Assembly (NCBI GenBank): GCA_025450755.1
Contig: JANWLR010000042.1
Location: 81,141 to 145,140, forward strand
DNA from: Sphingomicrobium sp.
GTDB lineage: Bacteria; Pseudomonadota; Alphaproteobacteria; Sphingomonadales; Sphingomonadaceae
Reading direction: 5' to 3'
DNA: 64,000 bases
In this document: in pieces, positions 1 through 64,000 of the stretch
Layout: each line of letters starts with the position of its first letter
How positions within the stretch are numbered: position 1 is the stretch's first letter
Position numbers and translations under genes: made by a program
Notes under the pieces: model-generated
The model's input: only the letters and a program-made list of their open reading frames with translations
The model's database searches: none
What the model was told of the DNA's origin: nothing

Positions 1-1240
1 TCCAGCGACCGGCGACCGGCGGCATCAGGCCGAAATTGACGTTCATCGGCTGGAACGTCTCGGCATCGGCGCCGCCCGTGATGTGCCAAAGCAAGGCGCC
101 AATGGCTGTTTCCGCCGGAGGTAGGTTCAACTTGTCACCGCGAAGCTCCGCGGCTGCGAAACGCGCTGCGAGAATGCCGACAGCCGCGCTTTCGACATAA
201 CCCTCGCAGCCGGTGATCTGCCCGGCGAAGCGGATGTTCGGCTTCGATATCAGCCTCAGCTGGTGATCGAGCAGGCGCGGCGAGTTGATAAAGCTGTTGC
301 GGTGGATGCCGCCGAGCCGCGCAAACTCGGCATTTTCGAGACCTGGAATGGTCCGGAAGATCCGCACCTGCTCGCCATGTTTCAGCTTGGTCTGGAATCC
401 GACCATGTTCCACAAGGTGCCGAGTGCATTGTCCTGCCGCAGCTGGACGACGGCGTAGGGCCAGCGGCCGGTGCGGGGATTGTCGAGACCCGCCGGTTTC
501 ATCGGTCCGAATCGTAAGGTCTCGGGACCACGCTCGGCCATGACCTCGATCGGCATGCAACCCTCGAAATAGGGCGTATCCCGCTCCCAATCGTGAAACG
601 GCATCTTCTCGCCGCCGACCAAGGCGGCAACGAAATCCTCATATTGCGGCTTGTCGAGCGGGCAGTTGATGTAATCTTTTCCACCTTTGTCCCAGCGCGC
701 TGCCATCCAAGCGACGTCCATGTCGATGCTGTCGCGATGGACGATGGGCGCGATCGCATCGAAGAAGGCGAGGGCGCCCTGGCCAGTCTCGGCCGCGATG
801 GCCTTAGCGAGTCCGTAACCGGTCAATGGCCCTGTTGCGATGATCGTTGGATGATCCGGGAGGGCGTCAATCCGCTCGCGAACAATGCTGATGTTCGGAT
901 GGTTTTCGACCGCGCGGGTGACTTCCGCAGCGAATTCTTCCCGGTCCACCGCCAGGGCGGAGCCAGCGGGCACTCGGTGCTTGTCTGCGGCGCACATGAT
1001 TAGGGAGCCAAGCGCGCGCATCTCCTGGTGCAGAAGCCCGACGGCATTGTGTTCGGCATCGTCGGAGCGCAAGCTGTTCGAGCAAACCATTTCGGCGAGC
1101 CGGTCCGATTGGTGGGCGGGCGTATTGTCGCCGCCGCCCCGCATCTCGCTAAGCCGAACCCGGATTCCGGCATCGGCGAGCTGCCAGGCGGCTTCACTCC
1201 CGGCAAGGCCTCCTCCGATGACATGGATGTCGAAGAACAT
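1..1240 (-). CDS. trmFO: Methylenetetrahydrofolate--tRNA-(uracil-5-)-methyltransferase TrmFO (3' end cut by window edge)
   Basis: Reverse-strand reading from ATG at 1240 gives [34 protein letters not shown]...[18 protein letters not shown], typical TrmFO FAD-binding N-terminus; stays open to the window start. Confidence 0.93.
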
Positions 1241-1281
1241 GCTGGGCTGTTAGTCCTGCATCGAGGCGCTATCCAGCGGTC

Positions 1282-2124
1282 ATGTTTACTGCAGCTCTCG
1301 TTCTGGCGGCGGCGCAAAGCCTCTCTGCAAACAATTACAGCATCGACGAGCCGATGCCCTCCCATACCCCCGTCTTATTGTGGTCGGACGAGTTCAACGG
1401 GCCGGGACTCGACTTGACCAAATGGAGCTTCGACACCTCCCGCAACAAGCTCGGCTGGTTCAACAAGGAGTTGCAATATTATTCCGCTGACCGGCCGGAA
1501 AACCTCAGGCTGGAGAATGGTCATCTAATCATCGAGCTCCGCAAGGATCCCAAGCGCATCAGCAAGTTCGCCGACTGGGGAAAGCAGAAATATAGTTCGG
1601 CGAAGATCGTCACGAAGGACAAGGCCGCGTTCAAATATGGATTCGTCGAGGTTTCGGCGAAACTGCCTTGCTCTCGGGGAACATGGCCGGCGATCTGGAT
1701 GCTCCCACAGGGCAATAGCGCGTGGCCCGATGGCGGCGAGATCGACATGTTGGAGCAAGTAGGCTCTCAGCCCAACGTGGCCCATGCGACGCTGCACACG
1801 GCTTTGTTTAACCACACCCGGGGCACCGGGCGGGGCGCCGAAACGCCGGTTCCGACGGCCTGCAGCGCTTTTCATCGCTATCAGCTCGCCTGGACCAACA
1901 ACATGATCACGACGGGCGTCGACGACCGAGCCTACATGCGCGTCAGGAACGACCAGCCCGGCGGGCTCGCCGCTTGGCCGTTCGACGCGCCATTCTATCT
2001 GATCCTGAACCTCGCGATGGGCGGCGATTGGGCGGGCGCGAAGGGGGTAGACGATGCCGCGCTGCCGCAGCGGATGGAAGTCGACTACGTCCGGGTGTGG
2101 GAAATGCTTCCGGAGCAGAAGTAA
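1282..2124 (+). CDS. Glycoside hydrolase family 16 (endo-beta-glucanase-like)
   Basis: WSDEFNGPGLDLTKWSFDT and catalytic GEIDMLE (ExDxxE-type) motif typical of GH16. Confidence 0.88.
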   Translation: MFTAALVLAAAQSLSANNYSIDEPMPSHTPVLLWSDEFNGPGLDLTKWSFDTSRNKLGWFNKELQYYSADRPENLRLENGHLIIELRKDPKRISKFADWGKQKYSSAKIVTKDKAAFKYGFVEVSAKLPCSRGTWPAIWMLPQGNSAWPDGGEIDMLEQVGSQPNVAHATLHTALFNHTRGTGRGAETPVPTACSAFHRYQLAWTNNMITTGVDDRAYMRVRNDQPGGLAAWPFDAPFYLILNLAMGGDWAGAKGVDDAALPQRMEVDYVRVWEMLPEQK

Positions 2125-2469
2125 GCGCTTCGCCGAGGAACTCAAAATACGGCCTCGCTAAACCGCTGCCACCTGCATCGACACTGATGCCAAAGCGTCC
2201 GCTTTGCGATGATCAAGGGTGTCGACCTGGCTTTGCGGATGGCAGACGATCACACCCGTTTAGTGCCGGCGCACGGCTTTTGCGACGACTGCCGAGCTTC
2301 GGACGTACGGGCAGATGATCAAAGAAGTCATCGGGCAAAGTAAGAGCGGGCATTCGGCACGGTCAGACGCTCGCGCAACTGGTCGCCTCGCATCCGGCTG
2401 CGGCCTACCGCACCGGCATCGACGGCGAGGAAGACAGGTTCGTCGAAGCAGTCTACGACAACTACGTTC

Positions 2470-2901
2470 ATGAAGATCTTCACCATCGGTTATGAAGGCA
2501 CGACCGTGCCGCAGTTCATCACCGCACTGATCAGCGCTGGAGTTAAACGCGTCATCGACGTTCGCGCGCTGCCGCTGTCACGGCGTCCTGGATTCTCCAA
2601 ATCGGCGCTCCGGGCTGCACTCGAGGAAATGGGCATCGAGTATTTTCATCTGAAAGCACTCGGCACGCCCGCGGACGGCCGGGCGGCTGCACGCGTCGGA
2701 CGCCACGTCGAAATGGCCCGCATCTACGCCGGGCAGCTCGAGTTACCAGAAGCGATCGCCCAATCTGCGCAAATGCTTGAACTAGCCAGAGAGAAGCCGA
2801 GTGCACTTATGTGCCTGGAGCGGGAGCCAGCCCATTGCCACCGGACGTTGCTGCTTCACTCCGTCGCGGCAGGCGCCGAGCTGATCGACCTATTCGCCTG
2901 A
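2470..2901 (+). CDS. DUF488 family protein
   Basis: MKIFTIGYEGTTVPQFITALISAGVKRVIDVRALPLSRRPGFSK...CLEREPAHCHR is characteristic of DUF488. Confidence 0.9.
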   Translation: MKIFTIGYEGTTVPQFITALISAGVKRVIDVRALPLSRRPGFSKSALRAALEEMGIEYFHLKALGTPADGRAAARVGRHVEMARIYAGQLELPEAIAQSAQMLELAREKPSALMCLEREPAHCHRTLLLHSVAAGAELIDLFA

Positions 2902-2912
2902 AGAAGGTGGGT

Positions 2913-2935
2913 GAGCCCGGCCGGGGGCCGGGCTC
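2913..2935. terminator. Strong GC hairpin at the 3' end of the DUF488 gene (putative terminator, no U-tract)
   Basis: gagcccggcc-ggg-ggccgggctc: perfect 10-bp stem with 3-nt loop between convergent genes. Confidence 0.45.
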
Positions 2936-2938
2936 GGG

Positions 2939-3190
2939 TCAGGCTGCTTCGCGGGCTTGGAAGGTGACCATCATATCTCCGACGGTGCCCTCTACCTTAC
3001 CCGTCTTGTCGATGGCAATTTCATAGGGCGCGCCCGTGACTGGGTGGAAACCCCGAAAGTGCGTCGTGCCGCGGCTATCGACGATCGTCGAATAGCGGCC
3101 AACGATTTTCGAATAGTCTCCGGTAACGGTACCGTCCTGCTTGATTGGCGCCATGCCCAGTGCAACGGCGACGACAGTGCTCATCAACAT
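2939..3190 (-). CDS. Small hypothetical protein
   Basis: 83-aa ORF with an RBS-like ggagaag upstream; no family recognised. Confidence 0.5.
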   Translation of the reverse strand: MLMSTVVAVALGMAPIKQDGTVTGDYSKIVGRYSTIVDSRGTTHFRGFHPVTGAPYEIAIDKTGKVEGTVGDMMVTFQAREAA

Positions 3191-3357
3191 TCATCTTCTC
3201 CCTTTTATGCGCAGCGGGGGTGCCGCATGGGAGATTCTTTCAAGATGCGTGCCAAACGATAAAATAGTGAAATATCAGCGGTATGATCGTGCAGCCAGGA
3301 ACCTGAATTGGTGATTGGTGCTATAGCTCAGTAATACACGCCAACCAACTCGGCGCG

Positions 3358-3834
3358 CTACACTGCGGGAAGCTCCTGCGCTCCCGTGCATGATTCCAGC
3401 AGCGCCTCGATTTCGGGCACCGGCCGCCCGCTCATTTCCTTGTTCGAAGTGCAGACGATGCGCCTCTCGACTTCCTTGTGCAGGCATTTCTTAAGGACAC
3501 CGAGCGCCTTCGGCGGCGCAACGACCGCAAGTGCATCGAAATCGTTGCGCATGACACGCGCCCTCAGCTCATCGGCGGCATCCTTGATCCAGCGGTCTTC
3601 TTCCTGCTGTTGGAAGTCGGGCTCCTCGTAGGTCGATCGCCCGTAGCCAAAGCTTTGCTTTACCGTCCCCGGTGCGTCGGTCTTTATCTCCCGATCCTTG
3701 CGCTGATAGGGCCGCGCGTCGTGCGCCTCAGTCCTGAGGTCGATCTGGTTCTCATCCCCATGATTCCGAAAGAACAACATCTTTCGGCCGTCGGCTACGA
3801 GCACGAGCGCCTTGTGGGGAAGCGGCATGGACAT
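3358..3834 (-). CDS. Host attachment family protein
   Basis: LPHKALVLVADGRKMLFFRNHGDE... and VVAPPKALGVLKKCLHKEVERRI fit the bacterial host-attachment (eRF1-like) family. Confidence 0.75.
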   Translation of the reverse strand: MSMPLPHKALVLVADGRKMLFFRNHGDENQIDLRTEAHDARPYQRKDREIKTDAPGTVKQSFGYGRSTYEEPDFQQQEEDRWIKDAADELRARVMRNDFDALAVVAPPKALGVLKKCLHKEVERRIVCTSNKEMSGRPVPEIEALLESCTGAQELPAV

Positions 3835-3920
3835 ATCCTCCTGTTGGATCGCAAGGAGAACGCGTTCGCATCCTAGCAGTTTCTGCGGCCCGTCGCAGCC
3901 CTCGAGCGGCTCAAGCCATC

Positions 3921-6755
3921 CTATTTGCCAGGCTCGGGATCGGCCGGCTTGTCGAGTTCGCTCTCACCGACAGTCGCACCTTCCTCGGGCGCCAGCTCGT
4001 CGCCGCCTTCGATTTCAATCTCCTCTTCCTCGGCTTCTTCGATCTTGGCGACGCTGACGACGTGCTCGTTTTCCGCGACACGGAAGATCGTGACGCCCAT
4101 CGTGTTGCGCCCGGCTATGCGGATATCACAGACCGTCGTGCGGATCATCTTGCCCTGGTCGGTGACCAGCATCAGCTGCTCGCCCTGACGCGCCGGGAAG
4201 CTTGCCACCACGCTACCGTTGCGAGCGCTGGTGTCGATGTTCGTGATTCCCTGGCCGCCACGATTGGTTCGGCGATATTCATAAGCGGAAGAGCGCTTGC
4301 CGTAGCCATTCTCGGTGATTGTGAGGATGAACTGCTCCCTTTCCGCGAGCTCTGCCAGACGCTGCGGCGAAAGCGGGCACTCGCCTTCTTTTTCGCCTTT
4401 CCACGGTGCAAAGCGGAGATAGGCCTCGCGCTCCTCCTGCGACGTGCCCACGCGGTGCAGGATTGACATCGAGATCACCTGATCGTCGCCAAGCAGCCGC
4501 ACCCCGCGTACGCCGGTGGAGGTACGCGAGCGGAACTCGCGGACGTCGGTCGCCTTGAAGCGGATTGCCTTGCCGTTGCGCGTAGCAAGAAGGACGTCAT
4601 CGCCTTCGGTCAGCAGCTCAACCCCGATCAGCCGATCGGTCGGATCGGCCTGCTCATCGCTATCGTCATCGCCCTCGATTTCTTCGGCCGCGCCGGTGCC
4701 GAAGCGCATCGCTATCTTGCCGGCGCTCGGAATATTGGTGAAGGCGGCCATGCTGTTGCGCCGCACCGTTCCATGCGCGGTCGCGAACATGATGTGGAGG
4801 CGGCCCCACTCCGTCTCATCCTCGGGAAGCGGCAGAACCGTCGAGATCGCCTCGCCATCTGCCAGCGGCAAAAGGTTCACCATCGGGCGGCCCTTGGTAT
4901 TCGGCCCTCCTTCGGGGAGCCTCCATACCTTCATCCGGTAAACGCGCCCGAGGTTGGAGAAGAACAGCACCGGGTTGTGGGTAGAGGTGACGAAGAGGGT
5001 GGTGACCGCATCTTCTTCCTTGGTTGCCATGCCCGATCGGCCCTTGCCGCCGCGCTTCTGTTCGCGGAAGACGGCAAGCGGCGTCCGCTTGATGTATCCT
5101 TCCATGGTCACGGTGACGACCATGTCCTCGCGCTCGATCAGGTCCTCGTCCTCGATGCCGTCGGCAGCGGGTGCGAGCTCGGACACGCGAGGGGTCGCGA
5201 ATTCGGCTTCGACCTCGCCGAACTCCTCGCGCATGACCTCATAGAGGCGAGCGCGATTGGCGAGAATCTCGAGCAGCTCTCCAATGTTATTTGCAAGACC
5301 TTGGAGCTCGTTGCCGATCTCGTCGCGGCCGAGCGCCGTAAGCCTATGGAGGCGCAGCTCGAGGATCGCCTTCACTTGCGCGTCGGACAGGCGATAGCTC
5401 TTGTCCTGCTTTAAGGGTTCGACCGCCTCGACTAGCGCGATGTATGGACGGATCTCCTCCATCGGCCATTCACGCTCGAGCAGCTTTTCGCGCGCGACGG
5501 CGGGTGACGCTGATCCGCGGATCAGCTTCACCACCTCGTCGAGGTTGGTCACTGCGACGACGAGGCCGAGCAGGATGTGGGCGCGCTCGCGCGCCTTGAA
5601 CAACTCGAACTTCGAACGCCTCGTGATCACTTCCTCGCGGAAGTGGACGAAGGTTTCGATGATGTCTCGCAAAGTCAGCGTTTCCGGTCGTCCGCCACGG
5701 ATCGCGAGCATGTTGGCTGGGAAGCTCGTCTGTGCCGGCGTGTGCCGCCACAACTGGTTCAGTACTACGTCCGGAGTCGCATCGCGCTTCAGGTCGATGA
5801 CGATCCGAACGCCCCGGCGATTGGATTCATCGCGGATGTCTGAAACGCCTTCAATGCGCTTGTCCTTGGCCGCTTCGGCGATCTTCTCAACCAGGCCGGA
5901 CTTGCCGACCTGGTAGGGGATTTCGGTAAGCACGATCGAGCGCCTCTCGCCGCGACCCTCCTCGACGTGGGCGCGGGACCGCATCAGGATCGAGCCTCGG
6001 CCTGTCGTATAGGCGCTGCGGATGCCGCTCTGGCCAAGGATCAGCGCGCCGGTCGGGAAATCCGGAGCCTTCACATGCTCCATCAGCCCTTCGGACGTGA
6101 TCGCTGGATCGTCGATATAGGCGCGGCAAGCGGCCAGAACTTCGCCAAGATTGTGCGGCGGGATGTTGGTCGCCATCCCGACCGCAATTCCACCTGCGCC
6201 GTTGACGAGCAGATTCGGGAAGCGGGCGGGGAGAACCTGCGGCTCCCGCTCGGACGCGTCGTAATTGGGCTGGAAGTCGACCGTATCCTTGTCGATGTCG
6301 CCCAAAAGAAAATTGGCGACCTTGGCCAAGCGCGCCTCGGTGTATCGCATGGCGGCGGGCGGATCGGGGTCCATCGAGCCGAAATTGCCCTGACCGTCGA
6401 TGAGCGGAACGCGCATCGACCAGGGCTGCGTCATGCGCGCGAGCGCATCGTAGATCGCGGCGTCGCCATGCGGGTGATACTTACCCATGACGTCGCCGAC
6501 GATGCGGCTCGACTTGCGGTACGGCCTCCCGGCGACATAGCCGGCTTCCTGGCAGGCAAAAAGTATTCGACGATGGACCGGCTTCAGGCCGTCGCGCACG
6601 TCGGGCAGCGCGCGGCTAACGATGACGCTCATCGCGTAATCGAGATAGGAGGTCTTCATCTCCTCGACGATAGAGATGGGCGCAATGTCACTGTCGCCGC
6701 CGGATGGCGGAATGTTGTTGTCGCTAAGGTCGTCGACCGGCGGTTCGGTAGCCAA
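3921..6755 (-). CDS. gyrA: DNA gyrase subunit A
   Basis: [66 protein letters not shown], GyrA-box QKRGGKG and C-terminal pinwheel repeats. Confidence 0.97.
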
Positions 6756-7031
6756 GAAAAATCCTGTCGCTTAAAGGTGCACGCGAGGGTTGCGCGCCAA
6801 ACGCCACCCCCTTTTCCTACCTAGTGCATTTGGCGCCGATTGCCACCCTGCGCGCACGCGCGCGCGAGGGAAATATTCGTACCGTCAGCGATTTCACCGC
6901 CGAATCAAGTGGTTCAAAGGAGGTTCAGAGCATATCGGCCAAATATCTTGGCCTTCCATCATTCCGGGTCTAAGGCGCCGCCGTCATTTTTCGCGGCCGC
7001 GCCCTCGGCCGTAACAGGAGAAGCCGACCCC

Positions 7032-8291
7032 ATGAAGCTGATCACCAGTACCGCTCTTGCGCTTGTTGCCGCAGTCTCAGCAGCACCGGCCGCTGCGCAG
7101 TACAACAATCCCAGCCCGTCGCAACAGCAGCAGCCCACTGCCGGGCAGCAGGCAGCGCAGCCGGCGGCGCCTCAGATCAAACCGTCCAGCAAGGCGGCGA
7201 AAGCGATCATCGACCTTCAGACCGCGGTCAACAACAAGGATTTCGCGAACGTTCCGGCCAAGATCGCAGCGGCGCAGGTCGTCGCGACGACCAAGGAAGA
7301 CCATTATCTCATCGCGCGGCTGCAACTGTCGGCGGCACTCGCGAATAAGGACACTGCCGGCATGACCGCGGCGCTCGATGCCATCGCGGCATCCGGTGTC
7401 GTCGACGCGGCGAAGACGGCCGAGCTTTATTCGGGGCTGGGCGGGACATTCCTCAACGCGCAGCAATTTCCGCAGGCCGCGGCTGCCTATCAGAAGGCAG
7501 TGGCGCTGAATCCGAACAACTCGGAAGCGCAACGGCTGCTCGGCATTTCCCTGTTCGAAGCAGGTCAGAAGGCGGCCGCCGTCGGTGCGTTGCAGAAGGC
7601 AATCGCGGCGAACACGGCAGCGGGCCAGAAACCGAGCGAGGATCTCTACAAGATTGCCGTCCAGGCAGCATTTGATTCCCGCTCTCCCGCGGCCAACGAA
7701 TTGGCGCGGCAGTGGCTGGTCGCTTATCCGAGCGCCGACAGTTGGCGCAATTCGATCGCGGTCTATCGCGGCCTCAACCAGCCTGACGTCGAGAGCACGC
7801 TCGACCTGATGCGGCTGCTTCAGGCTGCGGGCGCCCTGAAGGAGCCCAGCGATTATGCGATCTACATTTCCGACGCGGCGGAGCAGAGCAATTACAACGA
7901 GGCGCAGGCGGTTCTCGACGCGGGGATTGCCGCCAAGGTGATCGATCCTGCGGGTGCCGATTTCCGCAGTCTCGTTTCTGGGATGAAGGCGCGGCCGAAG
8001 GCGACCGCTGCCGACCTCGCGGCGGCGACGAAGAGCGCCCAGACCGGCATGGCGCTTCTTCACATCGGAGACCGCTATTATGCGATGGGCGACTATGCGA
8101 AGGCGATCGAGCTCTACCGCTCGGCCCAGGCGAAGTCGGACGTCGACCCGAACGTCGCCAAGCTCCACATGGGAATGGCCCTTGCGCGCCAGGGCGACAA
8201 GGCAGGTGCAACGGCGGCTTTCAACGCCGTGACCGGCCCTCGGTCGGACGTTGCAAAATTCTGGCTGGCTTACGTCAATCAGCGGGCATAG
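7032..8291 (+). CDS. TPR-repeat periplasmic/secreted protein
   Basis: ATG at 7032 preceded by aggag; signal peptide MKLITSTALALVAAVSAAPAAAQ followed by TPR motifs. Confidence 0.8.
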   Translation: MKLITSTALALVAAVSAAPAAAQYNNPSPSQQQQPTAGQQAAQPAAPQIKPSSKAAKAIIDLQTAVNNKDFANVPAKIAAAQVVATTKEDHYLIARLQLSAALANKDTAGMTAALDAIAASGVVDAAKTAELYSGLGGTFLNAQQFPQAAAAYQKAVALNPNNSEAQRLLGISLFEAGQKAAAVGALQKAIAANTAAGQKPSEDLYKIAVQAAFDSRSPAANELARQWLVAYPSADSWRNSIAVYRGLNQPDVESTLDLMRLLQAAGALKEPSDYAIYISDAAEQSNYNEAQAVLDAGIAAKVIDPAGADFRSLVSGMKARPKATAADLAAATKSAQTGMALLHIGDRYYAMGDYAKAIELYRSAQAKSDVDPNVAKLHMGMALARQGDKAGATAAFNAVTGPRSDVAKFWLAYVNQRA

Positions 8292-8321
8292 CGCCCTTTA
8301 GAATCTCTTCGAGACGAAAGC

Positions 8322-8354
8322 GGAGGCGTCGGCAAATGCCGGCGCCTCTTTTTC
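8322..8354 (+). terminator. Rho-independent terminator
   Basis: ggaggcgtcggcaaatgccggcgcctc followed by ttttt, just downstream of the TPR gene. Confidence 0.75.
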
Positions 8355-8469
8355 TATACGGCCAAGCGGACCTGTCCCGTTACGGGATGGTTAAGTCCTT
8401 ACTCCTTAGCGCATTGTAAATGGAAGACTAGAGCAGCAGGAGGGTGCGTCCGAAGGAAACAACAGGCAA

Positions 8470-10035
8470 GTGCGCTTCGACGATCGTCTGCTGACCGTTC
8501 TCAACCAACCGGCCGAAGACCGTCACGATGCGGCGGTGCGATGGCGCCAGCTGGTGGACTTGGTCGCGCGCGCGGGGCCGAACAGCGCGAGCCCGGTCGT
8601 TGCCGAAGCGCTCGAGGCGATCCGGAGCGAAGCCAGCGAGGTCGATGAATCGCTTCGGGCAGCAGCAGCCAGGGCGGTCGCCGCGCTTCCATTGCCGCTC
8701 GGCCTGCTCGAATATTTCGCGACTGACAAATTGTCGGTCTCCGCCCCGGTGCTTGCTGCAACCACGCTCGATCAAAGGCAGTGGGCAGCGCTGCTTGCCG
8801 CAGCCGATCAGGAAACACGGGCCTTCATCGAAACTCTCCACCCCGATTTGAAGCCGCAAACGGAGCAGCCGCTGGTCGTTCTGCAATCGGCTGCGCCCGA
8901 ACCGGCGGTACCAGCGCCAGTGTTGCCCGAGGCACTCTCGAGCTCGCCGTCGCTCCATGACGTCGTGGAACGCATCGAACGGCGCAGGCGATTGCGCTCT
9001 GGCGCGGGGGGGCAAGGTGCGAGCGGTCCGGCCACCGCCGCATCGGCCGCATTGTTCCGATGGGAATGCGGGCCTGGGGGGGAAATTGCCTGGGTCGATG
9101 GCGCACCCCGAGGTGCAATAGTCGGGAGGACGATCGCACGGTCGCTGAATGGTGACGGCGACCAGATTGACCAGGAGGTGGTTCGCGCATTCGCCATGCG
9201 GGCGCCTTTCCGCGATGCATTGTTCACGATCGCGGGAGAGACCCCCGTCGCGGGAGAATGGAAGATCAGCGGCGTTCCGGCGTTCGAGCCTTCCGATGGC
9301 CGATTTGCGGGCTATCGCGGGGTCGCGCTGCGCGAAGTGCCACCGCCCATCGCCGTGCCGAGTTCTGCCGAGAGCGTTCCCGACGTCCTTGCCGACCCGG
9401 ATTCGCTTCGGGAACTTGTGCACGAGATCAAGACTCCCCTGAACGCGATTATCGGATTCGCCGAAATCATCGAAGGCCAGTTCCTTGGGCCGGCGGATCG
9501 TGGCTATCGCGAACGTGCGGCCGAGATCGTTCGTCAGGCGCGGCTTCTCCTTACCGCGATCGACGATCTCGACTTTGCCGCCAAGCTTCATTCCGCAGCG
9601 GGGGAAGCAAAGCGCGAGCGGGTCGATCTCGGTGCGCTGATCGAACGCGCCGCAGCGGAGCTGCGCGACATCGCCGAGAGGCACGGCGCGTCTGCCGAGG
9701 TCTCGCGCCCTCGCGGCGAAATCGCCGCCGCAGTTCAACCGGAACTCGCCGATCGATTGCTCTTCCGTTTGTTCTGCGCGCTTGTTGACCGGAGTGAGCC
9801 TGGCGAGCGCCTTCAACTCTCGGTAGAGCAAGCCATGGACGGCGCACGCGTATCGATCAGCCGCCCCAATGCACTGCGCGGCCTGTCTGACTCGGCTTTA
9901 TTCGATCCGACGATCGGTCGGACGGGTGTGGAAGGCGGCTTCACCTTGCGGCTCGCGCGAGGCCTGGCACGAATTGCCGGCGGCGAACTGACGAGCAGCC
10001 GCGATAGTTTTTCGCTCGTATTTCCTCGTCCGTAA
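8470..10035 (+). CDS. Sensor histidine kinase (HisKA domain)
   Basis: LRELVHEIKTPLNAIIGFAEIIEGQFLG is an H-box; C-terminal GFTLRLARGLARIAGGEL resembles a HATPase G-box. GTG start. Confidence 0.82.
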   Translation: MRFDDRLLTVLNQPAEDRHDAAVRWRQLVDLVARAGPNSASPVVAEALEAIRSEASEVDESLRAAAARAVAALPLPLGLLEYFATDKLSVSAPVLAATTLDQRQWAALLAAADQETRAFIETLHPDLKPQTEQPLVVLQSAAPEPAVPAPVLPEALSSSPSLHDVVERIERRRRLRSGAGGQGASGPATAASAALFRWECGPGGEIAWVDGAPRGAIVGRTIARSLNGDGDQIDQEVVRAFAMRAPFRDALFTIAGETPVAGEWKISGVPAFEPSDGRFAGYRGVALREVPPPIAVPSSAESVPDVLADPDSLRELVHEIKTPLNAIIGFAEIIEGQFLGPADRGYRERAAEIVRQARLLLTAIDDLDFAAKLHSAAGEAKRERVDLGALIERAAAELRDIAERHGASAEVSRPRGEIAAAVQPELADRLLFRLFCALVDRSEPGERLQLSVEQAMDGARVSISRPNALRGLSDSALFDPTIGRTGVEGGFTLRLARGLARIAGGELTSSRDSFSLVFPRP

Positions 10036-10081
10036 GACTTGGCGCACACATGCGCACCGTCTATCTGCGGAGAGCCGGGGA

Positions 10082-10156
10082 GGGCCTGTAGCTCAACGGT
10101 AGAGCCGGCCGCTCATAACGGCTAGGTTGTAGGTTCGAATCCTGCCGGGCCCACCA
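10082..10156 (+). tRNA. tRNA with CAT anticodon (elongator Met or lysidine-modified Ile2; not initiator)
   Basis: Acceptor GGGCCTG/CGGGCCC, T-arm GTAGG-TTCGAAT-CCTGC, anticodon stem-loop GGCCG-CTCATAA-CGGCT, encoded CCA. Confidence 0.92.
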
Positions 10157-10226
10157 GCCTCACGCGCAGCCAGCCCTGGGACTGGCGAGCATGAGACTGT
10201 TCGCTATAGGGGGCCGAGCCGATCGT

Positions 10227-10304
<78 letters not shown>

Positions 10305-10390
10305 CGACGCCCCTTGGCAGTGCGGGACACCGCCAAGTCGTCGATCGCCATCGGTAGTCCAAGCCGCCTGGTTGCGAAGATTGTCCAGCG

Positions 10391-10672
10391 CTACTTCGAC
10401 TTCTTCTCAGTCGTCGTTGTCGTGTTGGCGGTCGTGTTCGTGTGCACGTCGGAGCCGACCTTCACGTTTACGTCGGTATTCTGGATCTTCTCGCCGGTCT
10501 TCTTCACATCGTTGCCGATGTCGTTGGCGATGTTCTGAGCCGTATTGCCGACGTCGGCGGCGGTGTTTTCGGCAGTGTTCTGGTCATATTGGACAGTGAC
10601 GGCATTGCCTTCCTTGCTGACGTTGCAAGCGCCGAGCATCAGCAATGCTGGAATGGCGATTAGGATGCGCAT
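10391..10672 (-). CDS. Small putative lipoprotein
   Basis: MRILIAIPALLMLGAC lipobox, then a Thr/Asn/Lys-rich tail. Confidence 0.65.
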   Translation of the reverse strand: MRILIAIPALLMLGACNVSKEGNAVTVQYDQNTAENTAADVGNTAQNIANDIGNDVKKTGEKIQNTDVNVKVGSDVHTNTTANTTTTTEKKSK

Positions 10673-10698
10673 GTCGGTCCTCCCATGTTTTGGGATGT

Positions 10699-12108
10699 TC
10701 AACGCCGCTTTTGCTGTTTCGGTCCCGATTCAATTCCACCCGAGAGAGTTGCAAGCACCGCAGTCCATGCAGCGACATTCTGGCGCAGCTGCGCGGGATC
10801 GATCTTGTCGAGCGTGTCGTCGGGTGTGTGGTGCCAGTCGAAATAGCGCGTTCCATCCTGGTTCAGTGAAATCCAGGGCGCGCCCGAAGCGATCGTCGCC
10901 TCGATATCGGTGCCGTCCGCTTCGCCTTTGTCGTTCTTGACGATACCAAGCGGCGCAAGGGTCGCGGTGAGCTGCGCATAAGCCGCAGGGTCCGATTTCG
11001 ACAGCTCCGAGCTGAAGCGCCACACGCGATCGGCCCCGAAATCGCTTTCCCCGGCTATGGCGTAACGGTCCGCGGCGTGAGCCTTGGCGAGCGCGGCGCC
11101 GCCGAGGCCACCTGGCTCCTCGGCACCGAACCACACGATTCGGATCGTTCGCAGCGGCCGCCCGGCATCCATGATGCGCTTCGCGGCAGCGGTAACAATC
11201 GCCACTCCAGACGCATCGTCAATCGCGCCGGTGCCGAGATCCCAGCTGTCGAGATGACCGCCGACGAGCAGGATCGGCGCCCGGGGATCGCGACCCGGGA
11301 TTTCAGCGACCACATTGCCGGACCGGCCGCCTTCGATTCGCTGGCTGACGAGAGTCAGACGCATCACCACCGGCTTGCCTCGCTTGAGGATTCGGACCAG
11401 CTGCTCCGCGTCGGGGATGCTGAGCGCGCCGGCGGGGATCGGCTTCGCCCCATCGGTGAAATATTGGATCCCGGTGTGGGGATTGCGGTGGTGATCGGTG
11501 CCGATCGAGCGCACAATAATTCCGGCCGCCCCCTTGAGGGAGGCGATCGTCGGCCCCTGGCGGCGCGGTGCGCCGAATTGGCCATAACCGGAGCCATCCT
11601 GCGTCGGCATCATGTGATGATCGATGAAGACGATCTTGCCACGAACTGCACTATCTGGCGCCGCGCGGAGCGCATCGACGCTGTCGAAATAGGCGATCTC
11701 GCCGGTGATCCCCATGGAATCTGTCGATCCGCTGTACCCAAGCGCGGTGACGGCTAGCTTCTGCGGAAATGGAGTGACGATCTCGGCGCTCTCCATCCCA
11801 CGAGTCCAGATTGGCATCGTGAACGGCTCGACGTGGACGTTTGCGAAGCCCATCGCGGTCAGGCGGCGAACTGCCCATTGGCGGGCCCGCTCCTCGGCTT
11901 CGGTCGCCGCAAGCCTCTGTCCGACTTCGGTCGTCAGCCCTTCCGTGATGTCCCAGGCATAGTGGTCGTTCTCCAGCGCATCGTCGCGGAGCGCCGCGAC
12001 CTTAGGGTCGACGACTTCTGGCGGGGGCAGGGAGGCGACCGATTGCTGCGCGATCGCTGGGGAAGCCGAAGCGAGGAAGAAGAGTGCAGCGAGGAATGTG
12101 CGGTTCAT
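10699..12108 (-). CDS. M28-family metallopeptidase, secreted
   Basis: Signal peptide MNRTFLAALFFLASASPAIAQ; PILLVGGHLDSWDLGTGAIDDASGVAIV and WFGAEEPGGLGG are M28 motifs. Confidence 0.9.
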   Translation of the reverse strand: MNRTFLAALFFLASASPAIAQQSVASLPPPEVVDPKVAALRDDALENDHYAWDITEGLTTEVGQRLAATEAEERARQWAVRRLTAMGFANVHVEPFTMPIWTRGMESAEIVTPFPQKLAVTALGYSGSTDSMGITGEIAYFDSVDALRAAPDSAVRGKIVFIDHHMMPTQDGSGYGQFGAPRRQGPTIASLKGAAGIIVRSIGTDHHRNPHTGIQYFTDGAKPIPAGALSIPDAEQLVRILKRGKPVVMRLTLVSQRIEGGRSGNVVAEIPGRDPRAPILLVGGHLDSWDLGTGAIDDASGVAIVTAAAKRIMDAGRPLRTIRIVWFGAEEPGGLGGAALAKAHAADRYAIAGESDFGADRVWRFSSELSKSDPAAYAQLTATLAPLGIVKNDKGEADGTDIEATIASGAPWISLNQDGTRYFDWHHTPDDTLDKIDPAQLRQNVAAWTAVLATLSGGIESGPKQQKRR

Positions 12109-12172
12109 GGCAGAAGGCGTAGCAGGGCGCGGCGCCAAGTCACCGCCTCGGATCGATAAAATTCTACATCGA

Positions 12173-13243
12173 TTAGAGGAGCCGCATCTGGTTGCCCTCG
12201 GGTGGTCGAAACAGGTCCGTGCGGAGCGGGAACTTCGTCTGTTTCAACCCATATTTCTTCGAAGCGACGTCGAAACGCGTACGAAGCAGCTCGGCCCATG
12301 GGCCTTGCCCTCGCATTCGGCTGAAGAAGTTCGAATCGTTGTCCTTTCCGCCACGCAGCGAGCGAATTGTGGCCATGACCTTGGCGGCACGATCCGGGAA
12401 GTGCTCGTCGAGCCAGGCGCGGAACAAGGGAGCCACCTCGTGCGGAAGGCGCACCGGAAGATAGAAGCCGCCGGGAGCCCCGGCCTCAACCGCGGCCTGG
12501 ACGATATGCTCGAGCTCATGATCGGTGACCTGCGGGACTATTGGAGCGATCGCGACATAGCAGGGGATTCCGACCTCGTTGAGCGCCTTCATGGCGGCGA
12601 GCCGCTTCTTCGGCTGCGGCGCCCGCGGCTCGAGGGTCCGGGCGACCTTCGGGTCGAGTGACGTCACCGAAAGCGCCACGGATGCGATCCTGAGGTCCGC
12701 CGCCTGCCTTAGCAGGTGTATGTCGCGAAGAACGCGGTCCGACTTGGTCGTGATGGTGAACGGGTGGCGGGTCTCGAGAAGCAGCTCGACGAGCGAACGC
12801 GTGACCCGCCAGCGCTCTTCGATCGGCTGGTAGGGATCGGTGTTCGTGCCCATGGCGATCGGTCGGCACTCATAGCCGGGCCGCGACAAAGCGGCGTGGA
12901 GGAGCTGAGCGGCGTTGGGCTTCACGAAGAGGCGCGATTCAAAATCGACGCCCGGCGAGAGATCATGGAAGGCATGGGTCGGACGGGCGAAACAATAAAT
13001 GCATCCATGCTCGCAGCCGCGATAGGCATTGATCGAGCGGTCGAAACCCACGTCGGGAGAATTGTTGCGGGTCAGGATCGACCTGGGGCGCTCGATCGTG
13101 ACGGTGGTTCGCCGCCGCGACACGCCGTCGAGCGCTTCGACCTGGTCGAGCCATTCGCCCTCGATCACGCGCTCCTTGAGGTTGAAGCGAGTGGGGGTTG
13201 GATTGCGGGTTGCCCCACGTCCATGACTCGACTCGACAGCCAT
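12173..13243 (-). CDS. PA0069-family radical SAM protein
   Basis: NAYRGCEHGCIYCFARPTHAF radical SAM CxxxCxxC motif and overall resemblance to PA0069-type SPL-like proteins. Confidence 0.88.
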   Translation of the reverse strand: MAVESSHGRGATRNPTPTRFNLKERVIEGEWLDQVEALDGVSRRRTTVTIERPRSILTRNNSPDVGFDRSINAYRGCEHGCIYCFARPTHAFHDLSPGVDFESRLFVKPNAAQLLHAALSRPGYECRPIAMGTNTDPYQPIEERWRVTRSLVELLLETRHPFTITTKSDRVLRDIHLLRQAADLRIASVALSVTSLDPKVARTLEPRAPQPKKRLAAMKALNEVGIPCYVAIAPIVPQVTDHELEHIVQAAVEAGAPGGFYLPVRLPHEVAPLFRAWLDEHFPDRAAKVMATIRSLRGGKDNDSNFFSRMRGQGPWAELLRTRFDVASKKYGLKQTKFPLRTDLFRPPEGNQMRLL

Positions 13244-13553
13244 GACCGGATTCTAGACCATGAAAAGAACAAAGCAAGAACATCAATGGACCTGATCTAC
13301 ATTAACAAGTGAATTCAGTTCCGCCCGCGAGAGTTTCCGAAGGACCTGCGACCTTCGCTGGCTTTCTGCTGCTAAGAATAATCGCCAAAATTCAACTTGA
13401 TATGAACGTTCGCTGCGATCCATTCCGTTGCATCGAAGCCACAGGTCGGTAGCGCGGTCGCTAAACCAGATTACATTTTCGAAACTTCGCCCGAGCGCAT
13501 CGGTTTGCGCCGCGTCTCATCCAAATTCGAGAAGCGGAAGAAAAGGTACATCC

Positions 13554-14501
13554 ATGCACAAATATCTGTTAGCGGCCGCCGCGACGGTGACCATCGCCAC
13601 GCCGGCCTTCGCCACCGACAATTCACCCTACGTTGGAATCGAAGGCGGGGTGACCTGGCCACGCCACCAGACAGTCTTCGGTACCATCAACTTCACCAAT
13701 CCGGGAACTCCGGGTCCGGTCAACGTGTCGCGCACCGATATCGCGAGCACCAGCTACAAGATGGGCTACGACGTCGACTTCATCGGCGGATACGACTTCG
13801 GCATGTTCCGGCTTGAAGGCGAGCTTGGGTACAAGCGCGCGAAGATGAAGAATCGGACGGTGAGCTCGAGCTTCGTCAATGCAATCAACACCGGGGCGGG
13901 AACGACATATTCGACCACGACGAGCACGTTAACGACCTTCGGGCTGAATAATCACACGAGCGTCTGGTCGGCGATGGTCAATGCGCTGGCCGATTTCGGC
14001 GGCAATGACAGTATCGGCGGCTACGTCGGTGCTGGAGCGGGCTATGCCAATGTACATCAGTTCGGCGGCAGCAATGGCGGATTCGCCTGGCAGCTGCTCG
14101 CCGGCGTCTACATGCCCATCAGCAGCAATGTCGATATCGGCCTCAAATATCGCTACTTCAACGCCGGACGTCGCAGTCGCACTCGGGACTTCGGATTCGC
14201 GGCGGGCACGACGACATGCGGCGTCGCGCCCAACACCTTTGCGTGCTCGCCAGGGACGGCCACGTTCGATGAAAGCGGCCGTTACAAGTCCCACAGCCTG
14301 CTCTTAAGCCTGGTTTACAACTTCGGCGCACCGGCCGTCGTTGCAGCGGCGCCTCCGCCACCCCCGCCTCCGCCGCCGCCCCCAGCGGCTCCGGCGACAC
14401 AAACCTGTCCTGACGGGTCGGTGATCGATGCGACGGCAACTTGCCCTGCACCGCCTCCTCCTCCGCCGCCTCCTGCGCCGGCGCCAGAGCGCGGCCGCTA
14501 A
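13554..14501 (+). CDS. Outer-membrane beta-barrel protein with C-terminal proline-rich tail
   Basis: Signal peptide MHKYLLAAAATVTIATPAFA, N-terminal OmpA-like barrel (DNSPYVGIEGGVTWP...), tail with two polyproline runs. Confidence 0.8.
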   Translation: MHKYLLAAAATVTIATPAFATDNSPYVGIEGGVTWPRHQTVFGTINFTNPGTPGPVNVSRTDIASTSYKMGYDVDFIGGYDFGMFRLEGELGYKRAKMKNRTVSSSFVNAINTGAGTTYSTTTSTLTTFGLNNHTSVWSAMVNALADFGGNDSIGGYVGAGAGYANVHQFGGSNGGFAWQLLAGVYMPISSNVDIGLKYRYFNAGRRSRTRDFGFAAGTTTCGVAPNTFACSPGTATFDESGRYKSHSLLLSLVYNFGAPAVVAAAPPPPPPPPPPPAAPATQTCPDGSVIDATATCPAPPPPPPPPAPAPERGR

Positions 14502-14543
14502 GATCAGAACGACAGCAGCGCATTCCCCCTTTCAGCGCTGCAC

Positions 14544-14577
14544 GGCCTCCCGGGTCCCAGCCCGGGGGGCCTTTTCT
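14544..14577 (+). terminator. Rho-independent terminator
   Basis: ggcctcccgggtcccagcccggggggcc followed by ttttctt after the barrel gene. Confidence 0.8.
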
Positions 14578-16397
14578 TAATGATCCGCGCTCGCGGTCGT
14601 CGTCGGTAGGGACGGCCAGTGGTGCTCGGCCATCGTCGCCAGGCTCACCGTCGGCTCGCCGTCGAGGCCCTGGTAGACCCACATGTTCCTCATGACCGAC
14701 GGGACGTAATAGCGGGTCTCCCAATAAGGGAGCGATTCAATCCACAGAAGCGGATCGCCCTTGTCATTGATCGATGCCCATCTTGCGACCGGCAGGGGAC
14801 CGGCATTGTAGGAAGCGATAATTCGCGGAAGCTGTCCCGCGGTCGAGGAATCGCTCCGCATCCGCTCAATGAAGCTCTGGCCGAACTCAAGATTGTATCT
14901 CGGATCGGTAAGACTGGCGCGCGTGTAGTTCAGGCCTCGACTGCTGGCCTCCTTTTGTGCGGTGATCGGAAGCACCTGCATCAGCCCGACGGCGCCGGCA
15001 GTGCTGACCGCTGTCGGGCGGAAAGCCGATTCCTGCTTGATGTGGCCGAAGGCGAGGGCCGGATCGACGCGCCATCCACCAACCGGGATCCAGCGCGGGT
15101 TAGGATAGCGATCGTCGGAATCGGACCGCGCGCCCCACTGGCCATGATCTGCGAGCCACAACTGTGCGGCGGGCAGATCGAGCTTTTCAGCGACCGTGAT
15201 GAGCGCGTGATGTTGGGTGGGCAGCCCGATCATTGCCTGGTGCCGGAGCATTTCCTCTGCAAGCGCCGGCTCGCCGATTTTCGCCAGCTCGATCGCTCGC
15301 TGGACATTGGGTAGGTCGTCGACAGGTGGGTCGAAACCGATGAACGGATCCGCAGCGAGCTTGGTCGGCATCCCGAGGGTCTCGCGCGCGAGAAGTCCAT
15401 AGAAGCTTTCGGTCGCTTCGGGAGTCGTCGCCGCAGCCTTCAGGAACCGTTCGACATTCCCGGGACGACCGGCCGCCTGTTCGGCGCGCGCTGCCCAGTA
15501 ATTTCCGGCTTCGCGAAGCTCGCGCTGGTCCGCAATCTGCGCCACCTGCTGGAATGCTGCGGAGGCGGCATTGAAATCTCCAAGCCGCCAGGAGGCGAGT
15601 GCGGAGACCCACGCCGACTGCGCCGCCCATTCACCCGAAGCGCCTTGCCGCCAGGTGTCAGCGACGCGCCGGGCATTCGCATCGTCCCCCGTGACGTAAT
15701 AGGAGAAGGCGACTCTCTGGCCGGCTTCGGCGCGTGCTTCGTAGGAAAGCTGGGACGCATAGGTGAGCAGCTGCGCTTCGGCGCCCGATGCATTGTCGGT
15801 CTTGATCAGCGGATCGAGCAGGGCTCGGAGCTGGTCGGCATAGGCTTCGCCCTGGACGGGGCGGGCACGGTAGCGGAGGGGCGCAGAGCCAATGCTGTAG
15901 ACAGGCTTTTCAACGAGGAATTGCGGCTCCGTCGTTGTGCCGCGCTTTATCGCCAGCGCGGCCAGCTGCTCGGCTTCGGGTATTTCGGGAGCCTCGGCGA
16001 GCAGCGCCTGAAGCGACTGCAGATCGACGATGGGAGAGCCTTTGGCCGTATAGAGCTCGGCCTTGGCGATCGGCGTGAGCACGCTCGGCGGCAATGCGGC
16101 AATTCCTGCGCGCGCCGAGGCCCAATTGCCGGCATCAATTGCGTCGAACACGCCGCGCCAATTCTTGGGAACGGGCACCGAAGCGGAATGACTGACGATG
16201 ATCGGCTGCTGGGTCTGTGGTGCAGTTGCCGCCTGGCCGATGGATGTTTGAACCGACGGTGAGGAACTTGGCGGAAGCGCCGCGAGCGGATCCGGAGCAG
16301 TTTGCGCGAAGAGCGGCGCGGCCCAGATCGACGTTCCGAGAGCGAGCAGGCCAGTCCTCAAGAATCGTCCTCCATGAGAAGCAATAAGTCCTTCCAT
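14577..16397 (-). CDS. Soluble lytic transglycosylase (SLT domain)
   Basis: FGHIKQESAFRPTAVSTAGAVGLMQVLPITA and ASYNAGPLPVARW are SLT catalytic motifs. Start uncertain. Confidence 0.9.
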   Translation of the reverse strand: MEGLIASHGGRFLRTGLLALGTSIWAAPLFAQTAPDPLAALPPSSSPSVQTSIGQAATAPQTQQPIIVSHSASVPVPKNWRGVFDAIDAGNWASARAGIAALPPSVLTPIAKAELYTAKGSPIVDLQSLQALLAEAPEIPEAEQLAALAIKRGTTTEPQFLVEKPVYSIGSAPLRYRARPVQGEAYADQLRALLDPLIKTDNASGAEAQLLTYASQLSYEARAEAGQRVAFSYYVTGDDANARRVADTWRQGASGEWAAQSAWVSALASWRLGDFNAASAAFQQVAQIADQRELREAGNYWAARAEQAAGRPGNVERFLKAAATTPEATESFYGLLARETLGMPTKLAADPFIGFDPPVDDLPNVQRAIELAKIGEPALAEEMLRHQAMIGLPTQHHALITVAEKLDLPAAQLWLADHGQWGARSDSDDRYPNPRWIPVGGWRVDPALAFGHIKQESAFRPTAVSTAGAVGLMQVLPITAQKEASSRGLNYTRASLTDPRYNLEFGQSFIERMRSDSSTAGQLPRIIASYNAGPLPVARWASINDKGDPLLWIESLPYWETRYYVPSVMRNMWVYQGLDGEPTVSLATMAEHHWPSLPTTTASADH

Positions 16398-17122
16398 GCC
16401 AAGGACTTGTTTGAAGGTTGATTAATGAGGGCGCGAGGATGGTAGGTCGCGACGGTACGCACACCTTCGATCTTGTGGACATGACCGCGCGCCTGGGTGA
16501 CCGGCTTGCCCAGAATCGCCTGCGCGGGCCCTTCGCCGATCAGCAGCAGCCGTTTCGGCCTGACCAGCTTGATGTGGCGCCGCGCGATCTCGGCACAAGA
16601 CTCACGCTCCGCGGCCGACATCTTAGCGCCGGTGACATGCACCGAGTTGAGCGGTGCAATATAGGCATGCTGGGGCGAAAGCTTGATCGCCGCCAGCATG
16701 CGCTTCGTGAGCTCCCAGGCATTACCACCGATAGGCCGTCCGGCGGAATAATCCTCGAACGTTGGAGCGTCGGTCAGAAGCATTATCGCTGCATTTTCCA
16801 ACCCTTGCGGCATGACCCGCTTTGCGGCTGGTGAGGCAAGCGGAAGCTGCATGCTGCTCGCCAGCCAGTCCTGAAGCTCGCCCAGCGTTTCATGCGTGGG
16901 TTCGACGACGTTCGGAGTTGTCGGCGCCTCGATCGGGCCGGGGCGGGGTGCTGTGGGCTGCAGCCAATTGCGCGGCTCCTCCTGGATCGCTGAATCAACC
17001 CCGGCTTCGAGCCACCAGGCCAATGCGCTGCGCGCCTCGGCAATGCCGATAGATTCCACTTCCCCGCCCACAGCTCTTTCCTCTCTGCCATTGACGGACG
17101 CGTCAAGGAATTGGCAGGGCAA
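16358..17122 (-). CDS. Uracil-DNA glycosylase-like family protein, divergent
   Basis: UDG-fold signatures: APTFEDYSAGRPIGGNAWELTKRMLAAI...VRTVATYHPRALINQPSNKSLAWKDL. Start uncertain. Confidence 0.7.
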   Translation of the reverse strand: MPCQFLDASVNGREERAVGGEVESIGIAEARSALAWWLEAGVDSAIQEEPRNWLQPTAPRPGPIEAPTTPNVVEPTHETLGELQDWLASSMQLPLASPAAKRVMPQGLENAAIMLLTDAPTFEDYSAGRPIGGNAWELTKRMLAAIKLSPQHAYIAPLNSVHVTGAKMSAAERESCAEIARRHIKLVRPKRLLLIGEGPAQAILGKPVTQARGHVHKIEGVRTVATYHPRALINQPSNKSLAWKDLLLLMEDDS

Positions 17123-17195
17123 TCGAGTCGAATTGTGTAGCTGCCGCGACGAGACGCGACTGGAGCGGCCTGTTCAGTGGAAATGAGGGCAGCGG

Positions 17196-18845
17196 ATGAG
17201 CGAACGCGAATCCATGGGATATGACGTGGTCATCGTCGGCGGAGGGCCGGCGGGCCTGAGCGCGGCAATTCGCCTGAAACAGCTCGCCAGCCAGGCCGGG
17301 CGTCAACTTAGCGTCTGCATCCTCGAGAAGGGCAGCGAGATCGGCGCGCACATCCTGTCTGGGGCTGTGGTCGATCCTGTGTCGCTGGACGAGCTCATTC
17401 CCGACTGGAAGGGGCGCGGCGCGCCGATGGGCGTGCCGGTCAGCGAAAACCATCACTGGGTCCTGACGAGCAGCGGCAAGTGGGAATTCCCCGAGTTCGT
17501 CATGCCGCCCTTCATGCACAACAAGGGCATGTACACACTGAGCCTCGGCAATTTCTGCCGCTGGCTCGCAAGTCAGGCCGAAGAACTGGGGGTCGAGATC
17601 TTCCCCGGCTTCCCCGCCGCCGAGATTCTGTTGAACGACGATGGGTCGGTGAAGGGGGTCGCTACTGGCGACATGGGAATTGCACGGGACGGCAGTCACC
17701 GCCCGGACTACCAGCAGGGGATGGAGCTTCACGCCAAATATACCTTCTTCGCGGAAGGTGCGCGGGGGCATCTTACAAAGCGCCTGACCGAGCTGTTCGG
17801 GCTTAGAAATGAAAGCGGTCCGCAAGTTTTCGGTATCGGGATCAAGGAATTATGGGATATTCCTGCCGAGAAACATAAGCCCGGTCGAGTGATCCACACC
17901 CAGGGCTGGCCGCTCAAGGACGCATGGGGCGGCGGGTTCCTCTACCACCAGGACAACAACCAGGTCGCCTTGGGCTTCATCGTCTCGCTGGACTATTCAA
18001 ACCCGTACCTTTCGCCGTTCGACGAGCTGCAGCGCTGGAAGACTCATCCGGCAATCCGCTCCGAGATCGAAGGCGGCCGCCGCGTCTCCTACGGCGCTCG
18101 GGCGATCAACGAGGGCGGCTATCAGGCGATCCCGAAGCTCGCATTCCCTGGCGGCGCGTTGATCGGCTGTGCCGCGGGCTTCGTGAACGTGCCGCGGATC
18201 AAGGGCACGCACAATGCGATGAAGTCCGGCATGCTGGCGGCCGAGGCGGCGTTCGAAGCGATTTCGATCGATCGCTCGGGTGACGTCCTCGACTCCTATG
18301 CGACGGCGGTCCACAAGAGTCGCATCGAACGCGACCTTAAGATGGTGCGGAATGCGCAGCCGGCGGTCGCTCACTGGGGCGGCGTGGCGGGCACGCTCTA
18401 CGCCGGGCTCGACATGTGGCTGAATTACCTGAGGATCGGAGTGCCGTGGACGCTCAGTCACAAGCCCGACCACACGCGCCTCAAACGCAAGGAGTTCGTA
18501 GCGCCCATCGATTATCCAAAGCCCGATGGCGTACTGACCTTCGATCGCCTCTCATCGGTTTTCGTGTCCAACACGAACCACGAGGAGGACCAGCCGGTTC
18601 ATCTGGCGCTCAAGGATGCCGACATACCCACTGCGATAAACCTGCCGGTCTATGCCGGCCCCGAGCGGCTTTATTGCCCGGCAGGAGTATATGAATTCGT
18701 CGACGGCGAGAGCGGTGAACCCAGACTCCAAATCAACGCCCAGAACTGCGTCCACTGCAAGACGTGCGACATCAAGGATCCGACCCAGAACATCAACTGG
18801 GTCACTCCCGAGGGCGGTGGAGGTCCCAATTACCCGAACATGTAA
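17196..18845 (+). CDS. Electron transfer flavoprotein-ubiquinone oxidoreductase
   Basis: DVVIVGGGPAGLSAAIRLKQ; C-terminal 4Fe-4S NAQNCVHCKTCDIKDPTQNINWVTPEGGGGPNYPNM is diagnostic for ETF-QO. Confidence 0.96.
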   Translation: MSERESMGYDVVIVGGGPAGLSAAIRLKQLASQAGRQLSVCILEKGSEIGAHILSGAVVDPVSLDELIPDWKGRGAPMGVPVSENHHWVLTSSGKWEFPEFVMPPFMHNKGMYTLSLGNFCRWLASQAEELGVEIFPGFPAAEILLNDDGSVKGVATGDMGIARDGSHRPDYQQGMELHAKYTFFAEGARGHLTKRLTELFGLRNESGPQVFGIGIKELWDIPAEKHKPGRVIHTQGWPLKDAWGGGFLYHQDNNQVALGFIVSLDYSNPYLSPFDELQRWKTHPAIRSEIEGGRRVSYGARAINEGGYQAIPKLAFPGGALIGCAAGFVNVPRIKGTHNAMKSGMLAAEAAFEAISIDRSGDVLDSYATAVHKSRIERDLKMVRNAQPAVAHWGGVAGTLYAGLDMWLNYLRIGVPWTLSHKPDHTRLKRKEFVAPIDYPKPDGVLTFDRLSSVFVSNTNHEEDQPVHLALKDADIPTAINLPVYAGPERLYCPAGVYEFVDGESGEPRLQINAQNCVHCKTCDIKDPTQNINWVTPEGGGGPNYPNM

Positions 18846-20493
18846 ATGGCTGGCGGGCCCGGCGCTCGCCGCGGTCGTTCTTATGGCGGCTCCTGCGTCG
18901 GCGATCAGCATCACCGATCCGGCGCAGGCCTATATCCAGGCTCGCGCGGCGGCGATGAACGGCGAGCACGCCGAGGCGGCGCAGCTCCTCGCATCGCTTG
19001 CCCAATCCGAGCCTGGCCAAACCGATATCGCGAGAAAGGCGCTCGGCGAAGCGATCGGCGCGGGCGAGATGGATCTTGCGCTGAACCTTTCGCGCACCAT
19101 CCCGCCGGCGAAGCTCCCGACCGAAGCCCGGATGCTGCTCGTCGGCGAAGAGATTAAGCACGGACACCCCGAGCGCGCGCTGCCATGGCTCAATGTGAGC
19201 GGCGCCACTGGAGACCTCAGCTTTCTTGCGCCGCTAGTTGCCGCCTGGGCGGCAGCCGACCGCAGTAATCAAAGCGACGCGCTCGCCGCGCTCGACCAGG
19301 TTCCAGCCGGAAGCCTGCTCGGGCCGCTTACGGACGAGGAAAAGGGCCTCATCCTGCTCAAGTTCCGGCGCACCGCGGATGCGGAGCCGTTCGTCCGGCG
19401 CGCCGTCGGCGCTTCGCGGTCGCGCGAAAAGCGTCTTCGCCTCGCCTTCGCCGATGGTTTCCTCGCCGCCGGCGACCGTGCCCGCGCGCTCATGATCATC
19501 GATGGCATGGGCGAGGGAGAGTTCGCCGCGCGGCAGCGGATCATGGCCGGGAAGATGAGCGGCCAGGCGATCGACAGCTTACCCAAGGCGCTCGGCGAGG
19601 TGCTGACTGCTTTCTCGGCGGATCTTACGCGGATGCAACGCTCCGCTCCGCCGGTCGGACTGGTGCAGGTCGCACGGTATATCGATCCGCAGGACAGCAG
19701 CACCACAGTGCTTCTCGCGCTCCTGCTCGCCGATCAAAAGCAGACAGACGACGCGCTTGCGCTGCTCAAGACCGTTCCCCAGAACGATGCCCTAATCAGC
19801 GACGTTCGGGACGTTCAGGCGCGGGTATTGGCGAACGCCAAGCGCTATGACGAGGCCTATCAGCTCGCCGCCGCCGCGACGATTTCGCGCGATGCCGACG
19901 CCACCGATTTTTCGAGGCTTGCCGACGTGCTGGAGGCGATGAAGCGACACGGCCCGGCGGCCGATGCCTATGGTCGCGCGATCGCCCTCAGCCAGGAGCA
20001 TGGCGTTAAGAGCGACCTGTGGACTTTGCTCCTGCTCCGCGCGGGAGCGCTCGAGGAAGCGAAGCGCTGGCCGGAGGCAAAGGCGGCGCTTCAGCAGGCA
20101 CTTACGCTTCAGCCCGATCAGCCATTGTTGCTCAATTTCCTTGGCTATGCCGAGCTTGAGCGCGGCGAAAATGTTGGCTCGGCGGAGGCAATGATCGCCA
20201 AGGCCAGCGAGCTTGCGCCCGACAATGCATCGATCACGGATTCCCTCGGCTGGACGGAGTTCAAGCGGGGCAAGGTCGACCAGGCGATCGTGACCCTTGA
20301 GAAAGCCGCCGAAAGCGATCCCGACCAGGCCGAAATCCAGGAGCACCTCGGCGATGCCCTGTACAAATCGGGGCGGCGCTATGAGGCGCGCTTTGCCTGG
20401 AATGCCGCGCTCATCACGGCCGAAGACGAGATCGCTGTTCGTGTGAAGGCGAAGCTGGCGAACGGGCTTACGCCGTCGAACGCAGCGCCTTGA
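18817..20493 (+). CDS. TPR-repeat protein with signal peptide
   Basis: In-frame GTG at 18817 overlapping the ETF-QO end; MEVPITRTCKWLAGPALAAVVLMAAPASA signal peptide and multiple TPRs. Confidence 0.78.
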   Translation: MEVPITRTCKWLAGPALAAVVLMAAPASAISITDPAQAYIQARAAAMNGEHAEAAQLLASLAQSEPGQTDIARKALGEAIGAGEMDLALNLSRTIPPAKLPTEARMLLVGEEIKHGHPERALPWLNVSGATGDLSFLAPLVAAWAAADRSNQSDALAALDQVPAGSLLGPLTDEEKGLILLKFRRTADAEPFVRRAVGASRSREKRLRLAFADGFLAAGDRARALMIIDGMGEGEFAARQRIMAGKMSGQAIDSLPKALGEVLTAFSADLTRMQRSAPPVGLVQVARYIDPQDSSTTVLLALLLADQKQTDDALALLKTVPQNDALISDVRDVQARVLANAKRYDEAYQLAAAATISRDADATDFSRLADVLEAMKRHGPAADAYGRAIALSQEHGVKSDLWTLLLLRAGALEEAKRWPEAKAALQQALTLQPDQPLLLNFLGYAELERGENVGSAEAMIAKASELAPDNASITDSLGWTEFKRGKVDQAIVTLEKAAESDPDQAEIQEHLGDALYKSGRRYEARFAWNAALITAEDEIAVRVKAKLANGLTPSNAAP

Positions 20494-21302
20494 GCACGCA
20501 AGCGCGAGAGATCGCGCCGGCAAAGCTGAACCTGGCGCTGCATGTGCGCGGACGGATGCCGGATGGACGGCACAGGATCGAGACCATCTTCGCTTTCTGC
20601 ACCGATGGCGACCTGCTCATCTGCGAGAAGGCTGGCCGCATTTCGCTGACTGTCACCGGAGACTTCGCAGGAGAGCTCGGTGATTCCGTGGAAAATCTCG
20701 TCACCAAGGCGGCTAACGCACTCGCACTTTCCGGTGAAGTTCAGGAAGGCGCCGCAATTACACTGGACAAGCGGATGCCGGTCGCAGCCGGAATCGGCGG
20801 TGGTTCAGCGGATGCCGCCGCTGCGTTACGGCTGTTGACGTCATTGTGGCAGATCGATCCAAAGCACGCTGAAGAAGTAGCGCCGGAGCTCGGAAGCGAT
20901 GTGCCTGCTTGCCTCCTGAGCTTGCCGATGCGAGGCGAAGGAGCGGGAGACAAGCTGTCGCCAATCGACCTTTCCCAAATCTCCGGCACTCCCGTCCTGC
21001 TCGTGAACCCACGCGTACCCTTGTCTACTGCCGAGGTGTTCGGGCGGTGGGACGGCAGCGACCAGGGGCCGCTCGAAGAATGGGAGCACGGCTTCAACGG
21101 ACTTGAGATGGCCGCGAGATCGCTTGTGCCACAGATCGAGACCGTGCTCGCCTGGCTATCGGCTCAGCGCGGCTGTTGGATTACGCGCATGTCCGGTTCG
21201 GGAGCGACCTGCTTCGCCTTCTTCGAAAGCGAGCAGCAGAGGGACGATGCGGCCGAACTTGTCCCGCGCGAATGGTGGCGCCTGACAACCTTCCTGCGCT
21301 AG
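20490..21302 (+). CDS. ispE: 4-diphosphocytidyl-2-C-methyl-D-erythritol kinase
   Basis: APAKLNLALHVRGRMPDGRH and GHMP kinase motif MPVAAGIGGGSADAAAALR. Confidence 0.94.
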   Translation: MSTQAREIAPAKLNLALHVRGRMPDGRHRIETIFAFCTDGDLLICEKAGRISLTVTGDFAGELGDSVENLVTKAANALALSGEVQEGAAITLDKRMPVAAGIGGGSADAAAALRLLTSLWQIDPKHAEEVAPELGSDVPACLLSLPMRGEGAGDKLSPIDLSQISGTPVLLVNPRVPLSTAEVFGRWDGSDQGPLEEWEHGFNGLEMAARSLVPQIETVLAWLSAQRGCWITRMSGSGATCFAFFESEQQRDDAAELVPREWWRLTTFLR

Positions 21303-21311
21303 GTCCGCCAA

Positions 21312-22673
21312 ATGAACCTGCGCCCGATCCTTACCGCAGAGGCGATGCGCGAAGCCGAGCAGGGCGCAATCACTGCCGGCTCCAATGTCCAGCAGCTGAT
21401 GGAGCGGGCAGGGGCAGCGCTTGCAGAAGCAGCCCATCGATTCGCAGGACCGATGCCCACGCTTGTGCTTTGCGGTCCCGGGAATAATGGCGGCGACGGC
21501 TATGTCGCTGCACGGCATTTGGCGGAACGCGGGTCGGAGGTGCGGGTCGCAGCGCTGAGCGATCCTACAAGCGAAGCGGCGAAATGGGCGCGGTCGCAAT
21601 GGCGAGGCGCCATCGAGAAGCTGACCGACACGACAAATGCCGGGCCGCTCGTCATCGATTCGCTCTTCGGAACCGGCCTCAAGCGTGGTTTGGAATCGTC
21701 TGCAGCCCAGCAACTTTCTCGGCTGTGCGGTTCAGCGCTCGTGCGAATCGCTTGTGACGTGCCGAGCGGCGTCGAGACCGACAGCGGCGCTGAGCTGAGC
21801 ATTGTCCCGGCGTTCGACATGACGGTGACGTTCGGCGCGCTCAAACCGGCGCATCTGCTGCATCCGGCGATTCACAAATGCGGCAGGCTGGTGCTCTGCA
21901 ACATCGGCATCAAGGCAAATACGGCCTGGCACGAAATCGGCCAGCCGCGGCTGCCGGCGCTTGATCCGGGCTGGCATAAATATGATCGCGGGCTGGTCCA
22001 TGCGCTCGCGGGCAAGATGCCCGGCGCAATCGCCCTGTCGGCGAAGGCAGCGGCACGGGCAGGGGCGGGGTATGTCAAGGTCAGCACCTCACGCAGCATC
22101 GACGGGCTTTTTTCCTCAATCGTCCAGACGGACACGGCGGAGGTCAACGATCCGCGCATCGGCTGCCTGCTCGTCGGGCCCGGGATGGGCGACCTTCCGC
22201 AACTGCTTACCCTAGCGCTGACGTCAAAGGCGCCGAAGGTCATCGATGCGGACGCGATTGCACATGCAAATGACGCGGAGCGGTTCAAGGGCCAGGATGC
22301 GATCCTCACTCCACATGAAGGGGAATTTCTGAAGCTGTTCGGCGAAATCGCGGGCTCAAAAGCTGAGCGGGCGCTCGAGGCGGCCCGGCGGTCCGGCGCG
22401 GTGATAATCTACAAAGGTCCCGATACGCTGGTCGCATCACCCGATGGCCGCCTCGGCTTTCGTCCGCCGGCGCCAGCCTGGCTTGCGAGCGCAGGGACAG
22501 GTGACGTGCTTGCGGGGATGACAGCGGCGTTGCGTGCACGAGGACTGCAGGCGTTCGAAGCAGCCTCAGCTGCAGTATGGCTGCACGGGTTCGCCGCCAA
22601 AATTGCCGGTCCGCAGATGATTGCCGACGATCTCGTCGAAGCGATTCCCCAAGCCTTCGCGTCCTTCGAATGA
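21312..22673 (+). CDS. Bifunctional NAD(P)H-hydrate epimerase / ADP-dependent NAD(P)H-hydrate dehydratase
   Basis: N-terminal YjeF domain (LCGPGNNGGDGYVAARHL), C-terminal carbohydrate kinase-like domain (LTPHEGEF, SAGTGDVLAGM). Confidence 0.95.
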   Translation: MNLRPILTAEAMREAEQGAITAGSNVQQLMERAGAALAEAAHRFAGPMPTLVLCGPGNNGGDGYVAARHLAERGSEVRVAALSDPTSEAAKWARSQWRGAIEKLTDTTNAGPLVIDSLFGTGLKRGLESSAAQQLSRLCGSALVRIACDVPSGVETDSGAELSIVPAFDMTVTFGALKPAHLLHPAIHKCGRLVLCNIGIKANTAWHEIGQPRLPALDPGWHKYDRGLVHALAGKMPGAIALSAKAAARAGAGYVKVSTSRSIDGLFSSIVQTDTAEVNDPRIGCLLVGPGMGDLPQLLTLALTSKAPKVIDADAIAHANDAERFKGQDAILTPHEGEFLKLFGEIAGSKAERALEAARRSGAVIIYKGPDTLVASPDGRLGFRPPAPAWLASAGTGDVLAGMTAALRARGLQAFEAASAAVWLHGFAAKIAGPQMIADDLVEAIPQAFASFE

Positions 22674-23845
22674 ACGAGCCGATTGTCCGCATTGCGGCAC
22701 GGGGAGACGGCGTAACTCCAAGTGGCCGCCATGTTCCGTTCGGAGTGCCGGGAGACGCGGTGCTCGACGACGGCGCGCTCGCATTCGGCCCGCATCACCA
22801 GCAACCGCCATGCCGCCATTTCCCGGAATGCGGGGGCTGCCAGCTCCAGCATGCCGACGATGAGGCCTATCGCGGCTATCTCATTTCGCGTGTCCAAACC
22901 GCGCTCGCCCAGCATGGGCTGGCCACCCAGATTCGCCCGTTGCACCTGTCTCCGCCGAACAGCCGCCGCCGGGCAACGCTCAAGGCGTTGCAGCTGGGGC
23001 AAAACGTGCTCGTCGGATTCAACGCTCAACTGTCGCACCGGATCGTCGACATGCTCGAGTGCCATATCCTCAGGCCCGAGCTGTTCGCCTTGGTTGATCC
23101 CTTAAGAAACGTGCTGGCGGGCCTGCTTCGACCCAATCGCGCCGTCGAGGCCAAGCTGACCCTGATCGACTGGGGCGCGGACCTGCTTCTGAACGGCGTT
23201 CCGGCGGGCAGGCTCGCCGATATCGAGATGCTGACGTCCTTCGCCGACGCCTATGGACTGGCGCGGCTCAGCGTCGACCGCGGACTCGGGCCGGAGGCGA
23301 TATACGAGCCGCAGCCGGCGACAGTGACGCTGTCAGGAGTGCGGGTGGGCTTTCCGCCGGGCTCATTCCTCCAGGCGACCGCAGAGGGCGAGTCAGCGCT
23401 CGTCACGGCGGTTCAGGAAGCCGTGGGAGATGCGCAATCCATTGGCGATCTCTTTGCCGGGCTCGGCACGTTCGCACTTGCCACTCGCGCCACTTACGCC
23501 GCTGAAGCCTCGCGCGACGCGGCTGCCGCACTCAAGCGCACTTCGCACGCGATGAACGTCGAGCACAGGGATCTTTACCGGAGCCCGCTCGATGCCAAGG
23601 ATCTCAACCGTTTCGACGCAATAATCCTCGATCCGCCACGCGCAGGCGCCGAAGAGCAGGTGGCGGTGCTCGCCAAGTCAAAGGTGCCGCGCGTTGCTTA
23701 TGTTAGCTGCAATCCCGCGACGTTCGCGCGCGACGCGAAGGTCTTGGTCGATGGCGGATACTCGATCGCGTGGGTTGAGCCCGTTGGTCAGTTCCGCTGG
23801 TCGACCCACGTGGAGCTTGCTGCCTGCTTCATCCGCGGTGGATGA
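22670..23845 (+). CDS. Class I SAM-dependent RNA methyltransferase (TrmA/RumA-like)
   Basis: CRHFPECGGCQLQHADDEAY Fe-S motif; DLFAGLGTFALATRA; YVSCNPATFARD. Overlaps the previous stop (ATGA). Confidence 0.9.
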   Translation: MNEPIVRIAARGDGVTPSGRHVPFGVPGDAVLDDGALAFGPHHQQPPCRHFPECGGCQLQHADDEAYRGYLISRVQTALAQHGLATQIRPLHLSPPNSRRRATLKALQLGQNVLVGFNAQLSHRIVDMLECHILRPELFALVDPLRNVLAGLLRPNRAVEAKLTLIDWGADLLLNGVPAGRLADIEMLTSFADAYGLARLSVDRGLGPEAIYEPQPATVTLSGVRVGFPPGSFLQATAEGESALVTAVQEAVGDAQSIGDLFAGLGTFALATRATYAAEASRDAAAALKRTSHAMNVEHRDLYRSPLDAKDLNRFDAIILDPPRAGAEEQVAVLAKSKVPRVAYVSCNPATFARDAKVLVDGGYSIAWVEPVGQFRWSTHVELAACFIRGG

Positions 23846-24263
23846 GGAAGATCGCCGCATGAGTGGTCAGGCCGAGCAGGCACAGGCTTCCGGCAATGAA
23901 CAGCAGAAAGCGGTAAAAGACGAGGTTGACCGTCACCTGCACCAGACTGTGAAGAATACGAAAACCAACATAGGCCCAGGCGAGATAGACATTGATGGGG
24001 GCATCGAAGCCCATCAGGATCAGCGCGATGGTAATCGCATAAAAGATCGTAGGCTGTTCTAAGAGGTGATTGTAATTGTGGGCTTTCCAGTTCGCCTGGT
24101 CGGGAATGACGCCTTCGAGTGCGCCGCCTCGTGTGCCGACCCGCCCCTTGAAGCTGATCCCGGCTCGACGCATTTCCCTGAGGCGGACCACGTACATCCA
24201 GATCTGGATAATCAAGGTCCAGGCGACCAGCGCCACGATCGGCGCGAGCAATGGGCTGTGCAT
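23829..24263 (-). CDS. MAPEG family membrane protein
   Basis: Hydrophobic; HNYNHLLEQPTIFYAITIALILMGFDAPINVYLAWAYVGFRILHSLVQ is MAPEG-like. Confidence 0.8.
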   Translation of the reverse strand: MHSPLLAPIVALVAWTLIIQIWMYVVRLREMRRAGISFKGRVGTRGGALEGVIPDQANWKAHNYNHLLEQPTIFYAITIALILMGFDAPINVYLAWAYVGFRILHSLVQVTVNLVFYRFLLFIAGSLCLLGLTTHAAIFLIHRG

Positions 24264-24293
24264 GTGAAAGCTCCCCCCGTTTGGATGTGAAAC

Positions 24294-25619
24294 GTGCGGC
24301 ACTTCGTTACGCTTGGCAATCGAATCCGCATCGGCTTTAGAGGGCGGGTGGCGGATGAGCGCAGCGACCAATTGCGGCTGACAGGGGCTCAGATCGCCTC
24401 GGTGGCTGCCGGCAATGCGTTAGAATTCTACGATTTCGTCACCTACACCTTCTTCGCGGCGCAGATTGGCAGGGCGCTTTTCCCCGGCGACGAATTGCAC
24501 TCACTCCTGTTTTCGCTCGCGACCTTCGGGGTGGGCTTCCTGACAAGACCCCTGGGCGGATTGATCATCGGCCGAATGGCGGACCGTAGGGGCCGCAAGC
24601 CGGCGATGATCCTCACCTTCACAATGATGGGCGTTGCGATGACGGGGCTTGCGCTCACCCCATCATACTCCGCGGTGGGAATACTTGCCCCTATTTTGGC
24701 GGTCGCCTTCCGCCTGCTCCAAGGCTTTTCGCTCGGAGGAGAGGTGGGTCCGAACATTGCCTATCTGATGGAAGCCGCTCCTCGGGGCCGTCGGGCTTTA
24801 TTCATTTCGCTGAACTTTGCTTCGGCAGATTTTGCAGTGCTCGTAGCGGGTTTGGTGGGCTTTGGGCTCTCGTCGGCGCTCAGCGGTCCGCAGCTGGAAT
24901 CCTGGGGCTGGCGCGTCGCTTTCCTGCTCGGGGCGACAATCGTTCCTTTTGGCCTGCGTTTGCGCCGGACGCTTGTCGAAACGCTACCCCAGGAACAGGT
25001 AGGCGATGACTCATCGCTCCGACCGGTCGTGCTTCTGGCGAGTGCAGGACTGCTCATCATCGCGGGCGCGACGATCAGCAACTACACGCTCGATTATCTG
25101 ACGACCTATGCCCAGTCGACGCTGCATATGGCGGTGCCGACGGCCTTTGCCGCGACAGTCATTCTTGGATTCATCGGCGTAGTTGGAGATCTGACAGGAG
25201 GACTTTTGTCGGATCGGTTCGGGCCAAGGCGCGTGCTCATCCTTCCATGGGTGCTGCTGATCGTCTCGATCGTGCCAGTCTTCGCGATCCTCAACGACAC
25301 GCGAACTCCAACGGCCTTGCTTGGATCGACGGCTATCCTGACGGTGTTTCACATCCTCGGCTCGTCGCCGGCGACGATCCATTTCGCGGAGGCACTGCCC
25401 CCACGCGTTCGGGCTGGAGGGATCGGGATCGTCTACGCGCTCGCGATCGCCATGTTCGGCGGGACCACCCAGCTCTTCGAGACGCTGCTGATCCGCTGGA
25501 CGGGCAATCCCATCGCGCCCGCCTGGTACATGATGGCTGCCGTAGCAGTGGCGCTAATCGGCGCGCTGTTCATTCCGGAGCAGTCGCGGAAAGGCCGCAG
25601 CAGCTCGGCTTCAACCTAA
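24294..25619 (+). CDS. MFS transporter (metabolite:H+ symporter type)
   Basis: NALEFYDFVTYTFFAAQIGRALFP, GGLIIGRMADRRGRKPAMI, multiple TM segments. Start uncertain. Confidence 0.9.
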   Translation: MRHFVTLGNRIRIGFRGRVADERSDQLRLTGAQIASVAAGNALEFYDFVTYTFFAAQIGRALFPGDELHSLLFSLATFGVGFLTRPLGGLIIGRMADRRGRKPAMILTFTMMGVAMTGLALTPSYSAVGILAPILAVAFRLLQGFSLGGEVGPNIAYLMEAAPRGRRALFISLNFASADFAVLVAGLVGFGLSSALSGPQLESWGWRVAFLLGATIVPFGLRLRRTLVETLPQEQVGDDSSLRPVVLLASAGLLIIAGATISNYTLDYLTTYAQSTLHMAVPTAFAATVILGFIGVVGDLTGGLLSDRFGPRRVLILPWVLLIVSIVPVFAILNDTRTPTALLGSTAILTVFHILGSSPATIHFAEALPPRVRAGGIGIVYALAIAMFGGTTQLFETLLIRWTGNPIAPAWYMMAAVAVALIGALFIPEQSRKGRSSSAST

Positions 25620-25623
25620 GGAC

Positions 25624-26697
25624 TCAGTCGAACAGCTTCGCGAAGCGCCGCTTCTCGCGGTTGCGCCACGCGCCGCGATGCCAGGCATCGCTGGCCAGCA
25701 GCGGCAGCACGCTAGTCGCTTCGGCGAACACCATCTGCTCCATCGCGGTCGAAACCTTGCCCCAGCTCGCCGCCTCCTGGAGCGTCGAGGAAGAGCAGGC
25801 GCCATCGCGTACATCTGCGACGGTGATCTGCACGGCATATTTGTGCACCTCGACGTCGTCGTGGCCGAGGATTTCGGCGCAAACCACAGTGTCCTGAGTG
25901 AAGTTCTTCGGGACTCCGCCGCCGATCATCAGCAGGCCGGTGGTGCCCGCCTTGATCTTGATGTCGGTCAGCTCGCGGAAATCGGCGATGCTGTCGAGCG
26001 TCATGTAATGGCCACCGCGCTTCATCGCGTCGACTTGGTGCTTGACGAGCCCGAACCCCGCCGAGCTGTCAGTGAAGGCCGGGCAGAAGATCGGAACGTC
26101 ATTCTCGTATGCGAGCTGCACGAGGCTGCCCTGCTTCTTCGCATTGCTCTCGCTCAGCCACTTGCCCATTTCGCGGATGAAGGCGCGGCTGGAGTAGGGG
26201 CGCGGCTCGAGACTGTCGGCGATCAGGCCGATCATATGGTCGCAGTCCTGCAGCTGCTCCTCGTCGATATAGGTGTCGTAGATGCGATCGATGTAGAGCG
26301 ACCGCAGTGTATCATCGTCAGGGATTTCATTGGCTTGGTAGTGTTTGTGGCCAAGCGCTTCGAAGAAATCCATGTCGACGACCGTGGCGCCAGTGGCAAC
26401 GATCGCGTCGACCATGTTCGACCGTACCAGTTCCGCATAGACATCCATGCAGCCGCCGGCTGACGTCGAGCCGGCGATGACGAGGATGATCGAACAGCTC
26501 TGGTCCTCGATCATCGTGTTGTAGATCTTGGTCGCTCGACTAAGGTCGCGGCTCGTGAAGCTCATCTTCCCCATCGCGTCGAGAATCGGCCGGGCGTCGA
26601 ACTTTGTGATGTCGATATGCTCGACCGGTGTCGACAGCAGCTCGGACTTGCGCGTGTCGTTGACCGCGGACCGGTCGATCAGCTCTTCAGTCGTCAT
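25624..26697 (-). CDS. Deoxyhypusine synthase-family protein, probable homospermidine synthase
   Basis: DHS-like fold signatures (LVIAGSTSAGGCMDVYAELVRSNMVDAIVATGATVVDMDFFEALGH) and conserved SWGK catalytic Lys context (EAASWGKVSTAMEQMVFAEATSVLPLL). Confidence 0.85.
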   Translation of the reverse strand: MTTEELIDRSAVNDTRKSELLSTPVEHIDITKFDARPILDAMGKMSFTSRDLSRATKIYNTMIEDQSCSIILVIAGSTSAGGCMDVYAELVRSNMVDAIVATGATVVDMDFFEALGHKHYQANEIPDDDTLRSLYIDRIYDTYIDEEQLQDCDHMIGLIADSLEPRPYSSRAFIREMGKWLSESNAKKQGSLVQLAYENDVPIFCPAFTDSSAGFGLVKHQVDAMKRGGHYMTLDSIADFRELTDIKIKAGTTGLLMIGGGVPKNFTQDTVVCAEILGHDDVEVHKYAVQITVADVRDGACSSSTLQEAASWGKVSTAMEQMVFAEATSVLPLLASDAWHRGAWRNREKRRFAKLFD

Positions 26698-26827
26698 GTC
26701 ATGCTCCGTTGGTGAAGCCGGAAGGCAGTAGCGGTATAGGGCATGTCGTTTCTCGCGGGGGACAGCCTCACCCCGAAAACCGCGACGCGGTTAGCCTCCC
26801 ATCCCTCGCAGCGGAAGGGAAAAATCG

Positions 26828-28057
26828 CTAGAATTTCACGATGTTCGAGCGTCGCGGGGTCTTGGCGCCGTAAAGGCTAGCCATCGGCTCGTCCTCGACG
26901 ACGACCGAATCGACCACCCCGAAACCGTTGAACTGGGTGCGCATTGCGCAGCCGTAGGCGCCGAGCATTCCAATCTCGATATAGTCGCCCCATGCGACGT
27001 CACTCGGAAGCTCGAACGGGCCGGCCATTCGGTCGAGGTCGTCGCAGGTAGGCCCATAAAAGCTGAACTTCATCGGCCGTACGTGCGATTGCGTGTCGCG
27101 AATTAGCCGCACCGGATAGCGCCAACCGATATGAGCGGCGTCGAACAGCGCACCGTAGGCACCATCGTTGATGTAAAGCTCATCGCCGCGGCGCTTCTCG
27201 ACGCGAACGAGGACGCTCGCATATTCGGCACAGAGTGCGCGGCCAGGCTCGCACCAAAGTTCAGCGGAATAACTAATCGGTAGCGCCTCGAAGGCCTGGT
27301 GAATGACCGCGAAATAGGTTTCGAGCGGCGGCGGCTCCATGCCGGGATAGGAAGAGGGAAAACCCCCTCCCACATCAACGATATCGACCGTCACGGCCGC
27401 GCCGATGATGGCGTCGCGAACGAGAGTCATGGCCTCGGCGAACGCAGCCGGCGTCATGGCCTGACTACCGACGTGGAAACAGATGCCCAGGGCATCCGCC
27501 GCCTGGCGAGCCGCCATCAACAGGCTGCTCACGTCACTTGGTTCAGCGCCGAACTTCGACGCGAGGCTGAGCTTTGCATGGTCGGAGCTCACCCGGATCC
27601 GCACGAGCAGGTTGAGGTCGCTTGCAGCGACGCCGTCCTTGGAGGTTGCGCGGACGATCTTCTCGAGCTCCTGGATAGTGTCCAGGCTGAAGGTCTTCAC
27701 GCCATGGTCGAAATAGGCCTCGGCAATGGCTTCCTCGGCCTTCACCGGGTGCATCAAGCAGAGGATGGCTTCCGGAAGCACCTCGTGAACGAGGCGCACT
27801 TCGCCGATGGAGGCAACATCATAATGGGTAACGCCTTCCTCCCACAGGATCCGCAGCAGGTCGGCCGAGGGGTTCGCCTTGACCGCATAGAGCGAACGTC
27901 CCGGGAACTTCTCAACGAAGAAGCGGGCGGCGCGGCGCGCGGCATGCGGGCGCAGCAGTGTGACCGGTTGGACCGGACGCATCTTGGCGATAGCGGCAGC
28001 CCCCCGGCTGCCGGACGGGGCGGACGCTAGCCCCAGCGCGCGATGATGCTTGTGCAA
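26828..28057 (-). CDS. Group III/IV PLP-dependent decarboxylase (ornithine/lysine decarboxylase)
   Basis: FPGRSLYAVKANPSADLLRILWEEGVTHYDVASIGE, WCEPGRALCAEYASV, SFYGPTCDDLDRM. TTG start at 28057 with GGAGG SD 9 nt upstream. Confidence 0.92.
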   Translation of the reverse strand: MHKHHRALGLASAPSGSRGAAAIAKMRPVQPVTLLRPHAARRAARFFVEKFPGRSLYAVKANPSADLLRILWEEGVTHYDVASIGEVRLVHEVLPEAILCLMHPVKAEEAIAEAYFDHGVKTFSLDTIQELEKIVRATSKDGVAASDLNLLVRIRVSSDHAKLSLASKFGAEPSDVSSLLMAARQAADALGICFHVGSQAMTPAAFAEAMTLVRDAIIGAAVTVDIVDVGGGFPSSYPGMEPPPLETYFAVIHQAFEALPISYSAELWCEPGRALCAEYASVLVRVEKRRGDELYINDGAYGALFDAAHIGWRYPVRLIRDTQSHVRPMKFSFYGPTCDDLDRMAGPFELPSDVAWGDYIEIGMLGAYGCAMRTQFNGFGVVDSVVVEDEPMASLYGAKTPRRSNIVKF

Positions 28058-28062
28058 CTCAA

Positions 28063-28132
28063 GGGACCTCCAACAGGTACGTTTCAACAAAGAGCTGCCT
28101 TGCGGTTGGAAGTCCCATGGGGCAGCGGTTGC
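28063..28132 (-). ncRNA. Candidate speF-type cis-regulatory RNA in the decarboxylase 5' leader
   Basis: mRNA sense: GCTGCC(28126-28121)/GGCAGC(28099-28094) stem; loop GGGACTTCCAA(28116-28106) complementary to TTGGAGGTCCC(28073-28063), which holds the SD. Confidence 0.6.
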
Positions 28133-28280
28133 GCGATATATGTGTGGCGATTCCTGCTGTAAAGATTCTTTGCCCGAGAGCTAAAGATTCGGTGACCGTA
28201 TGTCGCTGATCTGCAACGGCTAATCGAAAAGGTGAAATATCAACGACTTACCAAAATGGCCTAAAGTATCGCTGAACGAC

Positions 28281-29204
28281 GTGGTCGAAGCAGCGGCTCG
28301 AATCGATGGATTCGTTCAACGAACTCCGCTGATCGAAAGCAATGTCCTGGGGCAGCGAGTCTGGCTGAAATGCGAATGCCTCCAGACCGGCGGCGCGTTC
28401 AAGTTGCGGGGTGCGACCAACCGGCTGCTCCAGCTCTCCCCTAAAGAGCGCGAGAGGGGCGTCGTCGCTTTCTCGTCGGGCAATCACGCTCGCGGCGTTG
28501 CGATCGCTGCCAAGCGGCTCGGTATCCGGGCAGTGATCGTCATGCCCGCCGATGCGCCGCAGGTGAAGGTCGACGGCACGCGAGCGGAAGGCGCCGAGAT
28601 CGTCTTCTACGACCGCCGGACCGAAAGCCGGGAGGAGATTGCCGCCCGAATCGCTTCCGAAAGCGGTGCGACGGTGGTGCCGAGCTTCGATGATCCGGCA
28701 ATAGTCGCCGGGCAGGGCACTGCGGGGCTCGAAATCGTGGAGCAACTGGGCCGTTGCCCGACAAGGATTGTCATTCCGTGCGGCGGCGGCGGGCTGGCGT
28801 CCGGGATCGCACTCGCAGTGCCCACTGCCGAAATTGTCATCGTCGAGCCCGAAGGATGGGACGACATGGGCCGCTCGCTCGAGCGCGGCGAGATCGTTCC
28901 GGTTGCTCCAGACGCGCCTGATACCTTCTGCGATGCGATCATGACTCCGCGCGTCTCGCCCATAACCTACGGAATTCTTCGCGACCGCAATGCCAAAGCG
29001 TTGGCAGTCAGCGACGCCCAGGTGGCTCAAGCGATCCGCTATGCTTGGGACAAGCACAAGTTGGTCGTCGAACCCGGCGCTTCTGTCGGTCTTGCAGCCT
29101 TGCTCGCAAGAAAGCTCGAGCCGATGGACGATACGATAGTGGTGCTGTCAGGCGGGAACATCGATCCGGCGCTTCATGCCCGGATCATCAGCGACCCGGC
29201 CTAG
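28281..29204 (+). CDS. Threonine/serine dehydratase, fold-type II PLP enzyme
   Basis: KCECLQTGGAFKLRGATNRL PLP-lysine motif; VIPCGGGGLASGIAL; FSSGNHARGVA. GTG start. Confidence 0.9.
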   Translation: MVEAAARIDGFVQRTPLIESNVLGQRVWLKCECLQTGGAFKLRGATNRLLQLSPKERERGVVAFSSGNHARGVAIAAKRLGIRAVIVMPADAPQVKVDGTRAEGAEIVFYDRRTESREEIAARIASESGATVVPSFDDPAIVAGQGTAGLEIVEQLGRCPTRIVIPCGGGGLASGIALAVPTAEIVIVEPEGWDDMGRSLERGEIVPVAPDAPDTFCDAIMTPRVSPITYGILRDRNAKALAVSDAQVAQAIRYAWDKHKLVVEPGASVGLAALLARKLEPMDDTIVVLSGGNIDPALHARIISDPA

Positions 29205-29524
29205 GCTACGTTGCGGGCCTTGTACTCACCGGGATCGACATGCGCAGGGCTCGAGCGCTCGACAGCCTTGGTCAGTTCTTCCAGTTCGGCGGCGAGAGTC
29301 TTGAGCTCCGCCGCAAGGAATCGACGTTCCTCTGCGGCGACGGACTCCGAAGCATCGATCAATGTGTCGAGCATCATTGCGATGCACGGCAGGATCGTTT
29401 CCTCAATCCGCTCGAACGCCTCGTCGAGGCGCGCCTGCTGGTCAGCCCTGGGCATTTGGCCACTGTCGGCGATCTTGGTTAAGTCTTGGTGAAATCCGGC
29501 CGGTGAATTCAGGGAATTTTTCAT
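29201..29524 (-). CDS. Hypothetical protein
   Basis: Acidic helical ORF between two well-supported genes; no family recognised. Confidence 0.55.
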   Translation of the reverse strand: MKNSLNSPAGFHQDLTKIADSGQMPRADQQARLDEAFERIEETILPCIAMMLDTLIDASESVAAEERRFLAAELKTLAAELEELTKAVERSSPAHVDPGEYKARNVA

Positions 29525-29532
29525 CGGTCGCA

Positions 29533-29676
29533 ATGACGATTGCGATGCTCGCGGCGTTCCTGCTGCTGGGCGGCGGCGTGAAGCTCGCGTTCAGCCGTCA
29601 GACACGAGCGAAAGGCGCTCTCATGATCGTCGCGGCGATCGTGATCGTTATGAACGTGATGATCTGGACGGTATAG
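29533..29676 (+). CDS. 47-aa hydrophobic membrane protein
   Basis: MTIAMLAAFLLLGGGVKLAFSRQTRAKGALMIVAAIVIVMNVMIWTV: two TM segments with a basic loop. Confidence 0.6.
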   Translation: MTIAMLAAFLLLGGGVKLAFSRQTRAKGALMIVAAIVIVMNVMIWTV

Positions 29677-30331
29677 CCGGTTTCACCGGGTCGGTTGCGA
29701 GCCGCATGTCGAGATAATCGTCGACCGACTTCATCAGCAGGTCGAGCTCGTTCGCGAAGAAGTGGTTCGCCCCTGGGATCAGATCGTGGTGAATGGTGAT
29801 GTGCCGCTGCGTTCGAAGCTTGTCGACGAGCTTCTGGACCGCGCCCGGAGTGACCACCTCGTCGGCTTCGCCCTGGATGATGATTCCCGACGAGGGGCAG
29901 GGGGCAAGGAAGCTGAAATCGTACATGTTGGCAGGCGGCGCGATCGAGATGAATCCCCGGATCTCCGGGCGTCGCATCAGCAGCTGCATGCCGATCCATG
30001 CACCGAAACTGACACCGGCGACCCAAGTTGTCTCCGCCTCGGGGTGAATCTGCTGGACCCAGTCGAGCGCGGAAGCAGCATCGGACAGCTCGCCGATGCC
30101 ATTGTCGAATACGCCCTGGCTCTTGCCCACTCCGCGAAAATTGAAGCGGAGCGTTGCGAAGCCCCGTTTGACGAATGTCTGGTAGAGTAGCTGGACGATC
30201 TTGTTGTTCATCGTCCCGCCGGCCTGCGGGTGCGAGTGCAGGATCAGCGCAACGGGAGCGCGGGGTCGGGTGCCGGGGTGAAAGCGCCCTTCGAGGCGTC
30301 CCTCCGGTCCTGGAAAAATGACTTCGGGCAT
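29648..30331 (-). CDS. Alpha/beta hydrolase
   Basis: VALILHSHPQAGGTMNNKIVQLLYQTFVKRGFATLRFNFRGVGKSQG; GVSFGAWIG nucleophile elbow. Confidence 0.9.
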   Translation of the reverse strand: MPEVIFPGPEGRLEGRFHPGTRPRAPVALILHSHPQAGGTMNNKIVQLLYQTFVKRGFATLRFNFRGVGKSQGVFDNGIGELSDAASALDWVQQIHPEAETTWVAGVSFGAWIGMQLLMRRPEIRGFISIAPPANMYDFSFLAPCPSSGIIIQGEADEVVTPGAVQKLVDKLRTQRHITIHHDLIPGANHFFANELDLLMKSVDDYLDMRLATDPVKPAIPSRSSRS

Positions 30332-30430
30332 GAAAGTGGTGGTGCTCGCAAACTAGGTAGCGCTACGCGGGTGCGCAGCGGCGTCGGGTCCTATATAGGG
30401 GCGAGCGTTAATGTGGCAATTGGCAGGAAA

Positions 30431-31522
30431 ATGCCGGTTTTGAGTAGCGCGGAACGCCTTTATCTCGACCATGCTGCCATCACTCCGGTTCTGGCGGAGG
30501 CGCGCGAAGCAATCCATCAAGCCCTGGAGCGTCCCGGAAATCCGAGCTCGCCTCATGCTGACGGCCGCAACGCCCGCGCCGCGCTGGAAAATGCGCGGCG
30601 GAACATCGCCAATGCCCTCGATTGGCGTCATGACGTCATCCTGACATCGGGAGCGACCGAAGCGATCCACATCTGCGCTAAGGGCGTGAAGGCCCAACGA
30701 CGCATCATCGGACCGACCGAGCATGAGGCCGTGGTGGCCGCGATGGGTCCTGAAGCATTCGTGCTTCCAGTGGACTCGAACGGGCTCATCGATTTACCGG
30801 CATTGGAGGGGGCGCTTGCAGGCGCCCCGGCGCTCGTCGCTATCCAGCTTGTCAACAATGAGACGGGCGTCATCCAGCCGATAGAGCGCATCCAGGATAT
30901 GGTTCGAGCGGCGGGTTCATTGCTGCTTTCGGACTGTGCGCAAGGCGCGGGGAAGATGGCGCTTCCCGATGCCGACTTCATCGCCATCACCAGCCAGAAG
31001 TTCGGAGGCGCGCCCGGCTCCGGCGCATTGCTGGTCAGAGATCTCGCTACGCTGCAACCCACTGGAGGGCAGGAGCGGGGTTATCGCCGTGGCACCGAAA
31101 ACCTTCCGGGCATCATCGGAATGGCCGCTGCGCTGAAGGGCCGGGTTTTTGCCGACACGATGCCGCGGCTCAAGCTGCTGCGCCAGCAACTCGAGCGGGA
31201 GCTTGTCAGGGCCGGTGGCCTGGTAATTGCCGATGGCGCGCCGCGGATTGCCACGATCGGGGCCTACGCGATGAATGGTGTCGCAAGCGCGACCCAGCTC
31301 GTCCAGCTGGACCTCGCAGGCATTTCCGTTTCCGCCGGCAGCGCCTGTTCCTCGGGAAGCATGAAGCCGAGCCGGGTGCTTGCCGCGATGGGCGTTCCCG
31401 CGGATCTGGCTGGATCGGTGATCCGCGTGAGTTTCGGTCCAACGACAAGCGAGCATGACGTGGACCGCTTCCTCTCGGAGTGGCGAAAAATTGCCATTCG
31501 TGCGAAGGCCCGGGCAGCATGA
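30431..31522 (+). CDS. Cysteine desulfurase family protein
   Basis: LYLDHAAITPVLAEAREA; PLP Lys in ITSQKFGGAPGSGAL; catalytic Cys region SAGSACSSGSMKPSRVL. Confidence 0.88.
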   Translation: MPVLSSAERLYLDHAAITPVLAEAREAIHQALERPGNPSSPHADGRNARAALENARRNIANALDWRHDVILTSGATEAIHICAKGVKAQRRIIGPTEHEAVVAAMGPEAFVLPVDSNGLIDLPALEGALAGAPALVAIQLVNNETGVIQPIERIQDMVRAAGSLLLSDCAQGAGKMALPDADFIAITSQKFGGAPGSGALLVRDLATLQPTGGQERGYRRGTENLPGIIGMAAALKGRVFADTMPRLKLLRQQLERELVRAGGLVIADGAPRIATIGAYAMNGVASATQLVQLDLAGISVSAGSACSSGSMKPSRVLAAMGVPADLAGSVIRVSFGPTTSEHDVDRFLSEWRKIAIRAKARAA

Positions 31523-32637
31523 TCTATCTCGACTACCAGGCGACGACGCCCGTTGCGCCCGACGTGAGCAAGGCGATGCAGCCGTGGATCGAGGAGAAGT
31601 TCGCCAACCCGCATTCGCCATCACGCTGGGGTCATGAGGCCGCTGCGGCGATCGAAAACGCGCGCAAGCAGGTCGAGAAGACAATCGGGCTCAAAGGCGG
31701 CAGTGTCGCCTTTACGGGTAGCGCAACCGAGGCAATCAACTGGGCGCTGAAGGGCACAGTCGAGAAAGCGCCGAAAGGCCGCAACCGGATCATCACGGTG
31801 GCGACGGAGCATGCGGCCGTGCTCGACACGTGCGAATGGCTCGCGGGCCAGGGCGCTGATCTGACGGTGCTCCCAGTTAAAGCCAATGGGCGCCTCGATC
31901 TTTCGTTGCTGGAGCGTGAGCTCGATGAGCGCGTGTTGCTCGTTGCCGTTATGATGGTGAACAACGAGATCGGCGTCACCCAGCCGATCTCTGAGATTTC
32001 CGAGATGGTCCATAAGGCCGGCGGCCTGATGCTTTGCGACGCCGTTCAGGCGTTCGGGCGGTTCGAGCTCTGGGACGGACCCGATCTCGTCGCTGTCTCG
32101 GCACACAAGATTCACGGCCCCAAGGGCATCGGCGCCCTGTGGATGCGCAAGGGCAAGGAGCCGGCGCCGCTGATCCACGGAGGCGGGCAGGAGCAGGGCC
32201 TACGGTCGGGAACTTTGTCGCCCGCGCTATGTGTTGGCTTTGGCGCTGCAGCGACACTCGCCGAAGAGCGCTGCACGCGCGATCACGACCATGTCGAAAA
32301 GTTGTGGAAGGCCGCAATCCACGCACTGGGACCTGGCTGGATAATCAATGGCTGCACGGACTGCCGCTACCATGGAAATCTCAACATCCGCCGGGAAGGC
32401 GTTGATGCGGCGCGGCTTATTGCCGACTTGCGCGATATCGCCTTTTCGCTGGGTAGCGCCTGCGCGAGCGGTTCGGGTCGGCCGAGCCACGTGCTTCGCG
32501 CGCTTGGTCTCGACTATCGCGAGGCGCGCTCGTCGATCCGTCTCGGCTTTGGCCGTTACACGACCCAACATGAGATAATGGATGCCTGCAAACGCATTGC
32601 TGCACACGCTGTCGCGCAGGAGAAGCTCGACGCGTGA
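31519..32637 (+). CDS. Cysteine desulfurase
   Basis: MIYLDYQATTPVAPDV; SAHKIHGPKGIGALW; SLGSACASGSGRPSHVLRALG. ATGA overlap with the preceding gene. Confidence 0.93.
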   Translation: MIYLDYQATTPVAPDVSKAMQPWIEEKFANPHSPSRWGHEAAAAIENARKQVEKTIGLKGGSVAFTGSATEAINWALKGTVEKAPKGRNRIITVATEHAAVLDTCEWLAGQGADLTVLPVKANGRLDLSLLERELDERVLLVAVMMVNNEIGVTQPISEISEMVHKAGGLMLCDAVQAFGRFELWDGPDLVAVSAHKIHGPKGIGALWMRKGKEPAPLIHGGGQEQGLRSGTLSPALCVGFGAAATLAEERCTRDHDHVEKLWKAAIHALGPGWIINGCTDCRYHGNLNIRREGVDAARLIADLRDIAFSLGSACASGSGRPSHVLRALGLDYREARSSIRLGFGRYTTQHEIMDACKRIAAHAVAQEKLDA

Positions 32638-32969
32638 CTCTTGTGCGTTTTTTCAATCCAGACGGGACTCTCGACAAGGAAGTGGAAGCAGTGCCCGGGC
32701 AGCGGTTGCTCGATGTCGCGTGGGCCGCCCGCGAGCCTCTTGAAGGCGCTTGCGAGGGGGTCATGGCTTGCTCGACCTGTCATGTGATCGTCGATCCGCA
32801 GGATTTCGCGAAGCTGCCGCCTGCCAGCGAGGAAGAAGAAGACCTGCTCGACCTGGCGGCGCATGCGTGCCGCACATCGCGCCTTGCGTGTCAGATCCTG
32901 CTTAGTGCCGACTTGGAGAGCATCAACGTCCGGGTGCCGCCCGGAGCGAGAAATTGGATGGGCCGCTAG
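32634..32969 (+). CDS. 2Fe-2S ferredoxin (ISC/adrenodoxin type)
   Basis: CEGVMACSTCHVIVDP...CRTSRLACQI (CX5CX2C plus distal Cys). Confidence 0.93.
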   Translation: MTLVRFFNPDGTLDKEVEAVPGQRLLDVAWAAREPLEGACEGVMACSTCHVIVDPQDFAKLPPASEEEEDLLDLAAHACRTSRLACQILLSADLESINVRVPPGARNWMGR

Positions 32970-33673
32970 AGACCGGGGCCGTTCTCGTCCGGAAGCGCGC
33001 TCTCGTCCGGGTCTTCCCTTGGCCGCTCCGGCTTGTTGCCCTGTGCGGGGGGCGGCGGCTTCAATGTCTCGAGCACGACAAGCGAGAGGCGCCCCTGGTG
33101 ATCGACGTCGAGTGCGACGAATCGTTGGGTTGCAGCCTGGCGGAACTCAGCGAGCGACACTCCGCGATTAAAGTCCGTGTCGGCCGATACCACCGGCTCC
33201 GGCAAATCGAGAAGGCCATAGCGCGCGCCACCCTGGTGGCCATCGTCATAGCCCTCGTCGCTCCAGCCGCGGCCATGCCGTCGCTGATGACCACCGTCAC
33301 CGCCCCCTTCGCCCACTGAAGCAAAGCCAAGGTGCGCGGTCGAGATTTCGGGCGCTACAACGGTCTCATAGCGGGTGATCTCGTCGGGATCGATTTCGCC
33401 GTCGTGATTGACGTCGAGCAAAGCGAAGAAGCGCTCGGCGTCTTTCTGCATTTCTTCGAGGGTCAGTTGCCCGTCGTGATCGAGATCGGCCTGATGGAAC
33501 CAGTCGGCGAGGGTATCGTCATTGCGTCCATTTGGCCGGAACGGTTCTCCCATAGGGCTGATGAAAATGCGGTTCAGGCGGTGCGACGTGACAGGCGGCT
33601 GCGGAGCTGGCGTGGCGGCCGGCGCCTGGCCGATTGCGGCGGCAAGCGAAAGGAAGAGCGGAGCCAGGAGCAC
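32966..33673 (-). CDS. EF-hand domain protein, secreted
   Basis: Signal peptide; EF loops DLDHDGQLTLEE, DVNHDGEIDPDE plus degenerate DTDFNRGVSLAE and DVDHQGRLSLVV. Confidence 0.85.
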   Translation of the reverse strand: MLLAPLFLSLAAAIGQAPAATPAPQPPVTSHRLNRIFISPMGEPFRPNGRNDDTLADWFHQADLDHDGQLTLEEMQKDAERFFALLDVNHDGEIDPDEITRYETVVAPEISTAHLGFASVGEGGGDGGHQRRHGRGWSDEGYDDGHQGGARYGLLDLPEPVVSADTDFNRGVSLAEFRQAATQRFVALDVDHQGRLSLVVLETLKPPPPAQGNKPERPREDPDESALPDENGPGL

Positions 33674-33744
33674 CGGTCAACTGAAGCACCTCTCGACCTT
33701 GCTGCCAAGTGAATTGAAGTGTGACTTCAGGTGTGCGCCCAGCC

Positions 33745-34494
33745 CTAGGGACCGGCCGGCAATGAATTGCCGATGCGAGTGTCCGGGGCCTTGTCATCAC
33801 GCTTTGGGTGCTTTGCGTCCACTTTCGGGGCGTGCGGCATGGCCTCGAGCTCTGCGAGCATGAGCCTGCCTTGGTGCGCGCGATCTAGTAGGGCGAAGCG
33901 TTCGATTGCAGCCTTCCTGAATTCGTCGAGCGTGATCGCCCTGTTAAAATCGGCGTCGGCCGCGGCGACGGGCTCAGGGATGTTGAGAAGCGCATATCGC
34001 GCGGCTCCCTGCAGAGCACCGCCGATGCCAAGACTCGAATCGACCTCGTCGCTTCGACCATGGCGGCGCGGCCTTGAATGGTCGTCTTCGGCGTCCCAGT
34101 CATCAGAATCGCTCTGTCGTACGGCTTCCGCCGGCTGACCGGGAAGCCGTTTCGCCCTCGAGTTGACTTGGATTTCCGGAGCGATCTGATACTCGTATTC
34201 CGCGAGTTCGTCGGGATCGATCTGGCCGTCGTGATTTGTGTCGAGCGTGGCGAAGAAGCGCTCCGCATCCGCAATCATTTCGTCGCTTGTCAGGACACCG
34301 TCATGGTTGCGATCAGCCTGGTAGAACCAGTCGGCAAGCGTGTCGTCGTTGCGGTTTTTGGGCCGGAAGGGTTCGCCCATCGGACTGACGAACGGCGCCC
34401 AGGGGTGGCCAGTCACGACGATCGGCGCCGCTTTTGAAGCGGGCTGTTGGGCGAGAGCCGCGAGCAATGGAAAGAGGATCACAGGCAGGGACAT
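33745..34494 (-). CDS. EF-hand domain protein, secreted (paralogue of 32966..33673)
   Basis: EF loops DRNHDGVLTSDE, DTNHDGQIDPDE, DADFNRAITLDE, DRAHQGRLMLAE; shared SPMGEPFRPKNRNDDTLADWFYQAD. Confidence 0.85.
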   Translation of the reverse strand: MSLPVILFPLLAALAQQPASKAAPIVVTGHPWAPFVSPMGEPFRPKNRNDDTLADWFYQADRNHDGVLTSDEMIADAERFFATLDTNHDGQIDPDELAEYEYQIAPEIQVNSRAKRLPGQPAEAVRQSDSDDWDAEDDHSRPRRHGRSDEVDSSLGIGGALQGAARYALLNIPEPVAAADADFNRAITLDEFRKAAIERFALLDRAHQGRLMLAELEAMPHAPKVDAKHPKRDDKAPDTRIGNSLPAGP

Positions 34495-34595
34495 CGGATA
34501 CGTACTGGCGTCGTCCTCCCCATGTGAACGGTCAATGAAAAAGACGCTCGCGCTTTCATGAACTTGCGCGGCGGGCGTGGTTCCACCATATGCGC

Positions 34596-34690
34596 CGCCG
34601 GAAGTCGGCGGACGGCGCTGTCGCCAACCTGGTCAGGTCCGGAAGGAAGCAGCCAAAACGATTTCGTGCCGGGTCGTCGGCTTCCACCGC
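34596..34690 (+). ncRNA. ffs: Signal recognition particle RNA (4.5S type)
   Basis: CTGGTCAGGTCCGGAAGGAAGCAGCC signature, flanking complementarity ggaagtcggcg/cgtcggcttcc, position just upstream of dnaX. Confidence 0.9.
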
Positions 34691-34702
34691 TCGCCATTGG
34701 CG

Positions 34703-36361
34703 ATGCCACCTCCTAAATCACTGCTGATGGAAGACGCCGAATCGCCGGGCCTCGGGCTCGATCTCCCTGAAGTACCACCGCCTCCCGCGATGATCGCGTC
34801 TCCTTATCGCGTGCTTGCGCGCAAATACCGGCCGCAGACCTTCGCCGAATTGATCGGCCAGGATGCGATGGTGAAGACTCTCGCCAATGCGATCGAACGG
34901 GGGCGAATTGCTCATGCGTTCCTTCTCACCGGAGTCCGCGGGGTCGGAAAGACCTCGACAGCCCGCCTGATCGCCAAGGCGCTCAACTGCGTCGGTCCGG
35001 ACGGGCAGGGAGGGCCGACGATCACCCCCTGCGACGTCTGTGAGCCGTGCCGTGCGATTTCAGAAGGCCGTCATATCGACGTGATCGAGATGGATGCCGC
35101 GTCGCACACCGGCGTCGACGACGTCCGCGAGATCATCGATGCGGTCCGCTATTCTTCGGTCAGCGCACGTTACAAGATCTACATCATCGATGAAGTCCAC
35201 ATGCTTTCGAAGAATGCATTCAATGCATTGCTCAAAACTCTTGAGGAACCGCCTGAGCATGTGAAGTTCCTTTTCGCGACCACCGAAGTCGAAAAGGTAC
35301 CGGTGACGGTTCTGTCGCGGTGTCAGCGCTTCGACCTGAGGCGCATTCCCGCCGAAAAGCTCGCCGCCCATTTCGCGGAAATATCGACAGCCGAGGGAGT
35401 CGAGGTTGACTCTGAAGCGCTCGGGATGATCGCTCGGGCCGCCGAAGGTTCCGCGCGCGACGGCTTGTCGATCCTCGACCAGGCGATCGCCCATGGCGCA
35501 GGAACCGTAACCGCCGACCAGGTCCGCGAGATGCTGGGCCTCGCCGATCGCGGGCGGATCCGCCGGTTGCTCCAATTGGTACTTTCAGGTGATGTTGCGG
35601 CCGCTCTTGCCGAGCTGGACCAGGCACATGAGTTCGGAATCGATCCGACGCAGCTTCTTCGCGGGCTGATGCAAAGCTTGCATCTCGCAACCCGGATCAA
35701 GGCGGGGGCAAGCTTTGATGCGCTCCAGAGCGCCGAGGAGCGGGAGTCCGCGGCAGAAATGGCGCAGAACCTCTCGTGGGCGACGATCCACCGGCTTTGG
35801 CAGATGCTGCTCAAGGGCCTTCAGGATGTCGACATCGCCCCTGACCCGCGCGAAGCAGCCGAAATGGTGCTGCTGAGGTTGATCCACGCTTCGGAAATGC
35901 CCGATCCCGCAAGCCTTCTTCAACGTTTGACCGGGGAGGGCGCAGTTGCAGGGCCGGCGGCGGCGCCAGTGAGCAAAAGCGGTGGAGCAACGGCCCAGGT
36001 GCCAGTCGATTTTCGGGCACTCATTGCCAGGCTTGAACAGGCAGGCAAGCACCAGCTCGCGGTCCAGCTGCACGACCAGGTCGGCCTAATCAGCTATGCC
36101 CCCCCGGCGCTCGCGATAAAGCCACTTCGCCCCCTCGGACCTGACTGGCCGCGCGACCTCGCGGTTGCGCTCAAATCGGCGACCGGCGCATCCTGGCAGG
36201 TCTCGCTCTCCGATGAGTCGGGCGAACCATCACTGCTCGAGCAGGAGAAAATGGCAGAGGAGCGCGTTCGCGCTGATGTGCTTGCCGATCCCAACGTACG
36301 CGCAGTCATGGACGCCTTTCCCGAGGCCGAGCTCGAATCCTTTTCAACGAGAGGCAGCTGA
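34703..36361 (+). CDS. dnaX: DNA polymerase III subunit gamma/tau
   Basis: YRVLARKYRPQTFAELIGQDAMVKTL, GVRGVGKTSTARLIAKALNC, IIDEVHMLSKNAFNALLKTLEEPPEHVKFLFATTE. Confidence 0.97.
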   Translation: MPPPKSLLMEDAESPGLGLDLPEVPPPPAMIASPYRVLARKYRPQTFAELIGQDAMVKTLANAIERGRIAHAFLLTGVRGVGKTSTARLIAKALNCVGPDGQGGPTITPCDVCEPCRAISEGRHIDVIEMDAASHTGVDDVREIIDAVRYSSVSARYKIYIIDEVHMLSKNAFNALLKTLEEPPEHVKFLFATTEVEKVPVTVLSRCQRFDLRRIPAEKLAAHFAEISTAEGVEVDSEALGMIARAAEGSARDGLSILDQAIAHGAGTVTADQVREMLGLADRGRIRRLLQLVLSGDVAAALAELDQAHEFGIDPTQLLRGLMQSLHLATRIKAGASFDALQSAEERESAAEMAQNLSWATIHRLWQMLLKGLQDVDIAPDPREAAEMVLLRLIHASEMPDPASLLQRLTGEGAVAGPAAAPVSKSGGATAQVPVDFRALIARLEQAGKHQLAVQLHDQVGLISYAPPALAIKPLRPLGPDWPRDLAVALKSATGASWQVSLSDESGEPSLLEQEKMAEERVRADVLADPNVRAVMDAFPEAELESFSTRGS

Positions 36362-36362
36362 T

Positions 36363-36695
36363 ATGCCCGAAATGCCCGATTTCGACGAAATCATGAAAAT
36401 GGCGCAGAATGCCCAGGCCGAGCTTCAGAAGGCGCAGGATAATCTCGACCGTATCGAAGTCGAGGGTGCTGCTGGCGGCGGAATGGTCAAAGTCCGTGCA
36501 ACCGCGAAGGGACGGATATTAGGGGTGGACATCGACGAAAGCCTGCTCGCGCCTTCGGAGAAGACGATGCTCGAGGATCTCGTCGCGGCAGCGATCAACG
36601 ACGCTCGGGCCAAGGCCGATGTGGCGGCCGCGGGCGAAATGCAGAAGATGCAGAGCACCCTGCCGCTGCCGCCGGGATTCAAGCTGCCCTTCTAA
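36363..36695 (+). CDS. YbaB/EbfC family nucleoid-associated protein
   Basis: DEIMKMAQNAQAELQKAQDNL...MVKVRATAKGRILGVDIDESLL; canonical dnaX-ybaB order. Confidence 0.94.
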   Translation: MPEMPDFDEIMKMAQNAQAELQKAQDNLDRIEVEGAAGGGMVKVRATAKGRILGVDIDESLLAPSEKTMLEDLVAAAINDARAKADVAAAGEMQKMQSTLPLPPGFKLPF

Positions 36696-36751
36696 GCATT
36701 TGCCAGCCGACGTTTTTGCGTCATGATGCGCCTTCTTTGGGGGAGGCGCTG

Positions 36752-38359
36752 ATGAATTCGCTCGGCGCGATGCAGGATTTTCCGCTCCGCATCATGCGGC
36801 TGATGGATCATGCCGAGCGGGAGCATGGCACGCGCGAGATCGTCGCCGCACGAGCCGACGGCACCACCATCCGCACCAACTGGAAGAACCTCGCTCACGA
36901 CGCGCGAAAGATGGGCCAGGCGCTTGAACGACTTGGCATCCAACCCATCGACCGGGTCGCAACGCTAGGCATGAATCACGACCGTCATCTCGCCAGCTGG
37001 TTCGGTGTCGTTGGCATGGGCGGCGTTCTTCATACGATGAACCCGCGGCTCTTCGATGATCAATTAGCTTATATCGCAACACACGCAGAGGACCGCGTGC
37101 TGCTTTATGACGCAGCGTTCGAGACTCTCGTCGAGCGCATGAAGCCGCGCTGGCCTACGATCGAACATTACATCCGCTTCGACGACCAGTTCGACGGCTG
37201 GCTGGCGGCCGAGGACGGTGATTATTCCTGGCATGAAGGCGATGAGCGCGATCCGTGCGGCCTATGCTACACCAGCGGCACGACCGGAAACCCTAAGGGC
37301 GTGCTTTATGAGCATCGCTCGACCGTGCTCCATGCGATGTCGATCATCGTCCCCGACTTGTTCGATTTTTCGGCACGCTCGGTCATGCTCCCGGTCGTGC
37401 CGATGTTTCACGCCAACAGCTGGTGCATTCCCTACGCGGCTGCGATCACCGGGCTGAAGCTCGTAATCTGCGGCGATAACCACCCTGAGCATCTGTGCCA
37501 GCTGATGAACGACGAGGGCGTTACCCACACCGCAGGGGTTCCGACCGTCTGGCTCGGATTGATTCAGCATGTCGAGCAGACTGGCGCTTCTCTTGGCAAG
37601 CTTGAGATGGTCATCATCGGCGGTTCGGCCGCTCCCGAGGCAACGATCCGCTGGTTCCGCAAGCGCGGCGTCCACGTCAATCATCTGTGGGGCATGACCG
37701 AAATGTCGCCGGTTGGAACCGTTGGCGCGCCACCACAGAATTGGGAGCAGATGAGCGACGACGAGCAGGTCGAATATATGACCCGCGCCGGACGATCGAT
37801 GTTTGGAGTCGAGCTTCGCACCATTGACGACCACGACAATGTGTTGCCTCGCGATGGAGTAAGTGCCGGTCGGCTCCAGACCCGCGGGCCCGGAGTGCTG
37901 CGCCGCTATTTCAAGCAGGATCATGACGCCTGCGATGAGGAACAATGGCTCGACACGGGGGACGTTGCCGCGATCCATCCGGATGGGTCGATCCAGATCA
38001 CCGACCGAGCCAAAGACGTGATCAAGTCAGGCGGTGAATGGATCAGCTCGATCGAGCTCGAAAATGCCGCTGTCGGCTGCCCCGGTGTTGCGGAGGCAGC
38101 CGCGATCGGCATCCCGCATCCGAAATGGGACGAGCGGCCGCTACTGCTCGTCATACGCGCCAGCGGATCGAATGTGTCCGAGCAGACAATCCGCGATCAT
38201 ATTGCGGCGCATGTCTCGCGCTGGTGGCTGCCCGATGCGATCGAGTTCGTCGAGGAGCTACCCCACACCGCCACCGGAAAGCTCAGCAAGAAGGACCTGC
38301 GCGATCAATATCGCGATTATCGGTTCGCCGATGCCGTTGCGATGATCGGCCGCGACTAG
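36752..38359 (+). CDS. Long-chain fatty-acid--CoA ligase (AMP-binding)
   Basis: [61 protein letters not shown]. Confidence 0.95.
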
Positions 38360-38427
38360 AAAAATCGCGCGCGGGCGCTTAACTGGCCCGCAATTCCCGC
38401 ATTCTCCTGAAGGAACTCCGCGACCCC

Positions 38428-40107
<1,680 letters not shown>

Positions 40108-40111
40108 TCGG

Positions 40112-41764
40112 TTACGGCTCGTAGCCGAAGCGCCGGACCCAAGGCTCAAGTAGAGGAAGCACCGGCGCTATCTGATCGCGGTAGCGGCGCCAGGCGCCTT
40201 GCCCCTCGCGGTTGAGGCCGCGTACGATTTGGGCAGCGCTGGGAGTCGAGATTCCACGAGAGCGCGCCTTCGCGGCGAAGTCGGTCATTGCCTGATCCCA
40301 CTCCAGACCGACAAAGTTGCAAGCGGCGCGTGCGGTCCCCTCGAAATCGTCGACCATGCATTCGTAGCGGACGATGTGCTGCGGCAATGAAAAGACATTC
40401 CGGTAGGTTTCCGCGAGGCGCATCACGGCATCATAATAAGCTGCTGCCCCTTCGAGGGTCAGGAGTTCGTACATCGATGGATTAAGCCCGAAGCGGCGAC
40501 GGAAACAGCTGAGCACGACGTCGCGCGGGTCGCGCCTAGCGAACAACACGCGCGCATTGGGGAACAGCTTAGCGACAATGGGGAGCTGCACGCTAGCGAG
40601 TGGCATCTTGTCGATAAACACCCGCCCACGAGGTTCGACGCCGGACTTTCGGACTGCAGACCAATAGACTTCGCGTTGATGCATCGCTTCGCCGGAGCCG
40701 ATCTGAGCAAGGCGCTCCAGACCCTCGCTTGAGGACAGATAGGTGGAGTCCGCAGCTGCGAGGCTGTCCTTTTCCTCGAGGCTGGCGACTTCCGGATGGG
40801 CAGCAAGCACATTCTCAAGCAACGTGGTGCCGGAACGGGGAAATCCGACCAAGAAGATGTGCGCTTTGGGGTCGGCTGCCCTCGGCCGTGCCGGCGGCGC
40901 ATGACTCCACGGTTCCGGGTCCGCTGTCTCGAACCAGGACGCGAGTGATTTGACGCGCGTCATCGCGGTCTCTTGGCCTCGACCTTCGTATCGGCCGACG
41001 TTGAGGGCCTTCAGCACATTATTCGACGCCGTATAGGCGGCAAAGGCTTCGCCAGGATCGTCTTCAGCATCCTTGAAATCGCCGAGTAACCCGAGCACGA
41101 TCGACTGGTTCACGGGCGCAAGGCGCGGCCCGCTGATCAATTCGGACAGCCGTGTCGCGGCGCCATTCAAGTCCCTTCCGGCAATCTCGGCCGAGACCAA
41201 CGCCATGCGGGCTAGCACATTGCCAGGCGAAAGCGCGAGCGCTCGCTCGGCATGTTCCCGCGCTGATTCGGAGTCGCCGCTCTCGGCGTCCAACCAGGCA
41301 ATGCTAGCGAGCGCCTCGTCGTTGTTCGGATCGAGCTCGGCCACACGCTTATATGCAAACCTCGCGCTGTTCACATCGTTGAGATCTTCCAAGACCACGC
41401 CGCGATTGAAATGGGCCGTGGCCATTGCGGGGTCCGCGCGAACCGCAGCGTCATGGGCTTCGAGCGCCTCTTCGGCCCGCCCAAGGGCCCTCAAACAAAG
41501 TCCGAGGCTGTTCAGGATATGCGGATCCTTTGGCGCCATCGTGCGCGCTCGCAGGAGCAGCTTGAGCGCGTCCTCGATTCGGCCCTCATGGTATCGGGCT
41601 GAGGCGGCCAAATTCAGGAGGGCAGGGTGCTCGACGCCATCGGCCAGCGCTTGCAATGCAAGTTGGGCCGCCGCCGCGAGGCCGTAGGTTCGCTGGGCGG
41701 CGTCGACCTGCTGCAGCCAAGATTCGCGATGCGCGGAGCGGGCACGTGCGGAGACTTGCTTCAT
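40112..41764 (-). CDS. TPR-repeat sulfotransferase (copy A)
   Basis: N-terminal TPRs; 5'-PSB GFPRSGTTLLENVLAAHPEV; RRDPRDVVLSCFRRRF (3'-PB region). Confidence 0.9.
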   Translation of the reverse strand: MKQVSARARSAHRESWLQQVDAAQRTYGLAAAAQLALQALADGVEHPALLNLAASARYHEGRIEDALKLLLRARTMAPKDPHILNSLGLCLRALGRAEEALEAHDAAVRADPAMATAHFNRGVVLEDLNDVNSARFAYKRVAELDPNNDEALASIAWLDAESGDSESAREHAERALALSPGNVLARMALVSAEIAGRDLNGAATRLSELISGPRLAPVNQSIVLGLLGDFKDAEDDPGEAFAAYTASNNVLKALNVGRYEGRGQETAMTRVKSLASWFETADPEPWSHAPPARPRAADPKAHIFLVGFPRSGTTLLENVLAAHPEVASLEEKDSLAAADSTYLSSSEGLERLAQIGSGEAMHQREVYWSAVRKSGVEPRGRVFIDKMPLASVQLPIVAKLFPNARVLFARRDPRDVVLSCFRRRFGLNPSMYELLTLEGAAAYYDAVMRLAETYRNVFSLPQHIVRYECMVDDFEGTARAACNFVGLEWDQAMTDFAAKARSRGISTPSAAQIVRGLNREGQGAWRRYRDQIAPVLPLLEPWVRRFGYEP

Positions 41765-41840
41765 CCTGAGCGCGCTCTCTCCTCGGGCTGAGCTTGCGTC
41801 AACATATTGCGGGATGAATTCCTTATTGGGAGAAGAAGCC

Positions 41841-42131
41841 GTGATTACCGTCACATCATTGTTGTGGATCTGGAAGGGTGAGGCAGCAGCGCGCTGGTAT
41901 TTCATCACCGTTCCTGAGGAGCTGTCAGCGGAGATTCGAGCTCATGCTTTCGGCGATCCACGCGGTTTCGGGTCCGTTCGAGTCGAAGCAACGGTTCGGG
42001 ACGTCACGTGGCGAACATCCGTCTTTCCGCTGAATAGTGGCGGCTACCTCCTGCCTGTGAAAGCCGAGATAAGGCGCAAGACGGGGATCGTCGCCGGTGA
42101 CGAGGTTACCGTCGCGCTTGAACTGCTCTGA
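41841..42131 (+). CDS. DUF1905 domain protein (copy A)
   Basis: WYFITVPEELSAEIRAHAFGDPRGFGSVRVEATVRDVTWRTSVFPLNSGGYLLPVKAEIRRKTGIVAGDEVTVALELL; GTG with upstream gggagaag. Confidence 0.85.
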   Translation: MITVTSLLWIWKGEAAARWYFITVPEELSAEIRAHAFGDPRGFGSVRVEATVRDVTWRTSVFPLNSGGYLLPVKAEIRRKTGIVAGDEVTVALELL

Positions 42132-42177
42132 GTCATCGCCGGGGTTCGGCATGGCGCTGGCTTCTCCGGCGAAGTAC

Positions 42178-43830
42178 TCAGGAGTCGTAGCCGAAGCGCC
42201 GGACCCACGGATCTAGCAGCGGCAGCACGGGTGCCATCTGTTCCCGGTAACGGCGCCAAATTCCTTGGCCCTCGCGGTTGAGGCCGCGGGTAACCTGGGC
42301 CGCGCTGGGCGTGGCAATTCCACGATCGCGCGCCTTTTGCGCGAAATCGAACATGCCCTTATCCCATTCAAGTCCCAGGAAATTGACAGCGGCGCCGGCG
42401 CTGCCCTCGAAATCTTCGACGAGGCTTTCATAGCGGACGATATGCTGCGGTAAGGGCAAGATCTCGCGGTAGATCTCGGAAAGTCGCATCACCGAATCGT
42501 AATAAGCTGCCGCACCCTCCAGCGTCAGCAGCTGGTACATCGACGGATTCATCCCGAAACGGCGGCGAAAGCAGCTCAAGATAACGTCTCGCGGATCGCG
42601 GCGGGCGAACAGGATGCGGGCGTCGGGAAAAAGCTTTGCGACCAGCGGCAGCGCCACGCTCGCAAGCGGCAACTTGTCGATGAATACGCGACCTTGGGGC
42701 TCGACTCCGAACCTTCGAACCTTTGACCAATAGGATTCGCGCTCGAGTGAAGCCTCGGCGGGTCCGATCCGGGCAAGCCGTTCGAGGCTCTCAGGAGAGG
42801 CGAGATAGGTCTCGGACGCGGATTCAAGACAGTTTCTTTCCTCAAGGGTGACGACGTCCGGATGAGCGGCCAGCACATTCTCGAGCAGGGTCGTCCCTGA
42901 TCGTGGAAATCCCACGAGGAATACGTGCATCTTGGCCTCTGACGATGCGTGCCGTGGAAGCGGAAATTCTCGCCAAGGTTCGGGATCGGCGATTTCGAAC
43001 CAGGCTATTAGGTGCCGAACAAGATCGAGAGCGGTCGTGGTGCCTGGCGCAGCAAATCGAGCGGCGTTCATTGCCTTCAATCTTGAATTCGATTCCTGGT
43101 AGGCGGCGAAAGCTTCGGCGGGGCGTCCCTCAAGATCGTGAAGATCGCCGATCAGTCCAAGCACGATCGTTTGATCGACTGGATCAATCCATTGCTCCTC
43201 AGTCAATGCGGACAGCCGCGCGCCGGCGGCATTCAAGTCGCCCGACAGCAATTCCGCCGAGGCCAATGCCATTCGAGCGACAACATTGGAAGGCGCACGC
43301 TCCAACACTCGCTGCGCTTGAGTCCTGGCCGAGGGAGCATCGCCCGCCTGGGCATCCAGCCATGCAATGTTGGCTGTAGCATCGACATTGTTCGGGTCGA
43401 GCGACGCGGCCTTCTCATATGCAGACCTGGCCTCCTTGGGATATTTCAGTTCTTCGAGGAGAACGCCACGATTGAAATGGGCTGACGCCATGTTCGGGTT
43501 GGTGCGAAGCGCATTGTCAAAGGCCTGCAACGCTTCGTCTCTTCGGCCAAGCGATTTTAGGCAAAGCCCAATGCTGTTGAGCAGCTGCGGATCGGTGGGC
43601 GCAACCTGTTGTGCTCGCCTGAGCAAATCCAGGGCATCCTCGAACCGGCCTTCGCCAAAGTGGGTTGAGGCAGCCAGGTTGAGCACCGCCGGATGGTCGA
43701 CACCGTCGCCGATCGCCTGGAGGGCAAGCCGGCCCGCAGCTTCGAGCCCCTGCGTGCGCAGGACCAAATCGAGCTGTACGAGCCATTGTTGTTGGCGCTC
43801 GGCGCGCGTGGCAGTGGGCGCTTCTTCCAT
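42178..43830 (-). CDS. TPR-repeat sulfotransferase (copy B)
   Basis: Same architecture and motifs as copy A; C-termini YRDQIAPVLPLLEPWVRRFGYEP versus YREQMAPVLPLLDPWVRRFGYDS. Confidence 0.9.
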   Translation of the reverse strand: MEEAPTATRAERQQQWLVQLDLVLRTQGLEAAGRLALQAIGDGVDHPAVLNLAASTHFGEGRFEDALDLLRRAQQVAPTDPQLLNSIGLCLKSLGRRDEALQAFDNALRTNPNMASAHFNRGVLLEELKYPKEARSAYEKAASLDPNNVDATANIAWLDAQAGDAPSARTQAQRVLERAPSNVVARMALASAELLSGDLNAAGARLSALTEEQWIDPVDQTIVLGLIGDLHDLEGRPAEAFAAYQESNSRLKAMNAARFAAPGTTTALDLVRHLIAWFEIADPEPWREFPLPRHASSEAKMHVFLVGFPRSGTTLLENVLAAHPDVVTLEERNCLESASETYLASPESLERLARIGPAEASLERESYWSKVRRFGVEPQGRVFIDKLPLASVALPLVAKLFPDARILFARRDPRDVILSCFRRRFGMNPSMYQLLTLEGAAAYYDSVMRLSEIYREILPLPQHIVRYESLVEDFEGSAGAAVNFLGLEWDKGMFDFAQKARDRGIATPSAAQVTRGLNREGQGIWRRYREQMAPVLPLLDPWVRRFGYDS

Positions 43831-43941
43831 GTCCGGGCAGATTCTCCTCAGCGTGGCGCTCCGCAAACTGCATTCTTCACGGGTTGTCGCAGTCGTCAGA
43901 ACTGGCAGCCATGTATCGCAAGATGACTGGCAGGAAACACC

Positions 43942-44232
43942 ATGATCACTTTCGAAGGCCCCCTCAAGATATGGACAAGCGACGAAGGCAGCTCGCACTT
44001 CATGAGCGTGCCCGCCGAGTTTTCCGGTGAGATCAAGACTCATTCATTGGGAAATCCGCGCGGCTTTGGATCGGTGAAGGTCGAAGCGACCGTCGACGAT
44101 TACACCTGGCGAACCTCGATCTTCCCGTCAAAAAGCAGCGGCGGATACTTTCTGCCAATCAAGATCGCCGTTGTTCGAAGCACCGACATCGCCCCGGGCG
44201 AAGCGGTAGCGGTAAAGCTCGAATTACTCTGA
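43942..44232 (+). CDS. DUF1905 domain protein (copy B)
   Basis: HFMSVPAEFSGEIKTHSLGNPRGFGSVKVEATVDDYTWRTSIFPSKSSGGYFLPIKIAVVRSTDIAPGEAVAVKLELL. Confidence 0.87.
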   Translation: MITFEGPLKIWTSDEGSSHFMSVPAEFSGEIKTHSLGNPRGFGSVKVEATVDDYTWRTSIFPSKSSGGYFLPIKIAVVRSTDIAPGEAVAVKLELL

Positions 44233-44281
44233 GGGATTGCCGCCTTGCAACTTGTCGGCTGGATGCGAGCGGATAGCGTTG

Positions 44282-44551
44282 CTAGTGATCAATCTCGTCC
44301 TGCTTGTCGACGCCCTCACGAGCTTCCGGGTCCCGCACGCGCTCCAGTTCGGCCTGGGTTGCGAGGTCCTCCTGAAGGTTCCCACCCGAGCTTCCACCCT
44401 GGCTCGGCGCCGCTTCTGCGCGATCGATGATGAAGCTATCGTCATGCTCGCGCGCTGTCTTCGTCCGGCGATTGTCCATGACACTCTCCTTCATCGCATC
44501 GAACGGACCGTTCCTGCCGTCGTTCCGCAGCCCATCCCAAGTGGGAAACAT
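44282..44551 (-). CDS. Small hydrophilic hypothetical protein
   Basis: Internal MDNRRTKTAREHDDSFIIDRAEAAPSQGGSSGGNLQ; start likely downstream of the ORF start. Confidence 0.55.
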   Translation of the reverse strand: MFPTWDGLRNDGRNGPFDAMKESVMDNRRTKTAREHDDSFIIDRAEAAPSQGGSSGGNLQEDLATQAELERVRDPEAREGVDKQDEIDH

Positions 44552-44652
44552 CGCCTCGGCGATCCGGTTGAGACCAGTGCTGCAAGGACCATTAGACGCG
44601 TTGATGAGCGGGGTGTTGAATGCGAGTACCCCAAGCGGAGCGCGGCGAAGCG

Positions 44653-45222
44653 CTAGGTGCTACGGCTCTTTGCCAGCTCGTCGGCGGTTCGCTCGAATCC
44701 GTCCGCCATGTCTCCAAGCACCCGACTGGTGGTGCCATCGAAAGTCGACTCGGCAAGCTGGCGGCAATGCTCGGCTTGCTCACGAAGCGCCTTTGCCTGC
44801 TCCGAGCTGACGTCGAGCAGCAGGTTGACGGCACCCTTCAAAGAGCCGTCGCTTCCGAAGAGTGGAGTTGGATAGGCCCTGAAGGCGACGCGCGACCCAT
44901 CTGGCCGCTTGGCAATCGCCACCGAATCGCGAATTGCCCGCTGCTCCTTGATAGCCTGCGCCATTGGGCAATCGGCGTGCCGCAACGGATCGCCGGCGGT
45001 CGTGTACAGCTGCCACGTCACGCACCAGCGATCGCGACCAAGTTGCGGTTCGCGTCCCGCAAAAGCGACGCAAGCGCTGTTCCAGTAGGTGACGCAGCCA
45101 GATGCATCGGTCGTGTAGATGGGAGCCGGAAGCTCATCGAGGATGATCCGCCAGTCAGACAAGGTCGACAGGGCGCTGATAGCCGTGTCGAGAAGCTGCT
45201 CAGGATTGTCTTTTGCCAGCAT
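44653..45222 (-). CDS. PAS domain protein
   Basis: LDELPAPIYTTDASGCVTYWNSACVAFAGREPQLGRDRWC...LLLDVSSEQ. Confidence 0.8.
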   Translation of the reverse strand: MLAKDNPEQLLDTAISALSTLSDWRIILDELPAPIYTTDASGCVTYWNSACVAFAGREPQLGRDRWCVTWQLYTTAGDPLRHADCPMAQAIKEQRAIRDSVAIAKRPDGSRVAFRAYPTPLFGSDGSLKGAVNLLLDVSSEQAKALREQAEHCRQLAESTFDGTTSRVLGDMADGFERTADELAKSRST

Positions 45223-45387
45223 GCACTTGCGAGTTGAATTTGATCCTGGATTGGGGGTCAGAACCGCCCAAGATCTGAGCCGTTCCCCGCCCTACGAGAA
45301 AACTACCCCTGCGTGTCCGCGCGACAACAGGCTGCGAATCGGAACGCCGACGAAATTTCTGTGGACGATTAATCCACAGGGGAGCGA

Positions 45388-46116
45388 CTAGCGCAGACGC
45401 TTCACAAGGAGACGGCCATCGTCGCCGCTCTTCACCTCAAAATTGGGCACAGCCCTGATCAGGTCAGAGAGACGCGTGAACCCGTAATTGCGCGCTGCAA
45501 AGCTCGAAACCGCTTTCGCACGCTGTCCAAGTTCGGACAGAGGCGTGTAGCCTTCTTCGTCGCGTTTCGACGCCTTGTAGGCCGAGCCGAGGACCTGGAG
45601 GAGCTCGGAGTCGACCGGCCGCTGCCCCTTGCCGGCAGTCGGCTGCTCCAGTTCCTCTTCGTCGTCGAGCGCCAGCGCACCGACGTCGAAGAATCTGCTG
45701 CACGCCTGTTGGAAGGAGAGGGGAGTCTTCGCGGTTCCGAAGCCGTAGACCTGAAGCCCGTCCTCGCGGATGCGCTGTGCAAGCGGAAGGAAGTCGCTGT
45801 CCGACGACATGATTCCGAAACCATCGACATTGCCACGGTAGAGCAGGTCCATCGCATCGATCGTCATCCGCATGTCGGTGGCGCTTTTGCCTTTGACGAC
45901 GTCGAATTGCTGCATCGGGATGATCGAGTGCTCGCCGGTCAATTGGCCCCAGCCCTTGAGGCTAGCCTTCGCCCAGTTTCCATAGGCACGGCGGATGTTG
46001 ATGGTACCGAGTTCGCCCAGCACGAGCAGTACATCGTCCAGATGTTCCGGCGACGCATTGTCCGCATCGATCAGTAGGGCGATATTGGCTTCCTGTTCGG
46101 GTAGGCGGTCACGCAT
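45388..46116 (-). CDS. NYN-domain protein with C-terminal OST-HTH/LOTUS-like domain
   Basis: NIALLIDADNASPEHLDDVL, SATDMRMTIDAMDLLY, FGIMSSDSDFLPLAQRIRE (LabA/NYN acidic residues); C-terminus YTPLSELGQRAKAVSSFAARNYGFTRLSDLIRAVPNFEVK. Confidence 0.87.
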   Translation of the reverse strand: MRDRLPEQEANIALLIDADNASPEHLDDVLLVLGELGTINIRRAYGNWAKASLKGWGQLTGEHSIIPMQQFDVVKGKSATDMRMTIDAMDLLYRGNVDGFGIMSSDSDFLPLAQRIREDGLQVYGFGTAKTPLSFQQACSRFFDVGALALDDEEELEQPTAGKGQRPVDSELLQVLGSAYKASKRDEEGYTPLSELGQRAKAVSSFAARNYGFTRLSDLIRAVPNFEVKSGDDGRLLVKRLR

Positions 46117-46283
46117 TTCAGTCCTCTTTCGATCCCATGTAGCGCGACATCGCGGAATGACCACAGGTTGGCGCGTGAACCTGTTCCCCAAATTAATGGT
46201 ACATGGTCGATGCGGGAACGAAACGCCTTCCAAATCGCTTGATGATCCGACAGCAGGGGGCGAGTTGGAGGAAGGACGAGACG

Positions 46284-46706
46284 ATGAGGAAGCTTGGTCT
46301 TGCTGCAGCCCTCGCCGCTTGCGTTGCGGTGACCGGCTGCGCCACTTACCCGGACGAATATGGCTACGGGCCGTATGGCTCTAACAGTTACTACGGAAAC
46401 GGTTATTACGGGAACGGCTATTACGGGAACGGCTATTACGGTCAGCCTTACTATGGCTCTGGCTACCGCAACAGCACCGGAGCCAATGTTGCGACTGGCG
46501 CCGCAGTTGGCGCTGCAACCGGCGCCGTAGCGGGCGCGGTGCTTCCGGGCGTCAGCGTCGGTCAGGGCGCCATCGCTGGCGCGATCCTGGGCGGCGTACT
46601 CGGAGCGACGGTCAATGGACGACAATATTACCGGGATACGCGCGGTTATTGCTATTACGTCGACCAATATGGTCAGCCGCATTACCGCTATAACGTCCGC
46701 TGCTAG
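46284..46706 (+). CDS. Lipoprotein with glycine-zipper region and YYGNG repeats
   Basis: MRKLGLAAALAACVAVTGC lipobox; YYGNG repeats; Gly/Ala zipper; C-terminal YYRDTRGYCYYVDQYGQPHYRYNVRC. Confidence 0.8.
   Translation: MRKLGLAAALAACVAVTGCATYPDEYGYGPYGSNSYYGNGYYGNGYYGNGYYGQPYYGSGYRNSTGANVATGAAVGAATGAVAGAVLPGVSVGQGAIAGAILGGVLGATVNGRQYYRDTRGYCYYVDQYGQPHYRYNVRC
46389..46439 (+). repeat. 15-bp in-frame tandem repeat encoding YYGNG
   Basis: tactacggaaacggt / tattacgggaacggc / tattacgggaacggc / tattac...; copies 2 and 3 identical. Confidence 0.9.
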
Positions 46707-46740
46707 AGCGAACCGACACTAAATCGTTCTAACGCTGCTT

Positions 46741-46776
46741 GGCGGGGTGGAAATTCTTTTCCGCCCCGCCTTTTTT
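46741..46776 (+). terminator. Rho-independent terminator
   Basis: ggcggggtggaaattcttttccgccccgcc followed by tttttt. Confidence 0.85.
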
Positions 46777-46901
46777 GTCGTTCATTTCATGGCCGTTTTC
46801 GACACGTTTCAAGGGCTTTTGGTCGCACTCGCTGGAACGAAACGACAATTGGCTCACTAATGCTACGGAGTGGGCTCGGGCTAGTTTTGGAGGACGAACC
46901 A

Positions 46902-47213
46902 ATGAAACGTCTGCTCATTTCAGCAGCTGCCGCAAGCAGTCTCGCGCTCGGCGGTTGCGCAACAGATCCGGCAACCGATCACGCGGTTGCAAGCACGGCA
47001 ACCGGAGCGGCGATCGGCGCAGGTGCGGGCGCTCTTGCAGGTTCGGTTCTTCCGGGGATCGGCACAGCGACCGGAGCTGTGGCCGGTGCGGTTCTCGGTG
47101 GCGTTGCCGGCGCGATCATCGGCGGCCACCAATATTATCGCGACACGCGTGGTTACTGCTATTACGTCGATTCAGCAGGCCAACCGCATTATAGTTACAA
47201 TATAAGGTGTTAG
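46902..47213 (+). CDS. Lipoprotein with glycine-zipper region (paralogue of 46284..46706)
   Basis: MKRLLISAAAASSLALGGC lipobox; YYRDTRGYCYYVDSAGQPHYSYNIRC. Confidence 0.8.
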   Translation: MKRLLISAAAASSLALGGCATDPATDHAVASTATGAAIGAGAGALAGSVLPGIGTATGAVAGAVLGGVAGAIIGGHQYYRDTRGYCYYVDSAGQPHYSYNIRC

Positions 47214-47223
47214 ATCACTCTGC

Positions 47224-47859
47224 TCAAACGGGGCGGAAGATTCCTTTCGCCTCGTCCAGCAGATAGAGCCGACCCTCGCCAATCGAGAAATGGCCTCCGT
47301 GCAGTTTGAGGCGCCCATCATTCTCGCGCTCCGCGATCCAAGGGAAGGTCCTCAAGTTTTCAAGACTGACCTTCACCGCCTCATATTCCATGTCGAGAAA
47401 TGCGGCGCGGTCGAGCTCCTCATGGCGTGAGCGCACCTTGTCGCGCGCGTCGCTCAGCATCCGCACCCAATCGCCGATAAAGTGGCCTTCACCGGGTGAA
47501 ACATCGTCAAAACTTCCAGTCAGAGCGGCCGCGCAACCGCCGCAAAGTCCGTGCCCCATGACCAGGATTTCAGCGACCTCGAGCTGCGTGACTGCGAACT
47601 CGAGCGCGGCCGACACGCCGTGATAGCCGCTGCTCGTTTCAAAGGGAGGCGCAAGGCCGGCGATGTTCCGCGCGACGAAGATCTCTCCCGGGCGAGCGTC
47701 GAATATGTGCGACGGGTCGACTCGGCTGTCCGCACAGGAAAGGATCATCACGCGGGGGCTTTGCCCCTCGGCAAGCTCCGACCAGCGCTCCCGTTCGCGG
47801 GGCCAGTCCTGATTGCGAAACCGACGATAGCCTTCGACCAGCTCTGACACGTAGGGCAT
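47224..47859 (-). CDS. Beta-class carbonic anhydrase
   Basis: [50 protein letters not shown]. Confidence 0.95.
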
Positions 47860-47924
47860 GCCGCGCGGCTAGCCGGGCAGGGCAGGGGTGGCAAGCCGCC
47901 GCGACAGTCGCTATCTCGCCGCCG

Positions 47925-48842
47925 ATGAACGCTTCTGCCGCAGTTCCCAAACAGCGAAAGCCCGACTGGATCCGCGTCAAAGCGCCGGTCAGCGAAGGCT
48001 ATCACCAGACGCGCCGGCTGATGCGCGAGCTCAACCTTGCGACGGTCTGCGAGGAAGCGGCGTGCCCGAACATCGGCGAGTGCTGGACCAAGAAGCACGC
48101 AACCGTGATGATCCTCGGCGACACCTGCACGCGCGCCTGTGCCTTCTGCAATGTGAAGACCGGCATGCCGCGTGCGGTGGATCCGCTCGAACCCGAACAT
48201 GTCGCCACGGCGGCGGCGGAGCTGGGGCTCGAGCATATTGTCGTGACGTCGGTCGACCGCGATGACCTGCCTGACGGCGGCGCGCGCCAATTCGTGAAGG
48301 TGATCGAAGCGCTTCGCAAGCGCACGCCGTCGACCACGATCGAGATCCTGACACCCGATTTCCGCAACAAGAGCGAGGCGGCGGTCGACGCCATCGTCGA
48401 AGCTGGCCCGGACGTCTACAACCACAATCTCGAAACCGTTCCCCGCCTTTATCCGACGATTCGGCCTGGGGCCCGCTATTACGCGTCGCTTCGCCTGCTC
48501 GAGAGCGTGAAGCGCAAAGCGCCCAACATCTTCACCAAGTCGGGGCTTATGGTTGGCCTTGGCGAACAGCGGCTCGAAGTGCACCAGGTGATGGACGACA
48601 TGCGCTCAGCCGGCGTCGATTTCCTCACGATGGGCCAGTACCTCCAGCCGACGCCGCGTCATGCGAAGGTCCAAGAATTCGTCACACCCAAGGCATTTGA
48701 TGCTTATGCGGCGATCGCGCGGGCTAAGGGATTCCTGCTGGTTGCCGCATCGCCGCTGACCCGGTCGAGCTATCATGCCGGCGACGATTTCAGGAAGATG
48801 AAGGAGGCACGCCTGGCACAGCTGGAGCGTTTGAACGGCTGA
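47925..48842 (+). CDS. lipA: Lipoyl synthase
   Basis: [48 protein letters not shown]. Confidence 0.97.
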
Positions 48843-49303
48843 TGCCGCGGCACAGCGAGACGAAGCACCTCCCGTATACGCCCGAGCAGCTGTTCGACCT
48901 CGTTGCCGACGTTGCACGCTACGATGAGTTCCTCCCCTGGGTTGTCGCTGTCCGCGTGCGATCATCAAGCGAGACAGAAACGGTCGCTGACCTCGTGGTC
49001 GGATTCAATGCGTTCAAGGAGCGCTTTACGAGCCGCGTGCACAAGGAACGGCCAACGCGGATCTGCGTCGATTACGTCGAGGGTCCTCTCAAATATCTAC
49101 ATAATGAGTGGAAGTTCGATCGAGCCGCTGACGACGGCACGAACCTGTTCTTCTCGGTCGATTTTGCGTTCAAGTCGCGGCTGTTCGAAACACTTGCGGG
49201 ATCGATGTTCGATCGGGCGCTGAGGCGCATGACGAGCGCTTTCGAACAGCGCGCGGCTGCTCTTTACGGAATCAGCAAGTCAAGCGCGCAGAGCGCAGCC
49301 TGA
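48842..49303 (+). CDS. COQ10/START-like (RatA-family) protein
   Basis: PRHSETKHLPYTPEQLFDLVADVARYDEFLPWVVAVRVRS. Confidence 0.92.
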   Translation: MPRHSETKHLPYTPEQLFDLVADVARYDEFLPWVVAVRVRSSSETETVADLVVGFNAFKERFTSRVHKERPTRICVDYVEGPLKYLHNEWKFDRAADDGTNLFFSVDFAFKSRLFETLAGSMFDRALRRMTSAFEQRAAALYGISKSSAQSAA

Positions 49304-49767
49304 AGGCGAACGCCTGAGCGCGTCTTTTCGTCGAAGAATTTCTGGTCGGCGACAATCTTCGCCGGATCGGCGTCTCGCTCTGCGGTTGCGAACACGACCG
49401 TTCCCACTGGCTTTGCCGCAGTCCCGCCGCCCGGGCCCGCGATTCCCGTGATCGCGACGGCGATATCGGCATCGGATGCGGCGAGCGCTCCACGAGCCAT
49501 CGCCCAGGCGGTCGCGACGCTGACGGCGCCAAAGGTTTCGACGACCTCTTCGGAAACTTTCAATTCGCTGATCTTTGCAGCGTTCGAGTAGGTGACATAG
49601 CCGGCCTCAAACATTTCCGAGGAGCCGGGAATCTCGGTCAACGCGGCACAGACAAGACCTCCGGTGCAACTTTCGGCCACCGCGACCTTGCGGCCAGCAG
49701 CGCGATTGGCCTCGACGACCTCGCGCGCCTTGCTGACCAATTCCTCGGGAAGAAGATTTTCGTTCAA
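49264..49767 (-). CDS. CinA-family nicotinamide-nucleotide amidohydrolase
   Basis: VAVAESCTGGLVCAALTEIPGSSEMFEAGYVTYSNAAKI; AVAITGIAGPGGGTAAKPVGTV. Confidence 0.94.
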   Translation of the reverse strand: MNENLLPEELVSKAREVVEANRAAGRKVAVAESCTGGLVCAALTEIPGSSEMFEAGYVTYSNAAKISELKVSEEVVETFGAVSVATAWAMARGALAASDADIAVAITGIAGPGGGTAAKPVGTVVFATAERDADPAKIVADQKFFDEKTRSGVRLQAALCALDLLIP

Positions 49768-50906
49768 TTTAAAAATCCCATGCGGATGCTCGCAACTGCC
49801 TGAGCGGCGATCCCTTCGCGCCGGCCGGTGAAGCCGAGGCCCTCGGTGGTCGTCGCTTTGACGCTGACTTGATCAATGCTCAAGCCGGCGATTTGGGCGA
49901 TGGAAGCGCGTATGGCGGCGCGATGCGGTCCGATTTTCGGCGCTTCGGCAATTATGGTGCAGTCGATATGGTCAATGACTGCACCCTCGCGGCGAAGCAA
50001 CTCGAGGGCATGAGCAAAGAAGAGCGATGATTGGGAGTCCTTCCAGCGCGGATCGGAAGGCGGAAAATGCTCGCCGATATCGCCCAAGCCACCGGCTCCG
50101 AGCAGGGCATCGGTAATCGCGTGGAGAACTACGTCTGCGTCACTGTGACCCGCCAATCCCCGGTCGTGGGGCACTTCAACGCCGCCGAGCATCACCGGTC
50201 CATCGCAGGAGAAGGCGTGAACGTCGAAGCCCATGCCGGTGCGCGGCCTGAGCTGCCCTGCAAGCCACTGTTCTGCCCGCGCAAAATCGGCAGGAAACGT
50301 CAGTTTCTCGAGCGCCGGATCTCCGTCGACGGCGGCGACGCTCATGCCGGCGGCGCGCACGACCGTCGTTTCGTCCGTAGGAGGCTCAGCGTGCCAGCCC
50401 TCGTAGGCGGCTTTAAGCGCGCTGAGCCGAAATGCTTGCGGCGTCTGCACACGCGCGATTCCTTCTCGGTTAACCGGATCGCCGAGCGTCCGACCGACCC
50501 GGGACAGCGTATCGCCGATCGGAAGCACCGGCGCGGCGCCTTCAAAGAATTCGAGGCTGGCGAGCAGCCGGTCAACAACGGCGCTCGGGCAGAAGGGGCG
50601 GGCCGCATCGTGGACGAGCACGGCGTCACCATCGATCGCGGCGAGCCCCGCACGGACCGAATCCGCGCGGGCAGCGCCGCCTTCGATGAATTCACCAACG
50701 TCGAGGCCGTCTAAAGCGGCACTCGCTCTGTCCTGGTCGGCTAATGGGATGATCACTCGTGTCGATTGCACTGCAGGATGACGGATCAGGGATTCCACGG
50801 CCCAGCGGAGCACCGGCTTGCCGCCAAGCAGCCGATACTGCTTGGGCACGCCGCCGCCCATGCGCGACCCGCTTCCAGCGGCAACGATCAATGCGGTCGT
50901 GGTCAT
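49764..50906 (-). CDS. ispDF: Bifunctional IspD/IspF
   Basis: ATG at 50906: [35 protein letters not shown] (IspD); C-terminal [11 protein letters not shown]...[31 protein letters not shown] (IspF). Confidence 0.96.
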
Positions 50907-50973
50907 TCCGGCGGCGCGTCTAGGCGCGCTTGCCTTGTCCGCCAAGGCCTCTTCCCCTATCTCCGCCCGATCA

Positions 50974-51972
50974 ATGGAAGTCCTGAAGCCATTCAAGATC
51001 GGCCCGGTAGAGGTTGCCTCGCCGGTCATCCTGGCGCCGATGACCGCCGTCACGGACCTGCCGTTCCGCCGTGCCGTCAAGCGGTTCGGGGCCGGGCTGA
51101 CGGTCACCGAAATGATCGCCAGCCAGGCGATGATCCGCGAGACTCGGCAGTCGCTTCAGAAGAGTCTTTGGGACCCGGCCGAGGAACCGGTCTCGATGCA
51201 GCTTGCCGGCTGTGAGCCGCAGGTAATGGCCGAAGCGGCCAAGCTCAATGAACAGCGGGGCGCGGCGATCATCGACATCAACATGGGATGCCCCGTGAAG
51301 AAGGTCGTCAATGGCTGGGCAGGTTCCGCGCTTATGCGCGACCTCAAGGGTGCGGCCGCGATTATCGATGCGACCGTCAGGGCGGTAAAGGTCCCGGTCA
51401 CGCTGAAGGCCCGCATGGGCTGGGATCACAATAGCCTGAACGCGCCTGAGCTCGCGCGTATCGCCGAGAACCTCGGCGTGCAGATGATCACGATCCACGG
51501 GCGCACGCGCTGCCAGATGTACAAAGGTGAGGCCGACTGGGCATTCGTTCGTAGAGTGAAGGATGCCGTCTCTATCCCGGTGATCGTCAATGGCGACATC
51601 AACTCGATCGAAGACGCGCGCATGGCGCTTCGACAGTCTTGCGCCGACGGGGTGATGATCGGCCGGGGAGCCTATGGCCGGCCCTGGTTCGTTTCACAGG
51701 TCATGGCCGAGCTCACTGGCGGAGGGCACCGGCCAGCTCCAGACCTCGATGAGCAGCTCGCAACCATGCTCCAGCAATATGATGAGATGCTTGAACTCTA
51801 TGGCGCGCACACCGGCGTGAACCTCGCCCGAAAGCACATCGGCTGGTACACCAAAGGCCTTCCTGGCTCGGCTGAGCTGCGCAACAATGTCAACCAGCAG
51901 GACGATCCGGCGGTCGTGGTTCGCATGTTGCAGGAATTCTATTCGCCGTGGCTCGCGCGCGCCGCCGCCTGA
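50974..51972 (+). CDS. tRNA-dihydrouridine synthase (DusB-like)
   Basis: [70 protein letters not shown]. Confidence 0.94.
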
Positions 51973-52033
51973 GCAAATTCTCACCAATCACACTGTGTTT
52001 TTCGTGCAACGGCCGTGCTAGGGCAACGGCTGA

Positions 52034-54307
52034 ATGGATGCGCGTACGGCCGATTCTCCACAAGACTCGCAGCAGGAAAGCTGGCTCCAAGGGGATCGCA
52101 TAAGCGGCCGCTTCTATGACCGAGTGGGCTGGCTGATCGGGGCCTTCCTCGTCGTCATGGTGGGCCTGAGCATCTTTGTGTTGCGCCGCAGCGCAGAGCC
52201 CGGCACATTGCTGTCACCGCCGCTGATCGCATTGCTGCTGATCGGCATCCTTCTGCCGTCAATCGCACTGATGGCGCTATATGCGCGCAGCGTTGCAGTG
52301 AAGCGGGCGGAGCAGGGCGGTCTCGGAAGCGGCCGCCTGCACATCCGCCTTGTTGCCTTGTTCACGGCGATTGCCGCGGTTCCTACCGTCCTGGTCGCGA
52401 TCTTTGCCTCGCTCCTGTTTCAGAGCGGTCTCGAGTTCTGGTTCTCCAACCGTGCCCGCAACATGCTCGAAAGCACGGTGCAGGTGGCCCAAGGGGCGTA
52501 CCGCTACGAACTCAGCAGGGTCAGCGACGAAGTCACCACGATGTCGGGCGACCTTGCGGGTTATCTGACGCAGTTTTCGATCGATGACCCAAGGTTTCAG
52601 ACGGGGCTTGCATATCAGACCTATCGTCGAAGCCTGAACGAGGCCGCGATCGTCAAGGTGAATTCCGACGGAACGGTGAACACCCTGACTGTCGCGCTGG
52701 GAATCACGAAAGGCGAGGAATCGCTGATCAACCAGGCGCGCATCGATGCTGCAGTAAAGACGATGAACGCGCACCCCGAACTCAAGAGCATCGATGCGAA
52801 AAGTCCGGGCCGATTAGCGGTCATTACGCCGCTGAAATATGGTGGCCAGACCTATCTCATAGCGAGCAAGTGGATCGATCCTGAGCTTGGTGCACAGATG
52901 AAGCGCGCGAACACCGTGCTCAATGACTACCATGCGCTGCGCAACCGATCGCGCACGAACCAGCTGCGATTCAATGCGGCATTGCTACTCGGTGCTCTCG
53001 TGATCGTCGGTCTTTCCATTCTGACGGCGCTGAAGATTGCGGACCGCATGGTACGCCCGGTGGGTCAGCTCGTCGGGGCCGCCGGGCAAATCGAGGAAGG
53101 TGATTTTTCGGCGCGGGTGCCGGTTACCCAAACGGACGATGAAATCCACACGCTTGCCACGGCCTTCAACCGGATGGCCGGGCGCCTCGAGCAACAGACC
53201 GGCGCGCTTCGAGCTGCCAACACGCAGCTAGAAACCCGGCGCGCCTTTATGGAAGCCGTGCTGTCGAGCGTCACCGCGGGGGTGATTGCAGTCGACAACA
53301 CCCTTCGCATCCTGTTGCTCAACCGTTCGGCCGAAACTCTACTCGAAAAAGGGGAGGGCGAGATCGAGGGCAGGGACCTCGCCTCCGTTTCGCCCGAGCT
53401 CGATGAATTCGTGCGGGGCGAGCAGTCGGAAGCCAATGTCTTTATGGCGTCCGAGGGCGTTCAGCGAACGCTCGCAGTCAAGCGCGTCCGATATCAGGAT
53501 GGCGCAGTGCTGACCTTTGACGACATCACCAATCAGTTGTCGGATCAGCGGCGGGCGGCATGGTCCGACATTGCGCGCCGAATCGCGCACGAGATCAAGA
53601 ACCCGCTCACTCCGATTCAGCTGGCGGCCGAGCGCCTTCAGCGGCGGTTCGCCGAGGAGATTTCATCCGACAAGGAAACATTCGAGCGACTGACGGCAAC
53701 CATCGTTCGGCAGGTCGGCGACCTCAGGCGCATGGTCGACGAATTCTCGAATTTCGCGCGCATGCCCAAACCGGTGTTTCGCGAGGAAAATGTCCACGAG
53801 ATCGCCCGGCAGGCATTGTTTCTTCATGAGGTGGCGCATCCGGCGATCACCTTCTCGCTTGAGCCGCCACACGGCGAGTTTCGGATGGTCGCTGACCGCC
53901 GACAACTTGCACAGGCTTTGACAAATATCGTCAAAAATGGCGTCGAAGCCATTGAAGCAAGAAGAAATCGCGGCGAGCATAGTCTCGCAGGTGATCGTCT
54001 CGACCTTAAGATGCACGCCGAGAACCATAACCTTGTGATCGACGTGCTCGATACCGGCATTGGCCTGCCCGAGGATCGCGATCGCCTCACCGAGCCATAT
54101 GTGACGACGCGGGTGAGGGGGACAGGCCTTGGTCTGGCGATCGTCAAGAAGATTGTCGAGGAGCATTTGGGGGAGATCGCCTTTCTCGACCGTCCCGGCG
54201 GCGGAACGCACGTGCGGATTTCGTTCGACGCGGGAAAGCTCGCGTCACTCGCTACGCAGCCCGCGGAAGAGGCCGAGAACAGTCACAAAGATGATGAGGA
54301 TTCCTGA
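52034..54307 (+). CDS. ntrY: Nitrogen regulation sensor histidine kinase NtrY
   Basis: N-terminal TM segments, HAMP, PAS, RRIAHEIKNPLTPIQLAAERLQRRF, GTGLGLAIVKKIVEEHLG; directly followed by ntrX. Confidence 0.95.
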   Translation: MDARTADSPQDSQQESWLQGDRISGRFYDRVGWLIGAFLVVMVGLSIFVLRRSAEPGTLLSPPLIALLLIGILLPSIALMALYARSVAVKRAEQGGLGSGRLHIRLVALFTAIAAVPTVLVAIFASLLFQSGLEFWFSNRARNMLESTVQVAQGAYRYELSRVSDEVTTMSGDLAGYLTQFSIDDPRFQTGLAYQTYRRSLNEAAIVKVNSDGTVNTLTVALGITKGEESLINQARIDAAVKTMNAHPELKSIDAKSPGRLAVITPLKYGGQTYLIASKWIDPELGAQMKRANTVLNDYHALRNRSRTNQLRFNAALLLGALVIVGLSILTALKIADRMVRPVGQLVGAAGQIEEGDFSARVPVTQTDDEIHTLATAFNRMAGRLEQQTGALRAANTQLETRRAFMEAVLSSVTAGVIAVDNTLRILLLNRSAETLLEKGEGEIEGRDLASVSPELDEFVRGEQSEANVFMASEGVQRTLAVKRVRYQDGAVLTFDDITNQLSDQRRAAWSDIARRIAHEIKNPLTPIQLAAERLQRRFAEEISSDKETFERLTATIVRQVGDLRRMVDEFSNFARMPKPVFREENVHEIARQALFLHEVAHPAITFSLEPPHGEFRMVADRRQLAQALTNIVKNGVEAIEARRNRGEHSLAGDRLDLKMHAENHNLVIDVLDTGIGLPEDRDRLTEPYVTTRVRGTGLGLAIVKKIVEEHLGEIAFLDRPGGGTHVRISFDAGKLASLATQPAEEAENSHKDDEDS

Positions 54308-55689
54308 TGGCGCTTGAAGTGCTTGTGGTCGATGATGAAGCCGATATCCGCGATCTCGTCAGCGGCGTGCTCGAGGACGAGGGATATGCGGTTAGGACTG
54401 CCGCGGACAGCACGCAGACGCTTGACGCAATCGAAGAGCGTCGCCCATCGATGGTCCTGCTCGATGTTTGGCTTCAGGGCTCCAGGCTCGATGGCCTGCA
54501 GCTTCTGCAGGAAATCAAACGGCGCGATCCGACGATCCCCGTCCTCATGATCTCAGGGCATGGCAACCTTGACACTGCGGTTGCCGCTGTGAGGGAAGGG
54601 GCGATCGACTTCATAGAAAAGCCGTTCGAGGCGGAGCGGCTCATCTATCTCGTTGACCGTGCGACAGAGACTGAGCGCCTGCGGCGCGAAAACGAGACGC
54701 TTCGGCTGCAGGTCGGCCAGGAAGATCAGCTTCACGGCAGCTCGGTCGTGATCAACACTGTCCGAGCGACCCTGAAGCGCGTCGCCCCGACCGGCAGCCG
54801 AGTCCTCATTTCCGGCCCGCCTGGCGTCGGCAAGGAGATCGCCGCTCGGATGATCCACCTGTGGAGTCCTCGGGCGCGCGCACCATTCATCGTCCTGTCG
54901 GCGGCAATGATGAGTCCAGAGCGCGTGGAAGAGGAGCTGTTCGGCAGCGAATCCGAAGGCGCGATGCGTCCGGGTATGCTGGAGCACGCGCATGGCGGAA
55001 CCCTGTTCCTCGACGAGATCGCGGACATGCCGCCGACGACTCAAGGCAAGATCCTCCGAGTCCTCACCGACCAGAGCTACAACCGCGTCGGCGGCCAGCG
55101 TCCGATCAAGGTCGATGTCCGGGTTCTCTCAGCAACATCACGCAATTTGCAGGATGAAATTGCAGCGGGACGATTCCGCGAAGATTTGTTCTACCGGCTC
55201 AACGTTGTTCCGGTGAAGCTTCCCGCCTTGAGGGAGCGCCGCGAAGATATTCCGGAGCTGGTCAGTCATTTCCTCGCTCGGTTTGCGGCAGAGCGGCGAA
55301 TGGCCGGGCCGAGCATCTCCGAAGAAGCCATGGCGGCGCTCCAGGCGCATGACTGGCCCGGAAATGTCCGGCAACTCCGAAATATCATCGAGCGCACGCT
55401 CATCCTGGCTCCGGGTGACCGTATATCGCGGATCGACGTCGACCTCCTTCCACCCGAGATCCTTGATAGTCAGAGCGCTATCAGCGGCTCGAGCACGACG
55501 ATGGCGATCATGGGAAGTCCATTGCGGGAAGCCCGCGAATCCTTCGAGCGCGAATATCTCAAAATCCAGATACGACGGTTTTCCGGCAACATCTCACGCA
55601 CAGCCTCGTTCATCGGAATGGAACGGTCTGCATTGCACCGGAAGCTCAAGGCGCTCGGAATCGGAGACAAGAGGGAGGAGGAAGAGTAG
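54307..55689 (+). CDS. ntrX: Sigma-54-dependent response regulator NtrX
   Basis: Receiver [22 protein letters not shown]+ domain; C-terminal Fis-like HTH. Confidence 0.95.
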
Positions 55690-55697
55690 GAGGCGCT

Positions 55698-56195
55698 ATG
55701 GCTGTGCGTTCGCTGAGCCTGCAGGATCAATTCCTGAACAGCCTTCGCCGTGCCAAGCTCCCGGTGACCATCTTCCTTGTGAAAGGCGTGAAGCTCCAGG
55801 GCGTGATCACGTGGTTCGATGCGTTCTCACTCCTGCTTCGGCGCGATGGCGTGTCGCAGCTGGTCTACAAGCACTCGATCTCGACCATCATGCCGGCCGA
55901 GACGCCCGCTGAGTTTGCTGCAACGGTTGTGACGGCAGACAGCGGCAAAGCCAGCCTGCAGGATCTCTTCCTTGCCGCCGCAGCGCGCGAAAGCGAACGC
56001 ATGACCCTGTTTTTGATCAACGGCGTCATGCTGCAGGGCGCGGTCACCGGTTTCGATCAATTCAGCCTGGTGCTGGAGCGCGGAGGACAAATGCAGCTCG
56101 TCTACAAGCATGCGATCTCGACGCTGCAGCCAGCTCATCCGCTGAATCTCGCCACCGAGCAGCCGGTCGACGGCGACGAGGGAGCCGAGTCCTGA
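55698..56195 (+). CDS. hfq: RNA chaperone Hfq, tandem two-Sm-domain form
   Basis: Two Hfq repeats in one [32 protein letters not shown]...[10 protein letters not shown] and [29 protein letters not shown]...[10 protein letters not shown]. Confidence 0.96.
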
Positions 56196-57499
56196 ACGAC
56201 TACAACGGTCACGGCGAAACCGACGTCGCGCGAGGTGAACGCGCGATCATCGCGATCCCGGAGCTGCCGAGGCAAGCGTCTCGGCGGTCCGCGGAGGCGC
56301 GTGCCGAGGAGGCCGAGGGCCTCGCAGAAGCCATCGGCATCAATGTCATTGCCGCACGGCCGCTCCGGGTGCGAACGGTTCGACCTGCGACATTGCTCGG
56401 CAAGGGCCAGGTCGAGGAGATTGCAGAGGCCGCAAAGGAGCAAGGCGCCGGGCTGCTGATCGTCGATTCGGCGCTGACGCCGATCCAGCAGAAGAACCTC
56501 GAGGAGGAGGTCGGCACCAAGGTGATCGACAGGACAGGGCTGATTCTGGAGATCTTTGGGGAGCGTGCCGCGACGGCAGAAGGTCGGCTGCAGGTGGAGC
56601 TCGCGCATCTCGATTATCAGGCGGGCCGCCTCGTGCGAAGCTGGACTCACCTGGAGCGTCAGCGAGGCGGCTTCGGCTTCCTTGGCGGTCCTGGTGAAAC
56701 CCAGATCGAAGCGGACCGCAGAATGATCCGCGAACGGATGGCGAAGATTCGTCGCGAGCTCGACCAGGTCAAGCGAACGCGCAGCCTTCATCGTGGCCGC
56801 CGCCAGCGCGCCCCATGGCCGGTGATTGCGTTGGTAGGCTATACCAATGCTGGAAAATCCACGCTTTTCAACCGGCTAACGGGTGAGTCTGTCTTCGCTG
56901 AGAACCTCCTGTTCGCGACGCTCGACCCAACGATGCGTGACATCCGCCTGCCGGGATTCGACAAGGTCATCCTGTCGGACACTGTTGGGTTCGTGTCCGA
57001 TTTGCCCACCGAGCTGATCGCGGCTTTCCGGGCGACTCTTGAGGAAGTCCGCGAAGCCGACCTCCTCGTGCACGTGCGCAACATGGCGCATCCCGACCGG
57101 GAGGCTCAGCGCGAGGACGTAGACGACGTGCTGAAATCGCTTGGGCTTGCGGAAGAGGGTGCCCCACCGCGGATCGAGGCATGGAACAAGGTCGATCTGC
57201 TGTCTGCCGATGAGCGCCGGCGTTTCTTCGAAGAAGCGCAGCGCCGCGAAGATGTTGTGCCGATCTCAGCGGTCACCGGCGAAGGGTTCCAGGAACTGCG
57301 CGATTGCATGTCTGCGAAGCTCAGAAGCGGGGAACAAGTGCATCGGATTCGGATCCCGGCCAGTGCCGGCGACCGGATTGCCTGGCTTCACTCCCGAGGA
57401 GAAGTGCTGGACCAAAAGCTCGACCGTGACGTGCTCGAGCTTGCGGTGCGTCTCTCTCCCGACAATTGGGCGCGGTTTCAGGCGCTCGAGTCGGCCTGA
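56192..57499 (+). CDS. hflX: GTPase HflX (start inferred upstream of the ORF track's GTG at 56369)
   Basis: Frame continuous from 56192 ([27 protein letters not shown]...[40 protein letters not shown]); [17 protein letters not shown]1 motif. Confidence 0.9.
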
Positions 57500-58230
57500 A
57501 CCTTCTTTGCTCTCACCCAGAGCGCCTCTTTCTCGTCGAGTGACATGTCGGCAAAGCCAGGCTCAATCTCGATCGCCCGGAAACGCCGCTCGAACTTATA
57601 GTTTGCTTCACGCAGAGCGGTTTCTGGTTCAATGTTGAGATGGCGTGCGAGGTTCACGACAGCAAATAAGAGGTCACCAAGCTCGTCAAGCTTGCGGTCA
57701 TGTTCCGTTTCGGCATCGAGCTCGGCCAATTCCTCTTCGATCTTGGCGCGCGGCCCGGAAACATCGGGCCAGTCGAAGCCAACTCCGGCCGCACGGCGCT
57801 GGAGTTTGGCAGCGCGCTCCAGCGCTGGAAGCGCCAGGGCAACGCCAGCAAGCGCGCTTCTGTCGGGTTTTGCCGCGCGCTCTTGAGCCTTGATGAATTC
57901 CCAGAGGTAATGGCCGCCGCGCATCGCGTCACCGAAAATGTGCGGATGCCGGCGCTCCATCTTGTCGCAAATGCGGACGAGCACGTCTTCTAGCGTGAAA
58001 AGGCCGGCTTCTTCGGCCATTTGCGCGTGGAACACGACCTGTAGCTGAAGGTCGCCGAGCTCGTCGGCGAGCGCATCCATGTCTTTGCGCGCGATCGCGT
58101 CGGCGACTTCATAGGCTTCCTCGATCGTGTAGGGCGCAATCGTGTCGAACGTCTGGACAGTGTCCCATTCACAGCCGTTCACCGGGTCGCGCAGGCGCCG
58201 CATGATCTCGACCAGGCGCTCAAGCGGCAT
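57478..58230 (-). CDS. mazG: Nucleoside triphosphate pyrophosphohydrolase MazG
   Basis: LVEIMRRLRDPVNGCEWDTVQTFDTIAPYTIEEAYEVADAI; ELGDLQLQVVFHAQMAEE. Confidence 0.96.
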   Translation of the reverse strand: MPLERLVEIMRRLRDPVNGCEWDTVQTFDTIAPYTIEEAYEVADAIARKDMDALADELGDLQLQVVFHAQMAEEAGLFTLEDVLVRICDKMERRHPHIFGDAMRGGHYLWEFIKAQERAAKPDRSALAGVALALPALERAAKLQRRAAGVGFDWPDVSGPRAKIEEELAELDAETEHDRKLDELGDLLFAVVNLARHLNIEPETALREANYKFERRFRAIEIEPGFADMSLDEKEALWVRAKKVQADSSA

Positions 58231-58298
58231 GAAGGGGCGCTCGCTCGCCGCAATCTCGAAGTATGATAATATGCATTATGTAAAATATCGACCTTTGC

Positions 58299-58889
58299 TC
58301 AAGAGACCAGGACGAGCCACCTACCCTCGACCCCCCAGCGGCTCAAGGACGACAGATAATTCATGCCGAGAACGTTGAGGTCATCGTTATCGGCAATTTC
58401 CAGCGCGACGTCGTGCCGAGTGATGCCTCCAATCGTCACCTCTGAAGCGCGGCCGCTGGCAACGCGAATGATCCCATTTCCGGTGCGCACGAACAGGTCG
58501 CGCCTCGGCGACATTTCGATGCCCGCACTCCTGGCTGTGTTGCGGTCGATGGTCGTTGTCGTCGCGCCGCTGTCGACGAGAAATTTGACGTCATGGCCGT
58601 TGAGCTTCGCATTGACCCAGAAATGGCCGTCGATCGCCATTGGGATGCGCGTTTCCCTGCCTTGTTCCACTGGTGTACCCACGGCCTCGGCTTTGAGCCG
58701 CTGGGCAACCCAGCCGAGATTGTCACGAAATGTGAGTAGCACGAAGCCGATCCCGAAGATCGCGACCCAAGCCAATCCTATCGTCAGCAGTCTTGCTGCC
58801 GGCTCGCGCCGATTCATCAGCGTGCCGAGGACGAGCATCGCAGCCATAAGCAGGTAGAGTCCGCCAAGCATGGTGTCATTAGACATCAC
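58299..58889 (-). CDS. Retropepsin-like membrane-anchored aspartic protease
   Basis: N-terminal TM segments; FLVDSGATTTTIDRNTARSAGIE; LNVLGMNYLSSLSRWGVEG. Confidence 0.88.
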   Translation of the reverse strand: MMSNDTMLGGLYLLMAAMLVLGTLMNRREPAARLLTIGLAWVAIFGIGFVLLTFRDNLGWVAQRLKAEAVGTPVEQGRETRIPMAIDGHFWVNAKLNGHDVKFLVDSGATTTTIDRNTARSAGIEMSPRRDLFVRTGNGIIRVASGRASEVTIGGITRHDVALEIADNDDLNVLGMNYLSSLSRWGVEGRWLVLVS

Positions 58890-59650
58890 AAAAGCATCTC
58901 TAGGCCATCATAGGCCGGAACAGCCCAATCGGGCAGCTCGGCAACAAGAGAACGATAATCGAGACCGTTGCCCATGTGCACCAGATAAAGCTGCCCGACA
59001 CGCAAGTCGCGTGCGGCCGCGAGCACCGCGTCGAGATTCATGTGCGTCGGGTGCGGCTTGCGTGTGAGGCAATCGGCAATCCACACGTCCACGTTTTCAT
59101 AAAGCGCGGTCATTTCGTTGTTCAATTCGTTGAAATCTATCGCGTAACCGACGGAGACATCATCCTCATCAAAGCGCAGGCCGAGCGACGATGTGTCGCC
59201 GTGCGCCTGGTCGGCAAAGGTTACGCGGCATTTGCCGAAAACGAGCTCCTTTCCCAATTCGAACGCCTGGACGATCGGCCGATACATGTCCGACTGCTCG
59301 AACGCGTAAGTAAAGCGCAGCTGAAGCTCGTCGAGCACGCCGGCGCGGCCGTAGAGCGGCACTGGGCGGCCGATTGCCTGGGCAACCGGCCGAAGTTCGT
59401 CGATCCCATGGCAATGGTCGCCGTGTGCGTGCGTAACGATCACGCCTGCGAGGCCGCCGACCTCGGCGGATAGCAGCTGCTGGCGTAGATCCGGTCCGCA
59501 GTCGACCAATATGCGCTCGACCCCGCTTTCCACGAGGATCGACGTGCGAAGCCGCGAATTGCGCGGCTCATTCGGATCGCACAGGCCCCAGTCGTTGCCG
59601 ATTTTTGGAACGCCGGTCGACGTCCCACAGCCCAGGATCCGGACTTTCAA
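58886..59650 (-). CDS. MBL-fold metallo-hydrolase (PhnP-like)
   Basis: KVRILGCGTSTGVPKIGNDWG; VIVTHAHGDHCHGIDELR. TTG start at 59650 overlapping the upstream stop. Confidence 0.92.
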   Translation of the reverse strand: MKVRILGCGTSTGVPKIGNDWGLCDPNEPRNSRLRTSILVESGVERILVDCGPDLRQQLLSAEVGGLAGVIVTHAHGDHCHGIDELRPVAQAIGRPVPLYGRAGVLDELQLRFTYAFEQSDMYRPIVQAFELGKELVFGKCRVTFADQAHGDTSSLGLRFDEDDVSVGYAIDFNELNNEMTALYENVDVWIADCLTRKPHPTHMNLDAVLAAARDLRVGQLYLVHMGNGLDYRSLVAELPDWAVPAYDGLEMLL

Positions 59651-60423
59651 GCTGCTTTCTTGAATAATCTGAAGAAGTTTGCGGTGGTCGCGTTGGCAAA
59701 CTGCTCCGGATCTTCGCCCCTCAACTGGGCTACGAAGCTTGCCGTGTCCGCGACGAACGCCGGTTCGCATTTCTGCCCACGGTGCGGGACCGGTGCGAGA
59801 AAGGGTGAATCGGTTTCGACCAGCATCTGGTCGGCAGGAAGCCACCTGGCCGTTTCTTGAAGGTCCTGGGCGTTCTTGAACGTCACAATCCCCGAAAGCG
59901 AGACGTAGAAGCCAAGGTCGAGCCCCTTGCGCGCCAGCGCTGCCGAGCCGGTAAAGCAGTGGAGGACACCAGCAACACCCCCTTCCCTCACCGCAGAGGA
60001 GAGCAACTCGGCTGTATCTGCCTCGGCATCGCGGGTGTGGACGACGAGCGGCAGGCCTGTCGCGCGTGCCGCGTCGATATGGGCCTGGAAACGCTCGCGC
60101 TGGGCGGAACGATCGGACTTGTCATAATGATAGTCGAGCCCGCACTCGCCGATCGCGATCACGCGCGGGTGATCCGCACCCTCCACCAGCGCCGCTGCTC
60201 CAAGGTCGGGATGCGCGTCGGCTTCATGTGGGTGGACGCCAACGCTGGCCCAGACATCAGGCTCGCGCTCGGCGACAGCGATGATGCTTGCCCATTCGCG
60301 CTGGCGCGTGGAGATGTTGAGGAATCCGGCGACACCGCGTTCTCGCGCATGTTCAAGTACTTCAACCTGACGCTCGGCCAATCCCTCGTAATTGAGGTGG
60401 CAATGGCTGTCGATCAGCCTCAT
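59647..60423 (-). CDS. TatD family hydrolase
   Basis: MRLIDSHCHLNYEGL; SVGVHPHEAD; VLHCFTGSAALARK; LVETDSPFLAPVPHRG. Confidence 0.95.
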   Translation of the reverse strand: MRLIDSHCHLNYEGLAERQVEVLEHARERGVAGFLNISTRQREWASIIAVAEREPDVWASVGVHPHEADAHPDLGAAALVEGADHPRVIAIGECGLDYHYDKSDRSAQRERFQAHIDAARATGLPLVVHTRDAEADTAELLSSAVREGGVAGVLHCFTGSAALARKGLDLGFYVSLSGIVTFKNAQDLQETARWLPADQMLVETDSPFLAPVPHRGQKCEPAFVADTASFVAQLRGEDPEQFANATTANFFRLFKKAA

Positions 60424-61931
60424 GCCGCCTCCTCCTCGTCCTCGGGCAATTCAAGCCGTGGAAACAAGGGAGTGGGCTGCGGGATCGGGGCCCCGCCGTC
60501 TCCCGCATCTATCAGCGTCAACAGCTTGTCGGCGGATTCGGGAATGATCGGCGCGATGGCGCGCGTCAGCTCGCGGACCGCGGCAACCAGCGTCCCAAGC
60601 ACCGCTGCCATCCGCTCGGGATCTGTCTTGCGCAACGCCCATGGCGCCTGAGTATCAACGTAGGAGTTGCAGGCGAATACCGCGCGCAACCAGGTTTCTA
60701 TACCCACGGAAAAAGCAAAACGATCGAACGATGCGGGTACTTCGCTGCCGGTGGCGCAGTTCACAAGATCAAGCAGCCGGACATCTTCTTCTGCTTGCCC
60801 GGGCGCAGGAAGAATACCGTCCAAGTTTTTGTGAATCATCGAGAAAATGCGCTGGACGAGATTCCCGAAGCTGTTTGCGAGCTCGGCGTTGGCTCGATTG
60901 ACGATCGCTTCGGCACTGTAGCTCCCGTCCTGCCCGAATGGCACTTCACGAAGCAGGAAATAGCGCAGCGCATCGACCCCAAATCGGTCGGCAAGGACCA
61001 TCGGGTCGACGACATTGCCGACGCTCTTCGACATTTTCTCGCCACGACTGAGCAGGAATCCATGGCCGTAAACCTGTTTGGGCAATGCGATGCCGGCCGA
61101 CATCAGGAAAGCCGGCCAGTAGACCGCGTGGAAGCGTACCACGTCCTTGCCGATCAAATGGACATCTGCTGGCCAAAAGCGGTGCCAAAGATGCGTGTCG
61201 TCGGGATAGCCGAGACCGGTGATGTAGTTGGTCAGCGCGTCTAGCCATACGTACATCACGTGGTTGTCGCTGCCAGGCACCGGAACGCCCCAGTCGAAGC
61301 TCGTGCGTGAGATGCTGAGGTCTTTTAAGCCGCCTTCAACGAAGCGCACGACCTCATTGCGGCGGCTCTCGGGACGAATGAAATCCGGATTGGCGGCATA
61401 ATGGTCGAGCAGTGGTCCCTGATATTCGGACAGGCGAAAGAACCAGCTCTCTTCGACGGTCCATTCGACGGGCGTTCCCTGCGGCGAGAGCTTCGAGCCG
61501 TCCTCGGCACTGACCAGCTCCGCGGGTTCGTAATAAGCTTCGTCGCGCACCGAGTACCAACCCTCGTAGCGATCGAGATAGAGATCTCCCCTTTCCTCCA
61601 TCGCCTTCCAGATTGCCTGGCTCGCGCGGTAATGGTCTGACTGCGACGTCCGAATGAAGCGGTCGTACGAAACGTTGAGAGTGTCGCACATCTCCTGGAA
61701 AAGGCGTGACATCTTATCGGCGAACGAGCGGGGCTCGACTCCTTCGGCGCGCGCTGCCTGAGCCATCTTCAAGCCGTGCTCGTCAGTACCAGTCTGGAAC
61801 CGCACTTCGCGGCCCTGGCTGCGCTGGAATCGGGCGATCGCGTCAGCGGCAATCGCCTCGTAGGCATGGCCGATGTGTGGCGGTCCGTTTGGGTAGCTGA
61901 TCGCTGTCGTGATGTAGAAGGGCTCGGACAT
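60420..61931 (-). CDS. metG: Methionine--tRNA ligase
   Basis: FYITTAISYPNGPPHIGHAYE; RFQTGTDEHGLK; GEKMSKSVGNVVDP. ATG at 61931. Confidence 0.97.
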   Translation of the reverse strand: MSEPFYITTAISYPNGPPHIGHAYEAIAADAIARFQRSQGREVRFQTGTDEHGLKMAQAARAEGVEPRSFADKMSRLFQEMCDTLNVSYDRFIRTSQSDHYRASQAIWKAMEERGDLYLDRYEGWYSVRDEAYYEPAELVSAEDGSKLSPQGTPVEWTVEESWFFRLSEYQGPLLDHYAANPDFIRPESRRNEVVRFVEGGLKDLSISRTSFDWGVPVPGSDNHVMYVWLDALTNYITGLGYPDDTHLWHRFWPADVHLIGKDVVRFHAVYWPAFLMSAGIALPKQVYGHGFLLSRGEKMSKSVGNVVDPMVLADRFGVDALRYFLLREVPFGQDGSYSAEAIVNRANAELANSFGNLVQRIFSMIHKNLDGILPAPGQAEEDVRLLDLVNCATGSEVPASFDRFAFSVGIETWLRAVFACNSYVDTQAPWALRKTDPERMAAVLGTLVAAVRELTRAIAPIIPESADKLLTLIDAGDGGAPIPQPTPLFPRLELPEDEEEAA

Positions 61932-61957
61932 GCGTGGCCGCACGTAGCGGCGCATGC

Positions 61958-62935
61958 CTAGCGCTTCAAGGAAGCGGCCTCAGCAACCTCGGCGAGGATA
62001 CCGCCGATCTGGAACACCGTCGCTGCAGGGTCGAGAGAGACGCGCGGCGCGACGGCGGCGAGTTCGCGCGCCTTCGCATAACCGTCGAGTGCGCGTTCCA
62101 GGCGTGGGCCGCGCAAGCTCCTTGCCTCGCGAGCGATCAGCGATGGCGCAAGTTCGAGGAAAGCCGCGTAGCGCTCCGCCACTCCCTTTCGCCCAAGCTC
62201 CAGCGCCAGATCCGAGCGGCGAACGTTTGTCGGATCACCCTCGCGAAGAATTGCAAGCACAGCATCCTCGAGCTTGGCAAGGTCGATCTCGGCAAAGGCA
62301 AGCGCCTTCCCCGGAGAGCCGTTTGACATGGCTATGATCCGCTGACGTTGCGCAGCTTCGAGTTGAGGCGCCCGCTCTTCGATGATTGACGTCATGACGG
62401 CATCATCGAGGTTGTTGAAATCGAGGCGACGGCACCGCGAGCGTATCGTCGCAAGGAGCCGGCCGGGCGCATGGCTGACCAGGAAGAAGAGCGTGTTGGA
62501 GGGCGGCTCCTCGAGCATTTTTAAGAGTGCGTTTGCGCCTGACGCCTCAAGCTCATCGACTGTGTCGATCACGGCAACACGCCACGGCGACAGTGCAGCC
62601 GTCATCGACATGAACTCGCCTAGGTCGCGAATCTGATCGACTTTGATGTTGCGATTGAGATTGCCTTTGTCGTTCACCGCACGTTCGAGCCGTCGCATGT
62701 CGGGATGGCTGCCCGCTTCCACCAATTTGACGATTGGATGCGCGTCATCGGTTTCGATGCCTGGCAGGGCGAATGCAGGCCCAGCTGCTTCTGCAAGCAC
62801 CCGCCGAGCCGCAGCATGAGCGAAAGTGGCCTTTCCGACCCCCCGGGGGCCGGCGAGTATCCATGCATGGTGGAGCTTGCGGGACGCCCAGGCCGCCGCG
62901 AACTGCTCAACGGCCCTGGTCTGGCCGACGATCAT
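61958..62935 (-). CDS. holB: DNA polymerase III subunit delta'
   Basis: HHAWILAGPRGVGKATFAHAAARRVL; LKMLEEPPSNTLFFLVSHAPGRLLATIRSRCRRL; between tmk and metG. Confidence 0.94.
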   Translation of the reverse strand: MIVGQTRAVEQFAAAWASRKLHHAWILAGPRGVGKATFAHAAARRVLAEAAGPAFALPGIETDDAHPIVKLVEAGSHPDMRRLERAVNDKGNLNRNIKVDQIRDLGEFMSMTAALSPWRVAVIDTVDELEASGANALLKMLEEPPSNTLFFLVSHAPGRLLATIRSRCRRLDFNNLDDAVMTSIIEERAPQLEAAQRQRIIAMSNGSPGKALAFAEIDLAKLEDAVLAILREGDPTNVRRSDLALELGRKGVAERYAAFLELAPSLIAREARSLRGPRLERALDGYAKARELAAVAPRVSLDPAATVFQIGGILAEVAEAASLKR

Positions 62936-63558
62936 TGCAGCAACTCCTTGATGGCCTCGAGTATCCGCAGGGTGACCGCGTCCGCGGCACCTGAGGCATC
63001 GACCAGCTTCACCCGGTCCGGATCTTCTGCCGCAATGATGTGGAAAGCAGCTTCGACCTTGCGGTGATAGTCATCGGAGCGGCCGCCAATACGGTCGCTG
63101 CCATTCAAATCGCGCGCACGTGCCCTTTCGCCGCCTTCCTCAAGCGTTAGGATCAGCGTGCAGTCCGGGAAGTTCTCGTCAATTCCGAAGGCGTTTATCG
63201 CGCGCACTGCTTCTATGCCCAGCCCGCCCGCGCCACCCTGATAGGCGAGCGAGCTGTCTACGAAGCGATCCGAGATCACCCATTTTCCACTCTTGAGGGC
63301 GGGCTCGATCGCTTTTTCAACATGATCGGCACGCGCCGCAGCGAACAGCAGCGCTTCCGCCCGCGCACCCCAGCGCTCTTGGGAACCGGTCAGAAGCAGT
63401 TCACGGATCCGTTCGGCGCCTTCGCTGCCGCCCGGCTCTCGAGTGACGAGCACGTCCAAACCTCTTTGGCGAAGCGCATCGGCGAGAGCTTTGACCTGCG
63501 TCGACTTGCCGACCCCCTCCCCGCCTTCGAGGCTGATGAACCTTCCGCGCTCGCTCAC
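62932..63558 (-). CDS. tmk: dTMP kinase
   Basis: GTG start; RFISLEGGEGVGKSTQVKALADAL; VTREPGGSEGAERIRELLL; DRFVDSSLAYQG. Confidence 0.96.
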   Translation of the reverse strand: MSERGRFISLEGGEGVGKSTQVKALADALRQRGLDVLVTREPGGSEGAERIRELLLTGSQERWGARAEALLFAAARADHVEKAIEPALKSGKWVISDRFVDSSLAYQGGAGGLGIEAVRAINAFGIDENFPDCTLILTLEEGGERARARDLNGSDRIGGRSDDYHRKVEAAFHIIAAEDPDRVKLVDASGAADAVTLRILEAIKELLQ

Positions 63559-64000
63559 GCCATGCCGATGAGCGACTTGAGCCCGAGCCAAATGCGGGCG
63601 AAGAATCCGGCGCGACCGATATCTTGCCCGGCGACCAGCGGCACCACCTGCGGCGCAGTGTCGCCAGTAGTCACCACCAGCTGGGCAACCTCCTGCCCTT
63701 TGGCAATCGGTGCAATCAGCGGCCCCTCGTAGCGGATCTTCATGGTGATCGGCTTATCATTGACCGAAAGACCCGCAGGAACGCTGACCGCGAGATCGCT
63801 GGGGGCAACGAGCGGCACTTCGCTCGAACTGCCCATTTGCACCTTCGCGGATCCGACCTTGGCGCCGGCGCTGAACAGGGGCTTGTCGGTCCAGGCTGCG
63901 AAGCCCCATTGGATCAGCCGGGTCGATTCCTGCACCCGCTGGTTCCAGCTGGCCATGCCGGCAAGCACTTCAATCAGGCGGCGTCCATTCTGGTCGGCCG
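63555..64000 (-). CDS. D-alanyl-D-alanine carboxypeptidase, C-terminal part (5' end beyond window)
   Basis: NGRRLIEVLAGMASWNQRVQESTRLIQWGF and PBP5-type C-terminal domain with terminal amphipathic helix; frame open to window end. Confidence 0.9.
   Translation of the reverse strand, partial: ADQNGRRLIEVLAGMASWNQRVQESTRLIQWGFAAWTDKPLFSAGAKVGSAKVQMGSSSEVPLVAPSDLAVSVPAGLSVNDKPITMKIRYEGPLIAPIAKGQEVAQLVVTTGDTAPQVVPLVAGQDIGRAGFFARIWLGLKSLIGMA

Follow-up and report, generated by a model that had tools for sequence, protein, structure and literature searches.

An odc1 leader with tandem starts and an overlapping uORF precedes a Sphingomicrobium ornithine decarboxylase gene and has a putative diverged counterpart in Caulobacterales

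Introduction

The odc1 (uORF-25-1) motif (Brewer et al. 2021, RNA Biol 18:2417; PMC8632094) is a leader of alphaproteobacterial ornithine decarboxylase genes in which the RBS lies in the right shoulder of a stem, P1, and which further comprises a pseudoknot, two tandem UUG codons 2 nt apart, and an 11-aa uORF that overlaps the gene. When lacZ fusions of the Sphingomonas echinoides element were assayed in E. coli, both starts were used, with the uORF fusion expressed about 3-fold above the main-ORF fusion, and start-codon mutations largely abolished expression (PMC8632094). Conserved leader bases were required mainly for the main ORF: mutations M4 to M6 abolished its expression, and M4 and M5 spared the uORF (PMC8632094). 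The only response of the reporter was a difference between rich and minimal medium, and metabolite binding by a riboswitch was raised as one possibility (PMC8632094). The main text of that paper reports no variation in uORF length, describes the starts as always UUG, and does not mention Caulobacter. Our literature search for the motif returned no other paper, and we found no mention of the element in the papers that we consulted on structured RNAs or on Caulobacter genome architecture.

The enteric SpeFL/speF leader likewise places a short ORF in front of an ornithine decarboxylase gene; its ORF does not overlap the gene and its output is at the level of transcription. The Salmonella speF leader has reportedly been the subject of published work. 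In alphaproteobacteria, the speF leader RF00518 precedes a COG0019-type decarboxylase, is much longer than odc1 elements, with more than 150 nt between its conserved part and the start codon, and in its Agrobacterium representative bound none of the compounds tested, namely ornithine, putrescine, and spermidine (Corbino et al. 2005; PMC1273637). Finally, polyamines in E. coli enhance translation of messages that have an obscured or distant Shine-Dalgarno sequence (SD) and UUG or GUG starts (PMC4405209). These messages form a functional class rather than an RNA family, and the sections of that source drawn on here describe no competing overlapping start.

Results

We analyzed a 64,000-nt stretch of Sphingomicrobium sp. 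DNA (the window), which carries a decarboxylase gene on its minus strand, followed by a gene with a deoxyhypusine-synthase fold (Table 1). Its Pfam matches and its named homologues, from Sphingomonas, Sphingobium, Sphingopyxis, and relatives, mark the first gene as the alphaproteobacterial ornithine decarboxylase that odc1 precedes. An ORF of the decarboxylase family was found in all 201 family genomes searched (E ≤ 0.001); a few weak matches, at about 1e-16, are likely paralogues. The downstream gene scores 563 bits against a cut-off of 500 with NF002699 (1,9-bis(guanidino)-5-aza-nonane synthase) and probably acts in polyamine synthesis of the homospermidine type, on a substrate predicted from sequence. 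A divergent gene of the threonine/serine (hydroxyaspartate) ammonia-lyase family lies at 28281-29204 (+), its best NCBIfam model scoring below cut-off, and a bacterial small SRP RNA lies at 34597-34691 (+) (RF00169, 66 bits).

Table 1. Features of the decarboxylase locus in window coordinates
Feature	Position	Strand	Basis
Ornithine decarboxylase-type PLP enzyme, 409 aa	26828..28057	-	Pfam PF02784 (1.3e-33), PF00278 (1.3e-6)
Downstream gene, deoxyhypusine-synthase fold	25624..26697	-	PF01916 (1.5e-89)
-35 element TTTACA	28158..28163	-	Conservation across leaders
-10 element TATATC	28135..28140	-	Conservation across leaders
Helix A, 5' strand GCUGCC (pseudoknot helix of odc1)	28121..28126	-	Paired in 43/43 distinct element types
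Helix A, 3' strand GGCAGC	28094..28099	-	Paired in 43/43 distinct element types
Helix B, 5' strand GGGACUUCCAAC (P1 of odc1)	28105..28116	-	Sequence, conservation, strand-swap test
Helix B, 3' strand GUUGGAGGUCCC, includes SD GGAGG	28063..28074	-	Sequence, conservation, strand-swap test
Shine-Dalgarno GGAGG	28067..28071	-	Sequence; 4 nt before UUG1, 9 nt before UUG2
UUG1, uORF start codon	28060..28062	-	Start codon in 110/110 leaders
UUG2, decarboxylase start codon	28055..28057	-	Conserved; used in published reporter
uORF, 11 codons MSCTSIIARWG, then TAG (28029-28027)	28027..28062	-	Out of frame inside decarboxylase gene

The literature settles the identity of the element: it is a member of the odc1 motif, with which it agrees in every testable feature and from which it differs in nothing essential. 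Helix B, which contains GGAGG in its 3' shoulder, corresponds to P1, and helix A (GCUGCC/GGCAGC) to the pseudoknot between 5' end and loop. The starts are arranged as UUG-AG-UUG (28062-28055), with exactly two nucleotides between them and five bases from one to the next, and the uORF that begins at UUG1 encodes 11 residues. The element is thus already known in kind; its extension to other loci, described below, is new. The first-pass annotation of this DNA had seen the pseudoknot and had missed what is most distinctive here, namely UUG1 and the overlapping 11-codon uORF; it had also missed the 2021 odc1 publication.

Both helices were evaluated in 101 parsed leaders, which represent 43 distinct element types. 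The stem that had been read from GCTGCC (28126-28121) and GGCAGC (28099-28094) is present at those minus-strand positions and is helix A; all six of its positions pair in every type, and its position 3 is U-A in 40 types and A-U in 3. The second helix had been drawn as 11 pairs between GGGACTTCCAA (28116-28106) and TTGGAGGTCCC (28073-28063). These segments are present and pair as described, but the helix reaches 12 bp, with one G-U, since it is extended by a C28105-G28074 pair. Positions 1 to 9 of helix B form standard pairs in 41 of the 43 types (the other 2 have an A-G mismatch at position 6), position 7 is U-A, C-G, or U-G, and position 10 is A-U or U-A. The covariation check suggested for sphingomonad leaders therefore gave compensatory changes in both helices, U-A to A-U in helix A and U-A to C-G or U-G and A-U to U-A in helix B, although these rest on few positions because most helix positions never vary.

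Chance pairing was assessed with dinucleotide shuffles of the leader, in which the SD segment found a pairing run of at least 12 in 0.2% and of at least 11 in 1.2%. Cognate strands of helix B averaged -16.03 kcal/mol against -15.57 kcal/mol for swapped strands, and 0.1% of shuffles did as well. Conservation is stronger evidence for the helices than the chance-pairing statistics. The segment CCGCAA between the helices is nearly invariant, and helix A begins 64 nt upstream of UUG1 in the window, close to the median of 65 across leaders. In a sister family of the same order (two leaders), helix A is replaced by UUGCCGA/UCGGCAA.

Conservation and compensatory changes across Sphingomonadaceae thus support the proposal that the decarboxylase SD is hidden by pairing with a loop of this leader. 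Nothing that had been named as counting against it turned up: the helices are conserved and covary, the start at 28057 is conserved, and the predicted transcription start lies outside 28057-28100. A repeat of CAACCGC, pointed out earlier, does exist and is incidental, as reading of the loci showed its 5' copy to be unconserved and only (A)CCGC of the second copy to be conserved. A 19-codon ORF spanning the element (MGLPTARQLFVETYLLEVP*, 28118-28059, minus strand) was set aside as a chance ORF because single-base indels break its frame in relatives.

Some leaders depart from the standard form. In three, a conserved, inverted-repeat-rich segment of about 60 nt is inserted downstream of helix A and ahead of the SD. 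In five others, the CCCCAUGGGG segment in helix A is enlarged to a hairpin (CCCCUG-N5-CAGGGG, for example). This hairpin and helix B overlap at the GGG of the latter, which suggests that a local fold competes. An alternative pairing of GCUGCCCC with GGGGCUAGC in the coding region could form in most leaders with Gly at codon 9 (71 in all) and is absent in the other 39; we leave it as an idea.

In 75 of the 101 leaders, TTTACA is found no more than 60 nt ahead of helix A, and in 69 it lies 17 nt from the -10 element. TATATC is the commonest -10 hexamer (39/75), and 7 to 9 nt separate the -10 element from helix A in 70 of the 75. Scanning the window with a strict promoter consensus gave no match, so this assignment rests on conservation. 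It implies a predicted transcription start at about 28133-28127, and with TTTACA-N17-TATATC lying 7 to 9 nt ahead of helix A the transcript should begin at the pseudoknot. Transcription attenuation was rejected: the window leader has no terminator-like site, and control therefore most likely acts at translation. In this, and in having a uORF that overlaps the gene and shares its SD, the element differs from SpeFL.

TTG at 28057 (UUG2), proposed earlier as the decarboxylase start, held up: this position is TTG in 109 and ATG in 1 of 110 leaders, and UUG1 is TTG in 108, GTG in 1, and ATG in 1, with a double AUG in one leader. SD-to-start spacing is the same in these 110 leaders and in most of a wider set of 77 loci. 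A stop stands at uORF codon 12 in 110/110 leaders, counts that come from related sequences and hence are not independent events. It is the first stop in 108; the other 2 stop at codon 10. The first stops are TAG in 104, TGA in 4, and TAA in 2. Keeping the stop at codon 12 accounts for the rare codon at enzyme codon 10, which is CTA, GTA, TTA, or ATA in 107/110, codons that in the same genes make up 0.3 to 2% of usage for their amino acid. When synonymous codons were resampled, about 4% of sequences (about 0.04 per sequence) had codon 12 as their first stop, and across the uORF frame of 30 full genes no other position had a stop in at least 20. Four codon types and three stop types all retain the same stop, which is visibly under selection through rare enzyme codons. 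The encoded peptide varies at position 10 (W in 67, R in 17, and G in 9 of 110) and is G or L at position 11. A -1 frameshift from the uORF into the enzyme was also considered and rejected; by eye, no slippery heptamer is common to both sequence clades.

A near-identical element precedes the decarboxylase in 30/30 of the closest loci and in 79/79 further leaders that could be read through (one more, ending at a contig edge, was left out). A covariance model built from 49 leaders matched 293 of 301 family genomes. Almost every one of these has a single match and three have two, and the matches compared all adjoin the decarboxylase. One genus lacks the element in 5/5 sampled genomes, and the three of these that were tested have only a distant decarboxylase-like match; the other three model-negative genomes are incomplete assemblies. 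Outside Sphingomonadaceae, a 299-genome sample of the phylum gave two weak matches, one of them in a Caulobacteraceae decarboxylase leader.

We then read the leaders of named homologues, where the layout SD-N4-start1-N2-start2 occurs in 67 of 77 loci. It is kept, within otherwise different sequences, in Caulobacteraceae (Brevundimonas, Caulobacter, and Phenylobacterium), and also in Maricaulaceae/Hyphomonadaceae-like genomes (Maricaulis, Hyphobacterium, Hirschia, and Parvularcula). The start pairs in the 67 loci are GTG/TTG (39), TTG/TTG (13, sphingomonads), GTG/GTG (12), and ATG/ATG (3). In Caulobacteraceae the overlapping uORF has 31 codons: 23 of 25 genomes have TAG at codon 32, where 0.24 would be expected. 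At enzyme codon 30, all 49 of 49 valines are GTA, a codon that serves about 1% of valines. Across the stretch that the uORF covers (codons 2-31), synonymous variation in the enzyme gene is down to 46% of what is expected, compared with 78 to 94% for codons 32-90, although codons 90-110 are also reduced (66%). The Caulobacteraceae peptide retains a PWTWS.SG core.

The leader of these Caulobacteraceae genes has a constant CCGGCG/CGCCGG stem. Cognate strands of its candidate helix B, GACCC(C)/GGGGUU, pair no better than swapped ones, so structural homology of the SD-pairing helix is not supported. Judged by its layout, the Caulobacterales leader may be a diverged counterpart of the odc1 element and is the new, testable part of this work. 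Compared with odc1 as published, the related loci here have uORFs of 9 codons (2/110), 6 codons (the sister family), and 31 codons (Caulobacteraceae), and start pairs GUG/UUG, GUG/GUG, and AUG/AUG. Since the main text of the odc1 paper reports constant length, UUG throughout, and no Caulobacter, the Caulobacteraceae version appears to be undescribed there.

Discussion

We conclude that a cis-acting odc1 RNA very probably controls translation initiation of the decarboxylase through an SD-hiding pseudoknot and two competing starts. The transcript would start just before helix A and fold into a pseudoknot in which helix A joins the 5' end to the loop and helix B sequesters the SD. Once helix B opened, a ribosome positioned by the single SD could start either at UUG1, at a distance of 4 nt, or at UUG2, at 9 nt; the former would yield an 11-residue peptide and no enzyme, the latter the enzyme. 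Enzyme output would then be set by the balance of folded RNA, UUG1, and UUG2. The helices, their covariation, the starts, and the stop were seen in the genomes here, and use of the starts comes from the S. echinoides reporter in E. coli.

A pathway product, a polyamine, might shift this balance through the RNA fold or through initiation. We infer such feedback from the decarboxylase, from its neighbor with a deoxyhypusine-synthase fold, and from the polyamine-sensitive E. coli messages, which, as far as that source describes them, share UUG or GUG starts and an obscured SD with the window leader. Pathway products are nonetheless an unsafe guess at a ligand, since the non-homologous Agrobacterium speF leader bound none of the three tested.

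The main rival to fold-based control is that the uORF peptide is the sensor, with a metabolite stalling the ribosome within the uORF or at its end, and the stalled ribosome blocking or exposing UUG2. E. coli SpeFL and the mammalian AdoMetDC uORF are precedents for such stalling. A ribosome stalled at termination would lie about 25 nt from UUG2, near enough to occlude it. In favor of this reading are the fixed position of the stop, after 11 codons in Sphingomonadaceae and, independently, after 31 in Caulobacteraceae, and in the latter the low synonymous variation over the uORF and the retained peptide core. The Sphingomonadaceae peptide, however, is not invariant at positions 10 and 11, uORF lengths and sequences differ between orders, and the second reduced stretch in Caulobacteraceae makes the synonymous contrast less than unique. 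With fixed lengths speaking for peptide or termination sensing and variable peptide sequence against it, we regard it as unlikely.

Another explanation could be that there is no switch: the leader would be a constitutive attenuator whose uORF stop merely ends wasteful out-of-frame translation early. Modest published expression from both starts and a uORF:main ratio that is similar in rich and minimal media (PMC8632094) speak for this view. A weak SD alone, however, would suffice for a low level, and starts kept in 110/110 leaders with a stop fixed by rare codons exceed mere damping; moreover, both fusions rose in minimal medium (PMC8632094). We consider this explanation quite unlikely.

Alternatively, a protein, ribosomal or other RNA-binding, might bind the conserved loop and stabilize the SD-hiding fold. 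There is established precedent in the pseudoknotted SD operators to which ribosomal proteins bind, and the nearly invariant CCGCAA would suit a protein or ligand site. Such a binder is nevertheless improbable, given that the element was found only at the decarboxylase wherever checked and is lost together with it, and that no candidate protein gene is linked.

That the element is a speF leader, as the first-pass annotation had supposed from the presence of a decarboxylase gene in an alphaproteobacterium, is refuted by the sequence and can be discarded with near certainty: RF00518 gave no match at E ≤ 10 either in window 27800-28500, the model search that had been suggested, or, with stricter filters, in the whole genome; the sequence and architecture differ, with helix A so close to UUG1 rather than more than 150 nt from the start; and at two speF loci that we read, the RF00518 element precedes another COG0019-type decarboxylase, a different paralogue.

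For odc1 itself, the window is an ordinary member of an orphan control element. None of the Rfam 15 families matched the leader credibly; Rfam-based annotation pipelines would therefore overlook it and may set the start of the enzyme in the wrong place. Beyond the text of the odc1 paper, the analysis adds two handles, the selected stop in the uORF frame and the distinct Caulobacteraceae version, which make a polyamine-dependent choice between two starts directly testable; Caulobacter is a standard laboratory organism for which ribosome-profiling and start-mapping data have been published (PMC4117421). We tentatively suggest, as a possibility that we hold to be somewhat doubtful, that the tandem-start uORF is an old translational switch on ornithine decarboxylase in Sphingomonadales and Caulobacterales, wider than odc1, in which uORF initiation or termination itself senses polyamines. 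If so, RNA sequence would have diverged while SD-N4-start1-N2-start2 and a lineage-fixed uORF length (11 in Sphingomonadaceae, 31 in Caulobacteraceae) were kept, and the switch would be the bacterial equivalent of the uORF and frameshift switches, controlled by polyamines, in the polyamine genes of eukaryotes.

Further variants were seen around the starts in these relatives. Many Caulobacteraceae leaders (L120, L206-L234, and L270-L318) could form a 6-bp hairpin, UACGUG-AAUUGCA-CACGUA, around both starts, a hairpin that is absent from some Caulobacteraceae leaders with GUG starts. Four Maricaulales-like leaders have GUG-N2-AUG dual starts, with an 11-codon uORF ending in TAG (L254) or TGA (L248 and L249), or a stop at codon 3 (L247). 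Six Hyphomonadaceae-like leaders (L319, L321, L323, L325, L329, and L330) lack the dual start and have AUG followed by GGAC-NNN-GUCC, a possible hairpin across codons 1 to 4 with a variable loop codon.
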